Source: a virus
IMG/VR virus record: IMGVR_UViG_3300028146_000036
Coordinates: 1 to 24,275 of that record
Length of the DNA: 24,275 nucleotides
Strand: one strand, 5' to 3'
Shown: positions 1-24,275 of the stretch, piece by piece
How positions within the stretch are numbered: position 1 is the stretch's first letter
Layout of the letters: each line of letters begins with the position of its first letter
The notes under the pieces: model-generated
What the model was told of the DNA's origin: nothing
Databases searched by the model: none
What the model saw: the letters and a program-made list of their open reading frames with translations, nothing else
Position numbers and translations under genes: made by a program

Positions 1-40
1 TGATGATGGCGATTGTGGCGAGTCGAGCAAGCCAGATCAT
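1..40 (-). CDS. Partial small membrane-protein-like ORF (5' end only)
   Basis: Only the first 13 codons lie in the window; the gene continues beyond position 1. The visible residues (MIWLARLATIAII) are hydrophobic, as at the start of a membrane segment. Its ATG overlaps the stop of the upstream gene in an ATGA arrangement, the standard junction of this operon, which is the main support for its being real. No function can be given. Confidence 0.45.
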   Translation of the reverse strand, partial: MIWLARLATIAII

Positions 41-429
41 TTTGACGCCGTAGGGCGCTCCTGCGCGGCGAGGGCTTCGCGAGCGATCTTGCCAACGCCA
101 GTAACGACGTGACGAATATTGCTGGCGCTGATGTTGTCCAGCGTCATTCCCGCCGCGGTCATAACCTCGTGAGCGCGCTTGAAGTCAGGTTCGGGGAAGA
201 TATCAAGGGGATAAGCGTCCGCCCACTGCACGATCCTCAGCAGGGCTTCCCGGTAGTCGTCGCGCTCGGCCTCGGCGCGCTCGGAAATGACGGTCATTCC
301 ATCTACGACATGATTCAATTCAGCGATCTCCGCCTCCCGCTCCGCGACCTGCCGCGCGAGTCGACGCACTTGCTCTGCCAACTCATCCGTCCCTGCGTTG
401 GCGATGAACTGTTCGATGCGCTCATCCAT
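37..429 (-). CDS. Hypothetical coiled-coil phage protein
   Basis: About 130 residues. The first half is rich in Glu, Arg, Ala and Leu with heptad character (for example LARQVAEREAEIAEL), predicting a coiled coil. The second half holds a conserved-looking block (NISASNIRHVVTGVGKIAREAL) seen in uncharacterised small phage proteins. The start at 429 is chosen because GGAGG lies 5 nt upstream; the frame stays open further upstream but without such a site. It is near the distal end of the leftward operon. The 133 bases between it and the next gene upstream (430-562) hold no convincing gene. Confidence 0.7.
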   Translation of the reverse strand: MDERIEQFIANAGTDELAEQVRRLARQVAEREAEIAELNHVVDGMTVISERAEAERDDYREALLRIVQWADAYPLDIFPEPDFKRAHEVMTAAGMTLDNISASNIRHVVTGVGKIAREALAAQERPTASK

Positions 430-562
430 CATTTCCTCCAGAGAATATCGGGACCACGTAGGAGAGTAGTACCGCCCTCCCACGCCCACCCGGCCTGTGC
501 TGGCCCGGTGCCCGCATGACGGTGCGATTCGACTTCCCGACGCCTATTGATTACCGTGGGGG

Positions 563-769
563 CTAACCACTCCAGACGTTCGGTTCGTGCCGTTCCCTCG
601 CACACAGGTCGGCTCGCGCTGGTCCTAGGCGCGCCTTCCCGCGGTCGCGGAAGGACTGGGTGATGGCGACTGCGGCAGAAGGCTCGAAGCTCGGGTCCGT
701 GACCCATAACACATGCCCTCGGTGCGCGGATGTGTCCCGCCGGATAGCTACGTCCCGCGCCCCCGCCAT
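563..769 (-). CDS. Hypothetical protein
   Basis: A 68-residue ORF with no recognised domain. A strong Shine-Dalgarno (GGGAGGG) sits at the end of the preceding gene, about 8 nt before this ATG, which favours translation. Third codon positions are GC-rich, as in its neighbours. The C-terminal half is basic and low in hydrophobics, so part of the frame could be spurious. A competing longer minus-strand frame (429-785) covers the same bases but lacks a good ribosome binding site. Confidence 0.4.
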   Translation of the reverse strand: MAGARDVAIRRDTSAHRGHVLWVTDPSFEPSAAVAITQSFRDRGKARLGPARADLCARERHEPNVWSG

Positions 770-772
770 CAC

Positions 773-1036
773 TCAGCCCTCCCACGGCTTGCCCGCGCCG
801 CCGTCGTTCGCCCCGACCGCGAAGCCAGCGCAGAAAGCAAAATCGCCCCGGCTGCGCGGGCCAGACTTGGAGGTCGTGGCGGTGGGGCCAGTATGGTCGG
901 TGGTCTCTTGCCGGAGATGGGAACCGACCGTGGCCCGCGCATGCGGGGCGACTCTACTTCTACCGACCTCCAAGTCAGCAGCGAGCATCTTAGCCCAAGT
1001 CGCGGCGGGGATCAAGCGGGTCATGTTATGATTCAT
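773..1036 (-). CDS. Hypothetical protein
   Basis: An 87-residue ORF of unknown function. It starts 13 nt after the stop of the previous gene, with an AAGG element in between, and its 3' end carries the ribosome binding site of the next gene. That spacing is typical of a real operon member. The N-terminus (MTRLIPAATWAKMLAADLEV) looks helical; the remainder is Gly/Thr/Ser rich and probably loosely structured. An in-frame ATG at 1024 is an alternative start. Confidence 0.5.
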   Translation of the reverse strand: MNHNMTRLIPAATWAKMLAADLEVGRSRVAPHARATVGSHLRQETTDHTGPTATTSKSGPRSRGDFAFCAGFAVGANDGGAGKPWEG

Positions 1037-1049
1037 GTGCGGCCCTTGC

Positions 1050-1283
1050 TCAGTGACAAGAGCCCTCGGGAGCTTCCTTCGCTGGATAGCTGAGATTGCG
1101 GGCCGCTCTTTCCTGTTCTAGCATCGTCACGCGCTCTTGCAATTCCCAACAGGTTGCTGGGAATTCAGCAATGACTTTGCGTAGGCGCGCGTTCTCTGCC
1201 TGTTCCTCTCTCAACGCCTTTGTGGCCGCTCCTAGAGCATCATAGGCGACTTTAGAAAGACCTTCATAGAAGCGATCGCTCAT
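1050..1283 (-). CDS. Hypothetical coiled-coil protein
   Basis: 77 residues, mostly helical. Residues 20-60 have coiled-coil character (ALREEQAENARLRKVI, then LQERVTMLEQERAAR). It starts 9 nt after the stop of the MazG-like gene with GAGAGG as ribosome binding site. Such short coiled-coil proteins are common in phage early operons without a known role. No catalytic motif is visible. Confidence 0.65.
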   Translation of the reverse strand: MSDRFYEGLSKVAYDALGAATKALREEQAENARLRKVIAEFPATCWELQERVTMLEQERAARNLSYPAKEAPEGSCH

Positions 1284-1292
1284 CGCATCCTC

Positions 1293-1628
1293 TCAGCGCG
1301 GGTCGGCGGGGGCGGCGGGCGGGTCTTGCTCATGTAAGAACTTCGATACACGGCGCAGCTTGTCGTCGCGCGCATCAATGACTTCGTGGAAATGGAAGTC
1401 ACGCGCCTTAGCCATGAGTTCGATAGCCGCTAGAACATCGCCGCACTCGCGGATAAGGGATGTCCGATTGTTGACCCGCAATGCCGGTGGCAACGTCGGA
1501 TTCGACGAACGATAACCGTGCCGAAGAATCTTCGTGATGGCTTGCACGCACTCCCCGCATTCTTCGGCGAGCAAGGCCAACCGTTCAATTTCGGCACTCG
1601 TCAGATCGTTGAAACTCGCATTGCTCAT
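1293..1628 (-). CDS. MazG-like all-alpha NTP pyrophosphohydrolase
   Basis: A 111-residue protein with the pattern of the all-alpha NTP-PPase (MazG-like) fold: an acidic helix LALLAEECGECVQAITK (E22, E23, E26) and a second helix LIRECGDVLAAIELM (E61, D64). These two acidic pairs coordinate Mg2+ in this family. Such enzymes hydrolyse NTPs or dNTPs to monophosphate and pyrophosphate, and in phages they may adjust nucleotide pools. The start at MSNASF is preferred because the longer upstream frame is low-complexity and antisense-like. It lies in the recombination operon, just after the HTH gene. The Pro-rich C-tail is probably disordered. Fold assignment is from motifs only. Confidence 0.75.
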   Translation of the reverse strand: MSNASFNDLTSAEIERLALLAEECGECVQAITKILRHGYRSSNPTLPPALRVNNRTSLIRECGDVLAAIELMAKARDFHFHEVIDARDDKLRRVSKFLHEQDPPAAPADPR

Positions 1629-1642
1629 CTCTCGCTCCGTCG

Positions 1643-1843
1643 CTATTCGGGCGCGGCGATCAGGCGCCGTCGCACGATCTGCACCGCCGCCGCCGTGCGG
1701 TTGGCGGCTCCCGTCGCCCGCAGCACCGCATGGACGTGGCACTTCACCGTGCCGACACTGACGCCCAACTCACGGGCAATCGCCTTGTTGCCTAGCCCCT
1801 GGGCGATCAACGCCGCCGTCTCGCGTTCGCGCGCGCTCATCAT
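1643..1843 (-). CDS. Stand-alone LuxR/GerE-type helix-turn-helix protein
   Basis: 66 residues comprising little more than one GerE DNA-binding domain: SARERETAALIAQGLGNKAIA, then RELGVSVGTVKCHVHAVLRA. The ARE-E opening and the recognition helix VGTVKCHV are the family hallmarks. There is no receiver or ligand domain, so it would act as a constitutive DNA-binding factor or dimerise with something else. The ATG at 1843 overlaps the exonuclease stop (ATGA); an in-frame ATG at 1840 and another at 1864 are alternatives. Targets are unknown. Confidence 0.75.
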   Translation of the reverse strand: MMSARERETAALIAQGLGNKAIARELGVSVGTVKCHVHAVLRATGAANRTAAAVQIVRRRLIAAPE

Positions 1844-2457
1844 GACGTGGTCAGCACTTCCCATGCCGCTTCGACATCGGCCAGGAACTTGACCGCCGCC
1901 TCCTCGATCTCGGCGATGTGCTCGGGCTTCGGCGTGAAGCGCCGCACGAAGAGCCGCCGCTTCGGGTCTTTGATTCGCGGATCATAGGCTACGAACTCGC
2001 ACCACGTTCGTCCGGTGCAGGCCATCTGTGCGAGCATCTGCGGCTCGTGGTCGACCGGCACCGTGCCCGCCATCAGCCACTCAACGTAGGTTCCCGTGGT
2101 CGGACACTTGATCTCGATTAAGCCGCCGCCGTCGAGCAGGCCATCGGGCGTCGCGCCAAAGTTATCGATCTGCGGGTGATCGTGAAAACCGGTGGGGATG
2201 ACGATGTTGCCGGTGGCGACCTCGTACTGTGTCTTCGCCTCCTCCTCATGATCGAGGCCCCACTGCATCGCGTCGTTGACGAAGTGGCGCACACTGATGC
2301 CAGTGAGCCGCTCCGCGAGCAAGTCGCGGATGTAGTCGGTGCGTGCCTTCGCTGCTTTTCCGTTCTTGAGCACTTCCAGCACCTTCCACATGTTGCTGGC
2401 GGTGAGTTTCCCGGCCCGCGCCGCGAGCCATTGCGCCATCTGTTCGCGGTCCATCAT
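1840..2457 (-). CDS. YqaJ-like phage exonuclease (lambda Exo-type)
   Basis: 205 residues. The YqaJ/lambda-exonuclease core is clear: RAGKLTASNMWKV near residue 15, GLDHEEEA (67-74), the catalytic segment ATPDGLL-GLIEIKCP giving D105, E115 and K117 of the PD-(D/E)XK site, and EPQMLAQMACTG with Q140. The family digests double-stranded DNA 5' to 3', leaving 3' single strands for an annealing protein. The gene directly follows the ERF gene with an ATGA overlap, the classic exonuclease plus annealase pair. Length is normal for the family. Confidence 0.93.
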   Translation of the reverse strand: MMDREQMAQWLAARAGKLTASNMWKVLEVLKNGKAAKARTDYIRDLLAERLTGISVRHFVNDAMQWGLDHEEEAKTQYEVATGNIVIPTGFHDHPQIDNFGATPDGLLDGGGLIEIKCPTTGTYVEWLMAGTVPVDHEPQMLAQMACTGRTWCEFVAYDPRIKDPKRRLFVRRFTPKPEHIAEIEEAAVKFLADVEAAWEVLTTS

Positions 2458-3095
2458 GCCGCCTTCTCGGTTTCGGCGGGGAGATTGGCGGCTAACGTCA
2501 TGCTGTACGCCTTGATTGCCGCGTGGGCGTCGCGGTCGTTGCGCTTCTCGGCAAGCTTGAACGCTTCCGCCGTGGCGACGCGAAGCTGCGCCTTGGTCGT
2601 GGCCCGTCCGAGGGACTTCTTGATGACCTCCAGTTCGGCAGCAGTAATTTCCTGCTTTGGCGGCGGGGCTGGCGCGTGTCCTGCGCTATCCCCCGCCTTT
2701 TTGCCGTCGTCATCCTCACTCGGCAGGCCGGTCATGCTTTGCAGGCTGTAGCGCTTGCAGTAGGTGATGGCGCTGCCGTAGGCTTGCGGCGTCGTTGATG
2801 CAACGGGAAGCCAAAGCTCGTCCTCCAGCCACTCGCCCGACCTATGCAGCAGTGTCGTGGCTACGGTGACGCCCTTGTCGTCGGCACGCGGGCACTGGAT
2901 GAAGGCGATGCCGTTGTCGTTGAGCGGACCCTTGACGCACTCGATCACGCTGCCGAGGTCGGAATAGTTGTACTCATAGCTGCGTCCGGTCTTGGTTTCG
3001 ATCTTGCCGACCTTGTCCTTGACCACCGCCTGAATCGCCGTCTGCGCCTTGACCAGTGCTGCGGCAAGCGCAACGACGCTCTCACTGTGCTTCAT
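2454..3095 (-). CDS. erf: ERF family single-strand annealing protein
   Basis: 213 residues. Residues 1-130 form the ERF core: a helical N-terminus, YEYNYSDLGSVIECVKGPL, the GIAFIQ strand and the signature PQAYGSAITYCKRYSLQSMTGL at 103-124, then an acidic SEDDDG. A Pro/Ala linker (139-147) leads to a helical C-terminal tail that may contact partners. ERF proteins anneal complementary single strands during phage recombination and genome circularisation. The start at MKHSES has GGGAGAGGA just upstream; the longer frame upstream is read by another gene. Together with the YqaJ exonuclease this makes a Red-like module. Confidence 0.93.
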   Translation of the reverse strand: MKHSESVVALAAALVKAQTAIQAVVKDKVGKIETKTGRSYEYNYSDLGSVIECVKGPLNDNGIAFIQCPRADDKGVTVATTLLHRSGEWLEDELWLPVASTTPQAYGSAITYCKRYSLQSMTGLPSEDDDGKKAGDSAGHAPAPPPKQEITAAELEVIKKSLGRATTKAQLRVATAEAFKLAEKRNDRDAHAAIKAYSMTLAANLPAETEKAA

Positions 3096-3210
3096 CGTCC
3101 TCTCCCTGTGGGTGTTCCTGTTCGTACTCTTCCTGCGCGCCCAGATCGGCCGCGTCGCTGTCGTCCTCGAGCTGCCAATCTGGGTGAAACTCATCTTGGG
3201 GAACGGTCAT
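3082..3210 (-). CDS. Small acidic protein upstream of ERF
   Basis: 42 codons, strongly acidic (DDSDAAD, EEYEQEHPQGEDDEAQ), with no recognised domain. It begins 2 nt after the HNH stop and ends 14 nt inside the ERF gene, so it fills the HNH-ERF gap. The ERF ribosome binding site lies within it. It may be a small regulatory or DNA-mimic-like peptide, but that is a guess from charge alone. Confidence 0.5.
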   Translation of the reverse strand: MTVPQDEFHPDWQLEDDSDAADLGAQEEYEQEHPQGEDDEAQ

Positions 3211-3212
3211 GA

Positions 3213-3497
3213 TCAGCCCCTAAGTTCGGCTTCGCTCGCAGACGCCCCCGCGCCGTGCGCCGCCTCGGTCGTGAGCATTAGATTGCTCGGGTCGTTGTTG
3301 CGCGGATTGCCGTCGATGTGATGGACGTAGCCGGTAGCTGCCGGATGCGGCCACACCTTCAGCCGGGCCTCGTTCCACTGGTCGACCAATTCTTTCGCCC
3401 GAGCGCGGTGAGCCTCGTGCAAGCCTTCGCCGACGCCCTCCATGAATCCGGCGAGATGCGCCCCTGCGATAACCAGCCCCAGCTCGTCAGCGTTCAT
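3213..3497 (-). CDS. Small HNH-fold protein
   Basis: 94 residues. An amphipathic helical N-terminal part is followed by YVHHIDGNPRNNDPSNLMLT (about 57-76), the HHxDGNPxNNxPxNL motif of HNH nucleases: two His, then Asn, with the metal-binding region. The last His of the motif may be H81 in EAAHG. GGGAGGAAG lies 3 nt upstream of the start. It sits in the early operon rather than next to the terminase, so it may be a free-standing or homing-type nuclease, or a recombination accessory. Confidence 0.75.
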   Translation of the reverse strand: MNADELGLVIAGAHLAGFMEGVGEGLHEAHRARAKELVDQWNEARLKVWPHPAATGYVHHIDGNPRNNDPSNLMLTTEAAHGAGASASEAELRG

Positions 3498-3757
3498 TTG
3501 CTTCCTCCCTTGTGTTTGCGGTCGCTGCGCCAGACCGCGGCGTGGCTCCGGCGCACATGCTCGGCGTCGCGCTTGGCGCGGGCCTGAGCCTCGCGGCAGC
3601 GGGCGTCGCAGGCGGCGTTGATGCGGGTGATGGCGGCGGCGATCTCGGCGTCTAGATCGAACGGTTCTGGATCGAGTTGATCGCGGTAGTCGTGCATGTG
3701 CGCGTTCCAGTCGTGCAGAAGATCGGCCCGGCGCTCGCGGTCGTCGTAGGGGATCAT
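3494..3757 (-). CDS. Hypothetical charged helical protein
   Basis: 87 residues from MIPYDD. Highly charged and mostly helical (EIAAAITRINAACDARCREAQARAKRDAEHVRR in overlapping stretches), ending in a basic tail (RSDRKHKGGSK). No domain recognised. The start at 3757 gives an ATGA overlap with the previous stop; an ATG at 3784 in the same frame is the alternative. Its stop overlaps the HNH start in the same way, with the HNH ribosome binding site inside its last codons. Confidence 0.55.
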   Translation of the reverse strand: MIPYDDRERRADLLHDWNAHMHDYRDQLDPEPFDLDAEIAAAITRINAACDARCREAQARAKRDAEHVRRSHAAVWRSDRKHKGGSK

Positions 3758-4032
3758 GATGATCGCCGCATCTTGGGTAGCCATTCCGGCGCATCGGGGC
3801 CGCTTGTCTGCACAATCTCAAAGCCCGTGCTGTTCGCATCCTCCTGCACCACGCCCTTCCACCCGCGATTACACTCGGGGCAGGTCGCGCCCTTGCGCAG
3901 CGCATCAAGCGCGTCCGCCATCTTCTGTAACAGCGCGCGTCCACGCTTGCCTTTAATCGCCGAGTTAACCGCTCCGCGCCAACGGATCAGATCCCACGGC
4001 TCAAGATCATCTGAATATCCGCTGCGGCTCAC
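3754..4032 (-). CDS. Conserved hypothetical phage protein with CxxC knuckle (GTG start)
   Basis: 92 residues from a GTG start that overlaps the upstream stop as GTGA. The N-terminus SRSGYSDDLEPWDLIRWRGA followed by AVNSAIKGKRGRALLQ closely resembles a recurrent uncharacterised phage protein that begins MSRSGYSDD and contains WRGAV-SAI-GKRG. The C-terminal part holds CPECNRGWKG (C51, C54), half of a zinc ribbon. The much longer upstream ATG frame is a read-through of the neighbouring gene and is rejected. Function is unknown. Confidence 0.7.
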   Translation of the reverse strand: MSRSGYSDDLEPWDLIRWRGAVNSAIKGKRGRALLQKMADALDALRKGATCPECNRGWKGVVQEDANSTGFEIVQTSGPDAPEWLPKMRRSS

Positions 4033-4202
4033 GCCAGCCACCCCGCGAGCGCGAGTACGATAGCAACCGCGAGGCCGACCGCGTAGCCCTGCCACGCGGG
4101 ACGGTGGCCGGCGAAGTCGGATCGCCGCAACCGTGGTTCGCTCTGGCGCACGAAGGTGAAATGTTCGGGCGAGTAGCTGTTCAGGTATTCGCGTTCTCTC
4201 AT
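4029..4202 (-). CDS. Small membrane protein with C-terminal transmembrane helix
   Basis: 57 residues: a charged N-terminal domain (REREYLNSYSPEHFTFVRQS) and a single hydrophobic helix at the very C-terminus (GYAVGLAVAIVLALAGWL), a tail-anchored topology. AGGAGAG precedes the ATG, and the start overlaps the upstream stop (ATGA). Its stop overlaps the GTG start of the following gene. The function is unknown; tail-anchored phage peptides can be holin-like or superinfection factors, but nothing here decides. Confidence 0.65.
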   Translation of the reverse strand: MREREYLNSYSPEHFTFVRQSEPRLRRSDFAGHRPAWQGYAVGLAVAIVLALAGWLA

Positions 4203-4438
4203 TTGGCGCTCTCCTTGAGCATCGCGTCGGCGCAAGCATAAGCTGATTCTGCGATGCGTTGCCAATACAACGGATTGTCCGAATTCTCGTGCGTCCTCAT
4301 GTTCGCCAAGGCTTGGCCTGCAAACCATTGGCGCAGCGTCATGCCGACGCCCGCCGGAGCGTTGATCGTGTTGTCGTTGCCAACGATGATGTTCGGTTGC
4401 GGGAAGGCTTGCCCGCCGTCGTCGCGTTGGTCGCTCAT
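4199..4438 (-). CDS. Conserved hypothetical phage protein (GGxAFP / GMTLRQWFAGQAL type)
   Basis: 79 residues with the pattern GGQAFPQPN, then GVGMTLRQWFAGQALANM, then AYACADAMLKE. This layout (GG-AFP, G-T-RxxFAxQAL, AYxxADAML) is common in small uncharacterised proteins of proteobacterial phages and prophages. AGGAG is 8 nt upstream of the ATG and the start overlaps the preceding stop. The role is unknown. Confidence 0.75.
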   Translation of the reverse strand: MSDQRDDGGQAFPQPNIIVGNDNTINAPAGVGMTLRQWFAGQALANMRTHENSDNPLYWQRIAESAYACADAMLKESAK

Positions 4439-4629
4439 TTGCGCTCCTTCATTGGCAGGGCGTTGTCCAAGTCGCGGATCGTGCCGCGCACATAGTCAAG
4501 CTCGTAATCGCGCAGCCCAAACTCGGCCTTCGCCTCGCGCGCCAGTTCGGCCCGCCACGCCTCCGTCTCGTCGGCCATCGACGGCGCTGGCAGCCACCGC
4601 TCCGGCCCGATGGCGTTGCGGCTGGTCAT
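4435..4629 (-). CDS. Hypothetical protein
   Basis: 64 residues, charged and helical (ETEAWRAELAREAKAEFGLR, then DYELDYVRGTIRDLDNALP). No domain recognised. GGAGGGAC lies just upstream of the ATG at 4629, which overlaps the stop of the gene before it. The longer in-frame ORF upstream (to 4785) runs through that gene and lacks a ribosome binding site. Confidence 0.6.
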   Translation of the reverse strand: MTSRNAIGPERWLPAPSMADETEAWRAELAREAKAEFGLRDYELDYVRGTIRDLDNALPMKERK

Positions 4630-4850
4630 TTGTCCCTCCACACACGCGCGCCGCCATCGACAGTACGAGTAGTAAAATGGCGCCCCAGTTTCTTGCCGTA
4701 GCTGTATGCTTGGGAGCGGGCCGAAGCGAGCAACTCGATCGGGAACAGAAACGATTCGCCGACCTTCAATTTGTCCCACGGCCATTTAAGATCAGCCTTG
4801 GATTTGGGGATCGGAACCCCCTTCTCGATCTTGACTCCGTTTGAACTCAT
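4626..4850 (-). CDS. First gene of leftward operon, conserved hypothetical phage protein
   Basis: 74 residues from MSSNGVKIEKGV. Motifs KIEKGVPIP, KWPWDKLKVGESFLFP and YGKKLGRHFTTRTV-GARVW match a recurrent small phage protein (GVPIP, W-xMxVGdSF, R-A-YG-k-G-kFtTR-G-RVWR), possibly a small DNA-associated protein; no function is established. The start at 4850 is chosen over 4880 because GGAG lies 9 nt upstream and the -10 element of the promoter overlaps 4880. Confidence 0.75.
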   Translation of the reverse strand: MSSNGVKIEKGVPIPKSKADLKWPWDKLKVGESFLFPIELLASARSQAYSYGKKLGRHFTTRTVDGGARVWRDK

Positions 4851-4878
4851 GAGGCAATCTCCGCTTGACAACGATTCC

Positions 4879-4908
4879 ATGTTAAGCGCAAACTACAAAT
4901 CATGTCAA
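4879..4908 (-). promoter_or_regulatory. Leftward sigma70-type promoter for the recombination operon
   Basis: On the minus strand TTGACA (4908-4903) is followed after 18 bp by TAACAT (4884-4879). Transcription would start near 4872, giving a leader of about 20 nt that still contains the GGAG ahead of the ATG at 4850. The perfect -35 and the short leader make this the best promoter candidate in the left arm. A second TTGACA on the plus strand (4865-4870) has no convincing -10. Confidence 0.65.
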
Positions 4909-4963
4909 CAACTATTTCAATCGTTGGCGGCAAACTTCTCGCCAGCAACGGCAAGGCGCGGGC

Positions 4964-5146
4964 ATGAGCGAGCCGATCATTCATGCGTGGTGGACCCGGT
5001 CTGACGACATGGACATGACCGCGTGCGGGCTGCGCATCACCAAGGGCGACGACGACGATCCGACCGTACATGCCCTTTGGGATCGGACCCGCGTCACTTG
5101 TCCTGAATGCCTCAAGACGCTGGTCGCTGCGGGAGTGGCGGCATGA
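4964..5146 (+). CDS. Small zinc-ribbon-like hypothetical protein
   Basis: 60 residues. It has a Cys near the middle (TACGLRITKGDDDD) and a CPEC knuckle near the C-terminus (RVTCPECLKTL), consistent with a small zinc-binding fold. Similar short proteins with an ACG...VTCPxCL pattern occur in many phage genomes. It is the first gene of the rightward accessory block and its stop overlaps the next ATG. The ribosome binding site (AAGG, 8 nt upstream) is modest, and no clear rightward promoter was found in 4851-4963. Confidence 0.65.
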   Translation: MSEPIIHAWWTRSDDMDMTACGLRITKGDDDDPTVHALWDRTRVTCPECLKTLVAAGVAA

Positions 5147-5337
5147 ACCGGCTCGACTATGTGATGCGCGGCATGACCAGCGGCCTCAACGGGCGCATCG
5201 GTCGGCTGCGCCACGCTTGGTACATGGCCACGGCGAGCTTCGCCTATTCCTGGCGCTACCCCCTGCCAGAAGGCGAGCGGATCGGCTTCTGGTACTCGCT
5301 GCGCGGGGCGTGGCAACTGTTCCGGGAGTACCTGTGA
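5143..5337 (+). CDS. Hypothetical basic protein
   Basis: 64 residues starting at MNRLDYVMRGMTSG in an ATGA overlap with the gene before it. It is rich in Arg, Trp and Tyr with an amphipathic middle (RLRHAWYMATASFAYSWR) and a C-terminal helix (FWYSLRGAWQLFREYL). It may associate with membrane or nucleic acid, but no family was recognised. The in-frame ATG at 5107 lies inside the previous gene and is not preferred. Confidence 0.55.
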   Translation: MNRLDYVMRGMTSGLNGRIGRLRHAWYMATASFAYSWRYPLPEGERIGFWYSLRGAWQLFREYL

Positions 5338-5393
5338 TCCCGCGCCCCGCCGCGCCGCGAGCCACGCCAGAGCGCCAGCGGGCGGGCGCATGA
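5334..5393 (+). CDS. Tiny overlapping ORF (19 codons)
   Basis: A 19-codon frame with a GTG start overlapping the previous stop (GTGA) and a stop overlapping the next ATG (ATGA). The peptide is Pro/Arg/Ala rich. It may only keep translation coupled between its neighbours. Support comes solely from the two perfect overlaps. Confidence 0.25.
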   Translation: MIPRPAAPRATPERQRAGA

Positions 5394-5494
5394 GTCTTGC
5401 CCGGTTTCTGCTTTGTATCGTCCTGGTGATGCTAGTCATCCCCGTGGTGGGGGTGGTTGCGATGAAATTGATCTGGATTTGGTGTTGTCTATGA
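5390..5494 (+). CDS. Small single-pass membrane peptide
   Basis: 34 residues: a short polar start (MSLAR) and a continuous hydrophobic segment (FLLCIVLVMLVIPVVGVV) followed by MKLIWIWCCL. Start and stop both overlap neighbouring genes (ATGA at each end). It is too short to assign; holin-like or toxin-like membrane peptides have this look, but no partner lysis gene is adjacent. Confidence 0.5.
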   Translation: MSLARFLLCIVLVMLVIPVVGVVAMKLIWIWCCL

Positions 5495-5841
5495 GCCGCC
5501 GCGCTGCCAAGGTGGACGCGAACCAGACCGCGATCGTGGACGCTCTGCGCGCGGTCGGTTGCAGCGTCCAATCGCTGGCTGAGGTCGGCGCGGGCTGTCC
5601 CGATCTGCTGGTTGGCATTGCAAACACGAACATTTTGCTAGAGATAAAAGATGGCTCGCGCTCGCCATCTGAGCGCCGGTTCACGCCAGCACAGAAACGA
5701 TGGCACACAATGTGGAATGGGAACGCACATCTGGTGGAGACCGTTGAGCAAGCGTTGGCTGTGGTAGGACTTTATCGTGGCCGCACTCTGCGCTGTCCGC
5801 ATGGGGTCGCGGCCGGTAACCGTTGTCTGCGCTGTGACTGA
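5491..5841 (+). CDS. VRR-NUC / PD-(D/E)XK nuclease-like protein with C-terminal zinc knuckle
   Basis: 116 residues. The nuclease core reads AVGCSVQSLAEVGAGCPDLL, then NILLEIKDG, with D38, E51 and K53 as the PD-(D/E)XK triad, followed by RRFTPAQKRWHTMWNGNAHL, a block typical of VRR-NUC-like phage proteins. Such proteins are predicted structure-specific or resolvase-like endonucleases. A C-terminal extension, RCPHGVAAGNRCLRC (C102, H104, C112, C115), looks like a zinc knuckle not usually present in the minimal fold. The start at MSRRAAK is set by the ATGA overlap with the membrane peptide. Confidence 0.8.
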   Translation: MSRRAAKVDANQTAIVDALRAVGCSVQSLAEVGAGCPDLLVGIANTNILLEIKDGSRSPSERRFTPAQKRWHTMWNGNAHLVETVEQALAVVGLYRGRTLRCPHGVAAGNRCLRCD

Positions 5842-5872
5842 ATGTGCGCGCGGCGCGGGTGAGGGCGGGGCG

Positions 5873-6073
5873 GTGAGTCGGCAACTCGATGTATTGCGTC
5901 GTCGCCTGATGTCGTGGGAACGGGAGTTGCTGACCAATCGCTATGGTATGGCACAGGTCGCGCAGCGGTCGATTGCCGTTCTGCGGCAGGAAATAGCCGA
6001 GGAAGAGCGGCTGGACAGGATACTGCACGGAGAGGACATCGACCGCTCCCCATCAAGCCCCGAGTCGTCATGA
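5873..6073 (+). CDS. Hypothetical coiled-coil protein (GTG start)
   Basis: 66 residues from a GTG codon preceded by GAGGGCGGGG. Helical throughout (RQLDVLRRRLMSWERELL, then AQRSIAVLRQEIAEEERLD), probably a coiled coil, with a polar Ser/Pro tail. An upstream in-frame GTG at 5834, overlapping the nuclease gene by 8 nt, is an alternative start. The stop overlaps the ATG of the winged-helix gene. Confidence 0.55.
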   Translation: MSRQLDVLRRRLMSWERELLTNRYGMAQVAQRSIAVLRQEIAEEERLDRILHGEDIDRSPSSPESS

Positions 6074-6453
6074 CTTCCACGCTGAGATCACGGGTATTCG
6101 GGTACATCCGCGCCCACCCCGGCGCGACGGTCGGTGAGATCGCCGAGGCGCTAGACGTGAGCCTGCCGGCCACCAGCAACGCCGTCCACTCGCTGTCCAA
6201 GGACGGGGCGCTGGAGCGCACGCCGGAATCGCTAAATCGGCGCCTGGGGCGCTGGCGGGTGGTTCCGGAGTTCATGGCGGATTTCCGCAACCCTGCGCCG
6301 CCCAAGCCGGCGGTCAGGCGGGTAAGGCGACCCAATGTTGATCCGCCAAGCTCGAGCGCCGGATGTTTCAAAACGACACCTTGCGACCTCCAGCAACGCT
6401 GGAAAACTCTATGCTGGCCCGAAGCGCCGGATTGGCGCTGGAATGTCCGCTAG
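6070..6453 (+). CDS. Winged-helix DNA-binding protein with duplicated C-terminal motif
   Basis: 127 residues. Residues 1-65 form a MarR/ArsR-like winged helix: RVFGYIRAHPGATVGEIAEA, then LDVSLPATSNAVHSLSKDGA (recognition helix), then RRLGRWRV as the wing. After a Pro-rich linker comes RVRRPNVDPPS (84-94), FKTTPCDLQQRW (100-111) and the terminal DWRWNVR. The same three blocks recur in the frame-broken gene at 7681-8047. This is probably a phage transcriptional or replication regulator; targets are unknown. The start is set by an ATGA overlap. Confidence 0.75.
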   Translation: MTSTLRSRVFGYIRAHPGATVGEIAEALDVSLPATSNAVHSLSKDGALERTPESLNRRLGRWRVVPEFMADFRNPAPPKPAVRRVRRPNVDPPSSSAGCFKTTPCDLQQRWKTLCWPEAPDWRWNVR

Positions 6454-6502
6454 CGAAAGGCCCGCCAATGGCCCTAAAACGGCTCAGGCGCGGTTCTAGG
6501 CC

Positions 6503-6775
6503 GTGGCCGCATTCGATTGGAAACGGCGGCAGGCGTTGCACGCGCTGGAAGGCTCGTACAGGGCTTATCCGGGCAAGTGCTTTACCGGCCATTGCGCCTA
6601 TTGCGGCATCCCCCGACATGGCCGAGTTCATTCGGAGGAGAATCGCTTATGCCCGCGATTGACCACCGCCCGCCCGCGCCTGAGGCCGTCCTGGCGCGTC
6701 CCAGGCGGGTCCACGCGCCACCGGTCTCCGCCTGCGACGGCCGGATCGCGCTCGAGGAGTGCTGGCCGGAGGTGA
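6503..6775 (+). CDS. Putative small zinc-finger protein (3' part uncertain)
   Basis: Open frame from a GTG. The first 50 residues look coding: FDWKRRQALHALEGSYRAYP then GKCFTGHCAYCGIPRHGRVH, with Cys/His spacing of a small zinc finger and a further Cys at NRLCPR. The remaining 40 residues are Arg/Pro/Ser rich and overlap a different, better-looking frame (6649-6783), so the real gene may end earlier or contain a frameshift near 6655. No strong ribosome binding site is visible. Confidence 0.4.
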   Translation: MAAFDWKRRQALHALEGSYRAYPGKCFTGHCAYCGIPRHGRVHSEENRLCPRLTTARPRLRPSWRVPGGSTRHRSPPATAGSRSRSAGRR

Positions 6776-6783
6776 AATCGTGA
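6649..6783 (+). CDS. Hypothetical 44-residue protein
   Basis: Starts at an ATG 9 nt after GGAGGAG and ends in a GTGA overlap with the next gene, whose ribosome binding site (GGAGGT) it contains. Third positions are almost all G or C, better than the competing frame. The product is Pro/Arg rich and ends in LEECWPEVKS. The 18 bp encoding EECWPE (6754-6771) recur exactly at the end of the following gene (7161-7178). Function unknown. Confidence 0.5.
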   Translation: MPAIDHRPPAPEAVLARPRRVHAPPVSACDGRIALEECWPEVKS

Positions 6784-7190
6784 AACCGGATGACGTGGTA
6801 GGCCACAAGACGTTCCACGACGGCAAGGGCGGCTTCCGCCATGAGCCGCTGACCCGCGCGGAGGCTGATTCCGTCATGGCGTGGGTTGAAGCGGCCATCG
6901 CGGAGCGTGCCACCCGCTATCCGACCGCGGAAGACGCGGTTACGGCGATCTGGGGCGCGGTCCAGCGGCTCAAGGAGATGGGCTGGAAAGACCCCGACTA
7001 TGCGGCGACCGACGGCAAAACGCACTCGGTCATCACGGTTGGCTGTTCGGCCATTCTCCGAGCCTATTGCTCTCCAGGAGCGCGGGAAGGCGAACGGTAT
7101 TGGTGGCATCCGGCGCAAGGCGACCTATGGCCGATTGACCCGATCCTCTACTTTGACGACGAGGAGTGCTGGCCGGAGCCGCGGGGATGA
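6780..7190 (+). CDS. Conserved hypothetical phage protein
   Basis: 136 residues from a GTG start with GGAGGT 6 nt upstream. Visible blocks are GHKTFHDGKGGFRHEPLTR near the N-terminus, helical AEADSVMAWVEAAIAERATR (about 27-46), YPTAEDAVTAIWGAVQRLKE (47-66), WKDPDYAATDGK, and a Trp/Tyr-rich C-terminus (YWWHPAQGDLWPIDPILYFD) ending EECWPEPRG. The composition suggests a soluble globular protein, but no family is named with confidence. It ends with an ATGA overlap. Confidence 0.75.
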   Translation: MKPDDVVGHKTFHDGKGGFRHEPLTRAEADSVMAWVEAAIAERATRYPTAEDAVTAIWGAVQRLKEMGWKDPDYAATDGKTHSVITVGCSAILRAYCSPGAREGERYWWHPAQGDLWPIDPILYFDDEECWPEPRG

Positions 7191-7420
7191 GCTGGCGCGA
7201 CCTTGCCGCCCCGATCATTGCCCGGGTGCTGGCCGAGACCGACCGCAGCCGGTATGGCCCGAAACGTGGGGTCGAAGGCTCACCGCTGAAACTGTCACCA
7301 TCACCCAGCCCTTGCCGACAGCCCCGGCCGAGGCGACTGCGGGTCATCAGGGGGAAGACGTTTGCCGGATCGCAACCGGACGCCCCTTACTTACAAGCCG
7401 GGGGTTGCGCGCCAGCATGA
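7187..7420 (+). CDS. Hypothetical protein, probably frame-broken after residue 25
   Basis: 77 codons. The start (SWRDLAAPIIARVLAETDR) resembles the N-terminus of small phage proteins with a DLA-PIIA-VLAET opening. After about GPK the frame becomes Ser/Pro/Arg rich and loses coding character, while coding-like sequence continues in a second frame (VWPETWGRRLTAETVTITQP) and later a third (from 7362). Either the gene is short and the rest is by chance, or one or more indels broke a longer gene. The start is secured by an ATGA overlap. Confidence 0.45.
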   Translation: MSWRDLAAPIIARVLAETDRSRYGPKRGVEGSPLKLSPSPSPCRQPRPRRLRVIRGKTFAGSQPDAPYLQAGGCAPA

Positions 7421-7571
7421 CGCGGCAGCGCGCACGAAACGGGTTAAGCACGTATGGCCTGAGTACCCGCCCCTCATTTCGGGCGACCCGATAAGCGAGA
7501 GCAGCGTGCAGTCCAAAACAGTCACCGTTGGGGCCTTCCTAGTGAGGGCTTGTCTATGCTCTGTCGGGTAG
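7362..7571 (+). CDS. Coding-like frame of uncertain status
   Basis: An open frame from a TTG preceded by GGGGAAG. The peptide (RNRTPLTYKPGVARQHDAAA, then RVKHVWPEYPPLISGDPISE) reads like a real polar protein and its third positions are GC-rich in the first 45 codons. It may be the 3' end of a gene whose 5' part is in another frame (see 7187). No homologue was recognised. The following 110 bases (7572-7680) are non-coding apart from a palindrome. Confidence 0.3.
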   Translation: MPDRNRTPLTYKPGVARQHDAAARTKRVKHVWPEYPPLISGDPISESSVQSKTVTVGAFLVRACLCSVG

Positions 7572-7586
7572 GACTGAGTAGACAAA

Positions 7587-7601
7587 TGTTTACGGTAAAC
7601 A
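7587..7601. promoter_or_regulatory. 15-bp perfect palindrome, operator-like
   Basis: TGTTTACGGTAAACA is a perfect dyad about one central G, sited 80 bp upstream of the gene at 7681 in a short non-coding gap. AT-rich arms in a GC-rich genome suggest a repressor-binding site. No matching second copy was noticed, and no clear promoter elements flank it. Confidence 0.4.
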
Positions 7602-7680
7602 ATGTCAACCAAGCGATGACCGGCTGGCTGCCCTTTCGGAACCGAGCCGAAGCGCCGCCCCGGCGAGAGCGGAAGGGAGC

Positions 7681-8047
7681 ATGAGCAAGCGCGCCAGGAT
7701 GGCTGCCGCCCTGACCGCGCTGGCCCGCCCGGTCTACGCCAAGGACGCCGGCGCTTACCTGCACTGGCACCCCGAGGCCGCCCGCGACGTACTCAGGAGC
7801 ATGGCCCGCGACGGCAAGTGCGCCGGCTGGCAGGACGAGAGGGGGCGCTGGCGGGCCGATCGCCAAAAAGCATACCCATCGAGTCCGGCGCCCCAACGTC
7901 GACCCGCCCAGCGAAACCTTCGGCGGGTTCAAGACCGAGCCTTGTGCGCTGCAACAGGCGTGGCTAGGCTATCTCATCCGCCGCCACCGGGTCATCCCGA
8001 CCCTGCCCGCGGCGGAGGAGCGCGATTGGCGCTGGAGGGTGCGATGA
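7681..8047 (+). pseudogene. Frame-broken winged-helix-like gene related to 6070-6453
   Basis: The ATG (after GGAAGGGAG) opens a 60-codon N-terminal domain ending RGRWRADR. At a run of five A (7865-7869) the coding sense passes to the +1 frame, which reads QKHTHRVRRPNVDPPS, FKTEPCALQQAW and ends RDWRWRVR, the same blocks as the C-terminus of the 6070 protein. Its TGA then overlaps the next ATG (8044) as ATGA, exactly as a normal operon junction. Deleting one A gives an intact 121-residue protein. The unshifted frame would fuse it to the next gene, an artefact. Either an assembly homopolymer error or a real mutation. Confidence 0.75.
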
Positions 8048-8214
8048 TCTGGAACGGGTTTCTGTGGGGACTAGGCTTTGTGCTGGCGCTGATCGCGGTC
8101 AAGATCGTGGCGGTGCTGATGGCGGTTGCTGGCCGTGCCATCCAGCGCAAGGCCGATCCGCTAGGGACGGCGCTACGCGAGTATGGCGAGGCGCTGACCC
8201 GCAGGCGGGACTGA
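8044..8214 (+). CDS. Small membrane protein
   Basis: 56 residues: MIWNGFLWGLGFVLALIAVK begins a hydrophobic segment that continues through IVAVLMAVAGRAI, then a basic, soluble tail (QRKADPLGTALREYGEALTR). One long or two short transmembrane helices are likely. The ATG overlaps the corrected stop of the frame-broken gene (ATGA) and the stop overlaps the next start (TGATG). Function unknown. Confidence 0.6.
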   Translation: MIWNGFLWGLGFVLALIAVKIVAVLMAVAGRAIQRKADPLGTALREYGEALTRRRD

Positions 8215-8483
8215 TGCGCCCGGTGGACGGATCTGATGTCTGCGCTTCGCATCAAAGACGTAGCGGGATGAGCGCCCTACCGGATTGCGAAGCGTGCCAA
8301 GGAACGGGAAAGTCCTTCGATGGTTTGCGCAATTGTGAGCGATGCGGCGGGCTGGGATACGACGAGTACGCCGAGCCAACCCATGACCGCCCGACATGCG
8401 GCTGTAAACTCTGTTTCTGCTTCAATGAAACGGAATATGGAGAAACGTGCGGCGACTGTCTGGTTGGGGCGCATCAGGGTTAG
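8214..8483 (+). CDS. DnaJ-type CxxCxGxG zinc-binding protein
   Basis: About 89 residues. CEACQGTGKSFDGLRNCERC with GGLGY is one pair of CxxCxGxG-like repeats as in the DnaJ central zinc domain. A second Cys-rich part, CGCKLCFCFNETEYGETCGD followed by C, may bind another zinc. No J-domain is present, so it is not a co-chaperone as such; small phage proteins of this type are of unknown role. The TGATG overlap favours the start at 8214; an ATG at 8268 (MSALPDC) is the alternative. It is the last gene of this rightward block. Confidence 0.7.
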   Translation: MRPVDGSDVCASHQRRSGMSALPDCEACQGTGKSFDGLRNCERCGGLGYDEYAEPTHDRPTCGCKLCFCFNETEYGETCGDCLVGAHQG

Positions 8484-8493
8484 CCCTGCCATC

Positions 8494-8507
8494 GGCGCTT
8501 TAGCGCC
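8494..8507. terminator. Short hairpin at the convergence of two transcription units
   Basis: GGCGCTTTAGCGCC can form a 5-6 bp GC stem with a tiny loop, between the stop of the rightward block (8483) and the stop of the leftward block (8500-8502, inside the loop). Position fits a shared terminator, but there is no U-tract on either side, so the assignment is weak. Confidence 0.3.
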
Positions 8508-8577
8508 CCCAGTACCACGCGCACGCCAGCGCGAGTTCCAGCGCCAGCGTGACGGCGAGCACGGCGAGGACGGTCAT
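8500..8577 (-). CDS. 25-residue hydrophobic peptide, copy A
   Basis: The ATG overlaps the upstream stop (ATGA). The peptide is one hydrophobic helix with a central Glu (VLAVTLALELALACAW) and an aromatic/Arg end (YWGR). A gene of exactly equal length and the same core (LTLALELAL) lies at 9658-9735 in the same operon. A conserved acidic residue in the middle of a transmembrane helix hints at oligomerisation or partner binding. Too short for standard gene calling. Confidence 0.55.
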   Translation of the reverse strand: MTVLAVLAVTLALELALACAWYWGR

Positions 8578-8789
8578 GGCTTGATCCCATCGGCAAGAAT
8601 TTCGTTGATCGTCGGCTTGCGCTCGACTCGCGTGAACGCTTTGCACTTAGTATCGTGGAATGGAAAGGATTTGAGATTGCTAAATCCTGGACGTGCCCTG
8701 CACTCGTACCACCAGATATGGGGCATTTCCCATGACTCGACGGCGCGAAGGAAGTACTTGCAGGCGCGGCAATTGTTGGCCATGGTCAT
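8574..8789 (-). CDS. Conserved hypothetical phage protein with Cys motifs
   Basis: About 71 residues. The N-terminus ANNCRACKYFLR and the block WYECRARPGFSNLKSFPF followed by TKCKAF give four Cys in a CxxC...C...C pattern, probably one zinc site. This NC-aC-fF...WYEC...FPF..T.C pattern recurs in uncharacterised phage proteins. The start at 8789 overlaps the stop of a mini-ORF; 8783, 8 nt after a GGGGG run, is equally possible. It ends in an ATGA overlap with the hydrophobic peptide gene. Confidence 0.7.
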   Translation of the reverse strand: MTMANNCRACKYFLRAVESWEMPHIWWYECRARPGFSNLKSFPFHDTKCKAFTRVERKPTINEILADGIKP

Positions 8790-8821
8790 TGCCCCCACTC
8801 GCAGGCTATCAGAATCCTCAT
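8786..8821 (-). pseudogene. 11-codon ORF, possible remnant of a methyltransferase-like gene start
   Basis: AAGGG lies 9 nt before an ATG that opens MRILIACEWGQ and then stops in an ATGA overlap with the next gene. The first eight residues match the usual beginning of phage C5-cytosine-methylase-like proteins (MRILVACE-S), and the operon signals at both ends are intact. An internal deletion that left only the ends is a reasonable explanation; it may equally be a leader peptide. Confidence 0.35.
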
Positions 8822-8842
8822 GATCGTTTCCCTTTAGTTAGC

Positions 8843-8880
8843 GGGAGGAGTAATCTACCTGCACCCGCGCCGCTCCTCCC
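8843..8880. repeat. Inverted repeat GGGAGGAG ... CTCCTCCC
   Basis: Perfect 8-bp arms (8843-8850 and 8873-8880) with a 22-nt loop, inside the 135-nt gap between two leftward genes (8822-8956). In the transcript the hairpin could hide or mimic ribosome-binding sequence, because one arm is itself a Shine-Dalgarno-like run. No U-tract follows. No other gene is supported in this gap. Confidence 0.45.
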
Positions 8881-8956
8881 TTGCGGCGCCGGCTGGGTCG
8901 CCCGCTCACTCCCCGGTGGCGCGGCGGCCCTGTTTTTGCTGTGGTTGATATGGCGG

Positions 8957-9172
8957 TCACTCGTTGCGGTGGGTCTGGATATATGCAATAGCCTCACGGG
9001 CGATCATGGCGCAATCTGACAGCGCGGATGGATCGCTGCAATGAACGCCTTGTTCTGCCGCAGCAAGTACATCCTGCAATGCCTTAAACATGACGCGATG
9101 ATGCTTTGCTGCCCAAGTGGGGAGTGGTTCGCGTAGTTGTTGGAGCGGCGGTTCATAGTCGTATTGTTTCAT
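8957..9172 (-). CDS. Hypothetical protein
   Basis: 71 residues, with helical segments (REPLPTWAAKHHRVMFKALQ, then DVLAAAEQGVHC) and a C-terminal helix (ALSDCAMIAREAIAYIQTH). No domain recognised. The ATG overlaps the stop of the upstream gene (ATGA). GC content is somewhat lower than in surrounding genes, hinting at a different origin. Confidence 0.6.
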   Translation of the reverse strand: MKQYDYEPPLQQLREPLPTWAAKHHRVMFKALQDVLAAAEQGVHCSDPSALSDCAMIAREAIAYIQTHRNE

Positions 9173-9590
9173 TTTGACATTTCATCGTAAGCGATGGCGG
9201 CATCAATGATGACGTCAAGATTGATAACGTCATCCACTTTCTTGAACAGTTTTGTTTGCCAGTAGCCGGTGCGCACATTCCCAACATCCTGTGCGAAGGG
9301 ATCCGTTCTCCACCACATGTTTCCTCGTAGCCATTGATAGCGTTTTGCGTCGGGGAGGACCCTGCGGTAATGTTCCAATGCTTCGTGTTTGTCGCGGGCC
9401 ATTGCCCTGTACTCTCCTTCTATGGTGTCGGTTGCACAGCTCGGAACGGTTCCGCGAATTGACCCGAAATGTTTTTCTGCTTCTTCGCGCTCGGTGAAGA
9501 TCTCGCCGCAGTGAAAACACGTCCAGCCGCTTTAGTAGGAGTCTTCCTCCGCGCACAACAAAACGCCCGGTTTTCAGCATGTACGATCAC
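9169..9590 (-). pseudogene. Zinc-finger phage protein with N-terminal frame break
   Basis: The well-defined part is 9169-9402 (77 residues from an ATG; DAKRYQWLRGN and VINLDVIIDAAIAY resemble the D-xRYxWLR...IDAAIDA pattern of phage proteins). The same frame continues upstream as WTCFHCGEIFTEREEAEKHF, GSIRGTVPSC, EYRAMARDKH, an obvious Cys2-type finger, up to a TAA at 9532-9534 with no start codon. Just beyond, another frame continues as AENRAFCCARRKTPTKAA from a GTG at 9590. One base missing at an A-run near 9531 would join them. If the break is real, translation may begin at 9402 behind AAGGAGAG. Confidence 0.55.
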
Positions 9591-9657
9591 CTCCGCCTCG
9601 GGGCTGGCAAAGCCTGCGCGATGCGCTGCGCAGCCGACAACCAGGGGAGGATGATGT

Positions 9658-9735
9658 CTAGCCCCGCCACCACGCCAGCATCCCGAGGGCGAGCTCTAGC
9701 GCCAGCGTGAGGGCGAGGATGGCCAAGGCACTCAC
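9658..9735 (-). CDS. 25-residue hydrophobic peptide, copy B
   Basis: GTG start overlapping the stop of the HTH gene (GTGA). The sequence is one hydrophobic helix with a central Glu (LAILALTLALELALGMLAW) and a basic end (WRG). It has the same length and core as the peptide at 8500-8577, with diverged DNA, so this is an old duplication maintained as protein. No partner gene is evident; the role is unknown. Confidence 0.55.
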   Translation of the reverse strand: MSALAILALTLALELALGMLAWWRG

Positions 9736-9908
9736 TGGCGCCGCGGCCTCAGCACCGCCACAATCATCCGCTCCAGCGCCGTGCGTAGCCCGCGCGTACC
9801 CGCCTCCAGGTGCTGCCACTGCCGCAGCGACACGCCGCAGAGCTCTGCCGCGGCGGTCTGAGTCAGCCCGGCGGATTCGCGCAACAGGCGCAGCTCGGGG
9901 CCGGTCAT
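9732..9908 (-). CDS. Small XRE/Cro-type helix-turn-helix protein
   Basis: 58 residues, almost entirely one HTH: LRLLRESAGLTQTAAAELCG, then VSLRQWQHLEAGTRGL. The GLTQ-AAelcGVS-R-wQhlEaG pattern is that of XRE-family or related phage regulators. ATGA overlap with the upstream gene and GTGA overlap with the downstream peptide gene. It could control this accessory block or be an antitoxin-like partner for the hydrophobic peptide right after it; the latter is inference from adjacency. Confidence 0.75.
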   Translation of the reverse strand: MTGPELRLLRESAGLTQTAAAELCGVSLRQWQHLEAGTRGLRTALERMIVAVLRPRRQ

Positions 9909-10105
9909 AGCTTGGCCTTACACTGTTTGCACGTCGGCTCGAGCTCTTGATCGTTGACGATCATCCAACGGCCGCGTTGACGCATCATGGATGCCGTATT
10001 GGCCGGTTCGTGGCCACACAGAGCGCGATTGTTACCGCGCTGCTTGACGTGCAGTTTGAGCCCGCCATTGGCGATCACAAGCTGGAGGTGAGGCGGCAGG
10101 TTCAT
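9905..10105 (-). CDS. Hypothetical protein with C-terminal zinc motif
   Basis: 66 residues from MNLPPHLQ. LCGHEPANTASMM and the terminal TCKQCKAKL provide Cys/His residues for one zinc site. The N-terminal half is a short beta-rich segment (LQLVIANGGLKLHVKQ). The start at 10105 is fixed by an ATGA overlap. Similar small zinc proteins are frequent in phage accessory blocks; no function is known. Confidence 0.6.
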   Translation of the reverse strand: MNLPPHLQLVIANGGLKLHVKQRGNNRALCGHEPANTASMMRQRGRWMIVNDQELEPTCKQCKAKL

Positions 10106-10296
10106 GACGGGAACCGGAAGCGAACCAGCCACGTCGGGCCAAAGGCGTTGCGCACCTGCTGCAGCAAGCCTTCGCTGCGTCCGGTTTCCCAGTCGTGCAG
10201 CAGTTGTGACTTCCAGGTGCGGCCATGCTCGCGTGCGTAGTGACGTAACGCGGCCAAGTGTTCTGGCGTCAGGAGCGGAGCTATTCTATTCGTCAT
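10102..10296 (-). CDS. Conserved hypothetical phage protein (LTPEHLAALRHYAREHGRTW)
   Basis: 64 residues. The block LTPEHLAALRHYAREHGRTW, followed by KSQLLHDWETGR and VRNAFGPTWLVRF, is recurrent in small uncharacterised phage and plasmid proteins (L-tyA-ehGr-WKs-L...W-tGr...LqqvRN-fGP-WL). It is the first gene of its leftward group, with GGGGATA a few nt before the ATG. Upstream (10297-10368) is a hairpin and no clear promoter. Confidence 0.75.
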   Translation of the reverse strand: MTNRIAPLLTPEHLAALRHYAREHGRTWKSQLLHDWETGRSEGLLQQVRNAFGPTWLVRFRFPS

Positions 10297-10333
10297 GTCT
10301 ATCCCCGGTTCGTTGTCCCTGCCAGCCGACAGG

Positions 10334-10356
10334 CGCCTACCGCGCGAGGGTAGGCG
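10334..10356. terminator. Hairpin between two leftward genes
   Basis: CGCCTACC and GGTAGGCG form a perfect 8-bp stem around a 7-nt loop, 13 nt beyond the stop of the leftward gene 10369-10836. Placement suggests a terminator or processing/attenuation site between that gene and the 10296 group. There is no U-tract, so intrinsic termination is uncertain. Confidence 0.45.
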
Positions 10357-10368
10357 TATGCGGGCTGA

Positions 10369-10836
10369 TTAGACGATCGACCAGACTTCGGTCAGCCGGC
10401 CGCGATCGGCCGCGTACAACGTCATGTTGCCGTGATCGTTGACGTGCAGCACCTCGCCGCTGTAGTCGGCCGGAACCTCGGACGTATCGGCGACCGACAG
10501 ACCGTCGAAGTCTGCTTGGTCAATGTCTGGCCAGTAACCGAAGTCCGAGCCATCACCCTCATGCGCACCGAAGTACGAATAGGCCGGCGCAAACGCATGC
10601 AGCGCATCCGGTAGCGACTCATTGACCAGTTCCGAAGCTTCGTCAGAATCAGGATCAACCTCGCGCGCCTCGCCGATCAGCGCCATGTACTTGTCGCGTT
10701 CCTGCCTGCCTTCGTCCGAACACCAGGCTTCGGCATTGCGCTGTACCTGATACTCAAGCTCGCTCGCGAACGCATCGAGCAAGTCTTCCGTGCACAACGT
10801 GCCATGCGAGACAGTTCCGAATGTCGCAGTCTTCAT
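10369..10836 (-). CDS. Conserved hypothetical phage/plasmid protein (TATFGTVSHGTL...EDLL)
   Basis: 155 residues from MKTATFG, preceded by GGGGGAA. The opening TATFGTVSHGTLCTEDLLDA and the later APAYSYFGAHEGDGSDFGYW are characteristic of a widespread uncharacterised protein found on phages and plasmids of proteobacteria. It is acidic (DPDSDEASELVNESLPD, DIDQADFDGLSVADTSE). The single gene is flanked by long non-coding DNA with repeated dyads upstream and a hairpin downstream, so it may be transcribed independently. Confidence 0.8.
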   Translation of the reverse strand: MKTATFGTVSHGTLCTEDLLDAFASELEYQVQRNAEAWCSDEGRQERDKYMALIGEAREVDPDSDEASELVNESLPDALHAFAPAYSYFGAHEGDGSDFGYWPDIDQADFDGLSVADTSEVPADYSGEVLHVNDHGNMTLYAADRGRLTEVWSIV

Positions 10837-10930
10837 TTCGTTTCCCCCGGTTAGTATCGGTTCCAATCAACCGATACGCACAGAGTACGTGAACAGAGTG
10901 CAGGCGTCAACAGCAGCCGACGAACGGTGC

Positions 10931-10950
10931 AGGTAAGCACTCACTGACTT
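10931..10950. promoter_or_regulatory. Spaced dyad site 1
   Basis: AGGTAAGC-ACTC-ACTGACTT: two inverted 8-bp arms with a 4-bp spacer, overlapping a DnaA-box-like TTATCCACC at its right end. It lies about 95 bp upstream of the leftward gene starting at 10836. The left arm departs from the consensus AAGTNAGT at two positions. Confidence 0.5.
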
Positions 10951-10957
10951 ATCCACC
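10949..10957 (+). promoter_or_regulatory. DnaA-box-like 9-mer (one mismatch)
   Basis: TTATCCACC differs from the DnaA consensus TTATCCACA in the last base. It abuts dyad site 1. A second, perfect copy is at 11084-11092. Alone it is weak evidence. Confidence 0.35.
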
Positions 10958-10999
10958 GCCAAACCCCACCGCGAAGATCAAGCACCAGAGCCAGTCTCC

Positions 11000-11019
11000 A
11001 CGTAAGTGAGCACTAACTT
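11000..11019. promoter_or_regulatory. Spaced dyad site 2
   Basis: ACGTAAGT-GAGC-ACTAACTT with the same 4-bp spacing as the other sites. It is additionally embedded in a 22-bp imperfect palindrome (11001-11022) with perfect 7-bp outer arms CGTAAGT/ACTTACG. Confidence 0.6.
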
Positions 11020-11083
11020 ACGCGCCTAGCCGCGCCAGGCCGTGAGCGTCCGACCGTAACATCGCCAAAACCCGTCAAGCGAC

Positions 11084-11092
11084 TTATCCACA
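11084..11092 (+). promoter_or_regulatory. Perfect DnaA box
   Basis: TTATCCACA is identical to the consensus DnaA box. It lies between dyad sites 2 and 3 in non-coding DNA. A single perfect 9-mer could occur by chance, but its company makes an origin or DnaA-responsive site worth considering. Confidence 0.45.
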
Positions 11093-11166
11093 GCATAACA
11101 ACGCTACGCAACCGTTTCATTACCGCACCTGCACAAAACCAAGATCAGCCTAGAGCAAGCCTGGCG

Positions 11167-11186
11167 AAGTGAGTAATCACTAACTT
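11167..11186. promoter_or_regulatory. Spaced dyad site 3
   Basis: AAGTGAGT-AATC-ACTAACTT, the closest match to the consensus AAGTNAGT-N4-ACTNACTT: both arms fit and the outer flanks GC also pair (GCGAAGT/ACTTTGC). Confidence 0.65.
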
Positions 11187-11207
11187 TGCCGCACAGCAAC
11201 ATCTAAA

Positions 11208-11220
11208 TGACCGGCGGTCA
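11208..11220. repeat. 13-bp perfect palindrome TGACCGGCGGTCA
   Basis: A perfect dyad about a central G, followed on the plus strand by GTTAAAAAAG. The A-run is on the wrong side for an intrinsic terminator in either direction, so an operator or protein-binding site is more likely. Confidence 0.35.
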
Positions 11221-11290
11221 GTTAAAAAAGCGTGCGACAATGATTTGCCGTTTCGCGTGCGCGACTGACTTCGCGAAGCGAGTGCCTCCA

Positions 11291-11431
11291 TCAGCAACCG
11301 TAGCCATGCCCACTGCAACCCGCAAAGCGTCTGTAGGTCAGCGTATGCCCGAAAAGGATCGCGAACAGGACCGCCAGCAGCAGGAACGCGACGACCAGGA
11401 AGAGTACCTGCCCTGGGATGAGGGACAGCAT
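11291..11431 (-). CDS. Putative small membrane protein
   Basis: 46 codons: LSLIPGQVLFLVVAFLLLAV, then LFAILFGHTL, a strong transmembrane segment, and a Cys/Gly-rich tail (RRFAGCSGHGYGC). Third positions are GC-rich. There is no good ribosome binding site. On the opposite strand the same bases read as a very acidic, Gln-rich peptide (EKDREQDRQQQERDDQEEY), so strand assignment is uncertain. Confidence 0.35.
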   Translation of the reverse strand: MLSLIPGQVLFLVVAFLLLAVLFAILFGHTLTYRRFAGCSGHGYGC

Positions 11432-11765
11432 GAGCCGGACAGCGCACCGACTGACTGACCTGAGCCAGCAGCAGCCGGACCAGGAACAGGTCTCCTCCCA
11501 TCGCTGCCGCATCGCTTCCCGATCGGTCCCCAGCCGGTTCAGCCTGCGTCCCAAGTGGTAGCCCAGTGGGAAATGACCGATCGGCACCGTGTTGACATAA
11601 CGCTGATTGCGTGACAGTCAGCGATCGGACGGGCCGCAAGTGGGAGTGGAGTGGGAAACGGGGCGATGTGAGCGCTCGCTGACCCGGCTCCTCCGGGACC
11701 CACGACCCCGCCCGACGGTGGGTTGAAAGTGAGCCTCACAGCCCCGGAGAAATGCGAGCATTTTC

Positions 11766-11793
11766 TTGATTTAACTCCGTGTACCGCTATACT
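11766..11793 (+). promoter_or_regulatory. Rightward promoter ahead of HNH/terminase genes
   Basis: TTGATT (11766-11771), 16 bp, TATACT (11788-11793). The expected start of transcription is at about 11799-11801, on the ATG at 11801, so the message would be leaderless or nearly so. The short AT-rich stretch stands out in GC-rich DNA. It could drive HNH, TerL and downstream virion genes. Confidence 0.5.
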
Positions 11794-11800
11794 GGAGTGC

Positions 11801-12343
11801 ATGAGTCTTGGGCGGATTACCCGGCAATGCGAACTGTGCTCGACGCGGTTCGTCAGTTACCGTTCGAGTGGTCAAGTTCGTTGGTGCTCGGACCTGTGTA
11901 GGTTCTGGGGTCGGGTCGAGGTTCACGGGACAGACGAGTGTTGGGTGTGGACGGCGGCGAGGACGGGGAAGGGGTATGGCAAGATCAGCATTCGTGCGGT
12001 CGAGACGAACGCGCATCGTTTAGCCTACGAGATGTTTCATGGCTCGGTTCCGTCAGGACTGATGGTTTGCCACCATTGCGACAACCGGCTATGCGTGAAC
12101 CCGGCGCACCTGTTCGTGGGCACGGCCAAGGACAACGCTGCCGATATGCTGCGCAAAGGCCGGCACGCCAAACAGAAGGAGACCGGTATTGCCGATGCTT
12201 GGCGGGAAGGAGCTTGCTATCTCGGGCGCGCCAAGGAGGCTGATCCGGGGACGGGTGAACAGTTCTGCCCGGTTTGCCGCCGCGAGAAAGAGCGCCGCAA
12301 GAACCTGAAACGCAATGCGCAACGAGCGCGAGTGTCTACCTGA
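11801..12343 (+). CDS. HNH endonuclease (HNH_3-like) next to the terminase
   Basis: 180 residues. N-terminal zinc ribbon ([18 protein letters not shown]10, C13, C29, C33), then [56 protein letters not shown] and [12 protein letters not shown], the HNH core with H72, H91, H92, N100 and H103. A C-terminal Cys pair ([13 protein letters not shown]) may bind zinc or DNA. HNH proteins beside TerL often help terminase cut DNA; this fold is also used by free-standing homing nucleases. The start at 11801 is close behind the -10 box; the stop overlaps the TerL ATG (TGATG). Confidence 0.85.
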
Positions 12344-14376
12344 TGGCGGTTGACACTGAATTGCTCGCTCGGATTTCGGCTGATCGCGCCTTGGCGAGTG
12401 TGCTCCTGTTCGCCCATCGGCATCCGCAGGCGGAGGCGCCGATGCACATCGAGATCATGGATTTGTTGCGCGCGGCGGACGAGTTCGTGGTGATCGAGGC
12501 GTTTCGGGAGGCGGGGAAGACGACCAAGGCCGAGGAGCACATGATTCTCGCCGGCTGCTTCGGCAATTATCACTATGGGCTCATCATTGGCGAGACCTAT
12601 GAGAAGGCGTGCGAGCGGCTGGGAAGCATTGCCCATGAGTGTTTGACCAACACCGCTTTGCATGAAGTGTTCGGTGGCCCGGTGCTGGCGAAGCGCAGTA
12701 TCGAGAACAAGGTGTGGTTTCGGTCGGGGACGCTGTTGCAGGCGTGGGGGTGGGATCAGGAGCTCCAATCCTTCAAGTGGCTCACCTGGCGGCCGGATTT
12801 TGCGTTCCTGGACGATGTGGAGAATCCGGAGCGGGTCCGGGATCGGGCTGCGGTCAACGCCTCGATGACCAAGCTGCACAACGACCTCATCCCGGCGATG
12901 GACAAGGAGCGCCGCAAGGTGGTGATCAGCCAGACCCGGCGGGCGGAGGACTGCATGGTGACCCGCTTCGCCGGCAACCCGGACTGGCTCTACCGCGGTT
13001 ACCCGATCTGCAACGGCGACCCGGAGGATGAGCGCACCCTCGCCACCTGGCCGCAGCGCTATCCGATGGAATGGGTGAGGGCGGAGAAACGAAGGTTCGA
13101 GCGCGCCGGGATGCTATCGTCGTTCCTGCAAAGCTACATGCTGCAGGCGAGCAGTGCCGAGGGCAAGCCGTTCAAGGAGGACATGCTGCAAGCCTTGGAA
13201 GTGAGCCCGTGGCACTGGATGCCACGGTTTGCGATCTACGATCCGTCGAGGTCTACCCGTGAAAAAAGAGTTAGGCGTGCTGGAGTCGATGAGGTTAAGT
13301 CTGACCGAACCGGAAAGGTTGTCGTTAGCCGCCTTGGTAGCCAAATCCTCGTACATGAGTCTTCGGGCAATTACTGGGCCCCAAACGAGCTCGTCGCCGA
13401 CCTGTTCGCCACCCAAGCCAACCACCGCCCCGCCAAGATCGGGATCGAAAAGAACTCCCTAGACGATTGGCTCTTGCAGCCGATCCGGCTTGAAATGCTG
13501 CGCCGGGGCATCCCGCTCCCCTTGCAGACCCTCAACGCCCCGCAGGACCGCAGCAAGGACGAGTTCATCCTCGGGCTGCAGCCCTTCGCCACCGCCAAGG
13601 ACATTGTGCTGGTCGGCGGCAAGATGGCACACCCCCAGCTCGTCGCGGAATGGTGCAATTTTCCCTCCGGCACCCGCGACGTGATGAACGCGCTGGCGTA
13701 TGCTCTGAAGATGTTCACCGGGAGCCCACTCTATGAAGACTTTGGTGGCGCGAACCTTGGCGAAGCGCCGAGCCCGCGAGCGGGTGAGGAAGTCATTGTT
13801 GGCTGGCAAGCCAACCCCGCCGAAGTGGTCGCCGTCGCCCTCCTGCGCGAAGGACGCCGTTTATGTGTGGGGGGAGATTGGTCTGCCACTGGCGCCCTAG
13901 CCGATGCGGTCAAGACCATCGCCTTCGAGCTTCGTGCTTCGTTCCCAAGAGCGAGTCTGCAATGCTGGGTGCCCGCCGACACCTTCGACCAGTGGCAGAG
14001 GATCGCTCTAGTGCCTGCGCTGCGCGCCGAGCACCTGACCCCTTACCGCGGCGAGCACGTCGCTCTGGCCCGCGGCTGCCTCGCCGAGCGCATCCGCACC
14101 AAGTGGCATGGGATGCAGCTTCTTACGGTCGACAAACGCGCGGCGCTCACCCTCAATGCCCTTTCCACCGGCTACGCCCTGACCGTCGAAAAGGGGGCTC
14201 GCCAGAGTCAGGAGCCGGAGCCCGGCCTCTCTCGGCTGGCCGCCGAGGCTCTCGAATGCGCGGTGATGGCGCTCGACCGCCAGGAGTCCGCCACGGTCAT
14301 GCCCAAGGGGGCCAACATCGCCTACAGTCCCTCGGGCGTACCCTACGTCAGCGCCAACCCCAGAGCACGCGTTTGA
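12343..14376 (+). CDS. terL: Terminase large subunit with long C-terminal extension
   Basis: 677 residues. ATPase: Walker A-like FREAGKTT (about 54-61, with Glu-Ala before GKT instead of a Gly/Ser-rich loop) and Walker B plus catalytic Glu FAFLDDVEN (153-161). RNase H-like nuclease: FAIYDPS (D300), IGIEKN (E369) and RDVMNALAYAL (D446). It drives DNA into the prohead and cuts the concatemer. Residues about 480-677 are an extra domain (VCVGGDWS-like LCVGGDWSATGALADAVKTI, WVPADTFDQWQRIALVPALR) that may be a second RNase H-like fold. The start is set by TGATG overlap with HNH. No small subunit was seen nearby. Confidence 0.92.
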   Translation: MAVDTELLARISADRALASVLLFAHRHPQAEAPMHIEIMDLLRAADEFVVIEAFREAGKTTKAEEHMILAGCFGNYHYGLIIGETYEKACERLGSIAHECLTNTALHEVFGGPVLAKRSIENKVWFRSGTLLQAWGWDQELQSFKWLTWRPDFAFLDDVENPERVRDRAAVNASMTKLHNDLIPAMDKERRKVVISQTRRAEDCMVTRFAGNPDWLYRGYPICNGDPEDERTLATWPQRYPMEWVRAEKRRFERAGMLSSFLQSYMLQASSAEGKPFKEDMLQALEVSPWHWMPRFAIYDPSRSTREKRVRRAGVDEVKSDRTGKVVVSRLGSQILVHESSGNYWAPNELVADLFATQANHRPAKIGIEKNSLDDWLLQPIRLEMLRRGIPLPLQTLNAPQDRSKDEFILGLQPFATAKDIVLVGGKMAHPQLVAEWCNFPSGTRDVMNALAYALKMFTGSPLYEDFGGANLGEAPSPRAGEEVIVGWQANPAEVVAVALLREGRRLCVGGDWSATGALADAVKTIAFELRASFPRASLQCWVPADTFDQWQRIALVPALRAEHLTPYRGEHVALARGCLAERIRTKWHGMQLLTVDKRAALTLNALSTGYALTVEKGARQSQEPEPGLSRLAAEALECAVMALDRQESATVMPKGANIAYSPSGVPYVSANPRARV

Positions 14377-14404
14377 CTTTTCCCTATCGCGAGCGCAGGA
14401 TTTG

Positions 14405-14418
14405 CAGCGCATGCGCTG
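14405..14418. repeat. 14-bp perfect palindrome CAGCGCATGCGCTG
   Basis: A perfect palindrome in the 88-bp gap after TerL. There is no loop or U-tract for a terminator, so it may be a binding site or chance in GC-rich DNA. The rest of the gap holds only the ribosome binding site AAGGAG of the next gene. Confidence 0.35.
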
Positions 14419-14464
14419 ACACACGCACTTTCCGCTCTGCCACGTCTTTGCAAGGAGCCCGGTC

Positions 14465-14635
14465 ATGGCCGTTTCCCGTTCGATCCAGAAGAAGTCCCCG
14501 TCGCAGGCCCCGAAGGACTTCTTCGAGTGCAAGCAATCCGGCGGCACCCACGGCGCGACCACCGTGCAGCCCGACAAGAGCGCGAGCGGTCCCATGCGCG
14601 AGAAGATCTACGGGCGCAAGAACCTCGGGAAGTAG
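14465..14635 (+). CDS. Small basic protein between TerL and portal
   Basis: 56 residues with AAGGAG 7 nt before the ATG. Sequence includes SIQKKSPSQAPKDFFECKQS, GGTHGATTVQPDK and the terminal REKIYGRKNLGK. Polar, basic, no hydrophobic core, so perhaps a DNA- or capsid-associated peptide. Its position suggests a packaging or head accessory. No family recognised. Confidence 0.65.
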   Translation: MAVSRSIQKKSPSQAPKDFFECKQSGGTHGATTVQPDKSASGPMREKIYGRKNLGK

Positions 14636-14636
14636 C

Positions 14637-14888
14637 ATGTCCGATCCCTATGCCGTGTCTCTGGACGTGCCCGATGCGGTGCGAGAGATGCTGACGGCCC
14701 CGCCTGATCCGCGCTTCATCGAGTTCGTTCGGCTATGGCAGGAAGATCGCGAACGGTGCGTCTTTGAAGCCCTCAATTCTGCCTGCGAGGTCCGCTATGG
14801 CAAAACGCAAGATGAAAACGAAGAAGCTCACGCTTGCCAAGCCGACCACGGCCTTCAACCGGGCACCAAAGAAGCCGGAGAAGGATGA
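14637..14888 (+). CDS. Hypothetical protein in packaging block
   Basis: 83 residues. The first 50 (DPYAVSLDVPDAVREMLTAP, DPRFIEFVRLWQEDRERCVF) look like a genuine soluble domain. The last 30 are read in a frame overlapping the next gene by 92 nt and are of doubtful quality, so the true end may be affected by a frameshift, or the overlap may be real. The start is 1 nt after the previous stop. Confidence 0.55.
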   Translation: MSDPYAVSLDVPDAVREMLTAPPDPRFIEFVRLWQEDRERCVFEALNSACEVRYGKTQDENEEAHACQADHGLQPGTKEAGEG

Positions 14889-14979
14889 TCGCCCCGGCCC
14901 GATGCAGGGCGGGCGGCAGCCTGGCGGATTGGCGAAACACGCCAAGCGCAAGAAGAGCCTCGCCGGCGTGATGATCTGA
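14797..14979 (+). CDS. Lys-rich small protein
   Basis: 60 residues, extremely basic (AKRKMKTKKLTLAKPTTAFN, APKKPEKDD, AKHAKRKKSL). GAGG lies 8 nt upstream of the ATG. Nucleic-acid or capsid-interior binding is a natural guess from charge. An upstream in-frame ATG at 14764 has no ribosome binding site. Confidence 0.6.
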   Translation: MAKRKMKTKKLTLAKPTTAFNRAPKKPEKDDRPGPMQGGRQPGGLAKHAKRKKSLAGVMI

Positions 14980-15189
14980 ATGAAGAAAAAGGGTGCCGTC
15001 AAGGCCGTGCGCGCGCCTTCGATGACGGCGGAAGATCGCTCATGGCGGGCGCGCGATGATCTGAGAACGTTGACCCGGGCGCAGGAAATTTCCGCCGACA
15101 AGGTGCGCATGGCGGCGGCGAAACGTGAAGCCGCGAAGCAGCAGGCGAGCCTCGCGCGCATCTCCAAGCTTGCGGGCAAGCGGATCTGA
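14980..15189 (+). CDS. Small basic helical protein before portal
   Basis: 69 residues starting directly after the previous stop. It is basic and helical (DRSWRARDDLRTLTRAQEIS, KVRMAAAKREAAKQQASLAR). Likely a coiled-coil or DNA-associated protein. Its stop TGA is followed at once by the portal GTG (TGATGTGG). Confidence 0.6.
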   Translation: MKKKGAVKAVRAPSMTAEDRSWRARDDLRTLTRAQEISADKVRMAAAKREAAKQQASLARISKLAGKRI

Positions 15190-15190
15190 T

Positions 15191-17395
15191 GTGGCCGTCG
15201 ACACGCCCAAGAAGGGCCGCGGGTACAAGCCGAAGGAAGGCAAGGACCGCGAGCTAGAGTCGGCCTCTACCGACTCGAAGGCCGACCCGATCGAGAATTG
15301 GGCCGAGCAGCAGGACTCCCCGGCCTACGAGGCCGCGCTCAAGCTCTACAAGCTCGTCAACAAGGCGTACCAGAATAAGGACGAGCAGTACGACGACCGC
15401 ATCGAGGAATACTGGAACGCCTACAATGCGATCCCCGATGCGAACCAGCAGTACATCGGCAACTCCTCGGGTTACATCCCCGCCATCCGCGACGCCATCA
15501 ACGCCCGCGCCAAGCGCGCGTTGAAGCAGTTGTTTCCCGCGAACATGAAGCACGTCGAGGCCGTGGCCTCGGACGGGCGCACGCCCTATACGCAGCTTTC
15601 ACTGCTCGAGCATTACATCCGCAAGACCAAGCTGCGCTCGATCGTGCGCACCGACCTGATCGCGGGCGATGTCACGGGACAGTGGAACCTGATGGTCGAT
15701 TGGACTTCCTCGACCTTCAACATCAAGAAGCTCGTCAAGCGCAATCCGCTGCTGCAGCAGATCGACGGCGAAAGTGTGGAAGACCTCGAAATCGAAGATC
15801 CCACTGCCGACGAGGAAGAGGACATCGACGAGGAAACGGTCGAGGAGCAAGGCCCCGAGATAGTCGACTTCGCCACCGAGGATCTGGCGGTCGTGCCTCC
15901 AACCTGCACCGACTTGCAGAAGGCGAAGGCGGTGTCCATCAAGCTGCGCATGAGCGCGGAGAAGGTCAGGGAACTGGTCGACGAGGGTGTCTTCATCCTG
16001 CCCCCGAACACCGACATCGAGGAGTTCTGCAAGCCAGATCAGTCGCGCGACCGCAAGAACCCGCAGAAGAAGGCCACGGGCGATGCCGGCATCAAGACCG
16101 AAGGCACCAACAAGCACGCCGTCATCTATCAGGTCTACTCCAAGCTCGATCTCGGCAGCGAGACCAAAGACGACGCCATCATCTACTACGCCGGGGAAAC
16201 CGAGATCGTCGGCATCATCAGGAACCCCTTGTGGAGCGGCAAACGCCCGATCCTGTCCAAGCCGGTCGAACGGAAACAAGGCAGTTTCTTCGGTAGCAGC
16301 AAGATCGAGCCGGTGAAATTTTTGGGCTGGCAGTTGAACGACTTTTGGAATCAGGGCATGGATTCGGCGATGTATTCCTTGCAGCCGATCTGGGCCGTCG
16401 ATCCCCTGAAATGCCCGCAGTGGATGAACCTGACGATGGGCTTGGCCGCGATGTGGCCGATCGACCCCAATAGCGTCAAGCAGATCACCCAGACCCAACT
16501 GTGGAAGGACGCCGCCGGCATCTGCGATTTGATCAAGCGCCAGATCTGGGAGTCGATGGATGTCAACGAGATGATGATGGGCCGGATGCCCGCCGGCAGG
16601 AAGAACAATCAGCTCATGGGGGCGATGAGCCAGGAGCAGCAGGTCAACATCACCGATCACGCCTCGCGCTACGAGGAGGAAATGCTCAACCCGCTGCTGG
16701 AGCTCCTGTTCGAGTTCGACCAGCAGTACCGCACCTCGGACCTGATGATCGAGACCCGGGGCGAGATCGGGGCCAAGGCGGCGCTAGAAGTGATCCCGCC
16801 GCAGCAATGGGGCGAGCGCTACTTCTTCCGCTGGACCGGCACCGAGTTCATGCTCTCGATCCAGCGCGGGCAGCAGCAGATCGCGCTCATGAACGTGTTG
16901 AAGGGCATCCCGCCCGCCCAGTTGAACGGGCGCACCTTCGACGCCACCCCGATCCTCGAATCGCTGGTCGAGAACCTGTTCGGCCCCGAGATGGCGCCGC
17001 GCATCCTCGTCGACAAGCGCAACAGCTATCGCATTGACCCGGACATCGAGAACGAGATGCTGGCGAACGGTTTCGAGGTGCAAGTGCACGAAGCCGACGA
17101 CGATCCCATGCACCTGCAGGCGCACATGCGCGGGGCGAGCCTCGCGACCGACCCGCTCGGGCTGTTCAAGTCGCACATGGGCATGCACATGGCGCAGATG
17201 CAGAGGAAGCGCGAGATGGAAATGATGCAGCAAGCTCCGAAAGGAGTGCCCGGCGGCCCCGGCGGGGCGGGACCGGGCGTACCCGGCGGGCCGAAGCCCG
17301 GGGCCATGCCCGCGCCGGGTGGGCCGAGGCCGGCGCAACAGCCCGCTGGTTCGATTCAAACCGATAATATGTTAGGGGCGCCCGGACGTGGATAA
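15191..17395 (+). CDS. Portal protein (large, podophage-like)
   Basis: 734 residues from a GTG start. Portal-type segments are AIRDAINARAKRALKQLFPA, TDLIAGDVTGQWNLMVDWTS, RPILSKPVERKQGSFFGSSK, FLGWQLNDFWNQGMDSAMYS and MMMGRMPAGRKNNQ with EEEMLNPLLELLFEF (stem and core helices). An acidic insert (DPTADEEEDIDEETVEEQ) lies near residue 205. The C-terminus is a Gly/Pro-rich tail (GGPGGAGPGVPGG) ending MLGAPGRG. Portals form the dodecameric DNA channel at the capsid vertex. Length exceeds lambda-like portals and fits short-tailed phages. The last 15 codons are unusually AT-rich, matching the following HNH gene. Confidence 0.85.
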   Translation: MAVDTPKKGRGYKPKEGKDRELESASTDSKADPIENWAEQQDSPAYEAALKLYKLVNKAYQNKDEQYDDRIEEYWNAYNAIPDANQQYIGNSSGYIPAIRDAINARAKRALKQLFPANMKHVEAVASDGRTPYTQLSLLEHYIRKTKLRSIVRTDLIAGDVTGQWNLMVDWTSSTFNIKKLVKRNPLLQQIDGESVEDLEIEDPTADEEEDIDEETVEEQGPEIVDFATEDLAVVPPTCTDLQKAKAVSIKLRMSAEKVRELVDEGVFILPPNTDIEEFCKPDQSRDRKNPQKKATGDAGIKTEGTNKHAVIYQVYSKLDLGSETKDDAIIYYAGETEIVGIIRNPLWSGKRPILSKPVERKQGSFFGSSKIEPVKFLGWQLNDFWNQGMDSAMYSLQPIWAVDPLKCPQWMNLTMGLAAMWPIDPNSVKQITQTQLWKDAAGICDLIKRQIWESMDVNEMMMGRMPAGRKNNQLMGAMSQEQQVNITDHASRYEEEMLNPLLELLFEFDQQYRTSDLMIETRGEIGAKAALEVIPPQQWGERYFFRWTGTEFMLSIQRGQQQIALMNVLKGIPPAQLNGRTFDATPILESLVENLFGPEMAPRILVDKRNSYRIDPDIENEMLANGFEVQVHEADDDPMHLQAHMRGASLATDPLGLFKSHMGMHMAQMQRKREMEMMQQAPKGVPGGPGGAGPGVPGGPKPGAMPAPGGPRPAQQPAGSIQTDNMLGAPGRG
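17369..17395 (+). repeat. Recoded portal 3' end, partner of 17808-17834
   Basis: These nine codons encode MLGAPGRG and stop. The same peptide ends the next gene at 17808-17834, but every codon after Met is a different synonym and the stop changes from TAA to TGA (15 of 24 sense bases identical). A simple duplication would keep the third positions. Confidence 0.8.
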
Positions 17396-17834
17396 CAGAG
17401 AAAGGTTTGAAGAAAAAATCGCTCGCGTTCCGGAGTCTGGTTGCTGGATTTGGCTAAGCGGCTTAAGCAAGGACGGGTACGGACGCTTTTGGTTCGGTGA
17501 ACAGACCATCCCTGCTCATAGGGCATCGTGGCTGCTTTATAAAGGCGCTTTGCCGGAAGCATTGTTTGTTTGCCATCGCTGTGATGTTACCTGCTGCGTG
17601 AATCCAGAACATCTTTTCTTGGGGACGCAGAAAGACAATGTCGATGACGCCTTGCAAAAAGGCCGCATGAAGTTTGGTCAATACCAGAGAGAGCGAACGC
17701 ATTGTTCTAAAGGGCACGAACTCTCTGGATCGAATGTTCGATTCCGAGACGAAACCATCAGGGTTTGCCGCTCTTGCGAGCGTGAGCGATCAAGAAGGCG
17801 TCGTTCCATGCTCGGCGCACCGGGTAGAGGCTGA
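17388..17834 (+). CDS. HNH homing-type endonuclease inserted at the portal 3' end
   Basis: 148 residues from a GTG overlapping the portal stop by 8 nt. HNH_3-like core: [71 protein letters not shown], then a [11 protein letters not shown]...[15 protein letters not shown] zinc/basic tail. GC content is visibly lower than in its neighbours. The last eight residues (MLGAPGRG) repeat the portal terminus and look like the original portal end captured in frame; the TGA overlaps the fibre ATG as TGATG. A mobile nuclease that cuts the unoccupied portal gene is the natural reading. Confidence 0.85.
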
Positions 17835-18781
17835 TGCCCTTCGGCCCGCTGCCGGCACGGTTCGACTTTGACCGCCGGGTCGATCAGACCGTCGGCTACG
17901 ATCTCAACTGGCTGCTCGATGCCTTCAATTCGGGCGGTGCCGCGGGACCGACCGGACCCACTGGCCCACAGGGACCGACGGGACCGGCCGGCAGTACCGG
18001 CGCTACCGGCCCACAAGGCTCGACCGGTCCTGCTGGCGCGACGGGCGCTACCGGTCCTCAAGGCGCGACCGGGGCAACCGGTCCTCAAGGCGCAACGGGC
18101 GCTCAGGGTGCTACCGGGGCTCAAGGTGCAACGGGACCGCAAGGCGATACCGGAGCGACGGGGCCACAGGGTGCCACGGGCGCCCAAGGAGCCACCGGGG
18201 CGCAGGGCGCTACGGGTGCCCAAGGGGCAACGGGTCCACAGGGCGCCACCGGCGCCAGCGGGGTCGGCGACTGGGTGCTGGTCGGCCAGGCTGTGGCCTC
18301 GGGCTCGCCCGCCACGCTGACCGTGGGCTCGATTCCCAGCGGGGCGTCGAGCCTCAAGATTTTCTTCCGGGGACGCGACACCGCCAACAGCACCGACCTC
18401 AACGCCCGGATGCGCTTTAACAGCGACACCGACGCCTCGCACTATACGGCAACGATCTATGTCGGGATTCTCTCCGGCGCTCCGGCTAATGGCAGCTTCA
18501 GTTCCAGCATCGACGGGTCGCTGTTCGCCAACGTGCCGGGCGTTTCGAGCAACGCCAACAGCATCGCCCAGTCCGAAACTCTGATCACCGGATATGCCGA
18601 CGGGTTCTGGAAGGAAGTGACGACACTGGGCTCCAACATCTGGGGCGCCACCAACAACAAGGATATGCTCAACACCGCCTTTACCTTTACCCAAACGGTG
18701 GCGATCACGTCGGTGACCATTAAAGCTGGCGGCACGGCCTTTGTCGATGGCAGCACCCTCACCGTCTACAAGCAGACATGA
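17834..18781 (+). CDS. Collagen-like fibre protein 1
   Basis: 315 residues. An N-terminal virion-attachment domain (1-37, [20 protein letters not shown]) precedes about 35 uninterrupted Gly-X-Y triplets (38-142; [12 protein letters not shown] types), predicting a collagen-like triple helix. The C-terminal domain (145-315) is beta-rich ([39 protein letters not shown]) and resembles phage head or fibre jelly-roll modules with FRGRDT and RFN-D-..Y motifs. It is probably trimeric and surface exposed. The ATG overlaps the HNH stop; before the HNH insertion it would have overlapped the portal stop. Confidence 0.8.
17945..18259 (+). repeat. Collagen-like Gly-X-Y coding repeat, fibre 1
   Basis: Tandem 9-base units encoding about 35 G-X-Y triplets. 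Codon choice varies between units, so the repeat is not a recent slippage product throughout. Pro occupies X, mainly Thr or Gln Y. Confidence 0.9.
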
Positions 18782-19164
18782 ACTGCCACGGCATCCCGCT
18801 GCGCCACGACCCGAGGGTGCATCTTGCCCAGGCCCACGGCTTCGGCCTGCGTCGGGGCTGGATCGGGGTGAGCCACGACTTCTTCCGCCTCCCGGCGCGC
18901 GAGCAGCGAGCGATCGAACTGCACGAAGAAGCGCATCTGCGCGGCCATCACTTCGCCAAGCGCCTCGCCTTCCTGCCGCTGTACTGGACGCCGTGGGGGC
19001 TCAAGCTCGCCATCGCGCAGGAACTCGAAGCCGATGCCTTTTGTGCCAGCCAAGGATTCGGCGCAGAATTGTTGCGCGTCATCCGCCGCTACCCCTCCGG
19101 CCACTTCTATCCCGACAAGCCCCGGCGCATCGCCGCCCTCGAACAACTGATCGCCGCCCGATGA
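18778..19164 (+). CDS. HExxH zinc metallopeptidase-like protein
   Basis: 128 residues. The helix [18 protein letters not shown] carries HEEAH (H49, E50, H53), the zincin zinc-binding motif, and [18 protein letters not shown] supplies a downstream acidic ligand (E82 or E84) in the ELEAD context seen in M48/M56-type peptidases. There is no clear transmembrane segment or signal peptide. It lies between two fibre genes with ATGA overlaps on both sides, so it is made with virion proteins. It might process a structural protein or be a virion component; neither is shown. Confidence 0.7.
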
Positions 19165-21485
19165 TCATCCGCTTTCCCCCCGGTATGCGCGCCGACGCCA
19201 GCAGCGAGTTCACGCTGCAGGGCCTGATGTCCAACGCCAACGCCTACGCCGAGGAGTGGGTGGGAGTGGATTCCACGCCGACCAGCGTCTTCCTCGGCAC
19301 CGACGCCATCACCCTGACCCCCGCCGAGGTGATGGCGAAGAACGTGATCCTGCTCGCGGGAGCGGTGAACTCGCCCTTCATCGTCTTCCTGCCGCCGACC
19401 TCCAAGATCCTCGACGCCCTCGGCCCGACCGTGAGCCGAGACGGCTCGTTCTGGTTCGATTTCTACATAGCCAACCAGTTGACGGGACGCGACGCGGTGC
19501 TTGCCCCCGGCGACGCCGATACGACGGTCGACAGCAACAACAACTTCATCCTCAACGGCCACTTCAACAAGTGGATGGTCAACGTCGTCCCGCAGTCCGA
19601 CCCCTCGCTGCCGCTTCAACTCAACTTCCATTCCGTGTTCAGCGCCACCACCGGCGCTGGATCGGCCTATGTGCTGACCGTCACCGATGGGGTGACGACG
19701 GTTACCCCCGTAACGGCTATCGACTTCACCAGCGGCGCGACAGTCACCAATCTCGGCGGGGGCACCGCGGGCGTGGCAGTCAGTGGGGGCGGGGGTTGCG
19801 CCATCTACCCGCTGCCGCAGGACTTCGACAACTGGCCCGACACCAACTGGGCCAACTGCAACTACGTCCCCGCGCAGGGCGACTTGTCGCAGAATGGGGT
19901 CACCGCCATCGAGTTTGTCGACGGTGGTCCCACCGTGTTCACGGTCTGGAACGCCTATGCCGGGGCCTTCAGTCTCGTCAACAGCCTCTCCGGCGGGCTG
20001 ACCATCACCGACGGCTTCGGCAACGCGCTCACCCAGATCCCCGGCAACAGCGCCTGGCAGTTCATCCGCCAGGACGACAGCAGCGCCATCCCGGCCGGGG
20101 TGAACGGCTACGTCGGCTACCAGATCAGTGGCGGCGCCGGCCTACAATGGTGGATCGAGAGCCACAACGCCTCCGGCGTCAATACTGCGATTCCGGTCTC
20201 GAACTGGCTGCCGAAGACCACGTCGACCGACGCCGACGCTTCTATGAGTCCCAAGGGCATAGGAGCGCTGCTTGCGGTCATTCCTGACGGCACCAACGCC
20301 GGCGGCGACAAGCGTGGGACCCATGCCGTCGACTGGCAGATCACCCGTGCGCTCTCGCCGCGGGTCGCCTCCGGCGACTATTCGGTCATCGGCGGGGGCA
20401 GCAACAATGGCATTCTCGGCGGCTCGACGGTTGCCGACTATGCCTTCATCGGCGGTGGCAGCGGCAATGTCATTGAAGGCGGCAGTGCCAGCTATGCAGC
20501 CGTTCCCGGCGGCAGCCTCAATCTCATCAGCGGCAATTCGGTCGACTATTCGGTCATCGGCGGCGGCAATCAGAATGAGGTAAGCGGCACCAGCACCGAC
20601 CAATACGTCACCATCGGCGGCGGCAATTTCAATAGCGTCAGCGCGACCGATAATCTAGGCAATAGCGCCGATGCGAGCTATGCCACCATCGGCGGCGGCG
20701 ATCACAACACCATCGTCAACGACGGTGGTACTGCCGGCTCGCTGGAGACTTTCTCCACCATTGGCGGCGGTTCGACCAACAACATCCAGTCCGCCGGGGT
20801 GCTCAACCAGGGCTACAACACCATCGGCGGCGGTTTCTTCAACCAGATCATCGACGACGCGACCGGGACGCGGGCCTGCGGCTACAACTTTGTCGGGGCC
20901 GGCGATTCCGGCCTGATCCAATCCGGGGAGTGGTGCGGGGTCGTCAGCGGACAGAATAATCAGCTCACCGCAATCAAGCATTCGGTAATTCTTGGCGGAC
21001 TTAACAATTCGATTGTCGGCTCCAGCACTTACACCGGACTCGCAGTCATCGCTGGCGGCGATAACAACGTCATCAACAACCCGCAGAATTCCGGCATCTT
21101 CAGCGGCAGCCACAACACGGTCGCCGGATCGTTCTCGGCGGTGCTGACCGGAGCGAGCAACACGGTCAACGCGGACAATGCTTCGGTCATCGCCGGCGCA
21201 GGGCTGACCAACAATAACAGCGATACTGCGCTTACCAAGCATCTTCAATTCGCTGACGCGGGCAACATTTTTATCGGCACGACGACCGGCACCCAGATCG
21301 GCACTGCCGGCAATCAGAAGCTTGCCCTGTGGGGGTTGACGGCCGACGTTCAGCCTACCGCGGCGATTGCGGCAGCAGCCTTTGCTGCCAACACCAGCGG
21401 CATCGCCAACGACACCGCCACCTTCGGCGGGTACACTATGGGGCAGGTCGTGGCCGCCTTGAAGCGCCTCGGCGTCTTGGCCTAA
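19161..21485 (+). CDS. Large fibre protein with YadA-head-like repeats
   Basis: 774 residues. The N-terminal domain (to about 160; SNANAYAEEW, FIVFLPPTSKILDALGPTVS, LAPGDADTTVDSNNNFILNG) is shared with the protein starting at 23852. Residues about 405-680 contain many repeats of the form Y-x-I-GGG-xN-I (YSVIGGGSNNGILGG, YAFIGGGSGNVIEGG, YVTIGGGNFNSV), like the left-handed beta-roll of trimeric autotransporter heads. The C-terminus is TFGGYTMGQVVAALKRLGVL. It is likely a trimeric tail or head fibre contacting the host surface. The start is set by ATGA overlap with the metallopeptidase gene. Confidence 0.8.
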   Translation: MIIRFPPGMRADASSEFTLQGLMSNANAYAEEWVGVDSTPTSVFLGTDAITLTPAEVMAKNVILLAGAVNSPFIVFLPPTSKILDALGPTVSRDGSFWFDFYIANQLTGRDAVLAPGDADTTVDSNNNFILNGHFNKWMVNVVPQSDPSLPLQLNFHSVFSATTGAGSAYVLTVTDGVTTVTPVTAIDFTSGATVTNLGGGTAGVAVSGGGGCAIYPLPQDFDNWPDTNWANCNYVPAQGDLSQNGVTAIEFVDGGPTVFTVWNAYAGAFSLVNSLSGGLTITDGFGNALTQIPGNSAWQFIRQDDSSAIPAGVNGYVGYQISGGAGLQWWIESHNASGVNTAIPVSNWLPKTTSTDADASMSPKGIGALLAVIPDGTNAGGDKRGTHAVDWQITRALSPRVASGDYSVIGGGSNNGILGGSTVADYAFIGGGSGNVIEGGSASYAAVPGGSLNLISGNSVDYSVIGGGNQNEVSGTSTDQYVTIGGGNFNSVSATDNLGNSADASYATIGGGDHNTIVNDGGTAGSLETFSTIGGGSTNNIQSAGVLNQGYNTIGGGFFNQIIDDATGTRACGYNFVGAGDSGLIQSGEWCGVVSGQNNQLTAIKHSVILGGLNNSIVGSSTYTGLAVIAGGDNNVINNPQNSGIFSGSHNTVAGSFSAVLTGASNTVNADNASVIAGAGLTNNNSDTALTKHLQFADAGNIFIGTTTGTQIGTAGNQKLALWGLTADVQPTAAIAAAAFAANTSGIANDTATFGGYTMGQVVAALKRLGVLA

Positions 21486-21497
21486 AGGAGCGAGAAC

Positions 21498-21812
21498 ATG
21501 AAACGCGGCGAGGAAGTCGTCACCGGATCACGGCAGCAATTGGGCTACCAGCAGATCGCCAACGCGACGCTGGCGAATGCGACCAGCCTTACCCTGCCTA
21601 CCCCGCCCGCAGGGGCTTACACCCTCTACGCCGTGATTCAGGCCAACGGCGGCGTGATCCGCTGGCGCGATGACGGCACCGCCCCGACCGCCACCGTGGG
21701 CATGGTGATCCCGAGCGGAGGCGAGTTGCGCTACGCCGCCGACTTGACCAAGCTGCAACTGATCGACGGCGGCGGCGGCACGCCGATCGCCGACATCAGC
21801 TATTACTACTAG
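21498..21812 (+). CDS. Small conserved virion protein
   Basis: 104 residues with AAAGGAG ahead of the ATG. QQLGYQQIANATLANATSLT, TPPAGAYTLYAVIQANGG, VIRWRDDGTAPTATVGMVIP and a tail of beta strands ending DISYYY match a common small phage structural protein family (RWRDDGTAPTA-vGm...l-g...). Such proteins are predicted beta-sandwich accessory proteins near tail or fibre genes. It probably interacts with the neighbouring fibres. Confidence 0.75.
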   Translation: MKRGEEVVTGSRQQLGYQQIANATLANATSLTLPTPPAGAYTLYAVIQANGGVIRWRDDGTAPTATVGMVIPSGGELRYAADLTKLQLIDGGGGTPIADISYYY

Positions 21813-21821
21813 GGCACGCTC

Positions 21822-22760
21822 ATGGCCGCCGAAATCAGCACCGAAGTCCCTGGCAGCGGCGCGCAAGGCGCAGCGGGAGCCACCGGCCCGACCGGACCCA
21901 CTGGTCCCACCGGGCCAACGGGAGCCGCCGGAGCCACCGGTCCCACGGGCGCTACTGGCCCGACTGGACCGCAAGGCGCCACCGGCGCTACGGGTCCGCA
22001 AGGGGCTACGGGACCGCAAGGGGCGACCACCCTCACCGTCACCGATGGCGCCAGCACCTACACCGGCATCGGCATCATCGGCTTTCCCCCCGGGACGATC
22101 AGCCAGCCCGGAGCGGGACAGGCCGATGTCGGTTACTGGGCGCTGCAAGCTATCGACCACACCAACGGCGGCTGGACCCCGAGCGGAGCAACCGGCGCAG
22201 CGTGGACCTTCACCACCGGCGTGATTGCCCAGACTGGAGCCACGGCGGACGCGGCCCTTCTCTACAACACGCTCATTCCTTCGCTGGAATACGTGATTGA
22301 AGCTGAAATCAACATTGCCTCCAGCCAGGATGCCGGAACCACCGTCGCGGCAGTGCTGATCGTTGCCGATGAAGTCGATGCGCCCAAGAGCGGCAGCGGC
22401 TTCAGTGGCACCGGCGTTTCCGGGATCGGCAACGGCGGCGCGATATTCGCCAGCGCGGCCGGTGATCCAACGACTGTTTTTGGTTCTGCCATCTGCGATT
22501 CGATCATCGCCCCGGCAAGTTCGGATACTCCGATTGCCTTGCCGGGATTCACTCTTGACGCTTGGCATACGATTCGCTTTACCGTGAGCGATACCAAGCA
22601 ACGGGTCGATTTTGCGGGCTCTTATCTCTACACCGCCGGCATGGTGAGCGGTGGCAATGCGCCCACTAAGCTCGCGCAGTCAATGGATCAGATGTGGATC
22701 GGCTGCGTCGGCAAGGTAAGCTTCCGCAACATCAAGGTCTGGACCAGGCCGCTGCCATGA
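21822..22760 (+). CDS. Collagen-like fibre protein 2
   Basis: 312 residues. Short N-terminus, about 19 G-X-Y triplets (13-69), then a beta-rich C-terminal domain ([75 protein letters not shown]) with the layout of a concanavalin/laminin-G-like fold that often binds glycans. A receptor-binding or decoration fibre is likely. The C-terminal domain is unrelated to that of fibre 1, so the collagen stalk is reused with different heads. Confidence 0.75.
21858..22028 (+). repeat. Collagen-like Gly-X-Y coding repeat, fibre 2
   Basis: About 19 G-X-Y triplets, mainly GPT, GAT and GPQ. The triplet vocabulary is the same as in the fibre 1 repeat. Confidence 0.88.
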
Positions 22761-22939
22761 CCGACGCCGAGCGCGCCTACGTCGCTAACCTTCAGCGCGA
22801 CATCATTCTCGCGGAGAAGCGCATCAAGGCGCTGGAGGCCAAGGTCAACCAGCACACCACCGTGCTCAACAACCTCTCGATGCAGCACGAGGCCATGCGT
22901 CACGGCGTCTTTGGCGACGATGGCCTGACCGCGCACTGA
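22757..22939 (+). CDS. Small coiled-coil protein
   Basis: 60 residues, one long amphipathic helix ([40 protein letters not shown]) with heptads, then a short polar tail. The ATG overlaps the fibre 2 stop. It could be an assembly chaperone or trimerisation partner for fibre 2; inference from position and fold only. Confidence 0.65.
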
Positions 22940-22957
22940 CCCCCCTTTTTGCCCGCC

Positions 22958-22977
22958 AAGTCAGTTAGCACTCACTC
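22958..22977. promoter_or_regulatory. Spaced dyad site 4
   Basis: AAGTCAGT-TAGC-ACTCACTC, same arms and 4-bp spacer as sites 1-3 of the central region 12 kb away. It lies 18 bp upstream of the promoter-like TTGACA at 22995 in a non-coding gap. Confidence 0.6.
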
Positions 22978-22994
22978 GCACCGAAACGCCCGAT

Positions 22995-23021
22995 TTGACA
23001 ATGTCATCGTCGTGGTATCAC
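22995..23021 (+). promoter_or_regulatory. Promoter-like element with palindrome over the -35
   Basis: TTGACA (22995-23000) and a possible -10 TATCAC (23016-23021) with a short 15-bp spacer. The -35 overlaps the perfect palindrome TGACAATGTCA (22996-23006), and dyad site 4 is just upstream. This combination in a 113-bp intergenic gap suggests a regulated promoter for the genes from 23053 onward. The -10 and spacing are suboptimal. Confidence 0.45.
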
Positions 23022-23052
23022 ACTAGCCGCGCACTCCCCAAGGAGGATGTCC

Positions 23053-23850
23053 ATGAAACTGCGCCAGTATCTCTCCCTGCCGATCGTAGGTGTCCCCGGC
23101 GCCAACGCTGGCCTCGTCTTCGCCGGCAACCTCCCCGACAACGCGAGCCTCGTCACCGCCCTCAATCAGCTCTACCAGAACGCGCAATACGCCGGCGGCG
23201 GGGTCAACTTCTCGACTTCCTCGGCGACCTCGGCCACCCTGACCGCGCTCGGCAATTACCTCTACCAGTTCACCGCCGGGTCGGCCACGACCCTGACGCT
23301 CGACTACGCCTACAACATCGTCAACGCCCTGCCGCAGCCGGTGTTCAACGGCCAGAAGTTCCAGTTCCAGATCCAGACCAACGCCGCTACCACCATCGCC
23401 ACCCCGACGCTGTCAAGCTCTTCGGGCGGGGTGACGCTGGCCGGCGGGTCGACCGCGGTGCTGGCCGCCTCGAGCCGCTGGTATCAGGGCCAGATCACCC
23501 AATTGGCCTCGACCTCGGGGATCGCCACCACGGCGGGCACCACCTTCGTCTCGCTGACCCGGGTTGGCTCGACCAACGCCTTCACGCTGGTCCTGGGAAC
23601 GAATGCTATCGTCCCGGTCGAGGGCCAGGTGGTGTTCCTCAACGTCACCGCCGGGACGCTGCCCTCGGGCTGGTATCCGATCGCCAAGGTGACCTCGGCG
23701 ACCTCGATGGTGATCATGACCCCGAACTCGCAGGTCTGGACCATGACCGCCGGCACCATCGGCACCTCCACCGCCGCCCCTGCCACCTTCAGTCCGCTGG
23801 TCACCATCACCGGCTTGTGGGCGCTGGTCGTCTCGACGGCGTCGGTCTGA
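23053..23850 (+). CDS. Putative virion structural protein
   Basis: 265 residues. AAGGAGG ends 6 nt before this ATG; an in-frame ATG at 23047 touches the ribosome binding site and is less likely. The protein is Thr/Ser/Ala rich and beta-strand rich (YLYQFTAGSATTLTLDYAYN, GQKFQFQIQTNAATTIATPT, VTLAGGSTAVLAASSRWYQG, GQVVFLNVTAGTLPSGWYPI). No cleavable signal peptide is evident. Its middle part has the same strand order as the 19161 and 23852 proteins. It may be a decoration or tail protein; no specific family. Confidence 0.7.
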   Translation: MKLRQYLSLPIVGVPGANAGLVFAGNLPDNASLVTALNQLYQNAQYAGGGVNFSTSSATSATLTALGNYLYQFTAGSATTLTLDYAYNIVNALPQPVFNGQKFQFQIQTNAATTIATPTLSSSSGGVTLAGGSTAVLAASSRWYQGQITQLASTSGIATTAGTTFVSLTRVGSTNAFTLVLGTNAIVPVEGQVVFLNVTAGTLPSGWYPIAKVTSATSMVIMTPNSQVWTMTAGTIGTSTAAPATFSPLVTITGLWALVVSTASV

Positions 23851-23851
23851 C

Positions 23852-24275
23852 ATGCTGACCCCGATCCCGGCCGGCATCGTCCCCGAGCGGGCCGCGCTCT
23901 ATGCCTACTTCGCGCTCCTCTCCAACGCCAATGCCTACTGCGGGCAGATGGCCGATGTCACCACCGCCGGCACCAACTCGACCCTGACCGCGGCTCAGGC
24001 TATCGCCCGCGTGGTTCATCTCTTGGCGGGCGCCTCCGGCGGCTTCACCGTCACCCTGCCGGCGACGAGCGTGATCATCAGCGCGCTCGGACCCACGATT
24101 CCGACCGACGGGACATATGGCCAGCCGTTCTCGATCCTCAACGACGGCGTCGGCCAGACCGGGACGCTGACTGCGGGCGATGCCAGTACCACCATCACCG
24201 GCACCGCGACGGCGTTGACCGACACCCGGCGCGACTTCTTCCTGACCGTGACCAGCCCCACTACGATCACGATCC
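23852..24275 (+). CDS. Putative structural protein, 3' end beyond window
   Basis: 141 codons visible and open to the window end. It starts 1 nt after the previous stop. SNANAYCGQM, FTVTLPATSVIISALGPTIP, LTAGDASTTITGTATA and RRDFFLTVTSPTTI align with the N-terminal domain of the large fibre at 19161 (SNANAY, FIVFLPPTSKILDALGPT, LAPGDADTTV). It is therefore a paralogous virion protein sharing an attachment or beta domain. No ribosome binding site beyond coupling to the gene before. Confidence 0.7.
   Translation, partial: MLTPIPAGIVPERAALYAYFALLSNANAYCGQMADVTTAGTNSTLTAAQAIARVVHLLAGASGGFTVTLPATSVIISALGPTIPTDGTYGQPFSILNDGVGQTGTLTAGDASTTITGTATALTDTRRDFFLTVTSPTTITI

Follow-up and report, generated by a model that had tools for sequence, protein, structure and literature searches.

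A conserved tail on two putative DNA-binding heads of an uncultured phage, with one of the two genes broken by a +1 shift of frame

We find that two genes of an uncultured phage encode small putative DNA-binding proteins in which one C-terminal tail is joined to two different heads, and that in one of these genes the reading frame changes between head and tail. A model in which 7681-8047 is one gene broken by a +1 shift, with the 177-codon open reading frame (7681-8214) as a false join to the gene that follows, is well supported by sequence comparison. The tail itself is real, shared, exchanged and unnamed; it is known from three proteins of one phage group, two of which lie in the window.

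By the window we mean the whole stretch of DNA that was analysed, a 24,275-base virus record from IMG/VR that carries phage genes. Its nearest relatives, reached through the terminase, are other uncultured IMG/VR contigs, among them G002 (IMGVR_UViG_3300024181_000001), whose terminase matches that of the window at 94-97% identity, depending on the segment; the genome contigs that we searched contain no relative of the tail and none of the terminase. The features used below, each with the evidence for it where this applies, are:

6070-6453, + strand: intact gene for a 127-aa protein, a MarR-type winged helix-turn-helix head followed by the shared C-terminal tail (Pfam MarR_2, tail profile)
6316-6450, + strand: tail module of the 6070 protein, 45 aa (identity to two other tails, pN against pS)
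7681-7851, + strand: head part of the disrupted gene in frame 1, resembling a winged helix-turn-helix (79% amino-acid and about 81% DNA identity to the G002 head)
7852-7879, + strand: linker within which the frame shifts by +1 (head homology to about 7852, tail homology from about 7880 in the next frame)
7880-8047, + strand: tail module of the disrupted gene, frame 2, stop TGA at 8045-8047 (tblastn, codon score)
8044-8214, + strand: separate next gene, 56 aa with one hydrophobic stretch, ATGA overlap (codon score)
about 12340-14376: terminase large subunit
15125-17395: portal/head-tail adaptor

Further phage genes in the window encode collagen-like tail fibre proteins, a RecE-like exonuclease and an Erf-like annealing protein. 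The last two are adjoined by a gene on the minus strand (1643-1864) for a 73-aa helix-turn-helix protein of the LuxR/GerE type (Pfam GerE, E 4e-13). Between the two tailed genes, a block of DNA at 7376-7558 is 89-91% identical in G001 and G002, above most neighbouring genes, and a partial inverted copy of it lies at 28764-28796 of G002. Changes in the open reading frame over this block, judged by eye, mostly alter amino acids, so it is probably noncoding; Rfam gives no match and the predicted RNA folding is not unusual, and the block may be a DNA element for regulation or replication.

The tail is about 45 residues long and is marked by three common motifs, RVRRPNVDPPS, FKTxPCxLQQxW and DWRWxVR, all of which are present in both window proteins, as the first-pass annotation of this DNA had claimed. 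The 6070 protein has RVRRPNVDPPS at 6319, FKTTPCDLQQRW at 6367 and DWRWNVR with the stop at 6430-6453; the frame starting at 7862 has RVRRPNVDPPS at 7880, FKTEPCALQQAW at 7928 and DWRWRVR with its TGA at 8024-8047. When the 6070 tail is compared with the rest of the window by tblastn, the region 7880-8044 scores 57.8 bits (E 3e-15), while the best score of the same query in 200 dinucleotide-shuffled windows is 26.9 bits. At the level of codons, 8 of the 11 in RVRRPNVDPPS differ between the two window tails and every one of these differences is synonymous; over the 45 aligned codons of the two tails pS is 0.86 and pN 0.25. Among all three tails pN is 0.21-0.31 and pS 0.75-0.86 (pN 0.21-0.25 and pS 0.75-0.86 for the 6070 tail against the other two), and the other two frames of the tail DNA have no comparable excess of silent changes. 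Judged by these rates the tail frame is under purifying selection, which contradicts the lack of conservation in the +1 frame that the first-pass annotation had named as a way for its own reading to fail.

In the 6070 protein the head is readily assigned, with Pfam MarR_2 (PF12802) matching residues 6-58 above the Pfam gathering score (E 7e-10, 39.4 bits against 27). The match is limited to these residues, and the other roughly 65, linker and tail, are without a family match. The tail at 6316-6450 scores E 1.2e-32 with a three-sequence tail profile that has this tail among its own members. Searched alone, the tail is unmatched in Pfam, PHROGs, NCBIfam and PDB sequences and has no significant match in INPHARED or PLSDB. 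In viral contigs, neither the corrected protein nor the alignment of the two window tails nor the degenerate pattern FKTxPCxLQQxxW finds a match, and the three-tail and head alignments find G002 again and nothing else. It is among the contigs found through the terminase that the gene appears intact. Two matches of the tail profile in G003, with E 0.03 and E 6 and a stop in both, were taken as chance. L004 resembles only the 6070 helix-turn-helix and has no tail.

How is the second tail expressed, if its frame is not that of the head upstream of it? In the tail frame, between the last stop (7712) and the first motif, there is no ATG, GTG or TTG and only one ATC (at 7859), so translation of the tail would have to begin at the start codon of the head and then change frame, and an independent start of the tail is unlikely. 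The codon score, given in bits per codon and judged against the contig's long genes, is +0.32 in the head frame and +0.33 in the gene at 8044. The tail scores +0.09 when read in its own frame and -0.63 when read in the 177-codon frame, whose codon usage over the tail is non-coding. The stop of the tail frame (TGA, 8045-8047) overlaps the ATG at 8044 as ATGA, the arrangement that the first-pass annotation had described, and the 8044 gene shares the frame of the head by chance. Where the shift itself lies is less sharply defined. That annotation had placed a missed shift at an A5 run (7865-7869), and the shift holds up; the run is one candidate among several, and the change of frame may lie anywhere in about 7852-7879, because head homology ends at about 7852, tail homology begins at about 7880 and the linkers of the compared genes differ.

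The intact counterpart is found in G002, where 37571-37939 encodes one 123-aa protein with a 7681-type head and the tail in a single uninterrupted frame, joined by a linker that differs from the window's in sequence and length. No relative keeps the 177-codon frame across the tail; its conservation as one protein had been the other observation named as able to overturn the claim that this frame joins two genes. Together with the codon score, the single frame in G002 bears that claim out. At the matching position G002 lacks a gene of the 8044 type. What follows the intact tailed protein there (L009 of G002, after 6447) is a gene with no relation to the one at 8044 in the window, so by this comparison the neighbourhood is mosaic too.

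The first-pass annotation had also held that the N-terminal halves differ, and by family they do: Pfam MarR and MarR_2 match neither the window's 7681 protein nor the G002 protein, and a profile comparison of the two heads finds no similarity. Both heads nevertheless look like winged helix-turn-helix domains. For the 7681 type, the model of the G002 protein has three helices and a wing in the head (moderate confidence), and the G002 head resembles Pfam EutK_C (PF16365) below the curated cut-off (E 1.2e-4, 22.5 bits against 27.5). One C-terminal module on different putative DNA-binding heads, as had been proposed, is therefore what we see.

Comparison of the syntenic genes in the window and G002 reveals that head and tail have different histories. 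In the head pS is 0.33, and in the tail it is 0.80, which is saturated (Fisher p 1.5e-4, computed on rounded counts). The tails group against synteny. Without a gap, the G002 tail is identical to that of the 6070 protein at 33/45 residues; with its syntenic counterpart it agrees less well, at 25/45, and the window's version of that tail carries an insert of 11 residues. The two window tails share 30/45. At the head-tail border, the two window genes have a perfect match of 14 bp (6246-6259 and 7842-7855). Because the silent sites of the tail are saturated while those of the head are moderately diverged, and because the tails group against synteny, head and tail have most likely been exchanged by recombination, that is, by phage mosaicism. 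Higher divergence of the tail could come in part from faster tail evolution; this is less likely given the saturation, since protein change alone is not expected to saturate the silent sites of the same gene.

We now weigh other readings of the shift. Taken at face value, the 177-codon frame is open as a single ORF and could be one genuine protein that resembles the tail by chance. We regard this as refuted, with next to no chance left to it: the tail match far exceeds that in the shuffles, the 11-residue motif has changed only synonymously, the frame scores as non-coding over the tail, and an intact tailed relative exists. A programmed +1 shift at the linker would use the same open frame differently, yielding the tailed protein when it occurs and, when it does not, a 177-aa fusion of the head to the membrane segment of the 8044 gene. 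The frame open through 8214 and the conserved tail frame are both compatible with this, and the other long ORFs of the contig are intact, so that indel error is not the rule. Yet the unshifted stretch is clearly non-coding by codon usage, and no slippery-site shift is conserved, the sole relative needing none and reading in one frame; we also recognise in the linker no +1 shift motif of the kinds known to us. Programmed shifting is accordingly improbable, and its most elaborate form, in which the phage uses the gene both for a soluble regulator with the tail and for a membrane-tethered fusion of the putative DNA-binding head, is more improbable still.

A real and recent disabling mutation is a far more serious candidate, and we put it at a little under an even chance. 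It forms one branch of the reading that we prefer, a consensus error being the other. The phage would then carry a broken copy and rely on the 6070 protein with the same tail. That a second tail-bearing protein is present agrees with this, as does the apparently good quality of the contig, in which ORFs of some 700 and 750 aa run without interruption; against it, the disrupted tail has no sign of decay.

The account that we consider quite probable as a whole is the following. A single gene at 7681-8047 would have its frame broken by a +1 shift in the linker, either by a consensus error or by a recent real disabling mutation, and the 177-codon ORF would join it falsely to the 8044 gene. Its product and the 6070 protein would be small putative DNA-binding phage proteins with one tail on two winged helix-turn-helix heads, and comparison suggests that heads and tails recombine as separate modules. 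Most likely the head would pick the DNA site and the tail would be a common docking or oligomerisation part that contacts the same partner, so that exchange of modules may rewire control with the partner kept. The docking role is a guess, because AlphaFold does not model the tail reliably (pLDDT mostly below 50) and comparison of the model with known folds yields no significant match. What follows from the comparison is the correction of a false gene call and a new small tail module that appears to move by recombination among the helix-turn-helix heads of one phage lineage; the case also illustrates clearly how family searches miss a conserved domain when a metagenome contig contains a one-base shift.

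Among known systems, the MarR-family winged helix-turn-helix regulators (MarR_2, PHROG 1687) resemble the 6070 protein in its head (residues 6-58). Full MarR proteins have additional dimerisation helices after the winged helix-turn-helix, whereas in the 6070 protein only the winged helix-turn-helix matches and a tail without a match in the families searched comes next. The C-terminal domain of EutK is a helix-turn-helix-type domain; the sub-threshold resemblance of the G002 head to it does not make that head a member by this test, and unlike EutK the 7681-type protein has no microcompartment domain. The window genes fit a known kind, mosaic phage regulators. Phage proteins that are otherwise unrelated exchange parts with one another, and transcription regulation is listed among the classes where this is common (Smug et al. 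2023, PMC10684548). As in that work, protein parts in phages appear to have been exchanged here; in contrast to it, the part is a small tail without a name, carried by helix-turn-helix proteins in an uncultured group of phages, and the exchange is seen both within one genome and between two.

Follow-up and report, generated by a model that had tools for sequence, protein, structure and literature searches.

Results

The Peptide Genes and Their Setting

The DNA analyzed here (the window) is the complete IMG/VR record IMGVR_UViG_3300028146_000036, with 24,275 bases and a GC content of 0.63. It encodes a terminase large subunit (phrog_38, E 3e-34), a portal/adaptor protein, an exonuclease and an Erf-like annealing protein. 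Two ORFs on its minus strand encode peptides of 25 residues each. Peptide A (8500–8577; MTVLAVLAVTLALELALACAWYWGR) starts with an ATG within an ATGA sequence, which overlaps the TGA stop of a gene for a small Cys-containing protein (8574–8789, minus strand); G002, the closest relative of this phage, has another gene there. Peptide B (9658–9735; MSALAILALTLALELALGMLAWWRG) starts with a GTG within a GTGA sequence, which overlaps the TGA stop of a small XRE-type HTH gene (9732–9908, minus strand; HTH_31 of Pfam, E 1.4e-10). A preliminary description made from the sequence alone had reported two minus-strand ORFs of this length with a shared core, diverged DNA, different start codons and stop-start overlaps, the second directly after a small XRE-type HTH gene, and it proved exact on all these points. 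No clear Shine-Dalgarno sequence was found for the peptide ORFs, and no promoter in the peptide region was stronger than chance. For the gene upstream of A, 6 stretches matched the search pattern and none was confirmed as a relative, while relatives of the HTH gene were found at 6 IMG/VR loci, none of which had a membrane micro-ORF over the HTH stop.

Aligned without gaps, A and B are identical at 14 of 25 residues and at 66.7% of their DNA, and TLALELAL is common to both. Their alignment score of 68 was reached in none of 5000 shuffles (shuffle maximum, 56), which bears out the earlier suggestion that the two are related at the protein level. Second-order Markov versions of the window contained two micro-ORFs with a common 8-mer in 2 of 100 cases and with a common 7-mer in 33 of 100. 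Taken alone, the shared core word would thus not be compelling; we regard the match over the whole peptide, the orthologue described below and the overlaps as compelling.

The Relatives and Their Peptides

The window terminase has only distant matches among cultured phages (the best with 22% identity over 72% of the query) and the portal protein has none, so that the window belongs to an uncultivated phage group. DNA similarity of the peptide region to cultured phages was confined to a single 118-bp piece, found in 4 records. Relatives were collected by a terminase scan, which yielded 9 loci, and by an alignment-based scan, which yielded 27. The terminase of G002 is 97% identical to that of the window, and that of the second relative, G001, is 83% identical.

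The orthologue of A in G002 (MTLTAIVLITLALELALACAWYWGR; L016:6646–6723, minus strand) is identical to A at 19 of 25 residues. Its start lies in an ATGA that overlaps the stop codon of an 81-residue gene, which is not the gene preceding A. The homologous DNA is a 103-bp block (window 8478–8580, minus strand; L027 14183–14285) of 82.5% identity (E 5.8e-24), which consists of ORF A extended by 3 bp at its start and by 22 bp at its end and stands isolated in the local alignment, the adjoining sequence having no homology to G002 on either side. A diverged member in G001 (MTLAILAVCAVIELALWFAWRHSRNTTGD; L021:15173–15262, minus strand) starts in a TAATG that overlaps the stop codon of an ArdA-like gene of 135 residues. 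This gene matches phrog_2059, annotated as 'anti-restriction protein' (E 1.6e-4), and PF07275 was found in 7 of 15 aligned members of its family (best, 1.1e-5); the G001 protein itself has no PF07275 match, and a comparison of the family with PDB sequences returned none. Homologues in relatives, which the preliminary description had proposed to look for, were present, and the stops and frameshifts that were sought in their ORFs were absent, both relatives that have the peptide keeping the ORF open.

No two of the four copies have the same upstream gene, and an HTH gene precedes only one of them. The HTH gene of G002 (L016:7914–8096) is followed by an unrelated ORF, and the G002 peptide lies more than 1 kb away behind another gene. 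PADLOC returned only generic HTH models for the neighbour genes. In G001, a second HTH copy with a stop after 23 residues (L021:14884–14964, minus strand) was also observed upstream of the intact HTH gene.

All four peptides are predicted by the Kyte-Doolittle scale to have a single hydrophobic segment of membrane-spanning length, their 17-residue maximum being 2.3–2.5. Met1, Ala5, Glu14, Leu15, Ala16 and Leu17 are identical in all four, so that each keeps ELAL and a single mid-helix Glu, in line with the original remark on a Glu buried in a hydrophobic helix. Positions 8, 12, 16 and 20 are occupied mostly by small residues. None of the four matches any Pfam family at E values up to 1, the peptides match no lysis PHROG, and Rfam gave no match. 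The G001 member (E 0.0021) and B (E 0.92) matched phrog_7793, a profile of 47 positions and unknown function, for which A and the G002 peptide gave no match. Since matches to this profile also appear in 9 of 14 control genomes, those of the peptides may reflect composition only, and membership was not adopted; the G017 match to it lies inside an open frame of 333 residues.

Other similarities between the window and its relatives were recorded. Stretches of 29–48 bp at 43–71, 1278–1325 and 1625–1662 are 100% identical to G002 within diverged surroundings, a sign of fine mosaicism. Approximately 200 bp at 7376–7580 are 87–89% identical to both G001 and G002, with neighbours that are less alike or unlike, and a 128-bp block at 8818–8945, upstream of the unit ending in A, is 93% identical to G002 and holds the inverted pair GGGAGGAG...CTCCTCCC; neither of these two has an Rfam match. 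A predicted membrane protein encoded at 11291–11587 (minus strand) contains the stretch LMLSLIPGQVL..VVA.LLLAV, which is also found in G002 (L016:8678–8845).

Extent of the Family

When a profile of A and the G002 peptide was run over 15,335 micro-ORF starts, B (E 0.0023) and then G001 (E 0.043) came next after the training sequences. A profile of A and B placed G001 third (E 0.004), while with a profile of A, B and the G002 peptide G001 dropped to rank 4 (E 0.59), behind an unrelated ORF. A profile of all four members, which match it by construction, found nothing else clearly above shuffled decoys in 54 clade loci (680,568 bases, overlaps included), the best other E value being 0.22 and that of the decoys 0.29. 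The family was thus found in 3 of 29 clade contigs, namely the 27 from the alignment-based scan, G005 from the terminase scan (scanned as part L107 only) and the window, many of which are fragments.

Scanning viral contigs for the TLALELAL core gave 17 stretches, 5 of which fit the in-frame regular expression and 12 of which do not; the one micro-ORF among the 17 is that of G002. A pattern running from the start codon to AW gave 3 stretches in viral contigs, two being the family members of G001 and G002, and 20 in genome contigs, none of which is a hydrophobic micro-ORF of this family. In tblastn searches of cultured phages, the G002 peptide had no match, and the G001 peptide matched 5 records, all with E values of 2 or worse. 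A word search of literature titles and the starts of abstracts found no description of these peptides.

Tests for Selection on the Peptides

The preliminary description had taken conservation at the protein level to imply function, and over the full length of the ORFs dN/dS did not bear this out. In no pair was the whole-ORF ratio significantly below 1 (A and G002, pN 0.17, pS 0.27, P 0.19; A and B, pN 0.34, pS 0.31; B and G002, pN 0.42, pS 0.47). In codons 10–17, a stretch chosen post hoc, all changes are synonymous (3 between A and G002, 4 between A and B, and 5 between B and G002). When the 103-bp block was read in all six frames, pN/pS was lowest in the sense one (0.41, P 0.08). When A was allowed to change neutrally in a simulation, which used a simple model and was compared with relatives that had been found by searching for such peptides, hydrophobicity at or above the observed level and Glu14 as the sole helix charge were both kept in 0.9% of cases with 14 changes and in 0.1% with 24. 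Only the post-hoc and simulation tests suggest selection on the peptides.

Membrane Micro-ORFs at Stop-Start Junctions

In 35 pieces of clade DNA, strongly hydrophobic micro-ORFs of 18–45 residues accounted for 17 of 300 micro-ORFs at stop-start overlaps with an upstream frame of at least 80 codons, compared with 43 of 5276 without overlap (Fisher 8e-9; two entries in the list are alternative starts of one ORF). Membrane micro-ORFs are thus approximately seven times commoner at stop-start junctions after long frames than elsewhere in the clade. With upstream frames of 50–80 codons 5 of 200 were strongly hydrophobic, and with frames of 20–50 codons there was no excess (4 of 601). The excess was weaker in 37 other viral loci taken as a control, L117 among them (3 of 89 vs. 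21 of 2887, P 0.03, at a threshold of 2.3; 3 of 89 vs. 57 of 2887, P 0.27, at 2.0). A comparison with Markov sequence (24 observed vs. 0–2) was discarded in favor of these overlap counts, as it overstates the enrichment because random sequence is without long frames.

Other micro-ORFs of this kind were observed. The window has one at 5390–5494 (plus strand; 34 residues, Kyte-Doolittle value 3.3), in a stop-start arrangement after an open frame of 124 codons. A second membrane micro-ORF family with the pattern MSD..GD..V..C....AI..GW occurs in stop-start overlaps at L082:723, L026:18743 and L021:8407 (all minus strand). It is found in three relatives, G012, G006 and G001, and its scores were reached in 0, 0 and 4 of 5000 shuffles. 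The G001 member follows another membrane micro-ORF (start at L021:8520), forming a stop-start chain. At L117:3261–3365 (plus strand), a 34-residue membrane micro-ORF overlaps an ArdA-like gene through a TAATG. After it come a small gene and then one that is HTH-like (named by eye, XRE-like), which is the gene layout of G001. The L117 contig has no match to the window terminase, and its peptide was rejected as a homologue, its score being reached in 489 to 1886 of 2000 shuffles. ArdA-like genes were examined at 15 viral and 5 cultured loci, and 2 of these 20, G001 included, had an overlapping membrane micro-ORF.

Discussion

A Probable Coding Micro-Gene Family

We consider it likely that the micro-genes are coding. 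They form a real and probably functional family, which is probably a new member of a broad known kind, the phage membrane microproteins. That the ORFs are instead non-functional, being hydrophobic out-of-frame readings of GC-rich DNA behind real genes that came to resemble each other through recent recombination of short segments, is in our judgment unlikely. Such an origin would agree with the near-neutral whole-ORF dN/dS, with the ease with which Markov versions yield a common 7-mer and with the DNA identity that runs on for 22 bp beyond the stop of A; the last 16 codons, in which A and its G002 orthologue differ by only 4 synonymous changes, could also be of recent origin. It does not readily account for the stop-start overlap at the beginning of all four copies or for the one Glu that each retains, nor for the edges of the 103-bp block, which nearly match the limits of the ORF, the rarity of this outcome in the neutral simulation and the excess of such ORFs across the clade.

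A Model for the Peptides

We tentatively propose, at somewhat less than even odds, that A and B belong to a small family of microproteins that cross the membrane once, are coupled in translation to the upstream gene and pair with a membrane protein, most likely one of the host, in an accessory function. In favor of this are the isolated block in G002, the G001 member, the ranks of B and G001 with the profile of A and the G002 peptide, the residues identical in all four copies, the sense-frame pN/pS, the neutral simulation, the enrichment at junctions and the layout in L117. The whole-ORF dN/dS, the drop of G001 once B is in the profile, the occurrence in 3 of 29 contigs, and the lack of a clear Shine-Dalgarno sequence and of a promoter stronger than chance weigh against it. 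Ribosomes that finish the upstream gene would restart at the overlapping start codon of the peptide, a step that we infer from the lack of a clear Shine-Dalgarno sequence and from the fact that such overlaps are known to couple translation. The peptide would then enter the membrane as a single helix whose Trp/Arg end faces the cytoplasm. This orientation follows the positive-inside rule, charge-based topology being a rule of thumb. As the stripe of small residues and a buried Glu are features by which helices pair, the small-residue stripe and Glu14 could provide two faces for pairing. The partner may be a host membrane protein, which is the simplest target; the protein encoded upstream is unlikely to be the partner, because it differs in all four copies. 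The role would be an accessory one in host takeover, exclusion or anti-defence, exerted, perhaps early, from operons of small genes, as the ArdA-like and HTH genes of the region suggest.

The products of gene pairs that overlap are reportedly often subunits of a heteromeric complex (PMC10666635), and the peptides could accordingly be membrane anchors or subunit partners of the proteins encoded directly upstream. With four different upstream genes for four copies, we regard this as improbable. The overlap of B with the HTH gene would fit a toxin-antitoxin pair, with the peptide as membrane toxin and the XRE HTH protein as regulator, and the preliminary description had pointed to this neighbor. 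Only one of the four copies adjoins an HTH gene and that of G002 precedes an unrelated ORF, its peptide being more than 1 kb off, so that the partnership is not conserved and a toxin of this type is quite improbable. A phage peptide that forms a short membrane helix and buries a charge might also be a holin, a pinholin or a lysis-timing peptide; a lysis peptide was among the earlier suggestions. The holin of G002 (phrog_9284, E 1.5e-11; L027:2595–2807) and its candidate endolysin (L027:1197–1595; named by eye) are, however, encoded on the opposite strand in another region, and A and B lie among small minus-strand genes; a lysis role is therefore not favored and has very little probability. Least probable of all is a regulatory reading frame, in which the act of translation rather than the product would matter, for example for mRNA stability or downstream reinitiation: the ORFs are short and overlapping and one lies downstream of a regulator, but no recognized same-strand gene overlaps or abuts the peptide stop in A, B or G002, and the Glu and the hydrophobicity are retained at the residue level.

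Comparison with Known Systems

Phage-encoded small proteins are reportedly the subject of Fremin et al. 2022. Small proteins (<100 aa) encoded by phages are predicted in genome surveys (PMC11323111); like A and B, they are tiny, usually unannotated and located in accessory regions. In contrast to the proteins described there, A and B match no named family, and their stop-start position and change of upstream partner are documented.

CydX-type bacterial subunits (PMC6005532) resemble A and B in being a single short hydrophobic helix. The CydX helix is tolerant of sequence change and binds a larger membrane protein; it has two conserved glutamates at the helix end, and the E25A/E28A double mutant was like the wild type (PMC6005532). 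In A and B, in contrast, the Glu is mid-helix, and we rejected membership in the CydX family, as none of the four peptides has a Pfam match at E values up to 1. YohP-like membrane proteins of Escherichia coli, which have 27 residues, are similar to A and B in size and single-helix build and show that such short proteins can enter the membrane (PMC7549839); they are host-encoded, whereas A and B are phage-encoded. Gene pairs that overlap in ATGA or TGATG are coupled by termination-reinitiation (PMC6728339, PMC10666635). The ATGA, GTGA and TAATG junctions of the peptides resemble these overlaps, from which coupling would follow here as well.

Implications

A broader reading, which we hold to be doubtful, is that stop-start junctions behind accessory genes, such as those for anti-restriction proteins and small HTH regulators, are slots for unrelated membrane micro-genes, the Glu-helix family being one cassette whose buried Glu would seize a host membrane protein. 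If this is true, a membrane-acting effector could be added to an accessory operon already present in approximately 80–100 bp, with no need for a promoter or ribosome site of its own. If the family is real, a recurring class of phage genes may escape gene finding, namely membrane peptides of 18–45 residues that rely on ribosomes already translating the upstream gene. Together with the enrichment at junctions, the recurrence of the layout with a different peptide in an unrelated phage would then make such junctions a testable source of new membrane-targeting anti-host functions.
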